Assembly (NCBI GenBank): GCA_017523995.1
Contig: JAFWUX010000139.1
Location: 1 to 41,816, forward strand
Direction of reading: 5' to 3'
From: Oscillospiraceae bacterium
Lineage (GTDB): Bacteria > Bacillota_A > Clostridia > Oscillospirales > Ruminococcaceae
DNA: 41,816 bases
Part shown: piece after piece, positions 1 through 41,816 of the stretch
Numbering within the stretch: the stretch's first letter is position 1
How the letters are laid out: each line of letters starts with the position of its first letter
Notes under the pieces: generated by a model
Databases searched by the model: none
What the model was told of the DNA's origin: nothing
Seen by the model: only the letters and a program-made list of their open reading frames with translations
Program-made: the position numbers and the translations under genes

Positions 1-156
1 AGCGGGCAGTGCCCGCTTCCATTTTGCTAAAGGTCTGTTTTGTGTCTGCTGGTTCCATTGTGTGTTCATGAATCAATCAGCGGGCAGTGCCCGCTTCCAT
101 TTTGCTAAAGGTCTGTTTTGTGTCTGCTGGTTTCATCTTGTGTTCATGAATCAATC
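1..156. repeat. Two tandem copies of a 78-bp repeat with a hairpin
   Basis: Positions 1-78 and 79-156 are nearly identical, differing at a few bases near the middle of the unit. Each begins with the perfect hairpin AGCGGGC-AGT-GCCCGCT followed by TTCCATTTTGC. A third, partial and rearranged copy of the start (GGCAGTGCCCGC, then TTGCATTTTGC) is seen at about 179-204 and supplies the -35 region of the next promoter. The array may continue to the left of the window. The GGGC-3nt-GCCC hairpin followed by a CATTTT tail resembles part of the dispersed elements described further on. No gene is visible here. Confidence 0.85.
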
Positions 157-193
157 ATACTTTTTATAATCTACTGTAGGCAGTGCCCGCCGC

Positions 194-222
194 TTGCATT
201 TTGCGGAACAATGTGCTATAAT
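194..222 (+). promoter_or_regulatory. Sigma-A promoter of the AraC-family gene
   Basis: TTGCAT (194-199), 17-bp spacer, TATAAT (217-222), with TGTGC directly before the -10 box. The -35 lies in the partial third repeat copy. The start codon is about 115 bp downstream, so the mRNA would have a leader of about 110 nt. Confidence 0.7.
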
Positions 223-340
223 GCATTCAGATACTATTATATATCGGGAAGAGTTCGGGCGCAGAGAAAGCGGGATGTTTCCGCCTTCCCTCCCGCCGTC
301 CTTCTTCTTCCTATTTTCACAACACATAAGGGGTGATTGC

Positions 341-1111
341 ATGTTTGAGATTCAGCGCATGGGCTGCTCCTGCCGGTATGACAGCAGCTTTGTCTTTGAT
401 CTGCCGCAGGGCTTCGACGGCTATCTCATGCTCTATGTCAAAACACGCGCATTTTTTCGCATCGGCGGCGAGACCGTGACCGTCGAGCCGGAAACATTCA
501 TCATCTATAACCGCAATTCGCCGCTTTATTACGGTGCAGCGGGCGGTGCCTATGTCAATGACTGGATGCTCTTTACCTGCACCGAGGTGCTCGATGCAGA
601 AATCGGAATCCGGTTTGATGAGCCGGTGTTCATCGGCGAGCAGGTCAACCTGACGCAATATTTCCAGCTCATCGCGGATTGCTACTACCGCGGCACCGAT
701 GCCCAGACTGCCGGTCTGCTGATCCGCGCGATGCTCTCGGAGATTTTCTCCAAAACCGAGCGTCCCGAAGCCGCCGAGCTGCCGCATTACCGCGAGCTGC
801 TCGATCTGCGGCGCAAGATCTATGCGCAGCCTGCAAAAAACTGGAGCATGGAGCAAATGGCGCAGATGCTCAATATCAGCATGCCCTATCTCCACGCGCT
901 CTACCGCAAGGCGTTCGGCGTCACCTGCACGGCGGATGTCATCCAGAGCCGCATGGAGCAGGCACAGCAATATCTGAACAATCCCGGCATGACGATCGAG
1001 GAGATCGCCTATGCCTGCGGCTACAGCAGCGGCGTGCACTTCTCGCGGCAGTTCAAAAAGCACTTCGGCGTCTCCCCGCTGCAATGGCGCAAATCCGATC
1101 AGAGAAAATGA
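341..1111 (+). CDS. AraC-family transcriptional regulator
   Basis: A 256-residue protein with the usual AraC/XylS layout. The N-terminal half is a cupin-like sensing domain of beta-rich sequence (DGYLMLYVKTRAFFRIGG region, residues about 25-100). The C-terminal 100 residues hold two helix-turn-helix motifs: the first around WSMEQMAQMLNISMPYLHAL, the second around MTIEEIAYACGYSSGVHFSR, ending in the family signature FKKHFGVSPLQWR. The ATG at 341 is preceded by AAGGGGTG at good spacing; an in-frame ATG further up at 194 lies within the promoter and is unlikely. It has its own promoter and a strong terminator, so it is a single-gene unit. The inducer is unknown; the downstream epimerase/dehydrogenase operon is a possible target by position only. 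Confidence 0.9.
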   Translation: MFEIQRMGCSCRYDSSFVFDLPQGFDGYLMLYVKTRAFFRIGGETVTVEPETFIIYNRNSPLYYGAAGGAYVNDWMLFTCTEVLDAEIGIRFDEPVFIGEQVNLTQYFQLIADCYYRGTDAQTAGLLIRAMLSEIFSKTERPEAAELPHYRELLDLRRKIYAQPAKNWSMEQMAQMLNISMPYLHALYRKAFGVTCTADVIQSRMEQAQQYLNNPGMTIEEIAYACGYSSGVHFSRQFKKHFGVSPLQWRKSDQRK

Positions 1112-1112
1112 T

Positions 1113-1162
1113 AAAAGAATAGGATATGTTAAAAACTCAATAACATATCCTATTCTTTTTTT
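1113..1162 (+). terminator. Strong intrinsic terminator after the AraC-family gene
   Basis: A perfect 19-bp inverted repeat (1113-1131 and 1141-1159) with a 9-nt loop runs directly into a T-tract. It begins one base after the stop codon. Confidence 0.9.
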
Positions 1163-1181
1163 CATGCCGCTGTGCTATAAT
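1153..1181 (+). promoter_or_regulatory. Probable promoter of the epimerase/dehydrogenase operon
   Basis: TATAAT at 1176-1181 is preceded by TGTGC (extended -10). The -35 position, 17 bp upstream, reads TTCTTT and falls in the T-tract of the preceding terminator, so recognition would depend mostly on the extended -10. Transcription from here gives a leader of about 215 nt. Confidence 0.6.
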
Positions 1182-1305
1182 AAGGTCAGCAAGGGGCAAG
1201 TGCGGCGATCACGCAAGAATGTGATACATGCATATCCCCCGCTGATTCCGCCGACGGAATGAAAGTAGAGAGTCAATACCGCCGGCTTCAATATATGGAA
1301 TCCCG

Positions 1306-1346
1306 CTGCCGGAGATGTTTTATGAGAGGGGAAACATCTCCGGCAG
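1306..1346 (+). promoter_or_regulatory. Long perfect hairpin in the leader of the epimerase operon
   Basis: CTGCCGGAGATGTTT (1306-1320) and AAACATCTCCGGCAG (1332-1346) form a perfect 15-bp stem with an 11-nt loop. No T-tract follows, so it is not an ordinary terminator. It lies 56 bp before the start codon in a gene-free leader (1182-1402). I could not match the leader to a riboswitch class by eye. Confidence 0.7.
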
Positions 1347-1402
1347 AATCCGGGAATCAAAAATGATCATTTCAGGCAATATGAAAAAAGGGGAAAATCC
1401 TG

Positions 1403-2425
1403 ATGCCTTTGAAGATTCTACTCATTGGCGGGACCGGCACGATCAGTATGGCGATTACGCGGCGGCTGGCTGCACAGGGACACGAGGTCTTTCTGTTCAA
1501 CCGCGGCTCGCGTACCGCCGGGCTGCCGGATTCGGTCAAAATCCTGCGCGGCGATATCAGCAATGAAGCAGAAGCCGCAAAGTTGCTGGACGGCATGCAG
1601 TTCGATGCCGTCGGCGAATTCATCGGGTTTGTTCCGGAGCAGGTGCAGCGTGATGTCCGGCTCTTTTCCGGCAGAACGCGGCAGTATATTTATATCAGCT
1701 CTGCATCGGCATATCAGAAGCCGCCTGCGGAAAGCCTGATCACCGAGAGCACACCGCTCTGCAATCCCTATTGGCAGTATTCACGCGACAAGATCGCGTG
1801 TGAAGAATATCTGATGCAGCAATACCGCGAAAACGGCTTCCCCGTGACAATCGTCCGCCCGAGCCACACCTATGATGAGCGCTCGGTGCCGCTCGGCGTC
1901 CACGGCAGAAACGGAAGCTGGCAGGTTGTCCGCCGCATCATGGAAGGCAAGCCCGTCATTATCCACGGCGACGGCACATCGCTCTGGACGATCACCCACA
2001 ACAGCGACTTCGCAAAGGGCTACTGCGGACTTGTCGGCAATATCCACGCAATCGGGCAGGCGTATCACATCACGTCCGATGAGCGCGTGACATGGAACCA
2101 GATTTATCAGTGCATCGCGGATACGCTCGGCGTTCCGCTGAAGGCATGCCATATCCCCTCGGATTTCCTCGCTGCGATCAGCGACTATGATTTCGAGGGC
2201 AGTCTCATCGGAGACAAGGCAAACACCGTGATTTTCGATAATTCCAAGATCAAGCGGACCGTTTCCGAATTCCGTGCGGATGTCCGTGCAGATCAGGGCA
2301 TCCGGCAGAAGGTGGAGCATCTGCTCGCACATCCGGAGCTGCAGACGCCCGATCCGGAATTTGATGCGTGGTGTGACCGCGTCATTGCGGCTTATGAAAA
2401 CCTGAGAGGAGCGCTTGCCCCGTGA
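1403..2425 (+). CDS. NAD-dependent epimerase/dehydratase family protein
   Basis: A 340-residue extended short-chain dehydrogenase/reductase. The N-terminus has a Rossmann fold start, LLIGGTGTIS (residues 6-15), in which the third glycine of the usual GxxGxxG is replaced by serine. Further on are ISSASAY around residue 97 and the catalytic-type YSRDK about 25 residues later, then the IVRPSHTYDERSVP region that in this family closes over a nucleotide-sugar-like substrate. ATG 1403 follows an AAAGGGG ribosome site. The stop codon overlaps the GTG start of the next gene (GTGA), so the two are translationally coupled. The substrate cannot be read from sequence; a reductase or epimerase acting on a sugar nucleotide or similar compound is likely. 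Confidence 0.85.
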   Translation: MPLKILLIGGTGTISMAITRRLAAQGHEVFLFNRGSRTAGLPDSVKILRGDISNEAEAAKLLDGMQFDAVGEFIGFVPEQVQRDVRLFSGRTRQYIYISSASAYQKPPAESLITESTPLCNPYWQYSRDKIACEEYLMQQYRENGFPVTIVRPSHTYDERSVPLGVHGRNGSWQVVRRIMEGKPVIIHGDGTSLWTITHNSDFAKGYCGLVGNIHAIGQAYHITSDERVTWNQIYQCIADTLGVPLKACHIPSDFLAAISDYDFEGSLIGDKANTVIFDNSKIKRTVSEFRADVRADQGIRQKVEHLLAHPELQTPDPEFDAWCDRVIAAYENLRGALAP

Positions 2426-3603
2426 ATGATTTTCAGTTTTGCAGCCCGACCGAATTTGTATTCGGCAGAGGGAAAGAGAATGAAGCAGGCAATCTGGTGA
2501 AAAAGCACGGCGGCACGAAGGTTCTGCTGCATTTCGGCGGCGGATCCGCACGCCGCAGCGGATTGCTTGACCGCATCAAGGCTTCGCTGGCAGCTGCCGG
2601 CATCGGCTGTGTCGAGCTGGGCGGCGTCAAGCCGAATCCGCGTGATACCCTCGTTTATGAGGGCATCGAGCTCTGCCGCAAAGAGGGTGTCGATTTCATC
2701 CTTGCAGTCGGCGGCGGCTCCTCGATCGACTCCTCAAAAGCGATCGCAATGGGCGTCCCATATGAGGGCGATTTCTGGGATTTCTACTCCGGGAAGGCAA
2801 TCCTCCATGCTGCACTTCCCGTCGGAACCGTATTGACCATAGCAGCAGCCGGAAGTGAGGGCTCCGGCGATTCTGTGGTCACAAGAGAAGCTGACGGTCT
2901 GAAAAGAGGTACGGGCTCTGATCTGATCCGTCCGCGGTTCTCCATCCTGAATCCGGAGCTCACCTGCACGCTGCCTGCCTATCAGACAGCGTGCGGCGCG
3001 ACGGACATCATGGCGCATGTATTCGAGCGCTACTTTACCAATACGCGGGAGGTCGAAATCACCGACCGCCTTTGTGAAGCCGTCCTTCTGACCATGGTCA
3101 AGGAGACGCCGCGCGTCATTGCACAGCCTGACCTGTACGAAGCACGCGCAAATATCATGTGGGCAGGCACCGTCGCACATACCAACATCGTCGGTGTCGG
3201 CAGAGAGCAGGACTGGAACAGCCACGGCATCGAGCACGAGCTTTCCGCGCTCTATGACTGCGCACACGGTGCCGGTCTTGCCGTCATCATGCCCGCGTGG
3301 ATGGAATTCGTCTATCAGCACGATGTGATGCGCTTTGCACAGATCGCAGTCCGCCTTTGGGGCTGTCAGATGGATTTTGCGCATCCGGAGGTCACCGCGC
3401 TGGAGGGTATCCGCCGTTTCCGCCAGTTCCTGCACAGCATCGGCATGCCGGTCAACTTTGCAGAGCTCGGCGCAAAAGAGGAGGATATTCCGAAGCTTGT
3501 TGAAAAGTTCGGCATCGGTGACGGAAAAACCGGCGGATTCGTTTCGCTTTCGGCAGCGGATATCACGGAGATTTACCGCATTGCCGCTCACACTGCCCTT
3601 TGA
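2422..3603 (+). CDS. Iron-containing alcohol dehydrogenase (YqhD/BdhA-like)
   Basis: A 393-residue group III alcohol dehydrogenase, full length for the family. Residues 95-106 hold the dinucleotide-binding motif VGGGSSIDSSK. The metal ligands of the YqhD group are visible as Asp195 and His199 (ATDIMAHVFERY), His268 (NSHGIEHELS) and His282 (DCAHGAG). YqhD and butanol dehydrogenases of this type reduce aldehydes with NADPH. The GTG start overlaps the epimerase stop by four bases, so no separate ribosome site is needed. Two terminators follow. The likely job is aldehyde or ketone reduction linked to the product of the upstream enzyme, but the substrate is not known. Confidence 0.9.
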   Translation: MNDFQFCSPTEFVFGRGKENEAGNLVKKHGGTKVLLHFGGGSARRSGLLDRIKASLAAAGIGCVELGGVKPNPRDTLVYEGIELCRKEGVDFILAVGGGSSIDSSKAIAMGVPYEGDFWDFYSGKAILHAALPVGTVLTIAAAGSEGSGDSVVTREADGLKRGTGSDLIRPRFSILNPELTCTLPAYQTACGATDIMAHVFERYFTNTREVEITDRLCEAVLLTMVKETPRVIAQPDLYEARANIMWAGTVAHTNIVGVGREQDWNSHGIEHELSALYDCAHGAGLAVIMPAWMEFVYQHDVMRFAQIAVRLWGCQMDFAHPEVTALEGIRRFRQFLHSIGMPVNFAELGAKEEDIPKLVEKFGIGDGKTGGFVSLSAADITEIYRIAAHTAL

Positions 3604-3640
3604 CTGCGCAGAATTCAGGGATATCTGCGCTTACATGCTG

Positions 3641-3680
3641 AAACCGACATGGATACTGGAGCCATGTCGGTTCTTTTTTT
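3641..3680 (+). terminator. Intrinsic terminator of the epimerase/dehydrogenase operon
   Basis: AACCGACATGG (3642-3652) pairs with CCATGTCGGTT (3662-3672), followed by CTTTTTTT. Confidence 0.9.
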
Positions 3681-3720
3681 CCACTGACCGGACAAACAGA
3701 CAGCATTGCGAAAAAAACAG

Positions 3721-3758
3721 CAAAAGCCGCCCATTCCGTAAAAATGAGCGGCTTTTTA
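3721..3758. terminator. Bidirectional terminator-like hairpin
   Basis: AAAAGCCGCCCATT pairs with AATGAGCGGCTTTT with one mismatch; A-tract on the left and T-tract on the right allow it to work in both directions. It sits between two convergent operons. Confidence 0.75.
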
Positions 3759-3770
3759 TTCTCATACCAT

Positions 3771-3849
3771 AAAAATGGGATTCTTAAGGGCTAGTAGCCC
3801 TTAAGCGGGGTATGGGGCAGCGCCCCATTTCAAATCATCGCGAAGCGAT
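3771..3849 (-). repeat. Dispersed multi-hairpin element, short form, copy 1
   Basis: Read on the minus strand: ATCGC-TTC-GCGAT (3849-3837), a short spacer, ATGGGGC-GCT-GCCCCAT (3828-3812), the linker ACCCCGC, a 23-bp palindrome with arms CTTAAGGGCTA (3805-3783), then GAATCCCATTTTT. The same order of parts recurs at 15.66 kb and 32.78 kb and, with an extra module, at 10.9 and 15.8 kb. It lies between two convergent operons, immediately beyond the stop of the ABC ATPase, so it may end up in the 3' part of that mRNA. Confidence 0.75.
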
Positions 3850-3856
3850 ACCGCTG

Positions 3857-4582
3857 TCACAGCACCTTGGAGAGGAATTCTTTGAGGCGCGGGTTCTTCG
3901 GATTGCGGAAGAACTCCTGCGGGGAATTCTGCTCCATGACAACGCCGTCCGCCATGAACATCACGCGCGAGGCGACCTCTTTTGCAAAGCCCATCTCATG
4001 CGTCACAACAACCATTGTCATGCCGTCATCCGCGAGCTGCTTCATGAGCTGCAGAACCTCACCGACCATCTCCGGATCGAGCGCCGAGGTCGGCTCATCA
4101 AAGAGCATCACCTCCGGATTCATCGCCAGTGCGCGCGCAATCGCAATGCGCTGCTTCTGTCCGCCGGAAAGCTGTGCAGGGTAGGCATCCGCCTTATCCG
4201 GCAGCCCGACACGCTCGAGCAGCTCCATTGCCTTTTTCTCCGCCTGCGCCGCATCCATGCGCTTGAGCTTGACCGGCGCGAGTGTGATATTCTTCTTGAT
4301 GGTCAGATGCGGAAACAGATTGAAGTGCTGGAACACCATGCCCATGCGCATCCGCACCTGATTGATCTCCTTATCGTGCAGGTGCGTGATCTCCTTGCCG
4401 TCAAAGCGGATTTCGCCGCCTGTCGGGGTCTCCATGAGGTTCAGACATCGCAGAAACGTCGATTTGCCCGAGCCGGAAGGTCCGATGATGACAACCTTTT
4501 CGCCCTTGTCGATATGCTCGGTAATGCCGCGCAGCACCTTGGTTTTGTGAAAATCCTTTGTCAAATCCTTAACGTCGATCAT
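3857..4582 (-). CDS. Polar amino-acid ABC transporter, ATP-binding protein
   Basis: A 241-residue ATPase of the GlnQ/HisP group that powers uptake of polar amino acids at the inner face of the membrane. Walker [10 protein letters not shown] (residues 34-42), the Q-loop FQHFNLFPH (84-92), signature LSGGQKQR (138-145), Walker B VMLFDEP (158-164) and the switch histidine in [10 protein letters not shown] are all intact. The start at 4582 is chosen because AAAGGAGGCT lies at the right distance; the coding region overlaps the permease gene by 14 bp. It is the last gene of a three-gene operon: binding protein, permease, ATPase. The exact amino acid is not determined by sequence. Confidence 0.95.
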
Positions 4583-5258
4583 TTGCTGCGAGCCTCCTTT
4601 CGAGTATGCCGACAAGCTTTGTCAGCACAACAACCATAACCAGATAGATCACGGCGACTGCCAACAGCGGCAGGAACGCCGAAAATGTCTGCGAGCGGAT
4701 GATATCGCCGCCCTTTGTCAGGTCTGCAATGGCGATATATCCGGCGACAGATGTCTCCTTGAGCAGCACAATGGCTTCATTCGCCAGTGCGGGCAGGACA
4801 TTCTTGAACGCCTGCGGCAGGATGATGTAAATCATGGTCTGACGATAGTTGAGACCAAGGCTTCTGCCCGCTTCGAGCTGTCCGACATCAATGGACATGA
4901 TGCCGCCGCGGACAATTTCCGCGACATATGCGCCGGAGTTGATGCCGAACGCAATCACCGCGACAAATGTCTTTGAGACCGGCACACTTGCAAAGATGAC
5001 AAAATAAATGATGAGCAGCTGCACAACAACCGGCGTTCCGCGGATCACGGTGAGATACAGCCGGCAGATCAGATCCGGAATCAGCAGCTTTTTCGTGCGC
5101 AGATAAGTTGAGCGAATGATCGCGACCAGAAATCCGAGTATCATGCCGAGACATACGGCAAGCGCAGTGATCAGCAGCGTTGTACAAAGGCCGTCCCAGA
5201 GGTATCTCCACCGGTCCGCCTCGATAAAATTCTGCCGGAAGCTTTCAGCAAAGCCCAT
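4569..5258 (-). CDS. Polar amino-acid ABC transporter, permease
   Basis: A 229-residue membrane protein of the HisM/GlnP permease group. Hydrophobic segments are seen at residues about 22-48, 78-92, 98-112 and 195-215. The ATPase-docking EAA motif is at residues 129-150 ([20 protein letters not shown]). Length is normal for the family. GGAGGAAT precedes the ATG at 5258. It overlaps the downstream ATPase gene and follows the binding-protein gene by about 56 bp. Only one permease is encoded, so it probably forms a homodimer. Confidence 0.93.
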
Positions 5259-5314
5259 GTTTCATTCCTCCAAAAAACAGCAGGGCTGACGCTGCAGCCC
5301 CTCTGTTGTTGTGT

Positions 5315-6097
5315 TTACTTTCTGACGATGACAACCTGATGTGTCACGGCGTAATTCTCCGTAAAGAGGACGTTCTTCTCACGCTCCGGTGTGACGGAAA
5401 GACCTGCGACACCGACATCCGCCTTGCCGGACTGCACAGCCGGAATGATCGAATCAAATGCCATATCCTCGATCAGGAGATCATAGCCGAGATAATCGCA
5501 GACAGCGTTCATCATATCCACATCAAAGCCGACGATTTCGCTGCCCTGACGCTCCTCATAGGGCGGGAACTCCGCGTTTGTCGCCATGACGAGCTTGCCC
5601 TTCGGGCGGTCGAGATCCTCACGCGGAACATAAGGGTGCTGACCCTTTTCGTCGCCCTCGTAGTTATCCTTGATCTCCTGCAGCGTGCCGTTATCGGTCA
5701 GCGCCTTGAGTGCATCGTTGAGCTCCTGCTGAAGCGCAGTGTTTTCGAGGTTCAGTGCGATTGCATATTCCTCATCGGCAAATTCCTCGCCGAGAATCTC
5801 GATATCCGCATTCATTTCGGTGAATGCCTTTGCGGTTTCGAGGTCCACGATCACGGCGTCGATCTTGCCCTGCTTGAGCGCCTGCACGCCGTCAGCCGCC
5901 TTGTTATATTTTTCAACGGTTGCGTCCTCAATATCACCCGCAAGCGTATCGCCGGTTGTGCCGAGCTGCACGCCGATCACCTTGCCCTTGAGGTCCTCGA
6001 TCGAGTGAACATTATTTTTGAGGTTCGAGCCGCAGCCTGTCAGCAGCAGCATCGACATTGCAAGGGCAGAAAAGCCGACTGCGATTTTTTTCTTCAT
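5315..6097 (-). CDS. Amino-acid ABC transporter binding lipoprotein, circularly permuted
   Basis: A 260-residue SBP_bac_3-type protein. Residues 1-21 are a lipoprotein signal with lipobox LLTGC (Cys22), so the mature protein is anchored to the outer face of the membrane. The domain order is reversed relative to the family. The half that is normally second comes first: SIEDLKGKVIGVQLGTTGD at 32-50, QGKIDAVIVD at 76-85, and the usual C-terminal helices to about 150. The normal N-terminus, KLVMATNAEFPPYE, starts only at 168, followed by VGFDVDMM (189-196) and AGLSVTPERE (231-240). The protein ends at VVIVRK, exactly where the normal family continues into the second lobe. Both lobes are complete, so it is a permutation rather than a truncation. 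ATG 6097 follows GGAAAGGAAG. First gene of the transporter operon. Confidence 0.92.
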   Translation of the reverse strand: MKKKIAVGFSALAMSMLLLTGCGSNLKNNVHSIEDLKGKVIGVQLGTTGDTLAGDIEDATVEKYNKAADGVQALKQGKIDAVIVDLETAKAFTEMNADIEILGEEFADEEYAIALNLENTALQQELNDALKALTDNGTLQEIKDNYEGDEKGQHPYVPREDLDRPKGKLVMATNAEFPPYEERQGSEIVGFDVDMMNAVCDYLGYDLLIEDMAFDSIIPAVQSGKADVGVAGLSVTPEREKNVLFTENYAVTHQVVIVRK

Positions 6098-6160
6098 GAT
6101 AACCAACTTCCTTTCCTGATTCAGACAAATGATAGACTGATTCCATCTATAATATAATGT

Positions 6161-6189
6161 ATTATAGCACATTCAATTTGAATAATCAA
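6161..6189 (-). promoter_or_regulatory. Promoter of the amino-acid transporter operon
   Basis: On the minus strand, TTGATT (6189-6184), 17-bp spacer and TATAAT (6166-6161), with TGTGC before the -10. It lies 64 bp upstream of the binding-protein start. Confidence 0.85.
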
Positions 6190-6270
6190 GCATTTTTGCC
6201 GTATCACGCAATTATTCATGCATAATCACAGATATTCAAATCCCTGATTCATCATGTTTATATAAAAAAC

Positions 6271-6300
6271 AAAAACCGCCTCTTTTCAGAAGCGGTTTTT
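6271..6300 (-). terminator. Terminator downstream of tRNA-Val
   Basis: AAAAACCGC and GCGGTTTTT form a stem with an interrupted GC centre. On the minus strand it begins five bases after the 3' end of tRNA-Val and ends in a T-tract; A and T tracts on both sides make it usable in either direction. Confidence 0.85.
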
Positions 6301-6304
6301 CGGA

Positions 6305-6378
6305 TGAGGATGAGCGGACTTGAACCGATGACCCCCTGCATGTCAAGCAGGTACTCTAACCAACTGAGCTACACCCTC
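6305..6378 (-). tRNA. tRNA-Val (anticodon GAC)
   Basis: On the minus strand the gene starts GAGGGTG and ends CATCCTC plus discriminator A; the seven acceptor pairs include one G-T. The anticodon arm is CCTGC-TTGACAT-GCAGG with anticodon GAC, decoding GUC. The T-arm reads ATCGG-TTCAAGT-CCG with one weak pair. CCA is not encoded. It has its own consensus promoter and terminator. Confidence 0.95.
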
Positions 6379-6390
6379 ACAACAGAATCT

Positions 6391-6419
6391 ATTATAACAC
6401 AAGATTCCGGATTTGTCAA
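6391..6419 (-). promoter_or_regulatory. Promoter of tRNA-Val
   Basis: On the minus strand, consensus TTGACA (6419-6414), 17-bp spacer, TATAAT (6396-6391). The -10 lies 13 bp before the tRNA 5' end. Confidence 0.9.
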
Positions 6420-6455
6420 CCCCTTTTTGAGATTTTTTTGATTTTTATGCAGAAA

Positions 6456-6487
6456 GCGGCACCGGTGCAGATAAAACCCGGTGCCGC
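6456..6487 (-). terminator. Probable terminator of the Spo0A-like gene
   Basis: Perfect 10-bp arms GCGGCACCGG (6456-6465) and CCGGTGCCGC (6478-6487) lie about 50 bp past the stop codon. On the minus strand only CTTTCTGC follows, so the T-tract is weak. Confidence 0.6.
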
Positions 6488-6534
6488 GCAGTTACATCTT
6501 ATATTGAGAAAGCGCCGCTGCGGTACATCAGCGG

Positions 6535-7278
6535 TCAGCCGTAGCGTCTGGAATTCTGCTCGGTACGCAGCCAATCGACGGCGAAGGAAATAAACTCGGA
6601 ATTGGTCATGCGGTGCCCGTCGCGGATGCCGAATTCCAGCCCGATCTTTCTGTCGGCATTCTCCCATGCCTGAATGATCGCGTGCCGGATTGAGCGCTCC
6701 ACGCGCGCAGGTGTGCTGTGATGCATCTGCGCCACAACCGGATAGATCAGATTCATCATGCACCCGCTGCGGATGTCCTGCCGGAAGGCAGTCACGATCG
6801 CACAGCGCAGATGATGAAACCCGCGCAAATTGGTCGGGATGCCGAAGCTGTGCAGCAGATGCGTAACGGCAAGCTCGGGATCATCCGTCTGCATACAGCT
6901 GTTTGAAGTTGCGCGGATACCGCAGAGCCGCTGCACATAGGCAATAAAATCCGCAGTACTCTGCGGATACGGAATGTAGTGGACGCCCTGCTGTGTCAGA
7001 ATCTGCGCAAGTCAGTCATTTTTCTCACGGTAGAGCACGAGGATCGAAATCTCCGAATGCCGAAGCATCTCCTCGGTCAGCACAGGGACATGCACGGTCT
7101 CTGCGGTCAGGTTGAGGAACAGGACATCGGCGTGCTCCATGCGGACAGCATGCGTCAGAACATCATGCCGCTGCAGTCTGGTCACTGCCCATATTCCCTC
7201 TCCGGCGAAGCTTGCTGCGATTTTGGATGCAAATTCATCACCGATGTCGCCGATGATGATGCGAAGTTGTTTTATCAT
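6535..7278 (-). pseudogene. Spo0A-like response regulator interrupted by one in-frame TGA
   Basis: Read through, this frame encodes 247 residues, close to the length of Spo0A. Codons 1-88 (7278-7015) form a receiver-like half. Codon 89 (7014-7012) is TGA. The same frame then continues open to 6535 and contains a clear Spo0A C-terminal DNA-binding domain: THLLHSFGIPTNLRGFHHLR, then STPARVERSIRHAIIQAW and MTNSEFISFAVDWL. The receiver half looks degenerate: where the phosphorylated aspartate is expected the sequence is VLFLNLT. The ATG at 7278 has an excellent AAGGAGAAG site, so translation of at least the first part is likely. Either the gene is freshly inactivated, or the base call is wrong, or the TGA is read through. 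A separate downstream start at 6936 could give a free DNA-binding domain. A genuine Spo0A may be encoded elsewhere. Confidence 0.8.
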
Positions 7279-7461
7279 TTGCTTCTCCTTTTCTTTTTTC
7301 TTTATCTGCGTTCACTATTATATCAGATGTATAATTGCCGTGTCAAGGGACGATCTTGCGCATATATGTCGAATTACGCACAATATATGCAGAAATTGTC
7401 GAATCAGCCGCTCCGGACATATCGTCAGATTCCGCCGCATATCCTTTTTGGGGGGATTGCA

Positions 7462-7944
7462 ATGCGAACGTGTTTCTGTTCCGTATTCTTATGCGGCATA
7501 CCGGTTTCCGTGCTCGGGATGCTCGGGGCTGCGGCGCTGCTGACCGCTGCCTATCTGCCGTTTTCCTGTTATCATGTCATTGCGGTGCTGCCGCTGCTCT
7601 GCGGATGTCTGCTCTCCGGATACCGCGCAGGCAAAGCCGCACGCCGGAACGGCTGGCAGAACGGCTTTGCTGCGGCGCTCCTGCTGACGGCAATCTGGTA
7701 TGCCGCCGCCTGTATTTTCTGCCGCAGGAGCTTTCTGCCGGTGCTGCTGCTGCTGACTTTGCCCTGCGGCATGCTCGGCGGCGTCCTCGGTGTCAATACA
7801 AAGCTGCCGCTCCCGAAGCGCCGTCATCACGGCGCAGCGCGCATCCCGCGCGGGATTCTGCTGGGATGCAAAGCAGCTGCGGGCAGGCGCCGTGCAAGGC
7901 GGAATCAGACAGTCTCCGGCAGAGACAATGTGAAAAACTGTTGA
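7462..7944 (+). CDS. Small multi-spanning membrane protein (TIGR04086/YrzE-like)
   Basis: A 160-residue protein with four hydrophobic segments at about residues 5-30, 33-52, 67-85 and 88-108, and a basic C-terminal tail rich in Arg and Lys. The pattern of short helices joined by glycine-rich turns (GCLLSGYRAGKAARRNG, then PCGMLGGVLGV) resembles the TIGR04086/YrzE membrane family found in Clostridia and Bacilli, whose function is unknown. ATG 7462 follows a GGGGGGA run at proper spacing; an in-frame ATG at 7366 is possible but lacks a well-placed ribosome site. It is transcribed divergently from the Spo0A-like gene. Family assignment is tentative. Confidence 0.6.
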   Translation: MRTCFCSVFLCGIPVSVLGMLGAAALLTAAYLPFSCYHVIAVLPLLCGCLLSGYRAGKAARRNGWQNGFAAALLLTAIWYAAACIFCRRSFLPVLLLLTLPCGMLGGVLGVNTKLPLPKRRHHGAARIPRGILLGCKAAAGRRRARRNQTVSGRDNVKNC

Positions 7945-8012
7945 CAATTTTCTTTTGATTCCGCAAAATTTTATGCACCTATACAAAGAATGTGAAAAGA
8001 TGAAGAAAACCC

Positions 8013-8040
8013 TTGATTTTTTTCCAAAACATGATACAAT
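8013..8040 (+). promoter_or_regulatory. Promoter of groESL
   Basis: TTGATT (8013-8018), 16-bp spacer, TACAAT (8035-8040), ending four bases before the CIRCE operator. A second possible -35, TTGACA at 7941-7946, has CAAAAT at the -10 position and would start an earlier transcript. Confidence 0.8.
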
Positions 8041-8044
8041 AGAT

Positions 8045-8435
<391 letters not shown>

Positions 8436-8449
8436 TCGGCGGCTGATAA

Positions 8450-10105
<1,656 letters not shown>

Positions 10106-10128
10106 TATCCGCAGCGCAAAAAAATATC

Positions 10129-10162
10129 ATGGGGTTCGGGGAGATATCTCCGGACCCCATGT
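10129..10162 (+). terminator. Hairpin after groEL
   Basis: CATGGGGT and ACCCCATG arms with further pairing of CGGGGAGATATCTCCG-like sequence make a long, nearly perfect stem starting about 24 bp after the stop. The following TTGATTTGT is a weak T-tract, so it may serve mRNA stability as much as termination. Confidence 0.7.
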
Positions 10163-10175
10163 TGATTTGTAAAGC

Positions 10176-10217
10176 AAAAAAATCCGCTCCATTCATCAAA
10201 AATTGGAGCGGATTTTT
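10176..10217. terminator. Bidirectional terminator between groEL and the VanZ-family gene
   Basis: AAAAAATCCGCTCCA pairs with TGGAGCGGATTTTT; runs of A and T on the two sides serve both convergent genes. Its right end touches the stop codon of the VanZ-family gene. Confidence 0.9.
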
Positions 10218-10723
10218 CATTTTGAAGTAATCCTGCGGAAAAAACGGAATATGAGATACGGAACAGTGAACAGCAGCCAGCCGATCACACAGCCGCAGAG
10301 ATTGAGCAGGATATCATCGACATCGAAAGAGCCGAGGAATGTCAGCACCTGCGAGATTTCGATAAACAGAATCAGCAGCAGGCAGGTGACGGAAAACGCA
10401 AAAGGACGCCGCTGCTTTTCAAAGAAGAACGGCAGAAAGAACCCCGCCGGAATAAAGATCAGGATATTGCCCACAATCTGATTCATAATTTTATCATAGA
10501 GCGAAAATGACGATACCAGCGAAAGAAACGGGCGAATGGATTTCAGCGGCACGAGATTGGTATACCGGAGGACCACTTCCCAATAGCCCTGCGATTTTGC
10601 CAGCGAGAGACGGTAGGCACAGGCGGAAACGCCCTTCACATAGAGCAGCACCACCATCAGAATGATATAGACCAGACAGCATGTGCCCATAAACAGCCTG
10701 CCGGTTTCCTTGATTCCTTTCAT
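10217..10723 (-). CDS. VanZ-family membrane protein
   Basis: A 168-residue membrane protein with helices near residues 10-30, 83-102, 110-130 and 141-162. The VanZ-like signatures are clear: NLVPLKSI at 56-63, NQIVGNILIFIPAGFFLP at 81-98, an acidic EISQ at 122-125 and FDVDDILLNLCG at 133-144. VanZ of enterococci gives low-level teicoplanin resistance, but most members in Clostridia have no known role, so resistance should not be assumed. It is a single-gene unit with its own promoter, convergent to groESL. The ATG at 10723 has GAGGAGA upstream. Confidence 0.88.
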   Translation of the reverse strand: MKGIKETGRLFMGTCCLVYIILMVVLLYVKGVSACAYRLSLAKSQGYWEVVLRYTNLVPLKSIRPFLSLVSSFSLYDKIMNQIVGNILIFIPAGFFLPFFFEKQRRPFAFSVTCLLLILFIEISQVLTFLGSFDVDDILLNLCGCVIGWLLFTVPYLIFRFFRRITSK

Positions 10724-10752
10724 GTAATCTCCTCACTTTTTCTGATGCTATC

Positions 10753-10781
10753 ATTATAGCATAAAGCAGGAGCGGTTTCAA
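10753..10781 (-). promoter_or_regulatory. Promoter of the VanZ-family gene
   Basis: On the minus strand, TTGAAA (10781-10776), 17-bp spacer, TATAAT (10758-10753) preceded by TATGC. Confidence 0.85.
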
Positions 10782-10888
10782 GCAGATAAACATGAAGATT
10801 TCATGAGGGTTTACGTCACTGCGTTGCCGGAGCCGTATGAAGTGCAGACATAAGAGAATTCATGATTTCGCATCCGGCGATGTCAATA

Positions 10889-11050
10889 TAAAAGTTTCGC
10901 TCAAGCCTTTTCAAAGGCTTGCGGGTCGAGGGCAGCGCCCTCGTCGCGCATCGCAATGCGCGAAACTCCCCTTTGCATATGAAGAGCTCGGGGGCTTGGG
11001 CACCTGCGATAGAGGTGCCCATTCTGAAATAGCATCCGCGAAGCGGATTC
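10889..11050 (-). repeat. Dispersed multi-hairpin element, long form, copy 1
   Basis: No credible gene lies here; the sequence is a chain of hairpins. Plus-strand positions: AAGCCTTT-TC-AAAGGCTT (10903-10920), linker GCGGGT, CGAGGGC-AGC-GCCCTCG (10927-10943), GCGCAT-CGCA-ATGCGC (10946-10961), GGGCACCT/AGGTGCCC (10998-11005 and 11013-11020), ATCCGC-GAA-GCGGAT (11034-11048). A second copy at 15.8 kb has the same hairpins with compensated base changes. The minus-strand reading has the same order as the short form: GAA/TTC hairpin, GC-rich hairpin, ACCCGC, second hairpin, ACTTTT tail. It is downstream of tRNA-Thr and its relics. Confidence 0.8.
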
Positions 11051-11084
11051 TTCTTTCATATTTGTAACAGCCTGTCTCAGCTAT

Positions 11085-11362
11085 TCCGACCACCGGCAGT
11101 GCCGGAGCCGTGTGCTCTATCAACGATTTTCACATAAAAAGAAAATCTCCGCCAAAAGACGGAGATTCACAAGCTGGTGGTCGGACTCGAACCGACGCCG
11201 GCAGTACCGGAGCCGTGCGCTCTATCAACTGCAAATAGAAAACCCGTCCTGAATAAACAGAACGGGTTTAAGCTGGTGGTCGGACTCGAACCGACGCCGG
11301 CAGTGCCGGAGCCGTGTGCTCTGTCAACTGCAAATAGAAAACCCGCCTCACATGAGACGGGT
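11085..11362 (-). pseudogene. Tandem array of degenerate tRNA copies, each with a terminator
   Basis: Three degenerate tRNA-like units lie downstream of tRNA-Thr. Unit 1 starts at 11171 and unit 2 at 11270 (repeat length 95-99 bp); a shorter remnant is at about 11085-11127. Units 1 and 2 keep the tRNA-Thr acceptor 3' strand and T-arm (identical through GGTTCGAGTCCGACCACC) and part of the D-loop, but have lost the acceptor 5' strand. Where the anticodon arm should be there is a short palindrome, CCGGC-AGT-GCCGG, with one change in unit 1. Each is followed on the minus strand by a different rho-independent hairpin (near 11145-11172, 11240-11269 and 11341-11362), the last being the terminator of tRNA-Thr itself. 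They cannot fold as normal tRNAs. Confidence 0.75.
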
Positions 11363-11365
11363 CTA

Positions 11366-11438
11366 AGCTGGTGGTCGGACTCGAACCGACGACCTGCGCA
11401 TTACGAATGCGCTGCTCTACCAACTGAGCCACACCAGC
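11366..11438 (-). tRNA. tRNA-Thr (anticodon CGT)
   Basis: On the minus strand it begins GCTGGTG and ends with the matching CACCAGC. D-arm GCTCAGTTGGTAGAGC, anticodon arm GCGCA-TTCGTAA-TGCGC with anticodon CGT, and T-arm GTCGG-TTCGAGT-CCGAC are all intact. CCA is not encoded. A terminator hairpin follows immediately (11362-11341). The promoter lies at 11585-11613, so the transcript would first pass through a degenerate tRNA-like sequence. Confidence 0.95.
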
Positions 11439-11454
11439 ACACTATCAATTTTTT

Positions 11455-11543
11455 CAAGGCACTCGAACCGGCGACCTGCGCATTATGAATGCGCCTTGGT
11501 TTCGCTTGCGAAACCATTGTCTACACAACTGAGCCACACCAGC
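11455..11543 (-). pseudogene. tRNA relic carrying an inserted palindrome
   Basis: On the minus strand this starts like tRNA-Thr (GCTGGTGTGGCTCAGTTG). It then has an insertion with the perfect 20-nt palindrome at 11497-11516 (arms TGGTTTCGC and GCGAAACCA), then an intact anticodon-arm sequence GCGCA-TTCATAA-TGCGC whose anticodon would read CAT. The T-arm begins GCCGGTTCGAG but the 3' acceptor strand no longer matches (GCCTTG). It lies between the promoter and tRNA-Thr. A working tRNA is unlikely unless the insertion is removed. Confidence 0.75.
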
Positions 11544-11584
11544 ATATACAAGAACCACACCGGCGACTGAACCAATGCCTAGTT

Positions 11585-11613
11585 ATTATAGCATATTTTC
11601 ATAAAAAAGTCAA
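11585..11613 (-). promoter_or_regulatory. Promoter of the tRNA-Thr region
   Basis: On the minus strand, TTGACT (11613-11608), 17-bp spacer, TATAAT (11590-11585) preceded by TATGC. It faces the interrupted tRNA copy and then tRNA-Thr. Confidence 0.85.
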
Positions 11614-11661
11614 GTGGGAGAATAGAAAAAAATTTTTTGCGTAAAAAAGACAGAAAAAGAA

Positions 11662-11690
11662 TTGTAATTTTCAGGAAAGTGTGCTATACT
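11662..11690 (+). promoter_or_regulatory. Promoter of the signal-peptidase-like gene
   Basis: TTGTAA (11662-11667), 17-bp spacer, TATACT (11685-11690) preceded by TGTGC. It diverges from the tRNA-Thr promoter, with the two -35 boxes 48 bp apart. Confidence 0.8.
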
Positions 11691-11787
11691 AGAATAGAAC
11701 TCGCACACCCCACTGTTCTGATTTCAGGGGATTCCTGTTTGATCTATACAGAAAGGAGCGCAGTCTCACCCGACTGCTACAGAAATT

Positions 11788-13203
11788 ATGGCGAAAAACA
11801 ATAAACGTAAAAAACATGTCTCGTGCCTTGGCGCACTGCTGATCTTCTGCATGCTGCTGATCGTTGCATTGACCGCAGCCGTCAACCTGCTGTTCCGCAA
11901 CGGCGCCGCTCCGAGCCTGCTCGGCAAGCGATATGTCTACTATACCGGCGACGATATGCCGAACCGTGTTCCGCAGGGTTCGCTCGTCTTTGCCGAGGAT
12001 ACCGATAAAATCAATCAGAAGGATATCGTCCTTTACCGCGATGCACAGGATGCCTACCGCATCGCCGTTGCAAGCCTGATCGTCGATACCGATTCCAATG
12101 TCCCGGATCAGACCGGCAAGACCTACTACCTCACCACCGAGAGCAACACCACCGCCGTTCAGGTCGAGGAGACATCGCTCGTCGGTATCTGCAAGCGCAG
12201 AAGCAAAGAGCTCGGCGCACTGATCGGATTCCTGACAAGCCTCGCAGGCAAGATCATCGGTCTGGCACTGCCGCTCGTGATCCTGCTGGTTTACTTCGTG
12301 TTCTCCTTCTCCGGCAAAAAGGATAACGATATGCTCCCCGATGACGAGGACAACGATCTCGCATTCGTCAAGTCGATCCAGCAGAAGCAGCAGAAGATCG
12401 CTGAACGTGATGCAGAGCGCATCGCAAAGGAGCGCAAAAAGACACAGACCTTCGATGATGCCCTCTATGAGGATCCGGATGCACCGTCCTTCAAGCCGCA
12501 GCACCGCCTCACCGATGAGGAGGTCGCGCAGATGGAGGAGGAGGAAGCTGCACGCCGCGCTGAGCGCATCGCAGCTGTCCGCAGCCATATGGAGCAGCGC
12601 CGCTCAACCGAAACCCCTGACGGCGTTCCGCTCTATACCACCGAGATCATCACAAAGACACACACGCTTTCGATTCCGAAGACCACGGATAAGCCGCTGA
12701 CCACCACGCAGCAGCGTCCGCTGAAGCCGACACCGACTGAGGACATCCCGCGCCTAACCGCAACCGGTCACATCCAGATCCCGACAGCAGAACAGCTCGC
12801 CGAGGAACAGGAGAGCCGTCTGAAGCAGGCACAGGCACTCGCAAGAGCCGCGCAGGATGAAGCATTTACCATGCCGTACAGACCGCGCCGCGAGCAGGAA
12901 ACCGCAGAACCGGAGATCAGAGGCAGCAGATTTGCTGATCCGGAACCCATGAAGCCGGCACCTGTTCAGGCAGAACCCGCTCCGGCACCCGCACCTGCTC
13001 CGGAAGTCACCGCTGCACCGGTCGCTCCGGCAGAAGCACCTGCAGCACCGGATGCGCCTGTCACACCGGCAGCAGCTCCGGCTGAACCGGAAAAGAAGGT
13101 CGTCAAGAAGGTTGTCAAGAAAGTCGTCAAGAAGCAGCAGATCAATGCATCCAATTTCGATGACCTCATGGCATTCCTTGATAACGAGCAGAAGAAACTG
13201 TGA
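11788..13203 (+). CDS. Membrane protein with an S26 signal-peptidase-like domain lacking catalytic residues
   Basis: A 471-residue protein. A basic N-terminus is followed by a membrane helix (about 13-36), an extracytoplasmic domain (about 45-145), a second helix (about 154-176) and a long charged cytoplasmic tail. The outer domain resembles signal peptidase I (TGDDMPNRVPQGSLVFAE, then INQKDIVLYRD and YRIAVASLIV), but the catalytic Ser position reads Asp in TGDDMP and the Lys position appears to be Arg in YRIAV. The tail has coiled-coil-like Glu/Arg/Gln stretches (residues 200-275), an Ala/Pro-rich segment (about 390-435) and KKVVKKVVKKVVKK near 436-449. The GAAAGGAG at about 11751-11758 is roughly 30 nt before ATG 11788, too far for a normal ribosome site. 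It is probably a scaffold or adaptor; no function is assigned. Confidence 0.75.
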   Translation: MAKNNKRKKHVSCLGALLIFCMLLIVALTAAVNLLFRNGAAPSLLGKRYVYYTGDDMPNRVPQGSLVFAEDTDKINQKDIVLYRDAQDAYRIAVASLIVDTDSNVPDQTGKTYYLTTESNTTAVQVEETSLVGICKRRSKELGALIGFLTSLAGKIIGLALPLVILLVYFVFSFSGKKDNDMLPDDEDNDLAFVKSIQQKQQKIAERDAERIAKERKKTQTFDDALYEDPDAPSFKPQHRLTDEEVAQMEEEEAARRAERIAAVRSHMEQRRSTETPDGVPLYTTEIITKTHTLSIPKTTDKPLTTTQQRPLKPTPTEDIPRLTATGHIQIPTAEQLAEEQESRLKQAQALARAAQDEAFTMPYRPRREQETAEPEIRGSRFADPEPMKPAPVQAEPAPAPAPAPEVTAAPVAPAEAPAAPDAPVTPAAAPAEPEKKVVKKVVKKVVKKQQINASNFDDLMAFLDNEQKKL

Positions 13204-13238
13204 TTCTGCCCATACTATTATAAAAGTGTAATCAGAAC

Positions 13239-13275
13239 AAAGCCGCGGAACCCGATTCCGCGGCTTTGATTTTTG
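13239..13275 (+). terminator. Intrinsic terminator
   Basis: AAAGCCGCGGAA pairs with TTCCGCGGCTTT around a CCCGA loop, followed by GATTTTTG. It ends the preceding gene. Confidence 0.9.
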
Positions 13276-13353
13276 CAATTCAATCCAAAAGTTTCTGAAA
13301 ATATCCATAATATTTTATATTAAATAAACTATACGTATAATGACCGGAAAACC

Positions 13354-13382
13354 TTGATTTTTTAGGTGAAATGTGCTATAAT
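13354..13382 (+). promoter_or_regulatory. Promoter of the methionyl-tRNA-synthetase-like gene
   Basis: TTGATT (13354-13359), 17-bp spacer, TATAAT (13377-13382) preceded by TGTGC. The start codon is 40 bp downstream. Confidence 0.88.
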
Positions 13383-13421
13383 ATAGTGAATTCTTATACC
13401 GTGACAGAAAGGAATCAGATT

Positions 13422-15446
13422 ATGTCGAGGAATCATGATACAAATAGTAAAAAACCGTTTGAGATCCCGCGTCCGGAATTTCCGAAGCGCGCGGTTGTCA
13501 CAGGCGGTATGCCATACGGTAACAAGGAGCTGCACTTCGGCCATGTCGGCGGCATGCTCGTCTTTGCGGATACCTATGCACGTTTCCTGCGGGACAGAAT
13601 CGGCAAAGAGAATGTGATCTTTGTCAGCGGCACCGACTGCTACGGCTCCCCGATCGCGGAGGGCTGGCGCAAAAAGGTCGAAGCAGGCGAATTTGAAGGC
13701 TCGCTTGAGGATTTCGTCCGGCGCAACCACAACAAGCAGAAGGACACGCTGAAAGCCTACGGCATCTCGCCCAACCTGTTCGGCGCATCCGGCCTCGGCA
13801 GAACCAAAGAAATCCACGCGGAATTCACGCTGGAATTCCTGCAGTCTCTTTACGATAAGGGGCAGCTCAACCAGATCACAACCATGCAGTTCTTTGATGA
13901 GAAGGCAGGCGTCTTCCTCAACGGACGGCAGGTCATCGGCAAATGCCCCGTCGAGGGATGCACCTCTGAGAAAGGCTATGCGGATGAATGCGATCTCGGG
14001 CATCAGTATATGCCGGAGAACCTGTTGAATCCGGTCTCGGCACTGACCGGCGAGACCCCGACCATGAAGCCCGTCACAAACTGGTATTTCAAGCTGCGCG
14101 ACTACGAAAAGCTGATGCAAGAATGGGTCGGCGAAATGCAGAAGGACAAGAGAATCCGTCCGGTTGTGTGGAAAACGATCTCCGAGTTTCTGAAGCCGCC
14201 GGTGATCTATATCAAGCGCGAATTTGAGGAGAAGTATCTGACGCTCAAAAATCAGATGCCTGCACATAACTATCTGGAGGAGCCGAAAAAGCCCTCGTTT
14301 ACAATCGAATTTGAAAAGCTGCCGGATTGCGACGAAGCCTGCCGCATCCTGACAGAAAACGGCATCCGCTACCGCACTGGCAAGACGCTTGTGCCGTTCC
14401 GCCTGACCGGAAACATCGAATGGGGCGTGCCTGCACCGGTTCTGGAGGGCGCCGAAGGTCTGACCGTCTGGGTCTGGCCGGAATCGCTCTGGGCGCCGAT
14501 CTCGTTCACGCAGGCATATCTTGAATCCGAGGGACATGACAGAGCCGAGTGGAAGAATTACTGGTGCTCGAAGGACGCGACAGTCTATCAGTTCATCGGG
14601 CAGGATAACATCTATTTCTACGGCATTGCAGAACCTGCCATGTGGATGGCACAGCAGCAGGCAGATGAAAAGGTATCAAATCCGCCGGAAGGCGAGCTGC
14701 AGATGCCGGTCATCGTGGCGAACCACCACATTCTTTTCCTTGATAAGAAGGCATCGAGCTCCGGCGCAGTCAAGCCGCCGATGGCTGACGATCTGCTGAA
14801 TCACTACACACCGGAACAGCTCCGCATGCACTGGCTCGGTCTCGGACTCGGTCAGCGCTCGGTCAGCTTTATGCCGAAGCCCTACAATCCGGATGCCGAT
14901 CCGAACGAACAGGATCCGGTCATCAAGGACGGACTGCTGCTCTCGAATGTCTATAACCGCATCATCCGCACGGCGTTCTACACCGCACAGAAGATCACGG
15001 ACGGCATTCTGCCGGATGTCGCACCGGAGGAGAATATCCTCGCAGATGCGAAAAAGGCAGTGCTTGAATATGAACGGCATATGTCGAAGTTTGCGTTCCA
15101 CCAGTGCACTTATGTGCTGGACGGCTACATCCGCAATGCGAGCAAGTATATGTCCAAGGCACTGAAGCCCGATGAACAGAGCAAAGAGGAGACCGTGCAG
15201 GTGCTCGCAAATCTGTTCTATATGATCCGCATTGCAGGCGTGCTGCTGCACCCGATGGCACCCTTCGGCACAGAAAAGCTGCGTGAATATCTGCAGGTGG
15301 ATGAGCGCATCTGGTCATGGGATACAATCTTTGAGCCGGTCAGCTTCTTCACCGGCGCAGACCACAAGCTGAAATTCCTGCCGCCGCGCACAGACTTCTT
15401 TACGCGCCACGAATCGCAGTTTGCCGAGGCAGCGGACGAGGCATGA
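13422..15446 (+). CDS. Class I aminoacyl-tRNA synthetase, methionyl-type
   Basis: A 674-residue class I synthetase closest to methionyl-tRNA synthetase. GGMPYGNKELHFGHVGGM near residues 28-45 is the HIGH region, followed by FVSGTDCYGSP. A zinc-knuckle-like segment (GKCPVEGCTSEKGYADECDLG) lies near 172-192. NIEWGVPAP and VWVWPESLWAP, then QFIGQDNIYFYG, match the MetRS core. The KMSKS position appears as LDKKASSSG, losing the usual Lys-Met-Ser-Lys. There is no C-terminal tRNA-binding (EMAP-like) domain. It may be the housekeeping MetRS or a divergent second copy; the rest of the genome would tell. ATG 13422 follows GAAAGGAA. The next small gene overlaps its stop by 4 bp. Confidence 0.85.
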   Translation: MSRNHDTNSKKPFEIPRPEFPKRAVVTGGMPYGNKELHFGHVGGMLVFADTYARFLRDRIGKENVIFVSGTDCYGSPIAEGWRKKVEAGEFEGSLEDFVRRNHNKQKDTLKAYGISPNLFGASGLGRTKEIHAEFTLEFLQSLYDKGQLNQITTMQFFDEKAGVFLNGRQVIGKCPVEGCTSEKGYADECDLGHQYMPENLLNPVSALTGETPTMKPVTNWYFKLRDYEKLMQEWVGEMQKDKRIRPVVWKTISEFLKPPVIYIKREFEEKYLTLKNQMPAHNYLEEPKKPSFTIEFEKLPDCDEACRILTENGIRYRTGKTLVPFRLTGNIEWGVPAPVLEGAEGLTVWVWPESLWAPISFTQAYLESEGHDRAEWKNYWCSKDATVYQFIGQDNIYFYGIAEPAMWMAQQQADEKVSNPPEGELQMPVIVANHHILFLDKKASSSGAVKPPMADDLLNHYTPEQLRMHWLGLGLGQRSVSFMPKPYNPDADPNEQDPVIKDGLLLSNVYNRIIRTAFYTAQKITDGILPDVAPEENILADAKKAVLEYERHMSKFAFHQCTYVLDGYIRNASKYMSKALKPDEQSKEETVQVLANLFYMIRIAGVLLHPMAPFGTEKLREYLQVDERIWSWDTIFEPVSFFTGADHKLKFLPPRTDFFTRHESQFAEAADEA

Positions 15447-15634
15447 CAGTTGTCTGGCAGAGCCTTGTCAAGCTCGGAGTGACGATCTATCTGCTCTTTG
15501 GATGCTACACGCTCTTTGTCGGATTTCTGGAAAAAAACCGCAAGAAAAAAATCGTCGGCGCGCTCGTGCTGATCGTGCCGACGGTTGCGATAATCGTGAT
15601 TTTGAAACTGCTTGCGAATAAATACGGGGCATAA
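15443..15634 (+). CDS. Small two-helix membrane protein
   Basis: A 63-residue protein. Two hydrophobic segments (about residues 6-27 and 37-58) are separated by a basic turn, EKNRKKK, which should face the cytoplasm. Its ATG overlaps the synthetase stop (ATGA), so it is probably translated by coupling. I do not recognise a family. Hydrophobic pattern and operon overlap support a real gene, with function unknown. Confidence 0.65.
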   Translation: MTVVWQSLVKLGVTIYLLFGCYTLFVGFLEKNRKKKIVGALVLIVPTVAIIVILKLLANKYGA

Positions 15635-15658
15635 TTCGGTATCTCCGATGGATTGATA

Positions 15659-15719
15659 ATGGGGGCGCTGCCCCCATACCCCCGCTTAAGGGATACGATC
15701 CCTTAAGAATCCCATTTTG
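15659..15719 (+). repeat. Dispersed multi-hairpin element, short form, copy 2
   Basis: ATGGGGGC-GCT-GCCCCCAT (15659-15677), linker ACCCCCGC overlapping the stem, CTTAAGGGAT-ACG-ATCCCTTAAG (15685-15707), then GAATCCCATTTTG. Parts and order match copies 1 and 3, with different but still paired stems. The leading GAA/TTC hairpin is degenerate here. It follows the small membrane protein gene by 24 bp. Confidence 0.75.
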
Positions 15720-15811
15720 TTGAAAACTCCGCAGGCGAATATTTCAAAAATGAAAAGGGGATGTCACTTTTTAGGCGGTTGGCAAATTATAGTTTGAATG
15801 TCGCCCATATC

Positions 15812-15966
15812 AAAAGTTTCGCTCAAGCCTTTTCAAAGGCTTGCGGGTCGAGGGCAGAGCCCTCGTCGCTCGTCGCAACGAGCGAAACTCCCCCGGCGTT
15901 CAAGCGTTCGCGGGCTTGGGTGCCTGCAAGTGAGGCACCCATTCATAATAGCATCGCGAAGCGATA
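15812..15966 (-). repeat. Dispersed multi-hairpin element, long form, copy 2
   Basis: Hairpins on the plus strand: AAGCCTTT-TC-AAAGGCTT (15825-15842), CGAGGGC-AGA-GCCCTCG (15849-15865), GCTCGT-CGCA-ACGAGC (15868-15883), GGGTGCCT/AGGCACCC (15918-15925 and 15933-15940), ATCGC-GAA-GCGAT (15953-15965). Compared with the copy at 10.9 kb, three stems differ on both sides in a way that preserves pairing. No gene is present. It lies downstream of tRNA-Arg and its relic. Confidence 0.8.
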
Positions 15967-16021
15967 CCTTATTCATTTTAACCACCTTTTTCTAAGTGAA
16001 TCCACCTGAAACTTTATTAGC

Positions 16022-16112
16022 ACAATTAAAAATATCCATACCAACCGGTACAGGGATTCTGGTACGCCCGGTGCGATTCGAGCGGAGAGCCTCCGCAGGC
16101 GAATCGACGCTA
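16022..16112 (-). pseudogene. Degenerate tRNA-Arg copy with a nested palindrome
   Basis: Positions 16063-16080 repeat the 3' end of the neighbouring tRNA-Arg (acceptor 3' strand and part of the T-arm), and 16106-16117 resemble its D-arm side (GACGCTATATCC). Between them, in place of the anticodon arm, is a nested palindrome: CGATTCG (16074-16080) pairs with CGAATCG (16100-16106) and encloses GCGGAG-AGC-CTCCGC (16082-16096). The acceptor 5' strand is lost. A partly decayed copy of the tRNA-Arg terminator (about 16029-16059) follows on the minus strand. Confidence 0.75.
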
Positions 16113-16122
16113 TATCCAAAAT

Positions 16123-16152
16123 AAAAATCCCCATACCAAACGGTACAGGGAT
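16123..16152 (-). terminator. Terminator of tRNA-Arg
   Basis: On the minus strand, AATCCC and GGGATT arms with additional GGTA/TACC pairing lead into TTTTTA. It starts 7 bp after the tRNA 3' end. Confidence 0.8.
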
Positions 16153-16158
16153 TCTGGA

Positions 16159-16232
16159 TACGCCCGGTGCGATTCGAACGCATGACCTTCAGAGTCGGAG
16201 TCTGACGCTCTATCCAGCTGAGCTACGGGCGC
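16159..16232 (-). tRNA. tRNA-Arg (anticodon CCG)
   Basis: On the minus strand it begins GCGCCCG and ends CGGGCGT plus discriminator A, with a G-T first pair. D-arm GCTCAGCTGGATAGAGC, anticodon arm TCAGA-CTCCGAC-TCTGA with anticodon CCG (decodes CGG), T-arm ATGCG-TTCGAAT-CGCAC. CCA is not encoded. Confidence 0.95.
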
Positions 16233-16253
16233 ATCTATACGAGCACATTCCTT

Positions 16254-16282
16254 ATTATACCAGATATCAGAAAAATTTGCAA
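16254..16282 (-). promoter_or_regulatory. Promoter of tRNA-Arg
   Basis: On the minus strand, TTGCAA (16282-16277), 17-bp spacer, TATAAT (16259-16254) preceded by CTGG. Confidence 0.85.
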
Positions 16283-16349
16283 GCCCTTTTTTCAATTTTG
16301 CCCGGGAAAAATCAATTTATCCTGACAACACTTGGAAAGGAGTGAAAAT

Positions 16350-16940
16350 ATGAATACGACTGCTGATAAAAAACGCTCGATTTATGTCGTCGTGACCAGA
16401 ACCGGAACAGGCCCTGCAAAAGCCATCCGGCTGATCTCACGGATGCCGTATTCGCATGTTTCTCTCTCCGGAGACGCCTCACTGCACCAACTTTACAGCT
16501 TTTGCCGGAACTATACCTATGTGCCGCTTCCGGCTTCATTCAACACAGAATTGATCGGCGAGGGGACACTCGGCAAATTCGCTGACATCCCCTGCGAAAT
16601 CTATGAGATTCCGCTGACGGACGAACAGTATTCACATTTTCAGTGCATGATCGACCACTTTATCGCCTGCCGTGAGCTCTATTCCTACAGCCTGATCGGT
16701 CTGCTGCGCGTCAAGCTGCAGATCGAAAGCGAACTGCGCTATAAGTTTGTCTGTTCGCAGTTTGTCGCATATGTGCTCGAGGAATGCGGCGTCCGGCTCG
16801 ATAAACCGCCATGTCTCTGCTCCCCGGATGACCTGCGCTATCTGCCCGATGCAAAGCTCATCTACCGCGGCGAGCTCAACCGCTATTATCAGGAGAAAAA
16901 CGAAGTGCTCTCCTACATGCCGATGGTTTCCGCTGTCTGA
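16350..16940 (+). CDS. Permuted NlpC/P60-like (YiiX-type) hydrolase
   Basis: A 196-residue protein. RMPYSHVSLSGD has the candidate catalytic His36, and KFVCSQFVAYVLEECGV has the candidate catalytic Cys135, with the cysteine after the histidine as in permuted papain-fold (YiiX/YebB) proteins. Those act on amide or ester bonds in peptides or lipids; the substrate here is unknown. No signal peptide is visible, so it is probably cytoplasmic. ATG 16350 follows GGAAAGGAGTG. No clear promoter is seen between it and the divergent tRNA-Arg promoter. Its 3' end overlaps the convergent gene by 28 bp. Confidence 0.7.
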   Translation: MNTTADKKRSIYVVVTRTGTGPAKAIRLISRMPYSHVSLSGDASLHQLYSFCRNYTYVPLPASFNTELIGEGTLGKFADIPCEIYEIPLTDEQYSHFQCMIDHFIACRELYSYSLIGLLRVKLQIESELRYKFVCSQFVAYVLEECGVRLDKPPCLCSPDDLRYLPDAKLIYRGELNRYYQEKNEVLSYMPMVSAV

Positions 16941-17251
16941 TGTGCAGCGTAATCGGATAACTGACAAAGCCGCAGAAGCAGTCTGCCCATTGAGGGCGGC
17001 AGATACCCGGCTGCCTTTGCCGCGCCGGAAAGCTCCGGCTGCCGGAGCTGCAGCTGCCATTCCCCGCCGCCGAGCGTGATTTCCGCCGTATCGGAAGACT
17101 GCTGCTGCGTCACCTGTGCCATGACCGGCGTTCCGCCATAGAGCGTCCGGCGCGTTTGCTGCGCCGTTCTGAGCATGCCGAAGCCGAGTCCCATGACGGA
17201 ACAATATCCCAAAGCCGCAATTGCTGCGGCTTTTTTTATGCGCTTTTTCAT
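16913..17251 (-). CDS. Hypothetical membrane-anchored or secreted protein next to spoIIP
   Basis: A 112-residue protein with a basic N-terminus and hydrophobic stretch (residues 1-26), which looks like a signal peptide or anchor. The rest has no motif I recognise, apart from a short beta-like stretch AEITLGGGEWQLQL. The ribosome site CAGGAGTGA is well placed for ATG 17251, and the gene starts 6 bp after the SpoIIP stop, so they are likely one operon. Its 3' end overlaps the convergent YiiX-like gene. Confidence 0.6.
   Translation of the reverse strand: MKKRIKKAAAIAALGYCSVMGLGFGMLRTAQQTRRTLYGGTPVMAQVTQQQSSDTAEITLGGGEWQLQLRQPELSGAAKAAGYLPPSMGRLLLRLCQLSDYAAHQTAETIGM
17211..17237 (+). terminator. 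Plus-strand terminator inside a minus-strand gene
   Basis: AAAGCCGCA (17211-17219) and TGCGGCTTT (17225-17233) with a 5-nt loop, followed by more T. On the plus strand this is a classical terminator and could end transcripts of the YiiX-like gene. On the minus strand the same bases encode KKAAAIAALG of the hypothetical protein. Confidence 0.65.
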
Positions 17252-17257
17252 ATCAAA

Positions 17258-18397
17258 TCACTCCTGATTCTCTGCAAGCTGCCGGATGGTCTCGCTGAGC
17301 GCCTGCCCGATGAGTTCCCCTGCATACTGCGCTTCTTCCAGTGTATTGCCCTGCGAGCCGACCTCGATCAGCAGGCTGCCCGTTGTCATGTCCTGATTGT
17401 ATTTGCGGTAATCGAACAGAATCGGGCGCGTCAAACCGCTGAACATGGTCTCGGCTGTCTGCTGCAGCCTGCACGCAAAATGGAAATTCTCGCGGTAATC
17501 CGGCATATTCATGGTGCCGTCATCGCAGCCGGAGATAATCATGATCTGCGCGGACTGTCTGCCGTTGATTTCCGCGACCGGCGCAATCACCGTGCTGCCG
17601 TCCGCAATCGCATCGCGGTGGATATCCAGCGCAATGCAGACGCTCGGATATTCTTCGAGCACGGCGCGGACGGTCTCGGCGCTGTTGTTGTAGCTGCCCG
17701 TCCAGACGGGGAAATCGTGCAGCTCCTTCGCATGAATCACGCCGATGCCTGCGGCGGCGAGCTGTTCCGCAATCGCATCCCCGACCATGACCATATTTTT
17801 ATCCGGCTCCGTTGTCCGGAAGTTGAAGCTCTCGTCATAGTTTCCGGTTTTCGGCGAGACAAAGCTTTCGGTTGTGTGGGTGTGATAGATCAGCACCATC
17901 GGCGTGCCGTCGAGTTTTAAGTCAAGCTGCGGCTGAATCTGACTTTCCGCGAGCAGATCGGCATTGTTCCAGAAGGTTGTGTTCCGGACCTGTCCGCCGT
18001 TCGGGAGCGTGAGGAACAGATCGCCGGACTGCTGCCCGAAATGCCGGTCAACAATCTCGCCGCCGTTTCCGCTCTGCGTCTGCTGATAGAGCCGCGCATG
18101 CCACATCGCCTTTGAGCCCTCAGATTCGCGGTTGATAATCAGCGGATTCTCCGCGGGCGGCTCTGCCGGTGCCAGTGCGGCGGGCTGCGTGACGGTGCCT
18201 GTCTCAACAGACGGGGCAGGTTCAGGCTCCGGCGGGGCGGTGGTCTCCGGCTGCGGCTCAGGGGGTAGATCAGCGGCAGCAGCGCAGGATGCAGCACCGA
18301 TCTCAATAGATTCGAGCGCAGGCATCAGGCGCCAGCCGCAGAGCATGACGCAGCCGGTTGCGCAGAGCAGCGAAATTCGTTTGAATTGTTCGTTCAT
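17258..18397 (-). CDS. spoIIP: Stage II sporulation protein P (SpoIIP) family
   Basis: A 379-residue protein. A short hydrophobic N-terminal segment (about 7-22) is followed by a Pro/Glu/Ala-rich linker (about 42-88) and the SpoIIP hydrolase domain. Visible hallmarks are VLIYHTHTTESF (168-179), NMVMVGDAIAEQLAAAGIGV (201-220), NNSAETVRAV, CIALDIHRD (254-262) and LLIEVGSQGNTLEEA near the end. In Bacillus, SpoIIP is a peptidoglycan amidase/endopeptidase that works with SpoIID and SpoIIM in engulfment. The start at 18397 has AAAGGAGATG in front. Together with the Spo0A-like relic it suggests sporulation ability or its recent loss. First gene of a two-gene operon. Confidence 0.9.
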   Translation of the reverse strand: MNEQFKRISLLCATGCVMLCGWRLMPALESIEIGAASCAAAADLPPEPQPETTAPPEPEPAPSVETGTVTQPAALAPAEPPAENPLIINRESEGSKAMWHARLYQQTQSGNGGEIVDRHFGQQSGDLFLTLPNGGQVRNTTFWNNADLLAESQIQPQLDLKLDGTPMVLIYHTHTTESFVSPKTGNYDESFNFRTTEPDKNMVMVGDAIAEQLAAAGIGVIHAKELHDFPVWTGSYNNSAETVRAVLEEYPSVCIALDIHRDAIADGSTVIAPVAEINGRQSAQIMIISGCDDGTMNMPDYRENFHFACRLQQTAETMFSGLTRPILFDYRKYNQDMTTGSLLIEVGSQGNTLEEAQYAGELIGQALSETIRQLAENQE

Positions 18398-18416
18398 CGG
18401 AACATCTCCTTTTTTA

Positions 18417-18459
18417 TTGATGTCCCAACTATCTCTTGAAGATTTAATTGGAACATCAA
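18417..18459 (-). promoter_or_regulatory. Dyad at the 5' end of the spoIIP leader
   Basis: TTGATGTCCCAACT (18417-18430) and AATTGGAACATCAA (18446-18459) are inverted repeats with 12 of 14 matches. In the minus-strand RNA the two mismatches are G-U pairs, giving a continuous 14-bp stem. It begins near the predicted start site and ends just before the ribosome site, so it may be an operator or a 5' RNA hairpin. Confidence 0.65.
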
Positions 18460-18460
18460 T

Positions 18461-18489
18461 ATTATACACATTCTGCTAATGCTTATGCA
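18461..18489 (-). promoter_or_regulatory. Possible promoter of spoIIP
   Basis: On the minus strand, TATAAT (18466-18461) preceded by TGTG. The -35 position is a poor match (TGCATA). A sporulation sigma factor could be used instead; the sequence does not decide. Confidence 0.45.
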
Positions 18490-18740
18490 GAGGCGGATTT
18501 GAATATGCAAGAGGGGAAAAATCCGTCTTTCCGGATCATTGCCGCAATATAGATAATATACTTAATTATGTCAGTTTCAACAGTCAAAAGAATAACTATT
18601 TTTATCCCCGGATTCTGCCCCTTTTTCAGCCGTTTCAATTCATTAAATATATAGCAAAATCCGCCTGAGAGCGGTTTATCAACAATCTGCGGCGAGGGGA
18701 CATGGCTTTTGTGTAATTCTCCAATGATTCTGAGTTTTGC

Positions 18741-18769
18741 TTGAAATTATCTCTCCAATATGCTATAAT
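18741..18769 (+). promoter_or_regulatory. Promoter of dnaA
   Basis: TTGAAA (18741-18746), 17-bp spacer, TATAAT (18764-18769) preceded by TATGC. A TTATCAACA nonamer, one base off the DnaA box consensus, lies at 18676-18684 upstream and may allow autoregulation. The rest of 18490-18740 is AT-rich and shows no gene. Confidence 0.85.
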
Positions 18770-18867
18770 ATATCGTGTATAAGACTGCACGAATCCCCAT
18801 CAGATCAAAGAAAAAAGCACGTGCAGATCTGTAATCTCATTTAACAGAAAAGGATGTGAATGGACTC

Positions 18868-20223
18868 GTGAATTCCTTTGAAGAAGTGTTTGAAGCCGTT
18901 AAGGAATATTGCACGAAGGACGGCAAAGTCGGTGATATTGCAAAGAATCTCTGGCTGGATACGCTGAAACCTGCGCGTCTGGAGGGAACAGACGCTGTTT
19001 TTTATTGCTCGTCTGATTTTCAGCGTTCCGTCGTCACAAATAACTATGCCCATTTGCTGCAGGAAGGCTTCGAGCAGATCCTCGGATTTCCGGTCAGCCT
19101 GCGTCTCATTGTACAGGAGACAGATGATGCAGCCGATGCTGCGGAACAGGACCGCCAGACCGGTGAGGCACTCGAGAAAACCGCAAAGGACGGCGAATAT
19201 GCCTACACCTTTGATACATTCATTGTCGGCGGCTCCAACCAGTTTGCCTATGCAGCCTGCACCAGCATTGCCCGCGGTGACGGCAACGGCAACACCTATA
19301 ACCCGCTCTTTATCTACGGCCCTTCCGGTCTCGGCAAAACACATCTGCTCACGGCAATTTCGCACGAGATGCGAAAGCGCAACCCTGAGCTGAAGATTAT
19401 CTATGTCACGGGCGAAACATTCACAAATGAACTGATCGAAGCGATCGGCAAAAAGGATACCTCTCAGTTCCACGAAAAATACCGCAGCGCAGATGTCCTG
19501 CTCGTCGATGATATCCATTTCATCAGCGGCAAGGACAGCACACAGGAGGAGTTCTTCCATACCTTCAACATCCTGCACGCTGCCGGCAAGCAGATCGTTC
19601 TGACCTCTGACCGCCCGCCGAAGGATATCAAGATCCTCGAGGACCGCATCCGGACACGCTTTGAATCCGGTCTGATCACCGATATCTCAATGCCGGATTT
19701 TGAGACCAGAGTCGCAATCATCCGCCGCAAGGCAGAGCTGCTCGATCTCAACATTCCGGATGATGTCGCGGAATTCATCGCAAACCGCCTCAAGACCAAT
19801 ATCCGTCAGCTCGAGGGCGCCGTCAAGCGTCTCAAGGCGCTCAAGAGCCTTGCAGATTCCGCGCCTTCGCTTTCGATGGCACAGAGCGTCATCCGCGATA
19901 TCCTGACCGACGAACAGCCGACACCGGTCACCGTTGAGAATATCATTCAGGAGGTCTCGAACCTCTACGGCGTCACCGCAGACGATATCCGCTCCAAGAA
20001 GCGTTCGCAGCAGATCTCCAACGCGAGAAAGGTCGCGATCTATCTGGTACACGATATCACGCAGATGACACTTGCCGCAATCGGCGAGGAATTCGGCAAC
20101 CGCGATCACTCCACAATTGTCTATGCGGTCAAGTATGTCGAGAAGAATATGAAGAAGGATACGAACCTGCGTGATGCGATCGAGAGCATCACAAAGACCA
20201 TTCGTGACGGTTCCGGAAAATAA
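18868..20223 (+). CDS. dnaA: Chromosomal replication initiator protein DnaA
   Basis: A 451-residue initiator ATPase, normal length. Domain I is at the N-terminus (NSFEEVFEAVKEYC). The AAA+ core has Walker A YGPSGLGKTH, Walker B LLVDDIHFISGK and sensor/arginine-finger region ILEDRIRTRFESGL. Domain IV ends with GEEFGNRDHSTIVYAVKYVE, the DnaA-box-binding signature. I prefer the GTG at 18868 (MNSFEEVF) because family members begin like this; the GTG at 18856 in the same frame is only two bases from the AAAAGGA site and would add four residues. It melts oriC and loads the replication machinery; the candidate origin is just downstream. Confidence 0.97.
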   Translation: MNSFEEVFEAVKEYCTKDGKVGDIAKNLWLDTLKPARLEGTDAVFYCSSDFQRSVVTNNYAHLLQEGFEQILGFPVSLRLIVQETDDAADAAEQDRQTGEALEKTAKDGEYAYTFDTFIVGGSNQFAYAACTSIARGDGNGNTYNPLFIYGPSGLGKTHLLTAISHEMRKRNPELKIIYVTGETFTNELIEAIGKKDTSQFHEKYRSADVLLVDDIHFISGKDSTQEEFFHTFNILHAAGKQIVLTSDRPPKDIKILEDRIRTRFESGLITDISMPDFETRVAIIRRKAELLDLNIPDDVAEFIANRLKTNIRQLEGAVKRLKALKSLADSAPSLSMAQSVIRDILTDEQPTPVTVENIIQEVSNLYGVTADDIRSKKRSQQISNARKVAIYLVHDITQMTLAAIGEEFGNRDHSTIVYAVKYVEKNMKKDTNLRDAIESITKTIRDGSGK

Positions 20224-20783
20224 TTCTATCCGTTTTTCCACTTGTTTGTGCAAGTGTCCGAAACCTTCAGAATTTGTCGGATTTCAAAAAAATCAACGCG
20301 CCGGAAAATTTACAGAATGGTTGCAGGGAGCATATGTTTCTTTTTTCTCGTTTTCAACAGATGTTGAAAACTACGTTAAAAAGTGATCCCGCATTTGCGC
20401 TGTTTTTTCATTTTTCTGTGGTCAGATTGTGGAAAACCGGCTGATATACTCCGAGTATTCACAGTTTCAACTAAGTTTTCAACAAATTTTCAATCTGATT
20501 CCACTTTTTTCACCGTAACCGTTTTGTCATAAATCGAATTCCACTTTCTCACAATCTTTCAAATTCCGCAGGTGGAAAAATCTGCCGGAACAGAAAGAAG
20601 CGGTTTCGGTGCAGCCACGCGGAATTATCATCACCCCGTTTCCGTTTTGCACTTTTCAACCGTCTCTAATACTCCTTCTATTTAATACCTATTATGTGAA
20701 GATGAATATGCGCAGCTGATTCTCAACCTGTGAAATGCAGAATGTGGAAACCGCTGACGCATCAACGAAAGGGAATGCTGCAT
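20224..20783. other. Candidate replication origin (dnaA-dnaN spacer)
   Basis: No credible gene in 560 bp. Nonamers close to the DnaA box (TTATCCACA) are dense: TTTTCAACA at 20351-20359 and, inverted two bases away, at 20362-20370; TTTTCCACA inverted at 20428-20436; TTTTCAACA at 20476-20484; TTTTCCACC inverted at 20571-20579; TTTTCAACC at 20653-20661; GTTTCCACA inverted at 20743-20751; TTTTCCACT at 20234-20242. An AT-rich stretch at about 20665-20700 could be the unwinding element. The position next to dnaA is typical for oriC in Firmicutes. It also holds the dnaN leader; no clear dnaN promoter was found. Confidence 0.7.
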
Positions 20784-21893
20784 ATGAAATACACCTGTCA
20801 GAAATCGGATCTCTGTGAGGTCCTGCCGAATGTTGCAAAGGCAGCCAGCGCCAAAACCCCGATGGAAGCCCTCAGTGCAATCTGCCTGAGAGCCGCAGGA
20901 CAGGAGCTGGAGCTGACCGGCTACGATCTCGAGCTTGGCATCCGGACACAGATTCCGGCAGCCGTCGAGGAAGAAGGTGTTGTCCTGACCGACAGCCGCC
21001 TGTTCTCGGAGCTTGTCCGCAGAATGCCGGAGGGCGTCCTGCAGATTGACATCGACGATCATCTCAAAATCACAATCACCGGCGGCGGCACATCCTGCCA
21101 GCTCCCCGGCATGCGCGCAGATGAATATCCGGATCTCCCTGACATTGAACAGGAACAGGGTGCGGTCATTCCGCAGAGCCTGCTGAAAAATATGATCGAC
21201 CAGACCATCTATGCCGTCTCGCTCGATGAAACCAAACCGATCTTTACCGGTGAGCTCATCGAAATGGCAGATGATGCGCTGAATATTGTCGCGCTCGATA
21301 ACTATCGCATGGCGCTCCGTACAGAGCCGCTGCCCGGTCAGGAGCCGATGAAGTTTGTTGTGCCGGCAAAGGCGCTCCGTGAGATTGAGCATCTGCTCGG
21401 CGATGACGAAAAGAACGAAAATCCGTGCAAAATCCGTCTCGATCAGCATCACGCGATGTTTGAGGTCGGGCGCTATATCGTTTACACCAGACTGCTTGCA
21501 GGCGATTTCATCAACTACCGCCGCAGCATTCCGGAGAATGCGAAGACCGAGGTCACGCTCAGCCGCCGCGAGCTGATGGACAGCCTGGAGCGCTGCGGTC
21601 TGCTGATCTCCGAGAAAAACAAGACCGCTGTCCGGTTCCAGTTTGAGGAGGACAAAGTTCTCATCAGCTGCCAGAATGTTGTCGGCAGCGTTGATGACCA
21701 GCTCCCCTGCGATATGACCGGCGAGAAAATGGTCATCGGCTTCAACAACCGTTATCTGCTCGATGCCGTCCGTGCCGTGCAGAGCGACCGCGTCCGACTG
21801 TTCCTGACCGCTGCCGACCGTGCAGTCAAGGTTATGGAGGCAGACGGCGACGGCTCTGTCGCAATCATCATGCCGGTTCAGGTCCGCAGATAA
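20784..21893 (+). CDS. dnaN: DNA polymerase III beta subunit (sliding clamp)
   Basis: A 369-residue clamp protein built of three repeated domains, the usual length. Typical sequences are [21 protein letters not shown] at the N-terminus, GYDLELGI around 55, [13 protein letters not shown] near 112 and the C-terminal IIMPVQVR, which resembles the usual IMPMR end. It encircles DNA and holds the replicative polymerase. ATG 20784 is chosen over the ATG at 20775 because GAAAGGGA is then about ten bases away. It is followed by the S4-domain gene at 20 bp. Confidence 0.97.
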
Positions 21894-21913
21894 TCAACTT
21901 TCGGGAGAATGCT

Positions 21914-22144
21914 ATGGAAACCATCCGTGTTACGATCAAAACGCCGTTCATCAAGCTGGATCAGCTCATGAAGCTCTCCGGTCTGACGGATACCGGCGGA
22001 CTTGCAAAGGAGATCATTCAGGACGGGGCTGTCAAGGTCAACGGCGAGGTCTGCACCATGCGCGGCAAGAAAATCCGCAACGGTGACAGCATCACCGTCG
22101 AAGGCTATGAGGTCATCGTTTCTGCTCCGACAGAAGAAACTTAA
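21914..22144 (+). CDS. S4-domain RNA-binding protein (YaaA/RlbA type)
   Basis: A 76-residue protein made almost entirely of one S4 domain: [20 protein letters not shown], then AVKVNGEV and [11 protein letters not shown]. It matches the small S4 protein conserved between dnaN and recF in Firmicutes, thought to bind RNA or ribosomes. A weak site (CGGGAGA) precedes ATG 21914. Its stop codon is directly followed by the ATG of recF, with no gap. Confidence 0.93.
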
Positions 22145-23278
22145 ATGCGTGTATTATCACTGAAAGCGGACGGATTCCGCAATCTGGACGGCGTCGCGCT
22201 GACACCGCATCCGGAGCGGAATCTGATCTTCGGCAACAATGCGCAGGGCAAGACCAATCTGCTGGAAGCGATCTGGACCTGCACAGGCTGCCGGAGCTTT
22301 CGCGGCGCGAAGGAACGGGATTTCATCCAGCTCAAGGCACAGGCGATGCATCTGACGATGACATTCGAGAACAGCCGCAGAGTGCAGGAGATCCAGATTC
22401 ACATGGCGCGCGGCGACGGAAAACAGAAGAAAATTCTGCTCAATCATGTGCCGCTCAAGGGCGGCGGCGGATTGTTCTCGCAGTTTCAGTGTGTGATCTT
22501 TTCACCGGATGACCGCGAGCTGATCCGCTCCGGACCGGAAAAGCGGCGCAGCTTCATGGATTTGTGCGGTTCGCAGATCACCCCCGCCATGCTCGGATGC
22601 ATCCGGCGGTTCGATCAGCTCACCGCACAGCGCAATGCAGTTTTGAAGCAGATTCAGTTCGGCGGCGCGTCAAAGCGCGATCTTTCGGACTGGGATCTGC
22701 AGCTTGCCGCGCACGGCAGTCTGCTGACATGCCTGCGGTATGCGTATATCAAAAAGCTCGCGGCAGTCTGCGAGCAGCTTTACGGCACCATCACGGACGG
22801 CAGAGAAAAGCTCTCCGTCAAATACCGTTCCAATCTGTTCCGGAACTCTGAGATTCCGGAAAAGCCGACGCAGGAGATGCAGGAATATTACTACGAGCAG
22901 CTCAGAAAATCTGCGGATGATGACATCCGGCTCGGGTTTACTGCGAAGGGCGCCGGCAGAGATGATTTTTCCTGCAAAATCGGCGGACTCTCCGTGCGGG
23001 AGTTCGGTTCGCAGGGACAGCAGAAAAGTACCGCTCTGGTGCTGAAGCTTGCACAGGCGGCGGTTTTCTACGATCAAAAGGACGAAACACCGGTGATTCT
23101 GCTCGATGACGTCATGGGAGAGCTCGACCCGCAGCGGCAGAAGCTCGTCTATGATATTGTCGGGGATATGCAGATTTTTCTGACTACGCCGCAGCCGGAG
23201 GCCGTCGGGCATTTCGGCGAGGGCGCGGTATTCTGCATGGAAAACGGGCGCCTGACCGATCAGGCGGCTCCGGAATAA
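22145..23278 (+). CDS. recF: DNA replication/repair ATPase RecF
   Basis: A 377-residue SMC-like ATPase. Walker A FGNNAQGKTN (residues 29-38), the RecF-typical CQCV-like QFQCVIFSPDDRELIRSGP near 113-131, the ABC-type signature FGSQGQQKSTALVLKLAQA near 295-313 and Walker B VILLDDVMGELDP near 316-328 are intact. RecF helps load RecA at gaps. The ATG follows the previous stop at once, so translation is coupled to the S4 gene. Confidence 0.97.
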   Translation: MRVLSLKADGFRNLDGVALTPHPERNLIFGNNAQGKTNLLEAIWTCTGCRSFRGAKERDFIQLKAQAMHLTMTFENSRRVQEIQIHMARGDGKQKKILLNHVPLKGGGGLFSQFQCVIFSPDDRELIRSGPEKRRSFMDLCGSQITPAMLGCIRRFDQLTAQRNAVLKQIQFGGASKRDLSDWDLQLAAHGSLLTCLRYAYIKKLAAVCEQLYGTITDGREKLSVKYRSNLFRNSEIPEKPTQEMQEYYYEQLRKSADDDIRLGFTAKGAGRDDFSCKIGGLSVREFGSQGQQKSTALVLKLAQAAVFYDQKDETPVILLDDVMGELDPQRQKLVYDIVGDMQIFLTTPQPEAVGHFGEGAVFCMENGRLTDQAAPE

Positions 23279-23289
23279 GGAGAGCAGCG

Positions 23290-23544
23290 ATGTATATTCA
23301 TCTCGGCGAACAGATATCAATCAACGATACCACAGTGATCGGCGTGTTTGATATGGAAAATACAACGATCGGTCCGGATACGCGCGCGTATCTGAGCCGG
23401 CTCGAAAAAGAGGGCAAAGCCGTCAATGTTTCGGCGGAGATGCCCAAAAGCTTTGTTGTCTGCATTGAAAACGGCGAGGAGGTTGCCTATATTTCCTCGA
23501 TTTCCGTTTCAACTCTGCGCAAGCGCGCACTGACAATGTTTTAA
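23290..23544 (+). CDS. remB: RemB-like (DUF370) regulatory protein
   Basis: An 84-residue protein starting MYIHLGEQISIND and carrying the DUF370 pattern VIGVFDMENTT and AYISSISVSTLRKRA. In Bacillus subtilis remB (yaaB) lies at the same place between recF and gyrB; it is linked to control of biofilm-matrix genes, and the related RemA is a DNA-binding regulator. AAGGAGAG precedes ATG 23290. Annotation is by family and by conserved neighbourhood. Confidence 0.9.
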   Translation: MYIHLGEQISINDTTVIGVFDMENTTIGPDTRAYLSRLEKEGKAVNVSAEMPKSFVVCIENGEEVAYISSISVSTLRKRALTMF

Positions 23545-25542
<1,998 letters not shown>

Positions 25543-25557
25543 TCCGAAAGGGATTCT

Positions 25558-26442
25558 ATGGAGAAAGAAGAAAAGCTCCTCTCCGTGCAGTGCAAGCTGA
25601 ATGACGGGGATTTTGAAGACGTCTTCCGCGTCTACAATGAGACGGAGAAAACGAGTGATAAGCGCATCGGGCTGATCACCTGCGGCGCACTGATCGCGGT
25701 CTGCATTTTCATCACGATCATCACAAAGAACATCACATTCCTGTTTTACGCCGCAGGCTGCCTGATCATCGGCATTTCCTATTACGCCGTGCCGGTCAAC
25801 AAAAAGTTCATCGCTGCCAATAAGCTGCAGTTCGGTGAATGGCGTGAGATCACATTTTATCCGCATGCGCTGACAACGATGGAAATCTTTGACAAAAACG
25901 AAGCTGCGGAAATGGATGAGGACGAAATCGAGGAGGCAACAACCTCGTTTTCCACAAGCAGCCTCACCGCTTATGAGAATGCCCGCGGTTTTCTCTTTGC
26001 AGAGAGCAAGATCGTCAATCAGTTTGTCTATGTGCCGAAGCGTGAGCTTTCGCGGCAGGCAATTGCGGCGATTCAGGACTTTGCACAGAACAACTGCTCC
26101 GGCGGCTATCAGCTCCTTGAGGGCAAATCCATGCTCGAAGATGAGGATGCTCCCCTGCCGGAACAGGAGGATGACGATACCTCGCTGACCTCGAATATCT
26201 GCGATCAGTATTACGGCGCGAAGAAGCTGCGTCTCTACAATGCAGAAGGACACCGCATCGAGCTGGATGAAGAAGATGCGGACGAAGCAGAGGCGCTCGG
26301 GGAACTCGACGCAGACGAAGATGCCGCGCTCGAGGAGGAGCACACCGAATACATGGATGTGCCGGAGCTCGATGTCGAGGAGGAGTTCGGCCGCATCATT
26401 GCGGAGGATGACGGAGAAGCGGAGGATCAGGCGGATGAATAA
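25558..26442 (+). CDS. YcxB-like membrane protein with long acidic tail
   Basis: A 294-residue protein. The N-terminal soluble part (1-39) is followed by two adjacent hydrophobic helices (about 40-57 and 62-82) and a cytoplasmic domain with the YcxB-like region KFIAANKLQFGEWREITFYP, ending FVYVPKRELSRQA. The last 90 residues are very rich in Asp and Glu. It begins 15 bp after gyrB with GAAAGGGA as ribosome site. Function is unknown. The next gene has the same build, so the two look like diverged paralogues. Confidence 0.75.
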   Translation: MEKEEKLLSVQCKLNDGDFEDVFRVYNETEKTSDKRIGLITCGALIAVCIFITIITKNITFLFYAAGCLIIGISYYAVPVNKKFIAANKLQFGEWREITFYPHALTTMEIFDKNEAAEMDEDEIEEATTSFSTSSLTAYENARGFLFAESKIVNQFVYVPKRELSRQAIAAIQDFAQNNCSGGYQLLEGKSMLEDEDAPLPEQEDDDTSLTSNICDQYYGAKKLRLYNAEGHRIELDEEDADEAEALGELDADEDAALEEEHTEYMDVPELDVEEEFGRIIAEDDGEAEDQADE

Positions 26443-27073
26443 AACCGGAAAACCGATCATCAGCCGCAGCTATCACATTCCGCTGCCGATGTTTGACGAT
26501 GCATTTCTGAAATTCCAGAAAAAATACGTATATCCCGGCAATCTCCTGCTGACAGTTGTGCTGCTCGCGATTGCGGGCGTGTATATCCACGCTGCATTCA
26601 AGGATAACAGCAACACGCTGGTCTATCTGCTGATTGTCGCCTGCTTTGCGATTATTCTGGTGCGGTGGTACAGAACCTTCAAACTGCGCCGCGCCGTGCA
26701 TGATGCGCTCAAAGAGGTTGAGACCGATACCTATCAGCTCTCTGCCTATGAGGACGGACTTGTCATTCATACGGAGGAGGCTGCACCCGCTGCCGAAGAT
26801 GCGGCAGCACCGCAGGAAACCGATGAAGAACCGGAACAGCCCACGGATGAATCCCCTGCTGAAGAAGGCGGATTCCGGAAGATTTTTCCGGATCAGCCGG
26901 TGCAGAATGATCCGGTTGAGGATACCGAGATCACCTTTGGTCCGGATGTGAAAATTCACGATTTTCCGGAATATTTCATGGTGTATCTGGTCAAGCGGAA
27001 TTTCTATGTGATCCCGAAAAAGGATTTTGCTGACGATGAAATTGAAACGCTGAAAAAACTGTTTCACGTATAA
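26435..27073 (+). CDS. Second YcxB-like membrane protein with acidic insert
   Basis: A 212-residue protein. A short N-terminal part (FDDAFLKFQKKY) precedes two helices (about 36-53 and 59-76), a linker with an acidic Pro/Glu insert (about 112-143), and a C-terminal domain PEYFMVYLVKRNFYVIPKKDF that is the YcxB-type ending. Its ATG overlaps the previous stop by 8 bp, with GGAGG at 26421-26425. It shares its layout with the preceding protein, and the order gyrB-this pair-gyrA suggests co-transcription with gyrase. Confidence 0.75.
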   Translation: MNKTGKPIISRSYHIPLPMFDDAFLKFQKKYVYPGNLLLTVVLLAIAGVYIHAAFKDNSNTLVYLLIVACFAIILVRWYRTFKLRRAVHDALKEVETDTYQLSAYEDGLVIHTEEAAPAAEDAAAPQETDEEPEQPTDESPAEEGGFRKIFPDQPVQNDPVEDTEITFGPDVKIHDFPEYFMVYLVKRNFYVIPKKDFADDEIETLKKLFHV

Positions 27074-27103
27074 ATATAACGAGAATGAAGGAGGAGAAAT
27101 CCT

Positions 27104-29797
27104 TTGTACGACACAAGTAATGCAATTATGATCCACCGCGATATCGAGGAGGAGATGCGGTCATCGTTTCTTGCGTATTCGATGTCTGTTATCACATCCC
27201 GTGCGCTGCCGGATGTGCGCGACGGTCTGAAGCCGGTTCACCGACGCATTCTCTACACCCTGTTCGAGAAAAGTCTGACGCCGGAAAAGCCGTACCGTAA
27301 GTGCGCGGACATCGTCGGTTCCGTGCTCGGTGAGTATCACCCGCACGGCGACGCTTCTGTCTATATGGCACTCGTCCGTCTGGCGCAGAGCTTCTCGATG
27401 CGGTATCCGCTGGTGGACGGTCACGGAAACTTCGGTACAGTGGACGGCGACCCGCCTGCTGCATATCGTTATACCGAAGCAAAGATGACGAAAATGTCCA
27501 TGCAGATGCTGACCGATATCCAGAAGGAAACCGTTGATTTTCAGTCGAACTACGATGACCGTCTGAAAGAGCCGACTGTTCTGCCTGCAAGATTCCCGAA
27601 TCTGCTGGTCAACGGCTCGGAGGGTATCGCGGTCGGTATGGCATCGCATATCCCGCCGCACAATCTGGGCGAGGTCATTGACGGACTGGATTATCTGATT
27701 GAGAATCCGGAGGCGAGCCTTGAGCAGCTGATGCAGTTCATCAAGGGACCGGATTTCCCGACCGGCGGCATCATTATGGGCAGAGCAGGCATCCGCGCCG
27801 CTTATGCGACCGGCAGAGGCAAGCTGACTGTCCGCTCCAAAACTGAGATCACCGAGATCAAGAACCGTCAGTGCATCATCGTTTCGGAAATTCCGTACAT
27901 GGTCAACAAGGCGGAGCTGATCAAGTCGATCGCAGAGCTTGCAAAGGAAAAGCGCGTCGAGGGTATCCATGATATCCGCGATGAATCCGGCAGAGCGGAA
28001 AAGGTCCGCATCTGCATCGAGCTCAAAAAGGATGCGAACGCAAATCTTGTGCTGAACCAGCTGTTCCGCTACACCCAGCTGCAGGATACCTACGGCATCA
28101 TCAATCTGGCGCTGGTCAACGGCATCCCGAAGGAGCTTTCGCTGAAAGAAATCCTCACGCATTATCTCGATCACCAGACCGAGGTTGTGCAGCGTGCATG
28201 CAGATTCGATCTGCGCAAGGCACGCGAGCGCGCACATATCCTGCAGGGCTTCGTTGTTGCACTCGATTTCATTGACGAGGTTGTGGAGATTCTCCGCAGT
28301 TCGAAAACGATCCCCGAAGGCAAAGAGCGCCTGATCGAGCGCTTCAAAAATGTCGATCTGACAACTTTGCTCGAGGATTCTGCATACCGTGCCGCAATGG
28401 GCATGACAGTCGATCCCTCCGAGAAGGAATATCCGACGGTCGGTCTTTCCGATGCGCAGGCAGATGCAATCGTGCAGATGCGTCTCGGTCAGCTGACAGG
28501 TCTGGAGCGCGACAAAATTCTCAACGAAGTGCTGTCGCTTTGTGAAAAGATCAACGATCTGCGCGATATTCTCGCACACAGAGAGCGCGTGCTCGGCATC
28601 ATCCGCGATGATCTCGAGGAGATCCGCGGCAAATTCGGTGATGAGCGCCGCACTGCAATCGAGAATGTCAGCGGCGAAATGGATATTGAGGATCTGATTC
28701 CGGTCGAAGACTGCGTTGTGACCTACACGAACTTCGGTTACATCAAGCGCGTTCCGGCAGCGGTTTACAAATCGCAGCGCCGCGGCGGCAGAGGTGTCAC
28801 CGGCATGAAGCAGCGCGAGGAGGATTTTGTCTCCGAGATGTTTGTCGGCTCAAGTCACGATCATGTACTGTTCTTTACGAACCGCGGCATCATGTTCGAT
28901 CTCAAGTGCTTTGAGATTCCGATGGGCGGCAAGGATTCCAAGGGTACGAATATTGTCAATCTGCTGCCGCTTGCAGAGAATGAGAAAATCGCTGCCATGA
29001 TGAAGGTCAGCGAGTTTAATGATGAAAGCTACATCGTCATTGTCACCCGAAACGGCAAGATCAAGAGAACGCCGCTGCCCGCATACAAAAATGTGCGCAA
29101 AAACGGTCTGATTGCGATCAAGCTGGATGAGGGCGACGAGATCGAGGGCGTCCGCATGACATGCGGTCAGGATCAGCTCTTTGTCGCGACAAAGAACGGC
29201 ATGGCGATCCGCGTTGATGAAAACTGCATCCGTCCGCAGGGCAGAAGCGCACACGGTGTCCGCATCATGAAGCTGCGCGGCGATGATGAAATTGTCTCGA
29301 TGGCGCGCGCCCGCGCAGGTGCAACACTGCTGACGGTCACCGAAAAGGGCTTCGGCAAGCGCACCGAGATCGACAGCTACCGCATTCAGAACCGCGGCGG
29401 CTTCGGTCTGACGAACTACAAGCCGGATGAGGAGCGCGGCAAGGTCTGCGGCATCAAGGTTGTGGACGAAACCGACGATATCATGATGATTTCGAGCGAC
29501 GGCATCATCATCCGCATCCGGACAAGCGATATCCGCATCATGGGCAGAATCGCAAAGGGCGTCCGCGTGATGCGCGTCTCCGAGGAGGGCAAAGTGATGT
29601 CCTTCACGCGCACCGAGCACGAGGATGACGCCGAAATCACCGAGGTCGAGCAGCTCTCCGAGGATGAGCTGAAGGCACAGGAGGCGGAGGCTGCCGCGGA
29701 GGAATCTGCGGAGGCTGCACAGCCCGAGGAGCCCGCAGAACCCGATGAGCCGGAGGAGGCTGACGAGGCGGATTCCGACGCCGATCAGGACGAATAA
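27104..29797 (+). CDS. gyrA: DNA gyrase subunit A
   Basis: An 897-residue gyrase A with a TTG start supported by AAGGAGGAG seven bases ahead. The breakage-reunion core has [26 protein letters not shown] and the catalytic Tyr123 in [10 protein letters not shown]. The C-terminal domain has the GyrA box QRRGGRG (in [14 protein letters not shown]). A long acidic Ala/Glu tail (last 50 residues) extends beyond the normal end. In the quinolone-sensitive loop [14 protein letters not shown], Ala84 and Met88 stand at the positions of E. coli Ser83 and Asp87. Confidence 0.98.
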
Positions 29798-29816
29798 CAA
29801 ATAAGGGGGCTGCCGT

Positions 29817-30263
29817 ATGAACCGCATGGAATTTTCGCAGATGCTGAAAAAATGGATATGCGTATTTCTCGGCAGCCTGTTTGTGCAGTGCTTTTTCTGG
29901 GCGGTATATTCGCTGCTCGAAATGCGCATCTGGATGTGCGGGCTTTCGGCAATCGTTTCGGCGCTGCTCTATCACTTTCTGCAAAAGGAGGAGCAGACCG
30001 GATTATCGCGCAGGAGCGTGTTTTTTGCGGCAATCCCCGCCCCGATGCTGCTCGGCACTGCAATTACGGTGATGCAGTTTATCCGGCATCCGAATCTCAA
30101 TCTGCTGAGCGCGGAGCTGGACGGCGTTTCTCCGCTGACAGAAACCGTTTCGCTCTATGCTGCGCGGCTTATGATCAACGGCGTGCTGCTGCTGATCTTT
30201 GCTGCGGCGGACAGAGCGTTCCGGAACAGGAGTGTGACAGAATATGACGGAAAAACTGCGTAA
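29817..30263 (+). CDS. Hypothetical four-helix membrane protein
   Basis: A 148-residue protein with hydrophobic segments near 12-32, 36-54, 67-86 and 113-132. AAGGGGG lies about ten bases before ATG 29817. It starts 19 bp after gyrA and overlaps the next gene by 20 bp. I recognise no family. Confidence 0.65.
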   Translation: MNRMEFSQMLKKWICVFLGSLFVQCFFWAVYSLLEMRIWMCGLSAIVSALLYHFLQKEEQTGLSRRSVFFAAIPAPMLLGTAITVMQFIRHPNLNLLSAELDGVSPLTETVSLYAARLMINGVLLLIFAAADRAFRNRSVTEYDGKTA

Positions 30264-30660
30264 ATTCGCGATTTTACTGATACTCCCCCTGCATCTGTTC
30301 CTGACATACGGAACAGGCGGAATGGAAGGCACTGCCGTGATTATCGTGGTTCTGATTACGGTGCTGGCAGTATTTGCGCTGTCCTTTTGGCAGCTTCAGA
30401 GCTTTACCGCAAAGCACAGCAATCTGCGCGCGTTCAGCGGCGATTATCTCCCGTATCTGCTTCAGGCTGTGCTGGTCGGCATTGCGGAGGGGCTGATCTA
30501 TTATTTTGCAGTCGGGACAATGCATGTGAATATTCTGAGCGAAAACTGGGGCAAGGGGCTGTATTTTACGGTTTCGATCGCTGAGCTGATTCTCGGTGCG
30601 TTGGTTGCACTTGTGACGGGCGCGGCGCGGACGATGCTCTATCACGATGAAAAGAGGTAA
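30244..30660 (+). CDS. Hypothetical membrane protein
   Basis: A 138-residue protein with four hydrophobic stretches (about 8-24, 30-50, 68-88 and 104-126). The overlap with the preceding gene and the short gap to deoC (6 bp) indicate one operon. No family recognised. Confidence 0.65.
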   Translation: MTEKLRKFAILLILPLHLFLTYGTGGMEGTAVIIVVLITVLAVFALSFWQLQSFTAKHSNLRAFSGDYLPYLLQAVLVGIAEGLIYYFAVGTMHVNILSENWGKGLYFTVSIAELILGALVALVTGAARTMLYHDEKR

Positions 30661-30666
30661 CGATTT

Positions 30667-31314
30667 ATGACAAACGCGGAGATCCTTTCTCATATTGACC
30701 ACACGATCCTCAAGGCGGATGCAAAATGGGAGGATGTTGCGCAGATCTGTGAAGAAGCACTGCAGTATCACACGGCATCGGTCTGCATCCCGCCGTGGTA
30801 TGTTGCAAGAGCAAAGCAGACCTATCCGGAACTGAATGTCTGCACGGTGGTCGGGTTTCCGCTCGGCTATGAGGAATCTGCGGCAAAGGCGCAGGAGGCA
30901 GGGCTCGCACTCGCTGCCGGCGCCCGCGAAATTGACATGGTTATCAACATTGCTGCGTTGAAAAACGGCGATGACGAAACCGTGCTCGCGGATATCAAAA
31001 ATCTCCGCACGGCATGTCATACGGCGATTCTCAAGGTCATTGTCGAGACCTGCTATCTGACGGAGGATGAGAAAATCCGCGTCTGCAAGCTCGTGACAGA
31101 GGGCGGCGGCGATTATATCAAGACTTCGACGGGTTTCGGCTCTGCCGGTGCACAGTTGGAGGATATTGCGCTGTTTAAGCAGCATATCGGACCGAATATC
31201 AAAATCAAGGCGGCAGGCGGCATCCGCACGAGAGAGCAGATGGTCGCATTTCTCGAGGCAGGCTGCGACCGCATCGGATGCAGCGCTGCAAGAATCCTCT
31301 TTGACGAGGCATGA
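30667..31314 (+). CDS. deoC: Deoxyribose-phosphate aldolase
   Basis: A 215-residue class I aldolase that splits 2-deoxyribose-5-phosphate into glyceraldehyde-3-phosphate and acetaldehyde in nucleoside breakdown. Motifs: DHTILKADA at the N-terminus, REIDMVINIAALKNGD near 91-106, the Schiff-base lysine in DYIKTSTGFG and the second active-site lysine in IKIKAAGGIRT. The ribosome site AAGAGGT precedes ATG 30667. The next gene overlaps by 4 bp. Confidence 0.97.
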   Translation: MTNAEILSHIDHTILKADAKWEDVAQICEEALQYHTASVCIPPWYVARAKQTYPELNVCTVVGFPLGYEESAAKAQEAGLALAAGAREIDMVINIAALKNGDDETVLADIKNLRTACHTAILKVIVETCYLTEDEKIRVCKLVTEGGGDYIKTSTGFGSAGAQLEDIALFKQHIGPNIKIKAAGGIRTREQMVAFLEAGCDRIGCSAARILFDEA

Positions 31315-31934
31315 GAACGCTGCTCAGCGGATACCATAAAACGACGCAGGAGCTGATGTTTTGCGTCTATGCAGCGGAGATTCCGGAGAGCGGAAAGCGG
31401 CAGACGCACAGAGCCGCGCATTTTGCGGCGCTCGATCTGCTCGGCGCAGCGCTTGCGGAGGATTTCGGGCTGCGGCATGCGGTGATCCGCCGTGTCGGAC
31501 TTGGAAAACCCGAGCTGATACACGATTTTCTTCATATGAACCTCTCGCACTGCAAGGGGCTTGCGGTTGCTGCCGTCGGGCGGATGCCGCTCGGTGTCGA
31601 TGCGGAGGGAACGCGCGCGGTCAAAGACGCATTGATGCAGAAGGTCTGTGCGCCGGAGGAGATCGCGCAGATTCAGGCAGCAAATGACAAAAATCGCGCA
31701 TTTACGAAACTCTGGACATTAAAAGAAGCATACGCAAAATACACCGGCGAAGGCATCGGGCTTGATTTTTCAAAGCTTTGGTTTTCGCTCGGGGAGAACG
31801 TCATCTTTCATCATCCGGATGCAGGGAAAGTCCGTTTTGCACAGCTTGCGGATCGCTCCGGCTGCATCGTGTCTCTCTGCTGCCCGCAGCGGGACGATAT
31901 CAACATTGCATATAACAGCGAATTTTTCGCATGA
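31311..31934 (+). CDS. 4'-phosphopantetheinyl transferase (Sfp-type)
   Basis: A 207-residue protein that should transfer phosphopantetheine from CoA to carrier proteins. The two Sfp/AcpT signatures are present: PLGVDAEG (93-100) with the Mg-binding acidic pair, and KLWTLKEAYAKYTGEGIG (133-150). HMNLSHCKG (75-83) matches the N-terminal conserved SH motif. It overlaps deoC (ATGA). It is shorter than classical Sfp. The carrier protein target could be that of fatty-acid synthesis or a peptide synthetase; none is encoded nearby. Confidence 0.9.
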   Translation: MRTLLSGYHKTTQELMFCVYAAEIPESGKRQTHRAAHFAALDLLGAALAEDFGLRHAVIRRVGLGKPELIHDFLHMNLSHCKGLAVAAVGRMPLGVDAEGTRAVKDALMQKVCAPEEIAQIQAANDKNRAFTKLWTLKEAYAKYTGEGIGLDFSKLWFSLGENVIFHHPDAGKVRFAQLADRSGCIVSLCCPQRDDINIAYNSEFFA

Positions 31935-32005
31935 ATAGATTGCGATTCCGGAAGGAATCATCTTCGGCACCGCAAGGCGCGGTGCTGAAAAAGGGAGGAT
32001 TTTTT

Positions 32006-32776
32006 ATGCTGACGATTGATCTTCGCGGACATCTCGCGGTGATTACAGGCGCGTCGGGCATGCTCGGCCGCGTCATTGCAAGAACCTTTGCCGACTGCGG
32101 CGCAGATCTGGTGCTGCATTATTTCCACGGCAAGGATGAAGCCGAAACGCTTGCAGGTGAGCTGCGCCGCAAAACCGGCCGCAGAGTCATGACCGTGCAG
32201 GCAGATATCACCTCGGCAGAGGATGTGCAGCGCATGAAGCAGGAGATCACGGGGCGCATCGGCGTGCCGGATATTCTCGTGCACAATGCGGTGATTCAGT
32301 ATGACCGCAAGCCGATTATCGAGCAGGATCTGACGGCGTTTGACAGCCAGTATCAGTCCTGCGTGATGCAGACTGTCCACATGACGCAGGCATTCGTGCC
32401 GGATATCATTGCCAAGGGCAACGGCGGCAGAATTGTTGTCATCAACACCGAATGCGCGGCAATGGCAGAGGAGACATGGGGCGCCTATACGGCGGCAAAG
32501 CGCGGTCTGGACGGACTGGTGCGCGTGCTTGCAAAGGAGCTCGGTCCGCATCAGATCACGGTCAATCAGGTGGCGCCCGGCTGGACGATCACCGAGGCAG
32601 ACCGCCGCAATCACACCGAATCGCAGCCGGATTATGAAAAATCCGTGCCGCTCGGCAGACGCGGAACCGATCTGGAAATTGCGCAGATGTGTGCATTTCT
32701 CGCATCCCCGATTGCATCGTTCACAACCGGTGCCTATATCCCTGTCTCCGGCGGCAGAGTAATGCCCGCGATATAA
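32006..32776 (+). CDS. Short-chain dehydrogenase/reductase (FabG-like)
   Basis: A 256-residue classical SDR. The nucleotide motif is TGASGMLG (near residues 15-22), with HNAVIQYD in place of NNAG, and the active-site pair is Tyr and Lys in AYTAAKRG. The usual catalytic serine position about 13 residues before the Tyr reads INTEC, so Thr may replace it. The C-terminal part VNQVAPGWTITEADRR and SFTTGAYIPVSGG is typical of 3-oxoacyl-ACP reductases. The ATG 32006 has AAAGGGAGGA. Likely in one operon with deoC and the transferase; substrate unknown. Confidence 0.88.
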   Translation: MLTIDLRGHLAVITGASGMLGRVIARTFADCGADLVLHYFHGKDEAETLAGELRRKTGRRVMTVQADITSAEDVQRMKQEITGRIGVPDILVHNAVIQYDRKPIIEQDLTAFDSQYQSCVMQTVHMTQAFVPDIIAKGNGGRIVVINTECAAMAEETWGAYTAAKRGLDGLVRVLAKELGPHQITVNQVAPGWTITEADRRNHTESQPDYEKSVPLGRRGTDLEIAQMCAFLASPIASFTTGAYIPVSGGRVMPAI

Positions 32777-32779
32777 GCA

Positions 32780-32861
32780 GAATCGCCTTCGGCGATGATA
32801 TTGATATTGGGCTCCGCCCAAACCCGCCAAAGGGATGTAATCCCTTTGGAATCCCGTTTTT
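32780..32861 (+). repeat. Dispersed multi-hairpin element, short form, copy 3
   Basis: ATCGCC-TTC-GGCGAT (32782-32796), TTGGGC-TCC-GCCCAA (32807-32821), linker ACCCGC, CCAAAGGGAT-GTA-ATCCCTTTGG (32827-32849, sharing one base with the linker), then AATCCCGTTTTT. Same order as copy 1 with compensated stem changes. It starts a few bases past the SDR stop and may terminate or stabilise that mRNA. Confidence 0.78.
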
Positions 32862-33000
32862 GGATGATATGAAAAGCTTTTTGAGACTTTCTGCACTGCT
32901 GTAAGCAGTATCGTAATGAAAACATAATACAGATTCCGGCGCATGCGGGCTCGAAGGTGCTGAGTGAAATGATACACTTGAAAAAAGAAGGAGAATCATC

Positions 33001-33210
33001 ATGCGATATATGCTTTGTTATGCTTTGATGCAAAGATCAGCGAAGGTGGAAACCGAATACTTTGAGAAATTCGAGGATGCCGTGATGCGGTATACAGTCC
33101 TGTGCAGCAATTGCGAGGACGTTGTGCTTGCCGATACTGCCGCAGAAAAGATCATCCGGCATTATTCATACCGGCATACTGCCAATGGCGCTTCTGTGAC
33201 AAGTAACTGA
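33001..33210 (+). CDS. Small hypothetical protein
   Basis: A 69-residue protein with no recognised family. Features are several aromatic and cysteine residues (ML CYALM, VLCSNCEDVVL) and no obvious helix in the membrane. The ribosome site GAAGGAG is well placed for ATG 33001. A weak possible -10, CATAAT at 32923-32928, lies upstream. It is 58 bp ahead of another orphan gene. Confidence 0.5.
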   Translation: MRYMLCYALMQRSAKVETEYFEKFEDAVMRYTVLCSNCEDVVLADTAAEKIIRHYSYRHTANGASVTSN

Positions 33211-33268
33211 TCCTGTTTATTTTTAGGCGAAAGCCGTCTGATCTTCACTGACTGGAAAGGACGCAGAT

Positions 33269-34225
33269 ATGAGCACTTCATTTGATGTGATCACCAAGTC
33301 TGACAAGGTTCCGACTGTAAAGGAACTGACGGACGCGCTGTTTGCACTGCCGCAGTTTGCGCGCACAGGCATCCGTATGGATGAGATAGAAGTGCAATTA
33401 CGGGATCAGGACGGGATTTTACCGCCGGAGCAGTATTCTGATATCCCATTGGACAGAGTATGGAGCTTTGTTCTGAAATCAGAAGACAGCATCTACTTTA
33501 TTTCCTATCGCACACAACGAACCGATGATGAAAACTGGTGGGTGATCGAAAGCAGAGCGCTGCAAGACGCGGGAAGAGCTTTATATGTGGCGATCCCCTG
33601 CGCACTTGCGAAGCTGACGAACGGACTGACAGGCTCCGCAGACAGCGCATGGCACAACGGCAGAGATGACTACACCGGCGCTGAGATGTGGGATGAGTTT
33701 GTGCAGACCGAGCTGCCGTACTGCTTTGCGAAGAAGCCGTTTTTCTGTCCGGTGCTGAACGCTGAGCTGATTGTGGAAGGCGGAGGACAATGGGGCAGAA
33801 AGGTCACAGAGCCGTATATGCGCCGCTGTCAGAATGTGCTGCTCAACATGCCCGATTCGCTGCTTGATGCGATCTGCGGGGCGGCAAAGAAATACTGGCT
33901 GCGCACAAAAAACCGGAAGGAAACAAATGCCGTCCGTCCGGTTCTGATGACAGAAGATTTGCCCGCCGGGGAGATTTTGCAGTATATCCACTTCGACACG
34001 CTGGAGCTTTATACTCCGAAGGATGAATCACAGATCGGCTTCGGTCTTTTCGGCGAATGCGACTGGGAGAAAGGACGGGAAATCGAAGCCGTCATTTTAG
34101 ACGGCAGACTGATCTATTTCGGCGTTTATATGATGTCGCCGTGGGAATACGACAAATGCCGCGAAGAATTCATCGAGGAATGCGGCAGCGCCGAGAGCTT
34201 TGACCGCTCAAATTATGCTTTATAA
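33269..34225 (+). CDS. Hypothetical protein
   Basis: A 318-residue soluble protein without signal peptide or helices in the membrane. The first half is rich in acidic residues and aromatics. The C-terminal segment (LYTPKDESQIGFGLFGECDWEKGREIEAVILDGRLIYFG in pieces, near 252-292) resembles bacterial DUF6985/DUF2004-like modules often found near polymorphic-toxin immunity genes, but the match is only impressionistic. TGGAAAGGA precedes ATG 33269. With the 69-residue gene upstream it may form an accessory pair. Confidence 0.55.
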   Translation: MSTSFDVITKSDKVPTVKELTDALFALPQFARTGIRMDEIEVQLRDQDGILPPEQYSDIPLDRVWSFVLKSEDSIYFISYRTQRTDDENWWVIESRALQDAGRALYVAIPCALAKLTNGLTGSADSAWHNGRDDYTGAEMWDEFVQTELPYCFAKKPFFCPVLNAELIVEGGGQWGRKVTEPYMRRCQNVLLNMPDSLLDAICGAAKKYWLRTKNRKETNAVRPVLMTEDLPAGEILQYIHFDTLELYTPKDESQIGFGLFGECDWEKGREIEAVILDGRLIYFGVYMMSPWEYDKCREEFIEECGSAESFDRSNYAL

Positions 34226-34273
34226 CTGCGTTTGCAGTGAATATATTAAAATACTGATCCGGAGGAATCTCAA

Positions 34274-35707
34274 ATGAGTACCAACAGCTATGAATCCCCG
34301 TTTTGCACCCGTTATGCGAGCAAGGAGATGCAGTATCTCTTTTCCGCAGACAAGAAGTTTTCCACATGGCGCCGCCTGTGGGTTGCGCTTGCAAGAGCCG
34401 AGCATGAGCTCGGGCTCAATGTGACCGCAGAGCAGGTCGCGGAGCTCGAAGCACACATCTATGATATCGACTATGAGGCAGCCGCAAAGCGCGAAAAGGA
34501 ATGCCGCCACGATGTCATGTCCCATGTTTACGCCTACGGACTCGTCTGTCCGAATGCAAAGGGCATCATCCACCTCGGCGCAACATCCTGCTATGTCGGC
34601 GACAACACCGATATTATCATCATGCGCGATGCACTGAAGCTCGTCCGCACAAAGCTTGTGACGGTTCTGGGCAATCTCGCAAAATTCGCTGAGGAGTGGA
34701 AGGCGCAGCCCTGCCTCGCATATACCCACTGTCAGCCGGCACAGCTGACAACCGTCGGCAAGCGCGCAACGCTCTGGATGAACGAGCTGCTGATGGACCT
34801 CGAGGAACTGGATTTCCAGATCGGCAGAATGAAGCTGCTGGGCTCCAAGGGTACAACCGGTACGCAGGCATCCTTCATGGAGCTGTTCCACGGCGACGGC
34901 ACCAAGATTCGCGCAATGGAGGCAAAGATTGCGGAGGAAATGGGCTTTGCACCGGATGCGATTGTTCCGGTTTCCGGTCAGACCTATTCGAGAAAGGTCG
35001 ATGCACAGGTTCTGAATGTCCTCTCCGGCATTGCACAGAGCGCGATGAAATTTGCAAATGATATGCGTCTGCTCCAGTCTTTCAAGGAGATGGAGGAGCC
35101 GTTTGAATCCGGTCAGATCGGTTCTTCGGCGATGGCATATAAGCGCAACCCGATGCGCTGCGAGCGGATCACCGCACTGGCACGTTATCTCATCACCGAT
35201 ACGCTGAATCCGGCATTTACTGCAGGTACACAGTGGTTTGAGCGCACCCTTGATGATTCCGCAAACAAGAGAATCGCCGTTGCGGAGGGATTCCTTGCAG
35301 CGGATGCAATCCTCAACATCATGATGAATGTCACGAGCGGCATGGTTGTGTATCCGGCAGTTATCCGTCAGCGCGTGATGAATGAGCTGCCCTTCATGGC
35401 AACCGAAAACGTCATCATGGATGCAGCGGCACGCGGAGGCGACCGTCAGGAGCTGCACGAGCATATCCGTCAGCACTCGATGGCAGCCGGTGCAGAGGTC
35501 AAGCAGAAGGGTCTCAAGAACGACCTTTGCGAGCGCATCGTCAATGACCCGATCTTCGGTGTCACCGCGGAGGAGCTCGAGGCAAATCTCGATCCTTCCA
35601 ATTACATCGGCAGAAGCGTGCAGCAGGTTGAGGAGTTCCTCGCGGAGTTCATCGCGCCGGTGCTCAAGGATGCGGAATCTGCTGCGGACGTTGAACTGAC
35701 TGTTTGA
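34274..35707 (+). CDS. purB: Adenylosuccinate lyase
   Basis: A 477-residue fumarase/aspartase-superfamily enzyme that releases fumarate from SAICAR and from adenylosuccinate in purine synthesis. Motifs: RHDVMSHVYAYG (near 75-86), HLGATSCYVGDNTD (near 98-111), AYTHCQPAQLTT (near 153-164) and the signature SSAMAYKRNPMRCERI (near 288-303). GGAGGA precedes ATG 34274. It lies between orphan genes and secD, with no close operon partner. Confidence 0.96.
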   Translation: MSTNSYESPFCTRYASKEMQYLFSADKKFSTWRRLWVALARAEHELGLNVTAEQVAELEAHIYDIDYEAAAKREKECRHDVMSHVYAYGLVCPNAKGIIHLGATSCYVGDNTDIIIMRDALKLVRTKLVTVLGNLAKFAEEWKAQPCLAYTHCQPAQLTTVGKRATLWMNELLMDLEELDFQIGRMKLLGSKGTTGTQASFMELFHGDGTKIRAMEAKIAEEMGFAPDAIVPVSGQTYSRKVDAQVLNVLSGIAQSAMKFANDMRLLQSFKEMEEPFESGQIGSSAMAYKRNPMRCERITALARYLITDTLNPAFTAGTQWFERTLDDSANKRIAVAEGFLAADAILNIMMNVTSGMVVYPAVIRQRVMNELPFMATENVIMDAAARGGDRQELHEHIRQHSMAAGAEVKQKGLKNDLCERIVNDPIFGVTAEELEANLDPSNYIGRSVQQVEEFLAEFIAPVLKDAESAADVELTV

Positions 35708-35745
35708 GCGAAGAATCCAAAAACAGGAGAAATGTGAAGAATCTC

Positions 35746-35774
35746 TTGACATTTTTTCAAAAATGCACTATAAT
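35746..35774 (+). promoter_or_regulatory. Promoter of secDF
   Basis: Consensus TTGACA (35746-35751), 17-bp spacer, TATAAT (35769-35774). Confidence 0.92.
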
Positions 35775-35846
35775 AAAAATTACTTGTCGGCATATGTCAG
35801 TAGAGCTGCTATGCCTGATTAGTTCAATAAACAAGGAGGCTTGGCA

Positions 35847-37307
35847 GTGAAGACCAACAAATCCGTCTTTTTCATCGTGTTCATTCTGATCCTTGCGTTC
35901 GCGGCTTCCACCGTGTTCGGCGTTCGGAATCAATACGGTGATCTGACAACCACCTATATCAAGGGCCTGAAGGACATCCGTCTCGGCATTGATATTCAGG
36001 GTGGTGTCGATGTCACATTCGCACCGGCGGATGATAGCATCGACGCATCGAAGGCACAGCTTGAGGCTGTGCAGGAAGTCATGAAGGCCCGACTCGTAAC
36101 GCTCGGCATCAATGACTATGAAGTGTACATCGACGAGAGCAACGATAAGGTAATCGTCCGCTTCCCGTGGCAGACCGGTGAGAGCAATTTTGATCCGCAG
36201 GCTGCTGTCAAGGAGCTCGGTGATACCGCACAGCTTCAGTTCCGCAAGGGTTTCCGTTATGACAGCTCGGTTGACGATGACGGCAACACCACAATCGTTC
36301 CGCAGGGCGATATCGTCCTCGAGGGTACGGATGTCGAGGAGGCATATGTTTCCTATGAGCGTGATTCCAACGGCAACCAGACCGGCAACTATTCCGTTGC
36401 ACTGGCACTGAAGGAAAGCGGCAAGGAGGCATTCCGTGAGGCAACGCAGGGCGCTGTCAATCAGGAGCCGGATTATCTCGATACGAGCGGTTCGCAGTCC
36501 CGTTATGTCATCTCCATCTGGATGGATACCAACTGCATTTCCTATCCGTCCGTCAACTCCGTCATCAGCGACGGCAATGCTGTCATCACCGGCGATTTCG
36601 ATTATGACAGCGCAAAGGCACTCGCAGATAAAATCAACGGCGGCGCGCTGCCGTTCAACCTCACCACAGAGCAGTTCAAGACCATCTCCCCGAGCATGGG
36701 CAAGGGCGCGCTCCAGATCATGATGATCTCCGGCATCATTGCACTGGTTCTGATCATGATCTACATGGTGATTCTGTACCGTCTGCCGGGCTTTGTTGCA
36801 GCAGTTGCACTGCTCGGTCAGGTCGCAGGTACACTGGCTGTTATCTCCGGCTGGTTCGGATTTGAAGATTCCAACACACTGACCATTCCGGGTATTGCAG
36901 GTATCATCCTCGCAATCGGTATGGGCGTTGACTGTAACATCATCACCGGCGAGCGCATCAAGGAGGAGCTGAACACCGGCAAGTCGCTGGATTCCGCTCT
37001 GAAGTCCGCATACAAGCGTTCCTTCACCTCGATCCTTGACGGTAACATGACGGTTATCATCGTTGCAATCATTCTGATGGGCGCATTCGGTGTTTCGTCC
37101 AGCTTCTTTGCAAAGCTGCTGTCGTTCCTGTTCCGCTGGTTCGGCGTCTCGACGGAGGGTACCATCTTCTCCTTCGGCTTCACGCTGCTGACCGGTGTTG
37201 TGTTCAACTTTATCATGGGCGTTCTGGCTTCCCGACTGATGCTGACCTCTCTTTCAAAGTTCAAATGCTTCCAGAACAGAAAACTGTACGGAGGTGCTGA
37301 GAAATGA
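35847..37307 (+). CDS. secD: Protein translocase subunit SecD
   Basis: A 486-residue membrane protein that helps SecYEG drive preproteins outwards using the proton motive force. The N-terminal helix (about 4-24) is followed by LGIDIQGGVDVTF (near 47-59), the large outer domain and five further helices in the C-terminal third; the conserved GIAGIILAIGMGVDCNIITGER region (near 348-370) is intact, with Asp. GTG 35847 is preferred because AAGGAGG is seven bases away; the TTG at 35841 is too close. secF overlaps by 4 bp. Confidence 0.95.
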   Translation: MKTNKSVFFIVFILILAFAASTVFGVRNQYGDLTTTYIKGLKDIRLGIDIQGGVDVTFAPADDSIDASKAQLEAVQEVMKARLVTLGINDYEVYIDESNDKVIVRFPWQTGESNFDPQAAVKELGDTAQLQFRKGFRYDSSVDDDGNTTIVPQGDIVLEGTDVEEAYVSYERDSNGNQTGNYSVALALKESGKEAFREATQGAVNQEPDYLDTSGSQSRYVISIWMDTNCISYPSVNSVISDGNAVITGDFDYDSAKALADKINGGALPFNLTTEQFKTISPSMGKGALQIMMISGIIALVLIMIYMVILYRLPGFVAAVALLGQVAGTLAVISGWFGFEDSNTLTIPGIAGIILAIGMGVDCNIITGERIKEELNTGKSLDSALKSAYKRSFTSILDGNMTVIIVAIILMGAFGVSSSFFAKLLSFLFRWFGVSTEGTIFSFGFTLLTGVVFNFIMGVLASRLMLTSLSKFKCFQNRKLYGGAEK

Positions 37308-38308
37308 GTAAGTCTAACAAGAAGAAAAATGCTGTCAATACAAATATTCAGTCGATTCTGGAGCAGGTGAAGGTCCGCGATTTCTACGGAACCCGCAAAG
37401 TGTTCTTCACGCTTTCCGCAATTCTGATGGTTGTTGTGCTGCTCTGCTGCTTCATCTTCGGCGTGAATATCTCGATCGAGTTCAAGGGCGGTACGCTCTC
37501 GACCTACAGCTACACCGGCGACATCAATGAAAGCGATATCGCATCGCTCGCAAAGGATTACCTCGGCACGGCTGTCAATGTCCAGACCGGTGAAGCCTTC
37601 ACCGGCGAAAAGGAAAAGACCTTTACGCTTTCGTTCAGCATGAAAAAGGCATTCTCCTCGGAGATGCAGGATGAAATGCTGTCGAAGCTGCAGGAGAAGT
37701 ATCCGGACAGCAACATTCAGGCGCTCGAAACCAATGACGTTGCTGCAAAATCCGGTAAGAAGTTCCTTGCAAAGTGCCTCGTTGCGGCAATCTTTGCATC
37801 GGTTGTCCTGATTCTTTACATCTCGTGGAGATTCAAGCGCATCTCCGGCTGGAGTGCAGGTATCTTTGCAGTTGTTGCACTGCTGCATGACCTTGTCATC
37901 GTATTCGGTACCTTCATCCTCTGCCGCTTCGAGATCGACTCGAACTTCATGGCGGTTATCCTGACAATTCTCGGTTACTCTGTCAACGATACCATCGTTA
38001 TTTATGACAGAATCCGTGAGAACCAGAATCTCCTGCCGGCAGGCACCAAGCTGCCTGAGCTCGTCAACATCTCCCTGAGCCAGACCATTCGCAGAACGAT
38101 CCGTACCTCGATCACCACGATCACTGCGATGCTGATAGTCTCGATCCTCGCTGTTACGAATAACGTCAGCTCGATCCTGCGTTTCAGCATCCCGATGACT
38201 GCTGGTATGATCTCCGGATGCTATTCCTCGCTCTGCCTCGCACCGATGCTCTGGACCGCATGGAAAACGCGCGTCAAGAAGGAAAGCACCGCAACAACCG
38301 AGGAGTAA
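37304..38308 (+). CDS. secF: Protein translocase subunit SecF
   Basis: A 334-residue partner of SecD. VNISIEFKGGTLSTY near 52-66 is the SecF start motif. Later, GYSVNDTIVIYDRIREN near 226-242 and TTITAMLIVSILAV hold the conserved helix 4-5 residues. Six helices are expected. It overlaps secD by four bases (ATGA) with GGAGGTG as ribosome site. A terminator follows. Confidence 0.95.
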   Translation: MSKSNKKKNAVNTNIQSILEQVKVRDFYGTRKVFFTLSAILMVVVLLCCFIFGVNISIEFKGGTLSTYSYTGDINESDIASLAKDYLGTAVNVQTGEAFTGEKEKTFTLSFSMKKAFSSEMQDEMLSKLQEKYPDSNIQALETNDVAAKSGKKFLAKCLVAAIFASVVLILYISWRFKRISGWSAGIFAVVALLHDLVIVFGTFILCRFEIDSNFMAVILTILGYSVNDTIVIYDRIRENQNLLPAGTKLPELVNISLSQTIRRTIRTSITTITAMLIVSILAVTNNVSSILRFSIPMTAGMISGCYSSLCLAPMLWTAWKTRVKKESTATTEE

Positions 38309-38395
38309 TATGCATAAATTGCGGCGGTTTGCAAGGAATTTGCAAAAATTTCAGGCATTCCCTGCGGCTCCTTGTGTGAAACACTGAAATTCAAC

Positions 38396-38424
38396 GAAGC
38401 ACCTTGCATTCGCAGGGTGCTTCG
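38396..38424 (+). terminator. Terminator-like hairpin after secF, overlapping the next promoter
   Basis: GAAGCACC (38396-38403) pairs with GGTGCTTC (38416-38423). A longer inverted repeat of AATTTCAG and CTGAAATT lies just before it (38350-38391). The T-tract is poor and the next gene's -35 falls in the loop. Confidence 0.6.
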
Positions 38425-38433
38425 TGTTATAAT
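38404..38433 (+). promoter_or_regulatory. Probable promoter of the TIM-barrel isomerase gene
   Basis: TATAAT at 38428-38433 with GTGT in front; the best -35 is TTGCAT at 38404-38409 with an 18-bp spacer. Confidence 0.6.
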
Positions 38434-38491
38434 ATACTATGTGAAATAATAGGTTTGATTGTTGAAAGGGATGAAGCATCGGAGGCAAAAC

Positions 38492-39301
38492 ATGAAAGCA
38501 GCAGTTTCAACAGCGTGTCTGTTCCCGAAACCGACAGAGGATGCACTCTATGACCTCTGCCTGCACGGAATCCAGACCGTTGAGATCTTCCTGAACGCAC
38601 CGAGCGAATGCCGTCCGGTGTTCGCGAATGATCTCAGTGCCATGCTGCGGCGGTTCGGCATCTCCTGCTGTTCCGTTCATCCGTGGACTGCCCCGAACGA
38701 AAGCTTCATGCTGTTTTCGCGATATCCGCGCAGATGCACGGATTTTCTCGATGAAGCAAAGCTGGTCTTCTCGCTGATGCAGAAGGTCGGCGCAAGCTAT
38801 TATGTCCTGCACGGCTGCTATCCCGGCAGAGTGACGCCCGAAATCTACTGCGAACGCTTCCATCTGCTTGCAGAGACCGCAAAGGAATTCGGCGTGACTG
38901 TCACGCAGGAAAACGTCCACCTCTTTGAGAGTCAGCATCTGCGCTTTCTCAAGGAGTTCTGCCGCATCTTAGGGGATGAGGCAAAGCTGACATTTGATAC
39001 CAAACAGGCGGTCCGCGCCGGCATGAGCATTGATGAAGCCGTGCGGCTGCTTGGCAAACATATCGTGCATGTCCACCTGAGCGACCACGGCGATCTCGGC
39101 GACTGCCTGCGCATCGGCAAAGGCAGATTCCAGATTGCACCGTTTCTCAGTGCACTGCATGCACAGGGCTTTGACGGCACCGTCACGCTCGAGCTTTACC
39201 GCGAGGCGTTCGGCAGCACCGCAGAGCTCGCGGAGGACTGGCAGAAAATAGAACGCCTGATCCGCATTGCAGAAAAACAGAAAACCGGTTCAGCCGGATA
39301 A
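38492..39301 (+). CDS. Sugar phosphate isomerase/epimerase-like TIM-barrel protein
   Basis: A 269-residue xylose-isomerase-like TIM barrel (AP endonuclease 2 family). Metal-type ligands are seen in VTQENVHLF (Glu), LTFDTKQA (Asp), VHVHLSDHGD (His and Asp) and VTLELYRE (Glu). Such proteins isomerise or epimerise sugars or sugar derivatives; the substrate is unknown. ATG 38492 has GGAGG six bases ahead. nrdR follows 34 bp later and may be co-transcribed. Confidence 0.85.
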   Translation: MKAAVSTACLFPKPTEDALYDLCLHGIQTVEIFLNAPSECRPVFANDLSAMLRRFGISCCSVHPWTAPNESFMLFSRYPRRCTDFLDEAKLVFSLMQKVGASYYVLHGCYPGRVTPEIYCERFHLLAETAKEFGVTVTQENVHLFESQHLRFLKEFCRILGDEAKLTFDTKQAVRAGMSIDEAVRLLGKHIVHVHLSDHGDLGDCLRIGKGRFQIAPFLSALHAQGFDGTVTLELYREAFGSTAELAEDWQKIERLIRIAEKQKTGSAG

Positions 39302-39335
39302 AATGTAGAACAACAAAACGAAAGGAGCCTGCCTT

Positions 39336-39812
39336 ATGCGCTGCCCGTGGTGCGGCGAGGAAGATACAAAAGTCATCGACTCGCGCTCAGTGGAAGGAAA
39401 AAAGAAGCGCCGCCGCTGCTGCACAAAATGCGGCAGAAGGTTCAACACCTTTGAATGCGTCGAGCGCCCGATGCTCATGGTCGCAAAGCGTGACGGTTCG
39501 CTGGAGCCGTTCAACCGCAACAAGCTGATCGGCGGCATCGTCAATTCGATCAAGAAACGCCCCGTCAAGATGGAACAGGTCAACGGACTTGTCGATGAAA
39601 TCGAAGCGGAGCTCAGCGGCGAAATGGTCTCAACTGTCTCGCCTGACCGGATCGGCAGCATGGTCATGGAACGGCTCATGAAGATCGACACCGTTGCGTA
39701 TGTGCGGTTCGCGTCGGTCTATATGGCATTCTCCGACGTCGCGGATTTTGTGCGCGTCATCAGTGAGATGCAGCAGAAATCCGATCAGCGCTCTAACGGA
39801 CAGGACGCATAA
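39336..39812 (+). CDS. nrdR: Transcriptional repressor NrdR
   Basis: A 158-residue regulator of ribonucleotide reductase genes. The zinc ribbon is CPWC (Cys3, Cys6) and CCTKC (Cys28 or 29 and Cys32). The ATP-cone domain is about 47-137 (MVAKRDGSLEPFNRNKLIGGI and following). ATG 39336 has GAAAGGAG. It senses dATP/ATP and binds NrdR boxes upstream of nrd genes, none of which is in the window. Its end overlaps the convergent gene by 20 bp. Confidence 0.97.
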   Translation: MRCPWCGEEDTKVIDSRSVEGKKKRRRCCTKCGRRFNTFECVERPMLMVAKRDGSLEPFNRNKLIGGIVNSIKKRPVKMEQVNGLVDEIEAELSGEMVSTVSPDRIGSMVMERLMKIDTVAYVRFASVYMAFSDVADFVRVISEMQQKSDQRSNGQDA

Positions 39813-40221
39813 GCTGCGTCTCTGCATCATAGATAACCGCGCCCGCGAGTGCATTTTCACAGAGCAGAAGCTCTGCATAAAGATTGTGCCCGCTGTCGCC
39901 TGTCACCGGATATAAGCAGCGCGTGATTTCAGCACCTGCAAAAGATTCCGGCGAAATCCCCTGCGCATGCTGCAGCTGCAGCCAGCTCTGACCGTTCGGC
40001 GTCAGCCATTCTTCGGGCATCACCGCCTCGGAGATCTCCGGCGCACCGACCTGCCAGCCGCGCAGATTCAGCCATGCTTCGCGCCCCTCTGCGGAATCCG
40101 GCAGAAGTTCCTTCTGCGGCTGCTGCGGCTTTTTGAGCAGCACGAACAATCCGGCAAAGAGCAGAAGCATCGCAAGCACGATTCCGAAGCGCAGCAAAAG
40201 CTGCCTGATTCTGATTACCAT
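39793..40221 (-). CDS. DUF4830-like membrane-anchored protein
   Basis: A 142-residue protein with one N-terminal helix (about 8-32) and an outer domain. The sequence WLNLRGWQVGAPEISEAVMPEEW, then SWLQLQHAQGISPESFAGAEITRCLYPV and GAVIYDAE, follows the pattern of DUF4830 proteins of Clostridia; function unknown. GAGGGGGC precedes ATG 40221. It is convergent with nrdR, the 3' ends overlapping by 20 bp, and divergent from the pseudouridine synthase gene. Confidence 0.75.
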   Translation of the reverse strand: MVIRIRQLLLRFGIVLAMLLLFAGLFVLLKKPQQPQKELLPDSAEGREAWLNLRGWQVGAPEISEAVMPEEWLTPNGQSWLQLQHAQGISPESFAGAEITRCLYPVTGDSGHNLYAELLLCENALAGAVIYDAETQLMRPVR

Positions 40222-40296
40222 ATGTAAGCCCCCTCGCTCTGCATAATATGCATACGGCGGCGCGGCTATGACAATATGCGGAAGGAGACACAAAGC

Positions 40297-41076
40297 ATGC
40301 GTCTTGACCGCTTTCTCTCCGGACAGACCGCTTATTCACGCAAGGAGCTGACTGCGATGATCCGCAGCGGCGCCGTGACAGTCGGCGGTGCTGTCATCCG
40401 GAAACCCGATACGCAGATTGATCCTGAGCAGACTGCCGTCACGCTCCGCGGCGAGCAGATCGCCTACGCTGCGCATCATTACTATCTGCTGCACAAGCCT
40501 GCGGGCGTCATAACGGCGTCGCGCGATCCGAAGCAGAAAACCGTTCTCGACCTGCTCAAACCGCAGGACAGGCTGCAGGGTCTGTTCGCGAGCGGCAGGC
40601 TGGATATTGATACCGAGGGGCTGCTGCTCATCACCGATGACGGCGCGCTCTCACATCAGATGCTTTCCCCGAAGCACCATGTCGCAAAGTATTATCTCGT
40701 GCGGCTTGCAGAGCCATTCCGCGCAGAATACACGGACATGTTCCGCGCCGGCATGATGCTGCGCGAGGGCGACAGCGAAGAAGCCTGTCTGCCTGCGGCG
40801 TGCAGAGCAGTCTCAGAGCATCTTGCGGTGCTGGAGCTGCATGAGGGAAAATATCATCAGGTCAAGCGGATGTTCGCTGCAGCCGGAAACCATGTTGAAA
40901 ATCTGCTGCGCGTGGGCATCGGAGCACTCCGTTTACCGCCCGATCTGGCGCCCGGAAGCTACATCAACATTTTCAACAAAGATGTATATTCTGCGTTGAA
41001 AAATTCGGATATTTCGGAAGTCTGCGCGTTTTGTGCAGAATATTATTCGTCATATTGGATAAAGGAATGGAAATAA
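40297..41076 (+). CDS. RsuA/RluB-type pseudouridine synthase
   Basis: A 259-residue enzyme that converts uridine to pseudouridine in rRNA. The N-terminal S4 domain is MRLDRFLSGQTAYSRKELTAMI, with AVTVGGAVI. The catalytic domain has LLHKPAGVITA and the active-site GRLDIDTEGLLLITDDG (Asp in the first half). KYHQVKRMFAAAGNHVENLLRVGIG is the standard C-terminal signature. About 35 extra residues follow where the family normally ends (from NIFNKDVYS on). ATG 40297 follows GAAGGAGA. Confidence 0.92.
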   Translation: MRLDRFLSGQTAYSRKELTAMIRSGAVTVGGAVIRKPDTQIDPEQTAVTLRGEQIAYAAHHYYLLHKPAGVITASRDPKQKTVLDLLKPQDRLQGLFASGRLDIDTEGLLLITDDGALSHQMLSPKHHVAKYYLVRLAEPFRAEYTDMFRAGMMLREGDSEEACLPAACRAVSEHLAVLELHEGKYHQVKRMFAAAGNHVENLLRVGIGALRLPPDLAPGSYINIFNKDVYSALKNSDISEVCAFCAEYYSSYWIKEWK

Positions 41077-41094
41077 GTTTGGTCAATAATCATC

Positions 41095-41123
41095 TTGACC
41101 GATTGCAAAAAATCTGGTATGAT
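41095..41123 (+). promoter_or_regulatory. Promoter of the sugar-ABC ATPase gene
   Basis: TTGACC (41095-41100), 17-bp spacer, TATGAT (41118-41123) preceded by CTGG. Confidence 0.8.
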
Positions 41124-41302
41124 TGTATCAGCGGCTGAATGGGAGAATTCTGCCCTCACGGAATCCCCTGACAGCCACAAAAGCCATGTTTCATTATGTA
41201 TGCGGTCAGGCGCATACTTGCAGGATGAGACATCCGGATTCTCCTTCCGGCTGCCGGCTCTGCATGGATAAATTTTTTGATAAGATTCAGGAGGACATGA
41301 GA
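41124..41302 (+). other. Long leader of the sugar-ABC ATPase gene
   Basis: About 170 nt lie between promoter and start codon with no gene. Local hairpins are possible (GTATGC at 41200-41205 with GCATAC at 41213-41218; CCGG repeats around 41231-41256). No terminator or known riboswitch was recognised. Confidence 0.5.
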
Positions 41303-41816
41303 ATGGCAAGTTTGTCTTTGCGGGGTATCTACAAGAAGTATCCCGGCGGTGTTGTCGCCGTTTCCGACGTTAACCTCGAAATCCGCGATAAGGAGTTTAT
41401 CGTTCTGGTCGGTCCGTCCGGCTGCGGTAAGTCCACAACACTGCGTATGATCGCCGGTCTGGAGGAAATCTCCGAGGGCGAGCTCTATATCGGTGACCGT
41501 CTGGTCAATGATATTGCGCCGAAGGACCGCGATATCGCAATGGTGTTCCAGAACTACGCTCTGTATCCGCATATGACGGTTTTCGATAACATGGCATTCG
41601 GTCTGAAGCTCCGCAAGGTGCCGAAGGATGAGATCGCACGCAAGGTTGAAGAGGCTGCAAGAATCCTCGACCTGACCCCGCTGCTCAACCGTAAGCCGAA
41701 GGCAATGTCCGGCGGTCAGCGTCAGAGAGTTGCGCTGGGCCGTGCAATCGTCCGTAACCCGCAGGTCTTCCTGCTTGACGAGCCGCTGTCCAACCTGGAC
41801 GCAAAGCTCCGTGCAC
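41303..41816 (+). CDS. Sugar ABC transporter ATP-binding protein, MsmK/UgpC type (3' end outside window)
   Basis: The first 171 residues of a multi-sugar ABC ATPase; the gene runs off the right edge. Walker [10 protein letters not shown] (37-45), Q-loop FQNYALYPH (82-90), signature MSGGQRQR (135-142) and Walker B VFLLDEP (155-161), then LSNLDAKLR, are typical of MalK/MsmK/UgpC. In Gram-positives one such ATPase often serves several sugar importers. ATG 41303 is preferred over the in-frame ATG at 41297 because AGGAGG is then eight bases away. Confidence 0.95.

What the first reader, a model, noticed from the sequence alone, without database searches (positions are those of the whole stretch)
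10889..15966. Two long multi-hairpin elements with compensatory changes
The elements at 10889-11050 and 15812-15966 keep the same chain of hairpins, but several stems differ on both sides so that pairing is preserved: GCGCAT/ATGCGC versus GCTCGT/ACGAGC; GGGCACCT/AGGTGCCC versus GGGTGCCT/AGGCACCC; ATCCGC/GCGGAT versus ATCGC/GCGAT. Loops (CGCA, GAA) and linkers stay the same. That is what a maintained RNA or single-strand DNA structure looks like, not a decayed gene. Both copies sit beyond tRNA genes in the same orientation.
Basis: partly seen in the sequence, partly recalled or inferred. Interest (0 to 1): 0.85.

Follow-up and report, generated by a model that had tools for sequence, protein, structure and literature searches.

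The report
Mobile hairpin-chain repeat in Ruminococcus
The two look-alike chains of hairpins are copies of a high-copy, gene-less mobile repeat of Ruminococcus-type bacteria; their paired base changes are real, but they sit in a jumping repeat rather than in a single RNA gene.

Summary
Both elements are real and their paired changes exceed chance. They are copies of one dispersed intergenic repeat: a chain of five hairpins, about 165 nt, matched in 27 of 30 genomes of the nearest genus searched and, more diverged, in 54 of 197 of its family. No Rfam family reaches threshold. In a tree-based test 11 of 12,403 column pairs are significant; 7 are stem pairs. The chain lies inside at least two different transposon-like frames: A (GGGTATGTAAC...TTATTAGCCC, 8-bp target duplication) and B (GGGAGTGG...CCACTCCC, 8-9 bp). 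Window copy 2 is a frame-A insertion between metG and tRNA-Arg; two close relatives lack it there. Copy 1 has frame-B-like flanks. Between near-identical copies H3 mostly differs by 2-3 base pairs at once, which suggests hairpin exchange or template switching. Whether RNA or DNA pairing is selected is unsettled. The tRNA neighbours look coincidental. It works like streptococcal BOX elements and MITEs; no autonomous partner was found. New variant of a known kind.

The parts
15757..16023 (+). Frame-A element (MITE-like) that carries copy 2; imperfect terminal repeats GGGGATGTCACTTTTTAGG ... CTTTATTAGCAC
   Evidence: same ends in other genomes; site empty in L332 and L333
15749..15756 (+). left target-site duplication AATGAAAA
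   Evidence: 7 of 8 match to the right copy
16024..16031 (+). right target-site duplication AATTAAAA
15811..15970 (+). copy 2 of the hairpin chain
   Evidence: 169.1 bits
15824..15843 (+). copy 2 H1
15848..15865 (+). copy 2 H2, loop AGA
15866..15885 (+). copy 2 H3, arms vary, loop CGCA nearly fixed
15916..15941 (+). copy 2 H4
15953..15965 (+). copy 2 H5, loop GAA, T-rich tail follows
10889..11053 (+). copy 1 of the hairpin chain
   Evidence: 177.6 bits
10902..10921 (+). copy 1 H1
10926..10943 (+). copy 1 H2, loop AGC
10944..10963 (+). copy 1 H3
10996..11021 (+). copy 1 H4
11034..11048 (+). copy 1 H5, loop GAA
10839..10888 (+). left flank of copy 1, frame-B-like (ATTTCGCATCCGGCGATGTCAATA, shared in full or nearly with L122 and L118)
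   Evidence: assigned by eye, the script left copy 1 unassigned; no clear target duplication
11057..11087 (+). right flank of copy 1, frame-B-like
   Evidence: assigned by eye

Best explanation
The two elements are copies of a dispersed, gene-less, composite mobile repeat. Shown: a chain of five hairpins of about 165 nt is the inner module; it lies inside different outer frames with their own ends and target duplications (A: 8 bp, B: 8-9 bp); copy 2 is a frame-A insertion absent from two relatives. Inferred: the frames are moved in trans by transposases that recognise their ends, and the chain rides along as structured cargo. Inferred: stems turn over by exchange of whole hairpins between copies and/or by replication template switching, which restores perfect pairing in one event, while loops and some linkers are constrained. 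Inferred and weakest: the chain makes insertions tolerable in intergenic DNA, partly because H5 with its T-rich tail may end transcription.
For: Copies in 5 of 5 and 27 of 30 genomes, often at contig ends. Frame A: 12 rows, 5.83 of 8 duplication bases match versus 3.66 permuted, no permutation of 2000 as high, 7 and 9 bases not significant; frame B: 13 rows, 4.62 of 9 versus 2.46 and 3.92 of 8 versus 2.06, none of 2000 as high in either; doubtful rows were left in (A: L101, L033 second copy; B: L057, L092). Empty site in G023 and G001, whose MetRS is 98% identical. Frame-A left ends not cut by a contig end lead into the chain, whole or truncated (all such rows; 24 loci of 108 pattern matches). 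Covariation. Of 16 pairs of copies with at most 5 differences outside H3, 10 differ in H3, 9 of them by 2-3 of 5 base pairs; the pairs share copies, so they are not independent. Orientation unbiased. No Rfam family at threshold.
Against: No autonomous element with the same ends was found, so movement in trans is inferred. 57 of 102 copies could not be put in a frame by my patterns, copy 1 among them. Copy 1 shows no clear duplication. Loops keep their polarity and parts of the chain are conserved across the family, more than idle cargo needs. The T-rich tail has only about 5 T in 9 nt, so the terminator idea is weak.
Confidence: 0.8

Rival explanations
1. A functional structured RNA (trans-acting or cis-regulatory) present in many copies and kept by selection on RNA pairing.
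For: Significant covariation; conserved loops of fixed polarity; family-wide kin; a weak G-U over A-C excess, 10 to 3, in unique hairpins.
Against: G-U is 10 of 1235 pairs against 18 of 333 in tRNAs of the same loci; in the 102-copy count G-U and A-C were equal (25 and 24; 10 and 9 without H2). No fixed orientation to neighbouring frames. Empty site in close relatives. No Rfam family at threshold.
Confidence: 0.1
2. A DNA-level structure (cruciform or single-strand hairpins) recognised by a host or transposition protein, so that pairing in DNA is what is selected.
For: Near-pure Watson-Crick stems. The H5 loop is GNA in 95 of 98 copies, the loop type of unusually stable DNA mini-hairpins (PMC4686876, passages). 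Different frames share the chain, as expected if it helps them.
Against: No Y1 (RAYT-type) transposase in the 6 window-genus genomes searched, so no known hairpin-recognising enzyme. Short fixed target duplications suggest cutting of double-stranded ends (inference). No binding protein was identified.
Confidence: 0.25
3. Neutral palindromes: template switching or gene conversion alone keeps the arms complementary, with no selection for the hairpins.
For: Multi-pair jumps in H3 between near-identical copies, and the same H3 arm types in several genomes; template switching is reported to create and correct stems (PMC8794818, abstract and passages).
Against: Loop sequences are conserved, with fixed polarity; an inverted H3 loop, a predicted trace of template switching, was found in 0 of 102 copies.
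Confidence: 0.3
4. Element associated with tRNA genes (integration or processing).
For: Both window copies lie 185-313 bp beyond a tRNA.
Against: Only 2 further hits of 233 (duplicates included) lie within 1 kb of a tRNA; most fetched loci reach only 1-5 kb around a copy, ample for that distance.
Confidence: 0.02

Closest known systems
BOX elements of Streptococcus pneumoniae and S. suis (PMC3049150; passages and section 7 seen)
   Same: Modular, foldable intergenic repeat of high copy number; in S. suis two families with different ends (A/C and E/F) surround the same kind of inner boxB modules, as here several frames surround the same chain.
   Different: Sequence kinship was not tested. Here the inner module is a chain of distinct hairpins rather than tandem boxB units, with allele-like replacement of arms.
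[quoted passage not shown]
   Same: Short, gene-less, terminal inverted repeats, short target duplications, intergenic, foldable.
   Different: A GC-rich hairpin chain shared between frames with different ends; autonomous partner not found.
REP/REPIN/BIME repeats with RAYT transposases (PMC2817692, PMC3733652, PMC3116915; search listing only)
   Same: Palindromic intergenic repeats in high copy, composite arrangement.
   Different: Chain of non-identical hairpins; no Y1 transposase in the six window-genus genomes searched.
SPRITE, terminator-like repeat of pneumococcus (PMC3049150, passages seen)
   Same: Hairpin followed by a T-rich tract.
   Different: Here the terminator-like hairpin is one of five, and no bias in orientation to neighbouring frames was seen.

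Membership tests
MITE | short element without transposase gene | tested here: met
   267 bp for copy 2; a mechanical 82-aa frame (15761-16009) crosses it
MITE | terminal inverted repeats | tested here: met
   imperfect: GGGTATGTAA against TTATTAGCCC in frame A; window copy 2 is degenerate
MITE | target-site duplication of fixed length | tested here: met
   8 bp frame A, 8-9 bp frame B, permutation test; not established for copy 1
MITE | multi-copy with empty sites | tested here: met
   empty site shown for window copy 2 only
MITE | autonomous relative with the same ends | tested here: inconclusive
   none found for frame A, but many ends are cut by contig breaks and 24 loci of 108 matches were read; not searched for frame B
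BOX element | inner modules within alternative ends | tested here: met
   compared with PMC3049150 section 7
BOX element | sequence homology to boxA, boxB or boxC | not tested
   no BOX sequence was compared; the claim is 'works like', not 'is'
REP with RAYT | cognate Y1 transposase in the genome | tested here: not met
   0 of 6 window-genus genomes match; 2 of all 12 genomes searched pass the cut-off, both from the wider family
structured ncRNA | covariation above a phylogenetic null | tested here: met
   7 stem pairs of 11 significant pairs; home-made version of the R-scape idea
structured ncRNA | membership of a described Rfam family | tested here: not met
structured ncRNA | G-U wobble tolerated as in RNA stems | tested here: inconclusive
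   10 G-U and 3 A-C of 1235 against 18 and 0 of 333 in 16 tRNAs
structured ncRNA | transcription | not testable with these tools
   no RNA-seq

The most novel reading that the evidence does not exclude
A hairpin-chain module with kin across a bacterial family is shared as cargo by several unrelated transposon frames because the folded DNA (or RNA) itself does something, for example aids transposition, replication or silencing, and it evolves by swapping whole hairpin alleles between copies.
Probability: 0.2. Interest if true: 0.7.

Novelty: new variant of a known kind. Interest (0 to 1): 0.45.

Why it matters
Compensatory changes are usually read as proof of a functional RNA. Here they occur in a mobile repeat whose H3 arms mostly change by multi-pair jumps, so the family is a natural test of how far template switching and gene conversion can imitate RNA selection. 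It also documents one structured module shared by different transposon frames, and explains contig breaks in assemblies of these bacteria.

Tried and rejected
tRNA association: disfavoured. Gene-linked leader or terminator with fixed orientation: no support in orientation counts, though reading frames were chosen by length alone, and 25 of 118 chains overlap a mechanical frame of at least 120 aa. RAYT-type mobilisation: no Y1 transposase in 6 window-genus genomes. Known RNA family: none at threshold; the two sub-threshold matches are far below their cut-offs. The first G-U count suggested no wobble preference; a wider one gave 29 to 8, but its overlapping pattern counted copies up to three times; collapsed to unique hairpins it is 10 to 3, p=0.09, so I call it unsettled. 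Copy 1 orthologous site: G023 has tRNA-Thr-like repeats and another gene there and no match to the chain, but the region differs too much for a clean empty site. Frames C and E: the permutation script matched only 1 and 5 copies and gave no significant duplication, so they are reported only as observations. Genome and frame labels on the chain tree need 46 and 32 changes; no shuffled control was read out, so this is not used. H2 loop TCC is a register slip. Literature searches listed no paper that I recognised as describing this repeat; the library holds open-licence papers only and I saw listings, not the papers, except PMC8794818, PMC10969869, PMC3049150 and PMC4686876 (passages; one whole section of PMC3049150).
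Full report
What was checked. Each is a chain: H1 (CAAGCCTTT..AAAGGCTTG), H2 (CGAGGGC..GCCCTCG), H3 (variable arms, loop CGCA), H4 (GGG.....CCC) and H5 (GC-rich stem, GNA loop), followed by a T-rich tail. Both fold well beyond shuffled sequence. The window carries GroEL-, MetRS- and SpoIIP-type genes, so I take it as chromosomal DNA of a spore-former-type Clostridia bacterium (inference); no genome is held for it.

It is a high-copy repeat. A 39-base exact core hits 58 stretches of genome contigs; most record titles are Ruminococcus (R. flavefaciens included), the rest Oscillospiraceae, a Clostridiales bacterium and Anaerotruncus sp. MC2020. Many hits lie at contig ends. Five of five genomes searched have 13 to 42 matches (40 candidates scored per genome), and 27 of 30 genomes of the genus of G002 match. 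With a covariance model, 54 of 197 genomes of the family match; only 14 candidates per genome were scored and the filters were strict, so this may be low, while some weak matches may be chance. Of 24 loci from that search (L211-L234), 21 show the H1-H2-H3 order, mostly with another 3' half; at three (L224, L225, L232) my pattern landed on sequence without it.

Covariation. From 206 profile hits in 181 loci, some of which overlap the same place, I kept 117 near-full hits and 102 distinct chains. H3 pair 4 is TA 40, CG 27, GC 22, AT 6 and 3 others; pair 6 is TA 56, GC 32, AT 5, CG 5 with no exception (98 of 102 scored). A test with substitutions re-dealt on the tree (54 sequences chosen under 93% identity out of 77 canonical ones) gave 11 of 12,403 significant pairs: 7 stem pairs (H1 two, H3 three, H4 two) and 4 others (columns 10-19, 10-31, 107-131, 107-133). 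Pair counts agree on cells paired and two-sided changes, less on the number of pairs and pair types. H2 is misaligned by length variants and H5 hardly varies, so neither is tested. The tree null assumes one tree, which exchange between copies would break.

RNA or DNA. If the + strand RNA were selected, G-U should be tolerated and A-C not. In 102 chains the two were equal (25 and 24; 10 and 9 without H2). Over unique hairpins of the wider set it is 10 to 3 of 1235 (p=0.09; the raw overlapping count was 29 to 8). In 16 tRNAs of the same loci it is 18 to 0 of 333 (ARAGORN's own rules favour G-U, as I recall). So wobble is rarer than in tRNA, with a weak lean toward G-U. The H5 loop is GNA in 95 of 98 copies; GNA loops on G-C stems form unusually stable DNA mini-hairpins (PMC4686876, passages). 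The question stays open.

How stems change. Of 16 pairs of copies with at most 5 differences outside H3, 10 differ in H3, 9 of those 10 by 2 or 3 of the 5 variable pairs; the pairs share copies, and a few of the differences involve an imperfect stem (L090), so these are not 9 independent events. The same arm types recur in different genomes. Within genomes, H3 type is tied weakly to H1 (p=0.048) and H4 (p=0.016) and not to H2 (p=0.18); H1 is tied to H2 (p<0.001) and H2 to H4 (p=0.012), H1 to H4 not (p=0.10): partial, not free, shuffling. I infer replacement of whole hairpins, by conversion from other copies or by template switching, a process reported to create and correct stems (PMC8794818, abstract and passages). 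No inverted H3 loop was found in 102 copies, which speaks against the simplest form of template switching.

Frames. Flanks show the chain inside several frames: by pattern 12 C, 8 A, 7 B, 6 F, 5 D, 4 E, 3 G, and 57 of 102 unassigned. Frame A has an 8-bp target duplication (12 rows, two with doubtful right ends; 5.83 of 8 versus 3.66; none of 2000 permutations; 7 and 9 bases not significant). Frame B gives a signal at 9 bases (4.62 versus 2.46) and at 8 (3.92 versus 2.06), none of 2000 in either, so its length is 8-9 (13 rows, L057 and L092 doubtful). In frame-C-like copies, direct repeats of about 24-38 bp that include a whole terminator-like hairpin flank the chain in seven loci (L148, L149, L153, L154, L156, L158, L171); this was not tested by permutation. 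Frame-A left ends not cut by a contig end lead into the chain, whole or truncated (24 loci of 108 matches read). Pattern matches number 69 in G004 and 18 in G008. No autonomous copy was seen.

Window copies. Copy 2 lies in a degenerate frame A, 15757-16023, with duplications AATGAAAA and AATTAAAA. G023 and G001, whose MetRS is 98% identical, lack it at the same place: in G023 the missing stretch also includes a tRNA-tail repeat, while G001 keeps that repeat without the element. Copy 1 has flanks like those of frame-B-like copies L118 and L122, without a clear duplication, and its region differs too much in G023 for a clean comparison.

Context. Of 103 chains with reading frames on both sides the orientation classes are 30, 27, 26 and 20 (frames chosen by length). 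Only 4 of 233 hits are within 1 kb of a tRNA. I take the tRNA placement as coincidence.

Comparison. It works like BOX elements, where in S. suis two kinds of ends surround the same inner modules (PMC3049150, section 7), and like MITEs (PMC10969869, passages). Homology to BOX was not tested. The searches named in Tried and rejected listed no description of this family.

Changes made on checking: frame-B duplication length widened to 8-9 bp, the autonomous-partner row set to inconclusive, and confidence lowered from 0.82 to 0.80 for these reasons.

Noticed in passing
window 11085-11345: Partial tandem repeats (about 99-bp period) of the 3' half of tRNA-Thr and its terminator, downstream of the intact gene at 11366-11438.
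   Followed up: partly
window 16040-16104: Partial repeat of the tRNA-Arg 3' end and trailer; a similar arrangement without the mobile element is in L333.
   Followed up: partly
window 15637-15718, inverted kin at 3772-3810, weak model match at 32777-32881: A second hairpin-rich intergenic repeat (GTATCTCCGATGGATTGATAATGGGGGCG...); in L115 two direct copies of such a repeat, 131 bp, flank the chain.
   Followed up: partly
L148, L149, L153, L154, L156, L158, L171: Chains flanked by direct repeats of about 24-38 bp that contain a whole terminator-like hairpin, most with ends like TCAGACTGTCGATAAAC; an unusually long target duplication if real.
   Followed up: partly
window 1-156: 78-bp tandem duplication, two copies, 96% alike.
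   Followed up: no
L001, 8200-8333: A frame-A end with the start of the chain at the end of a contig listed as viral; may be host DNA.
   Followed up: no
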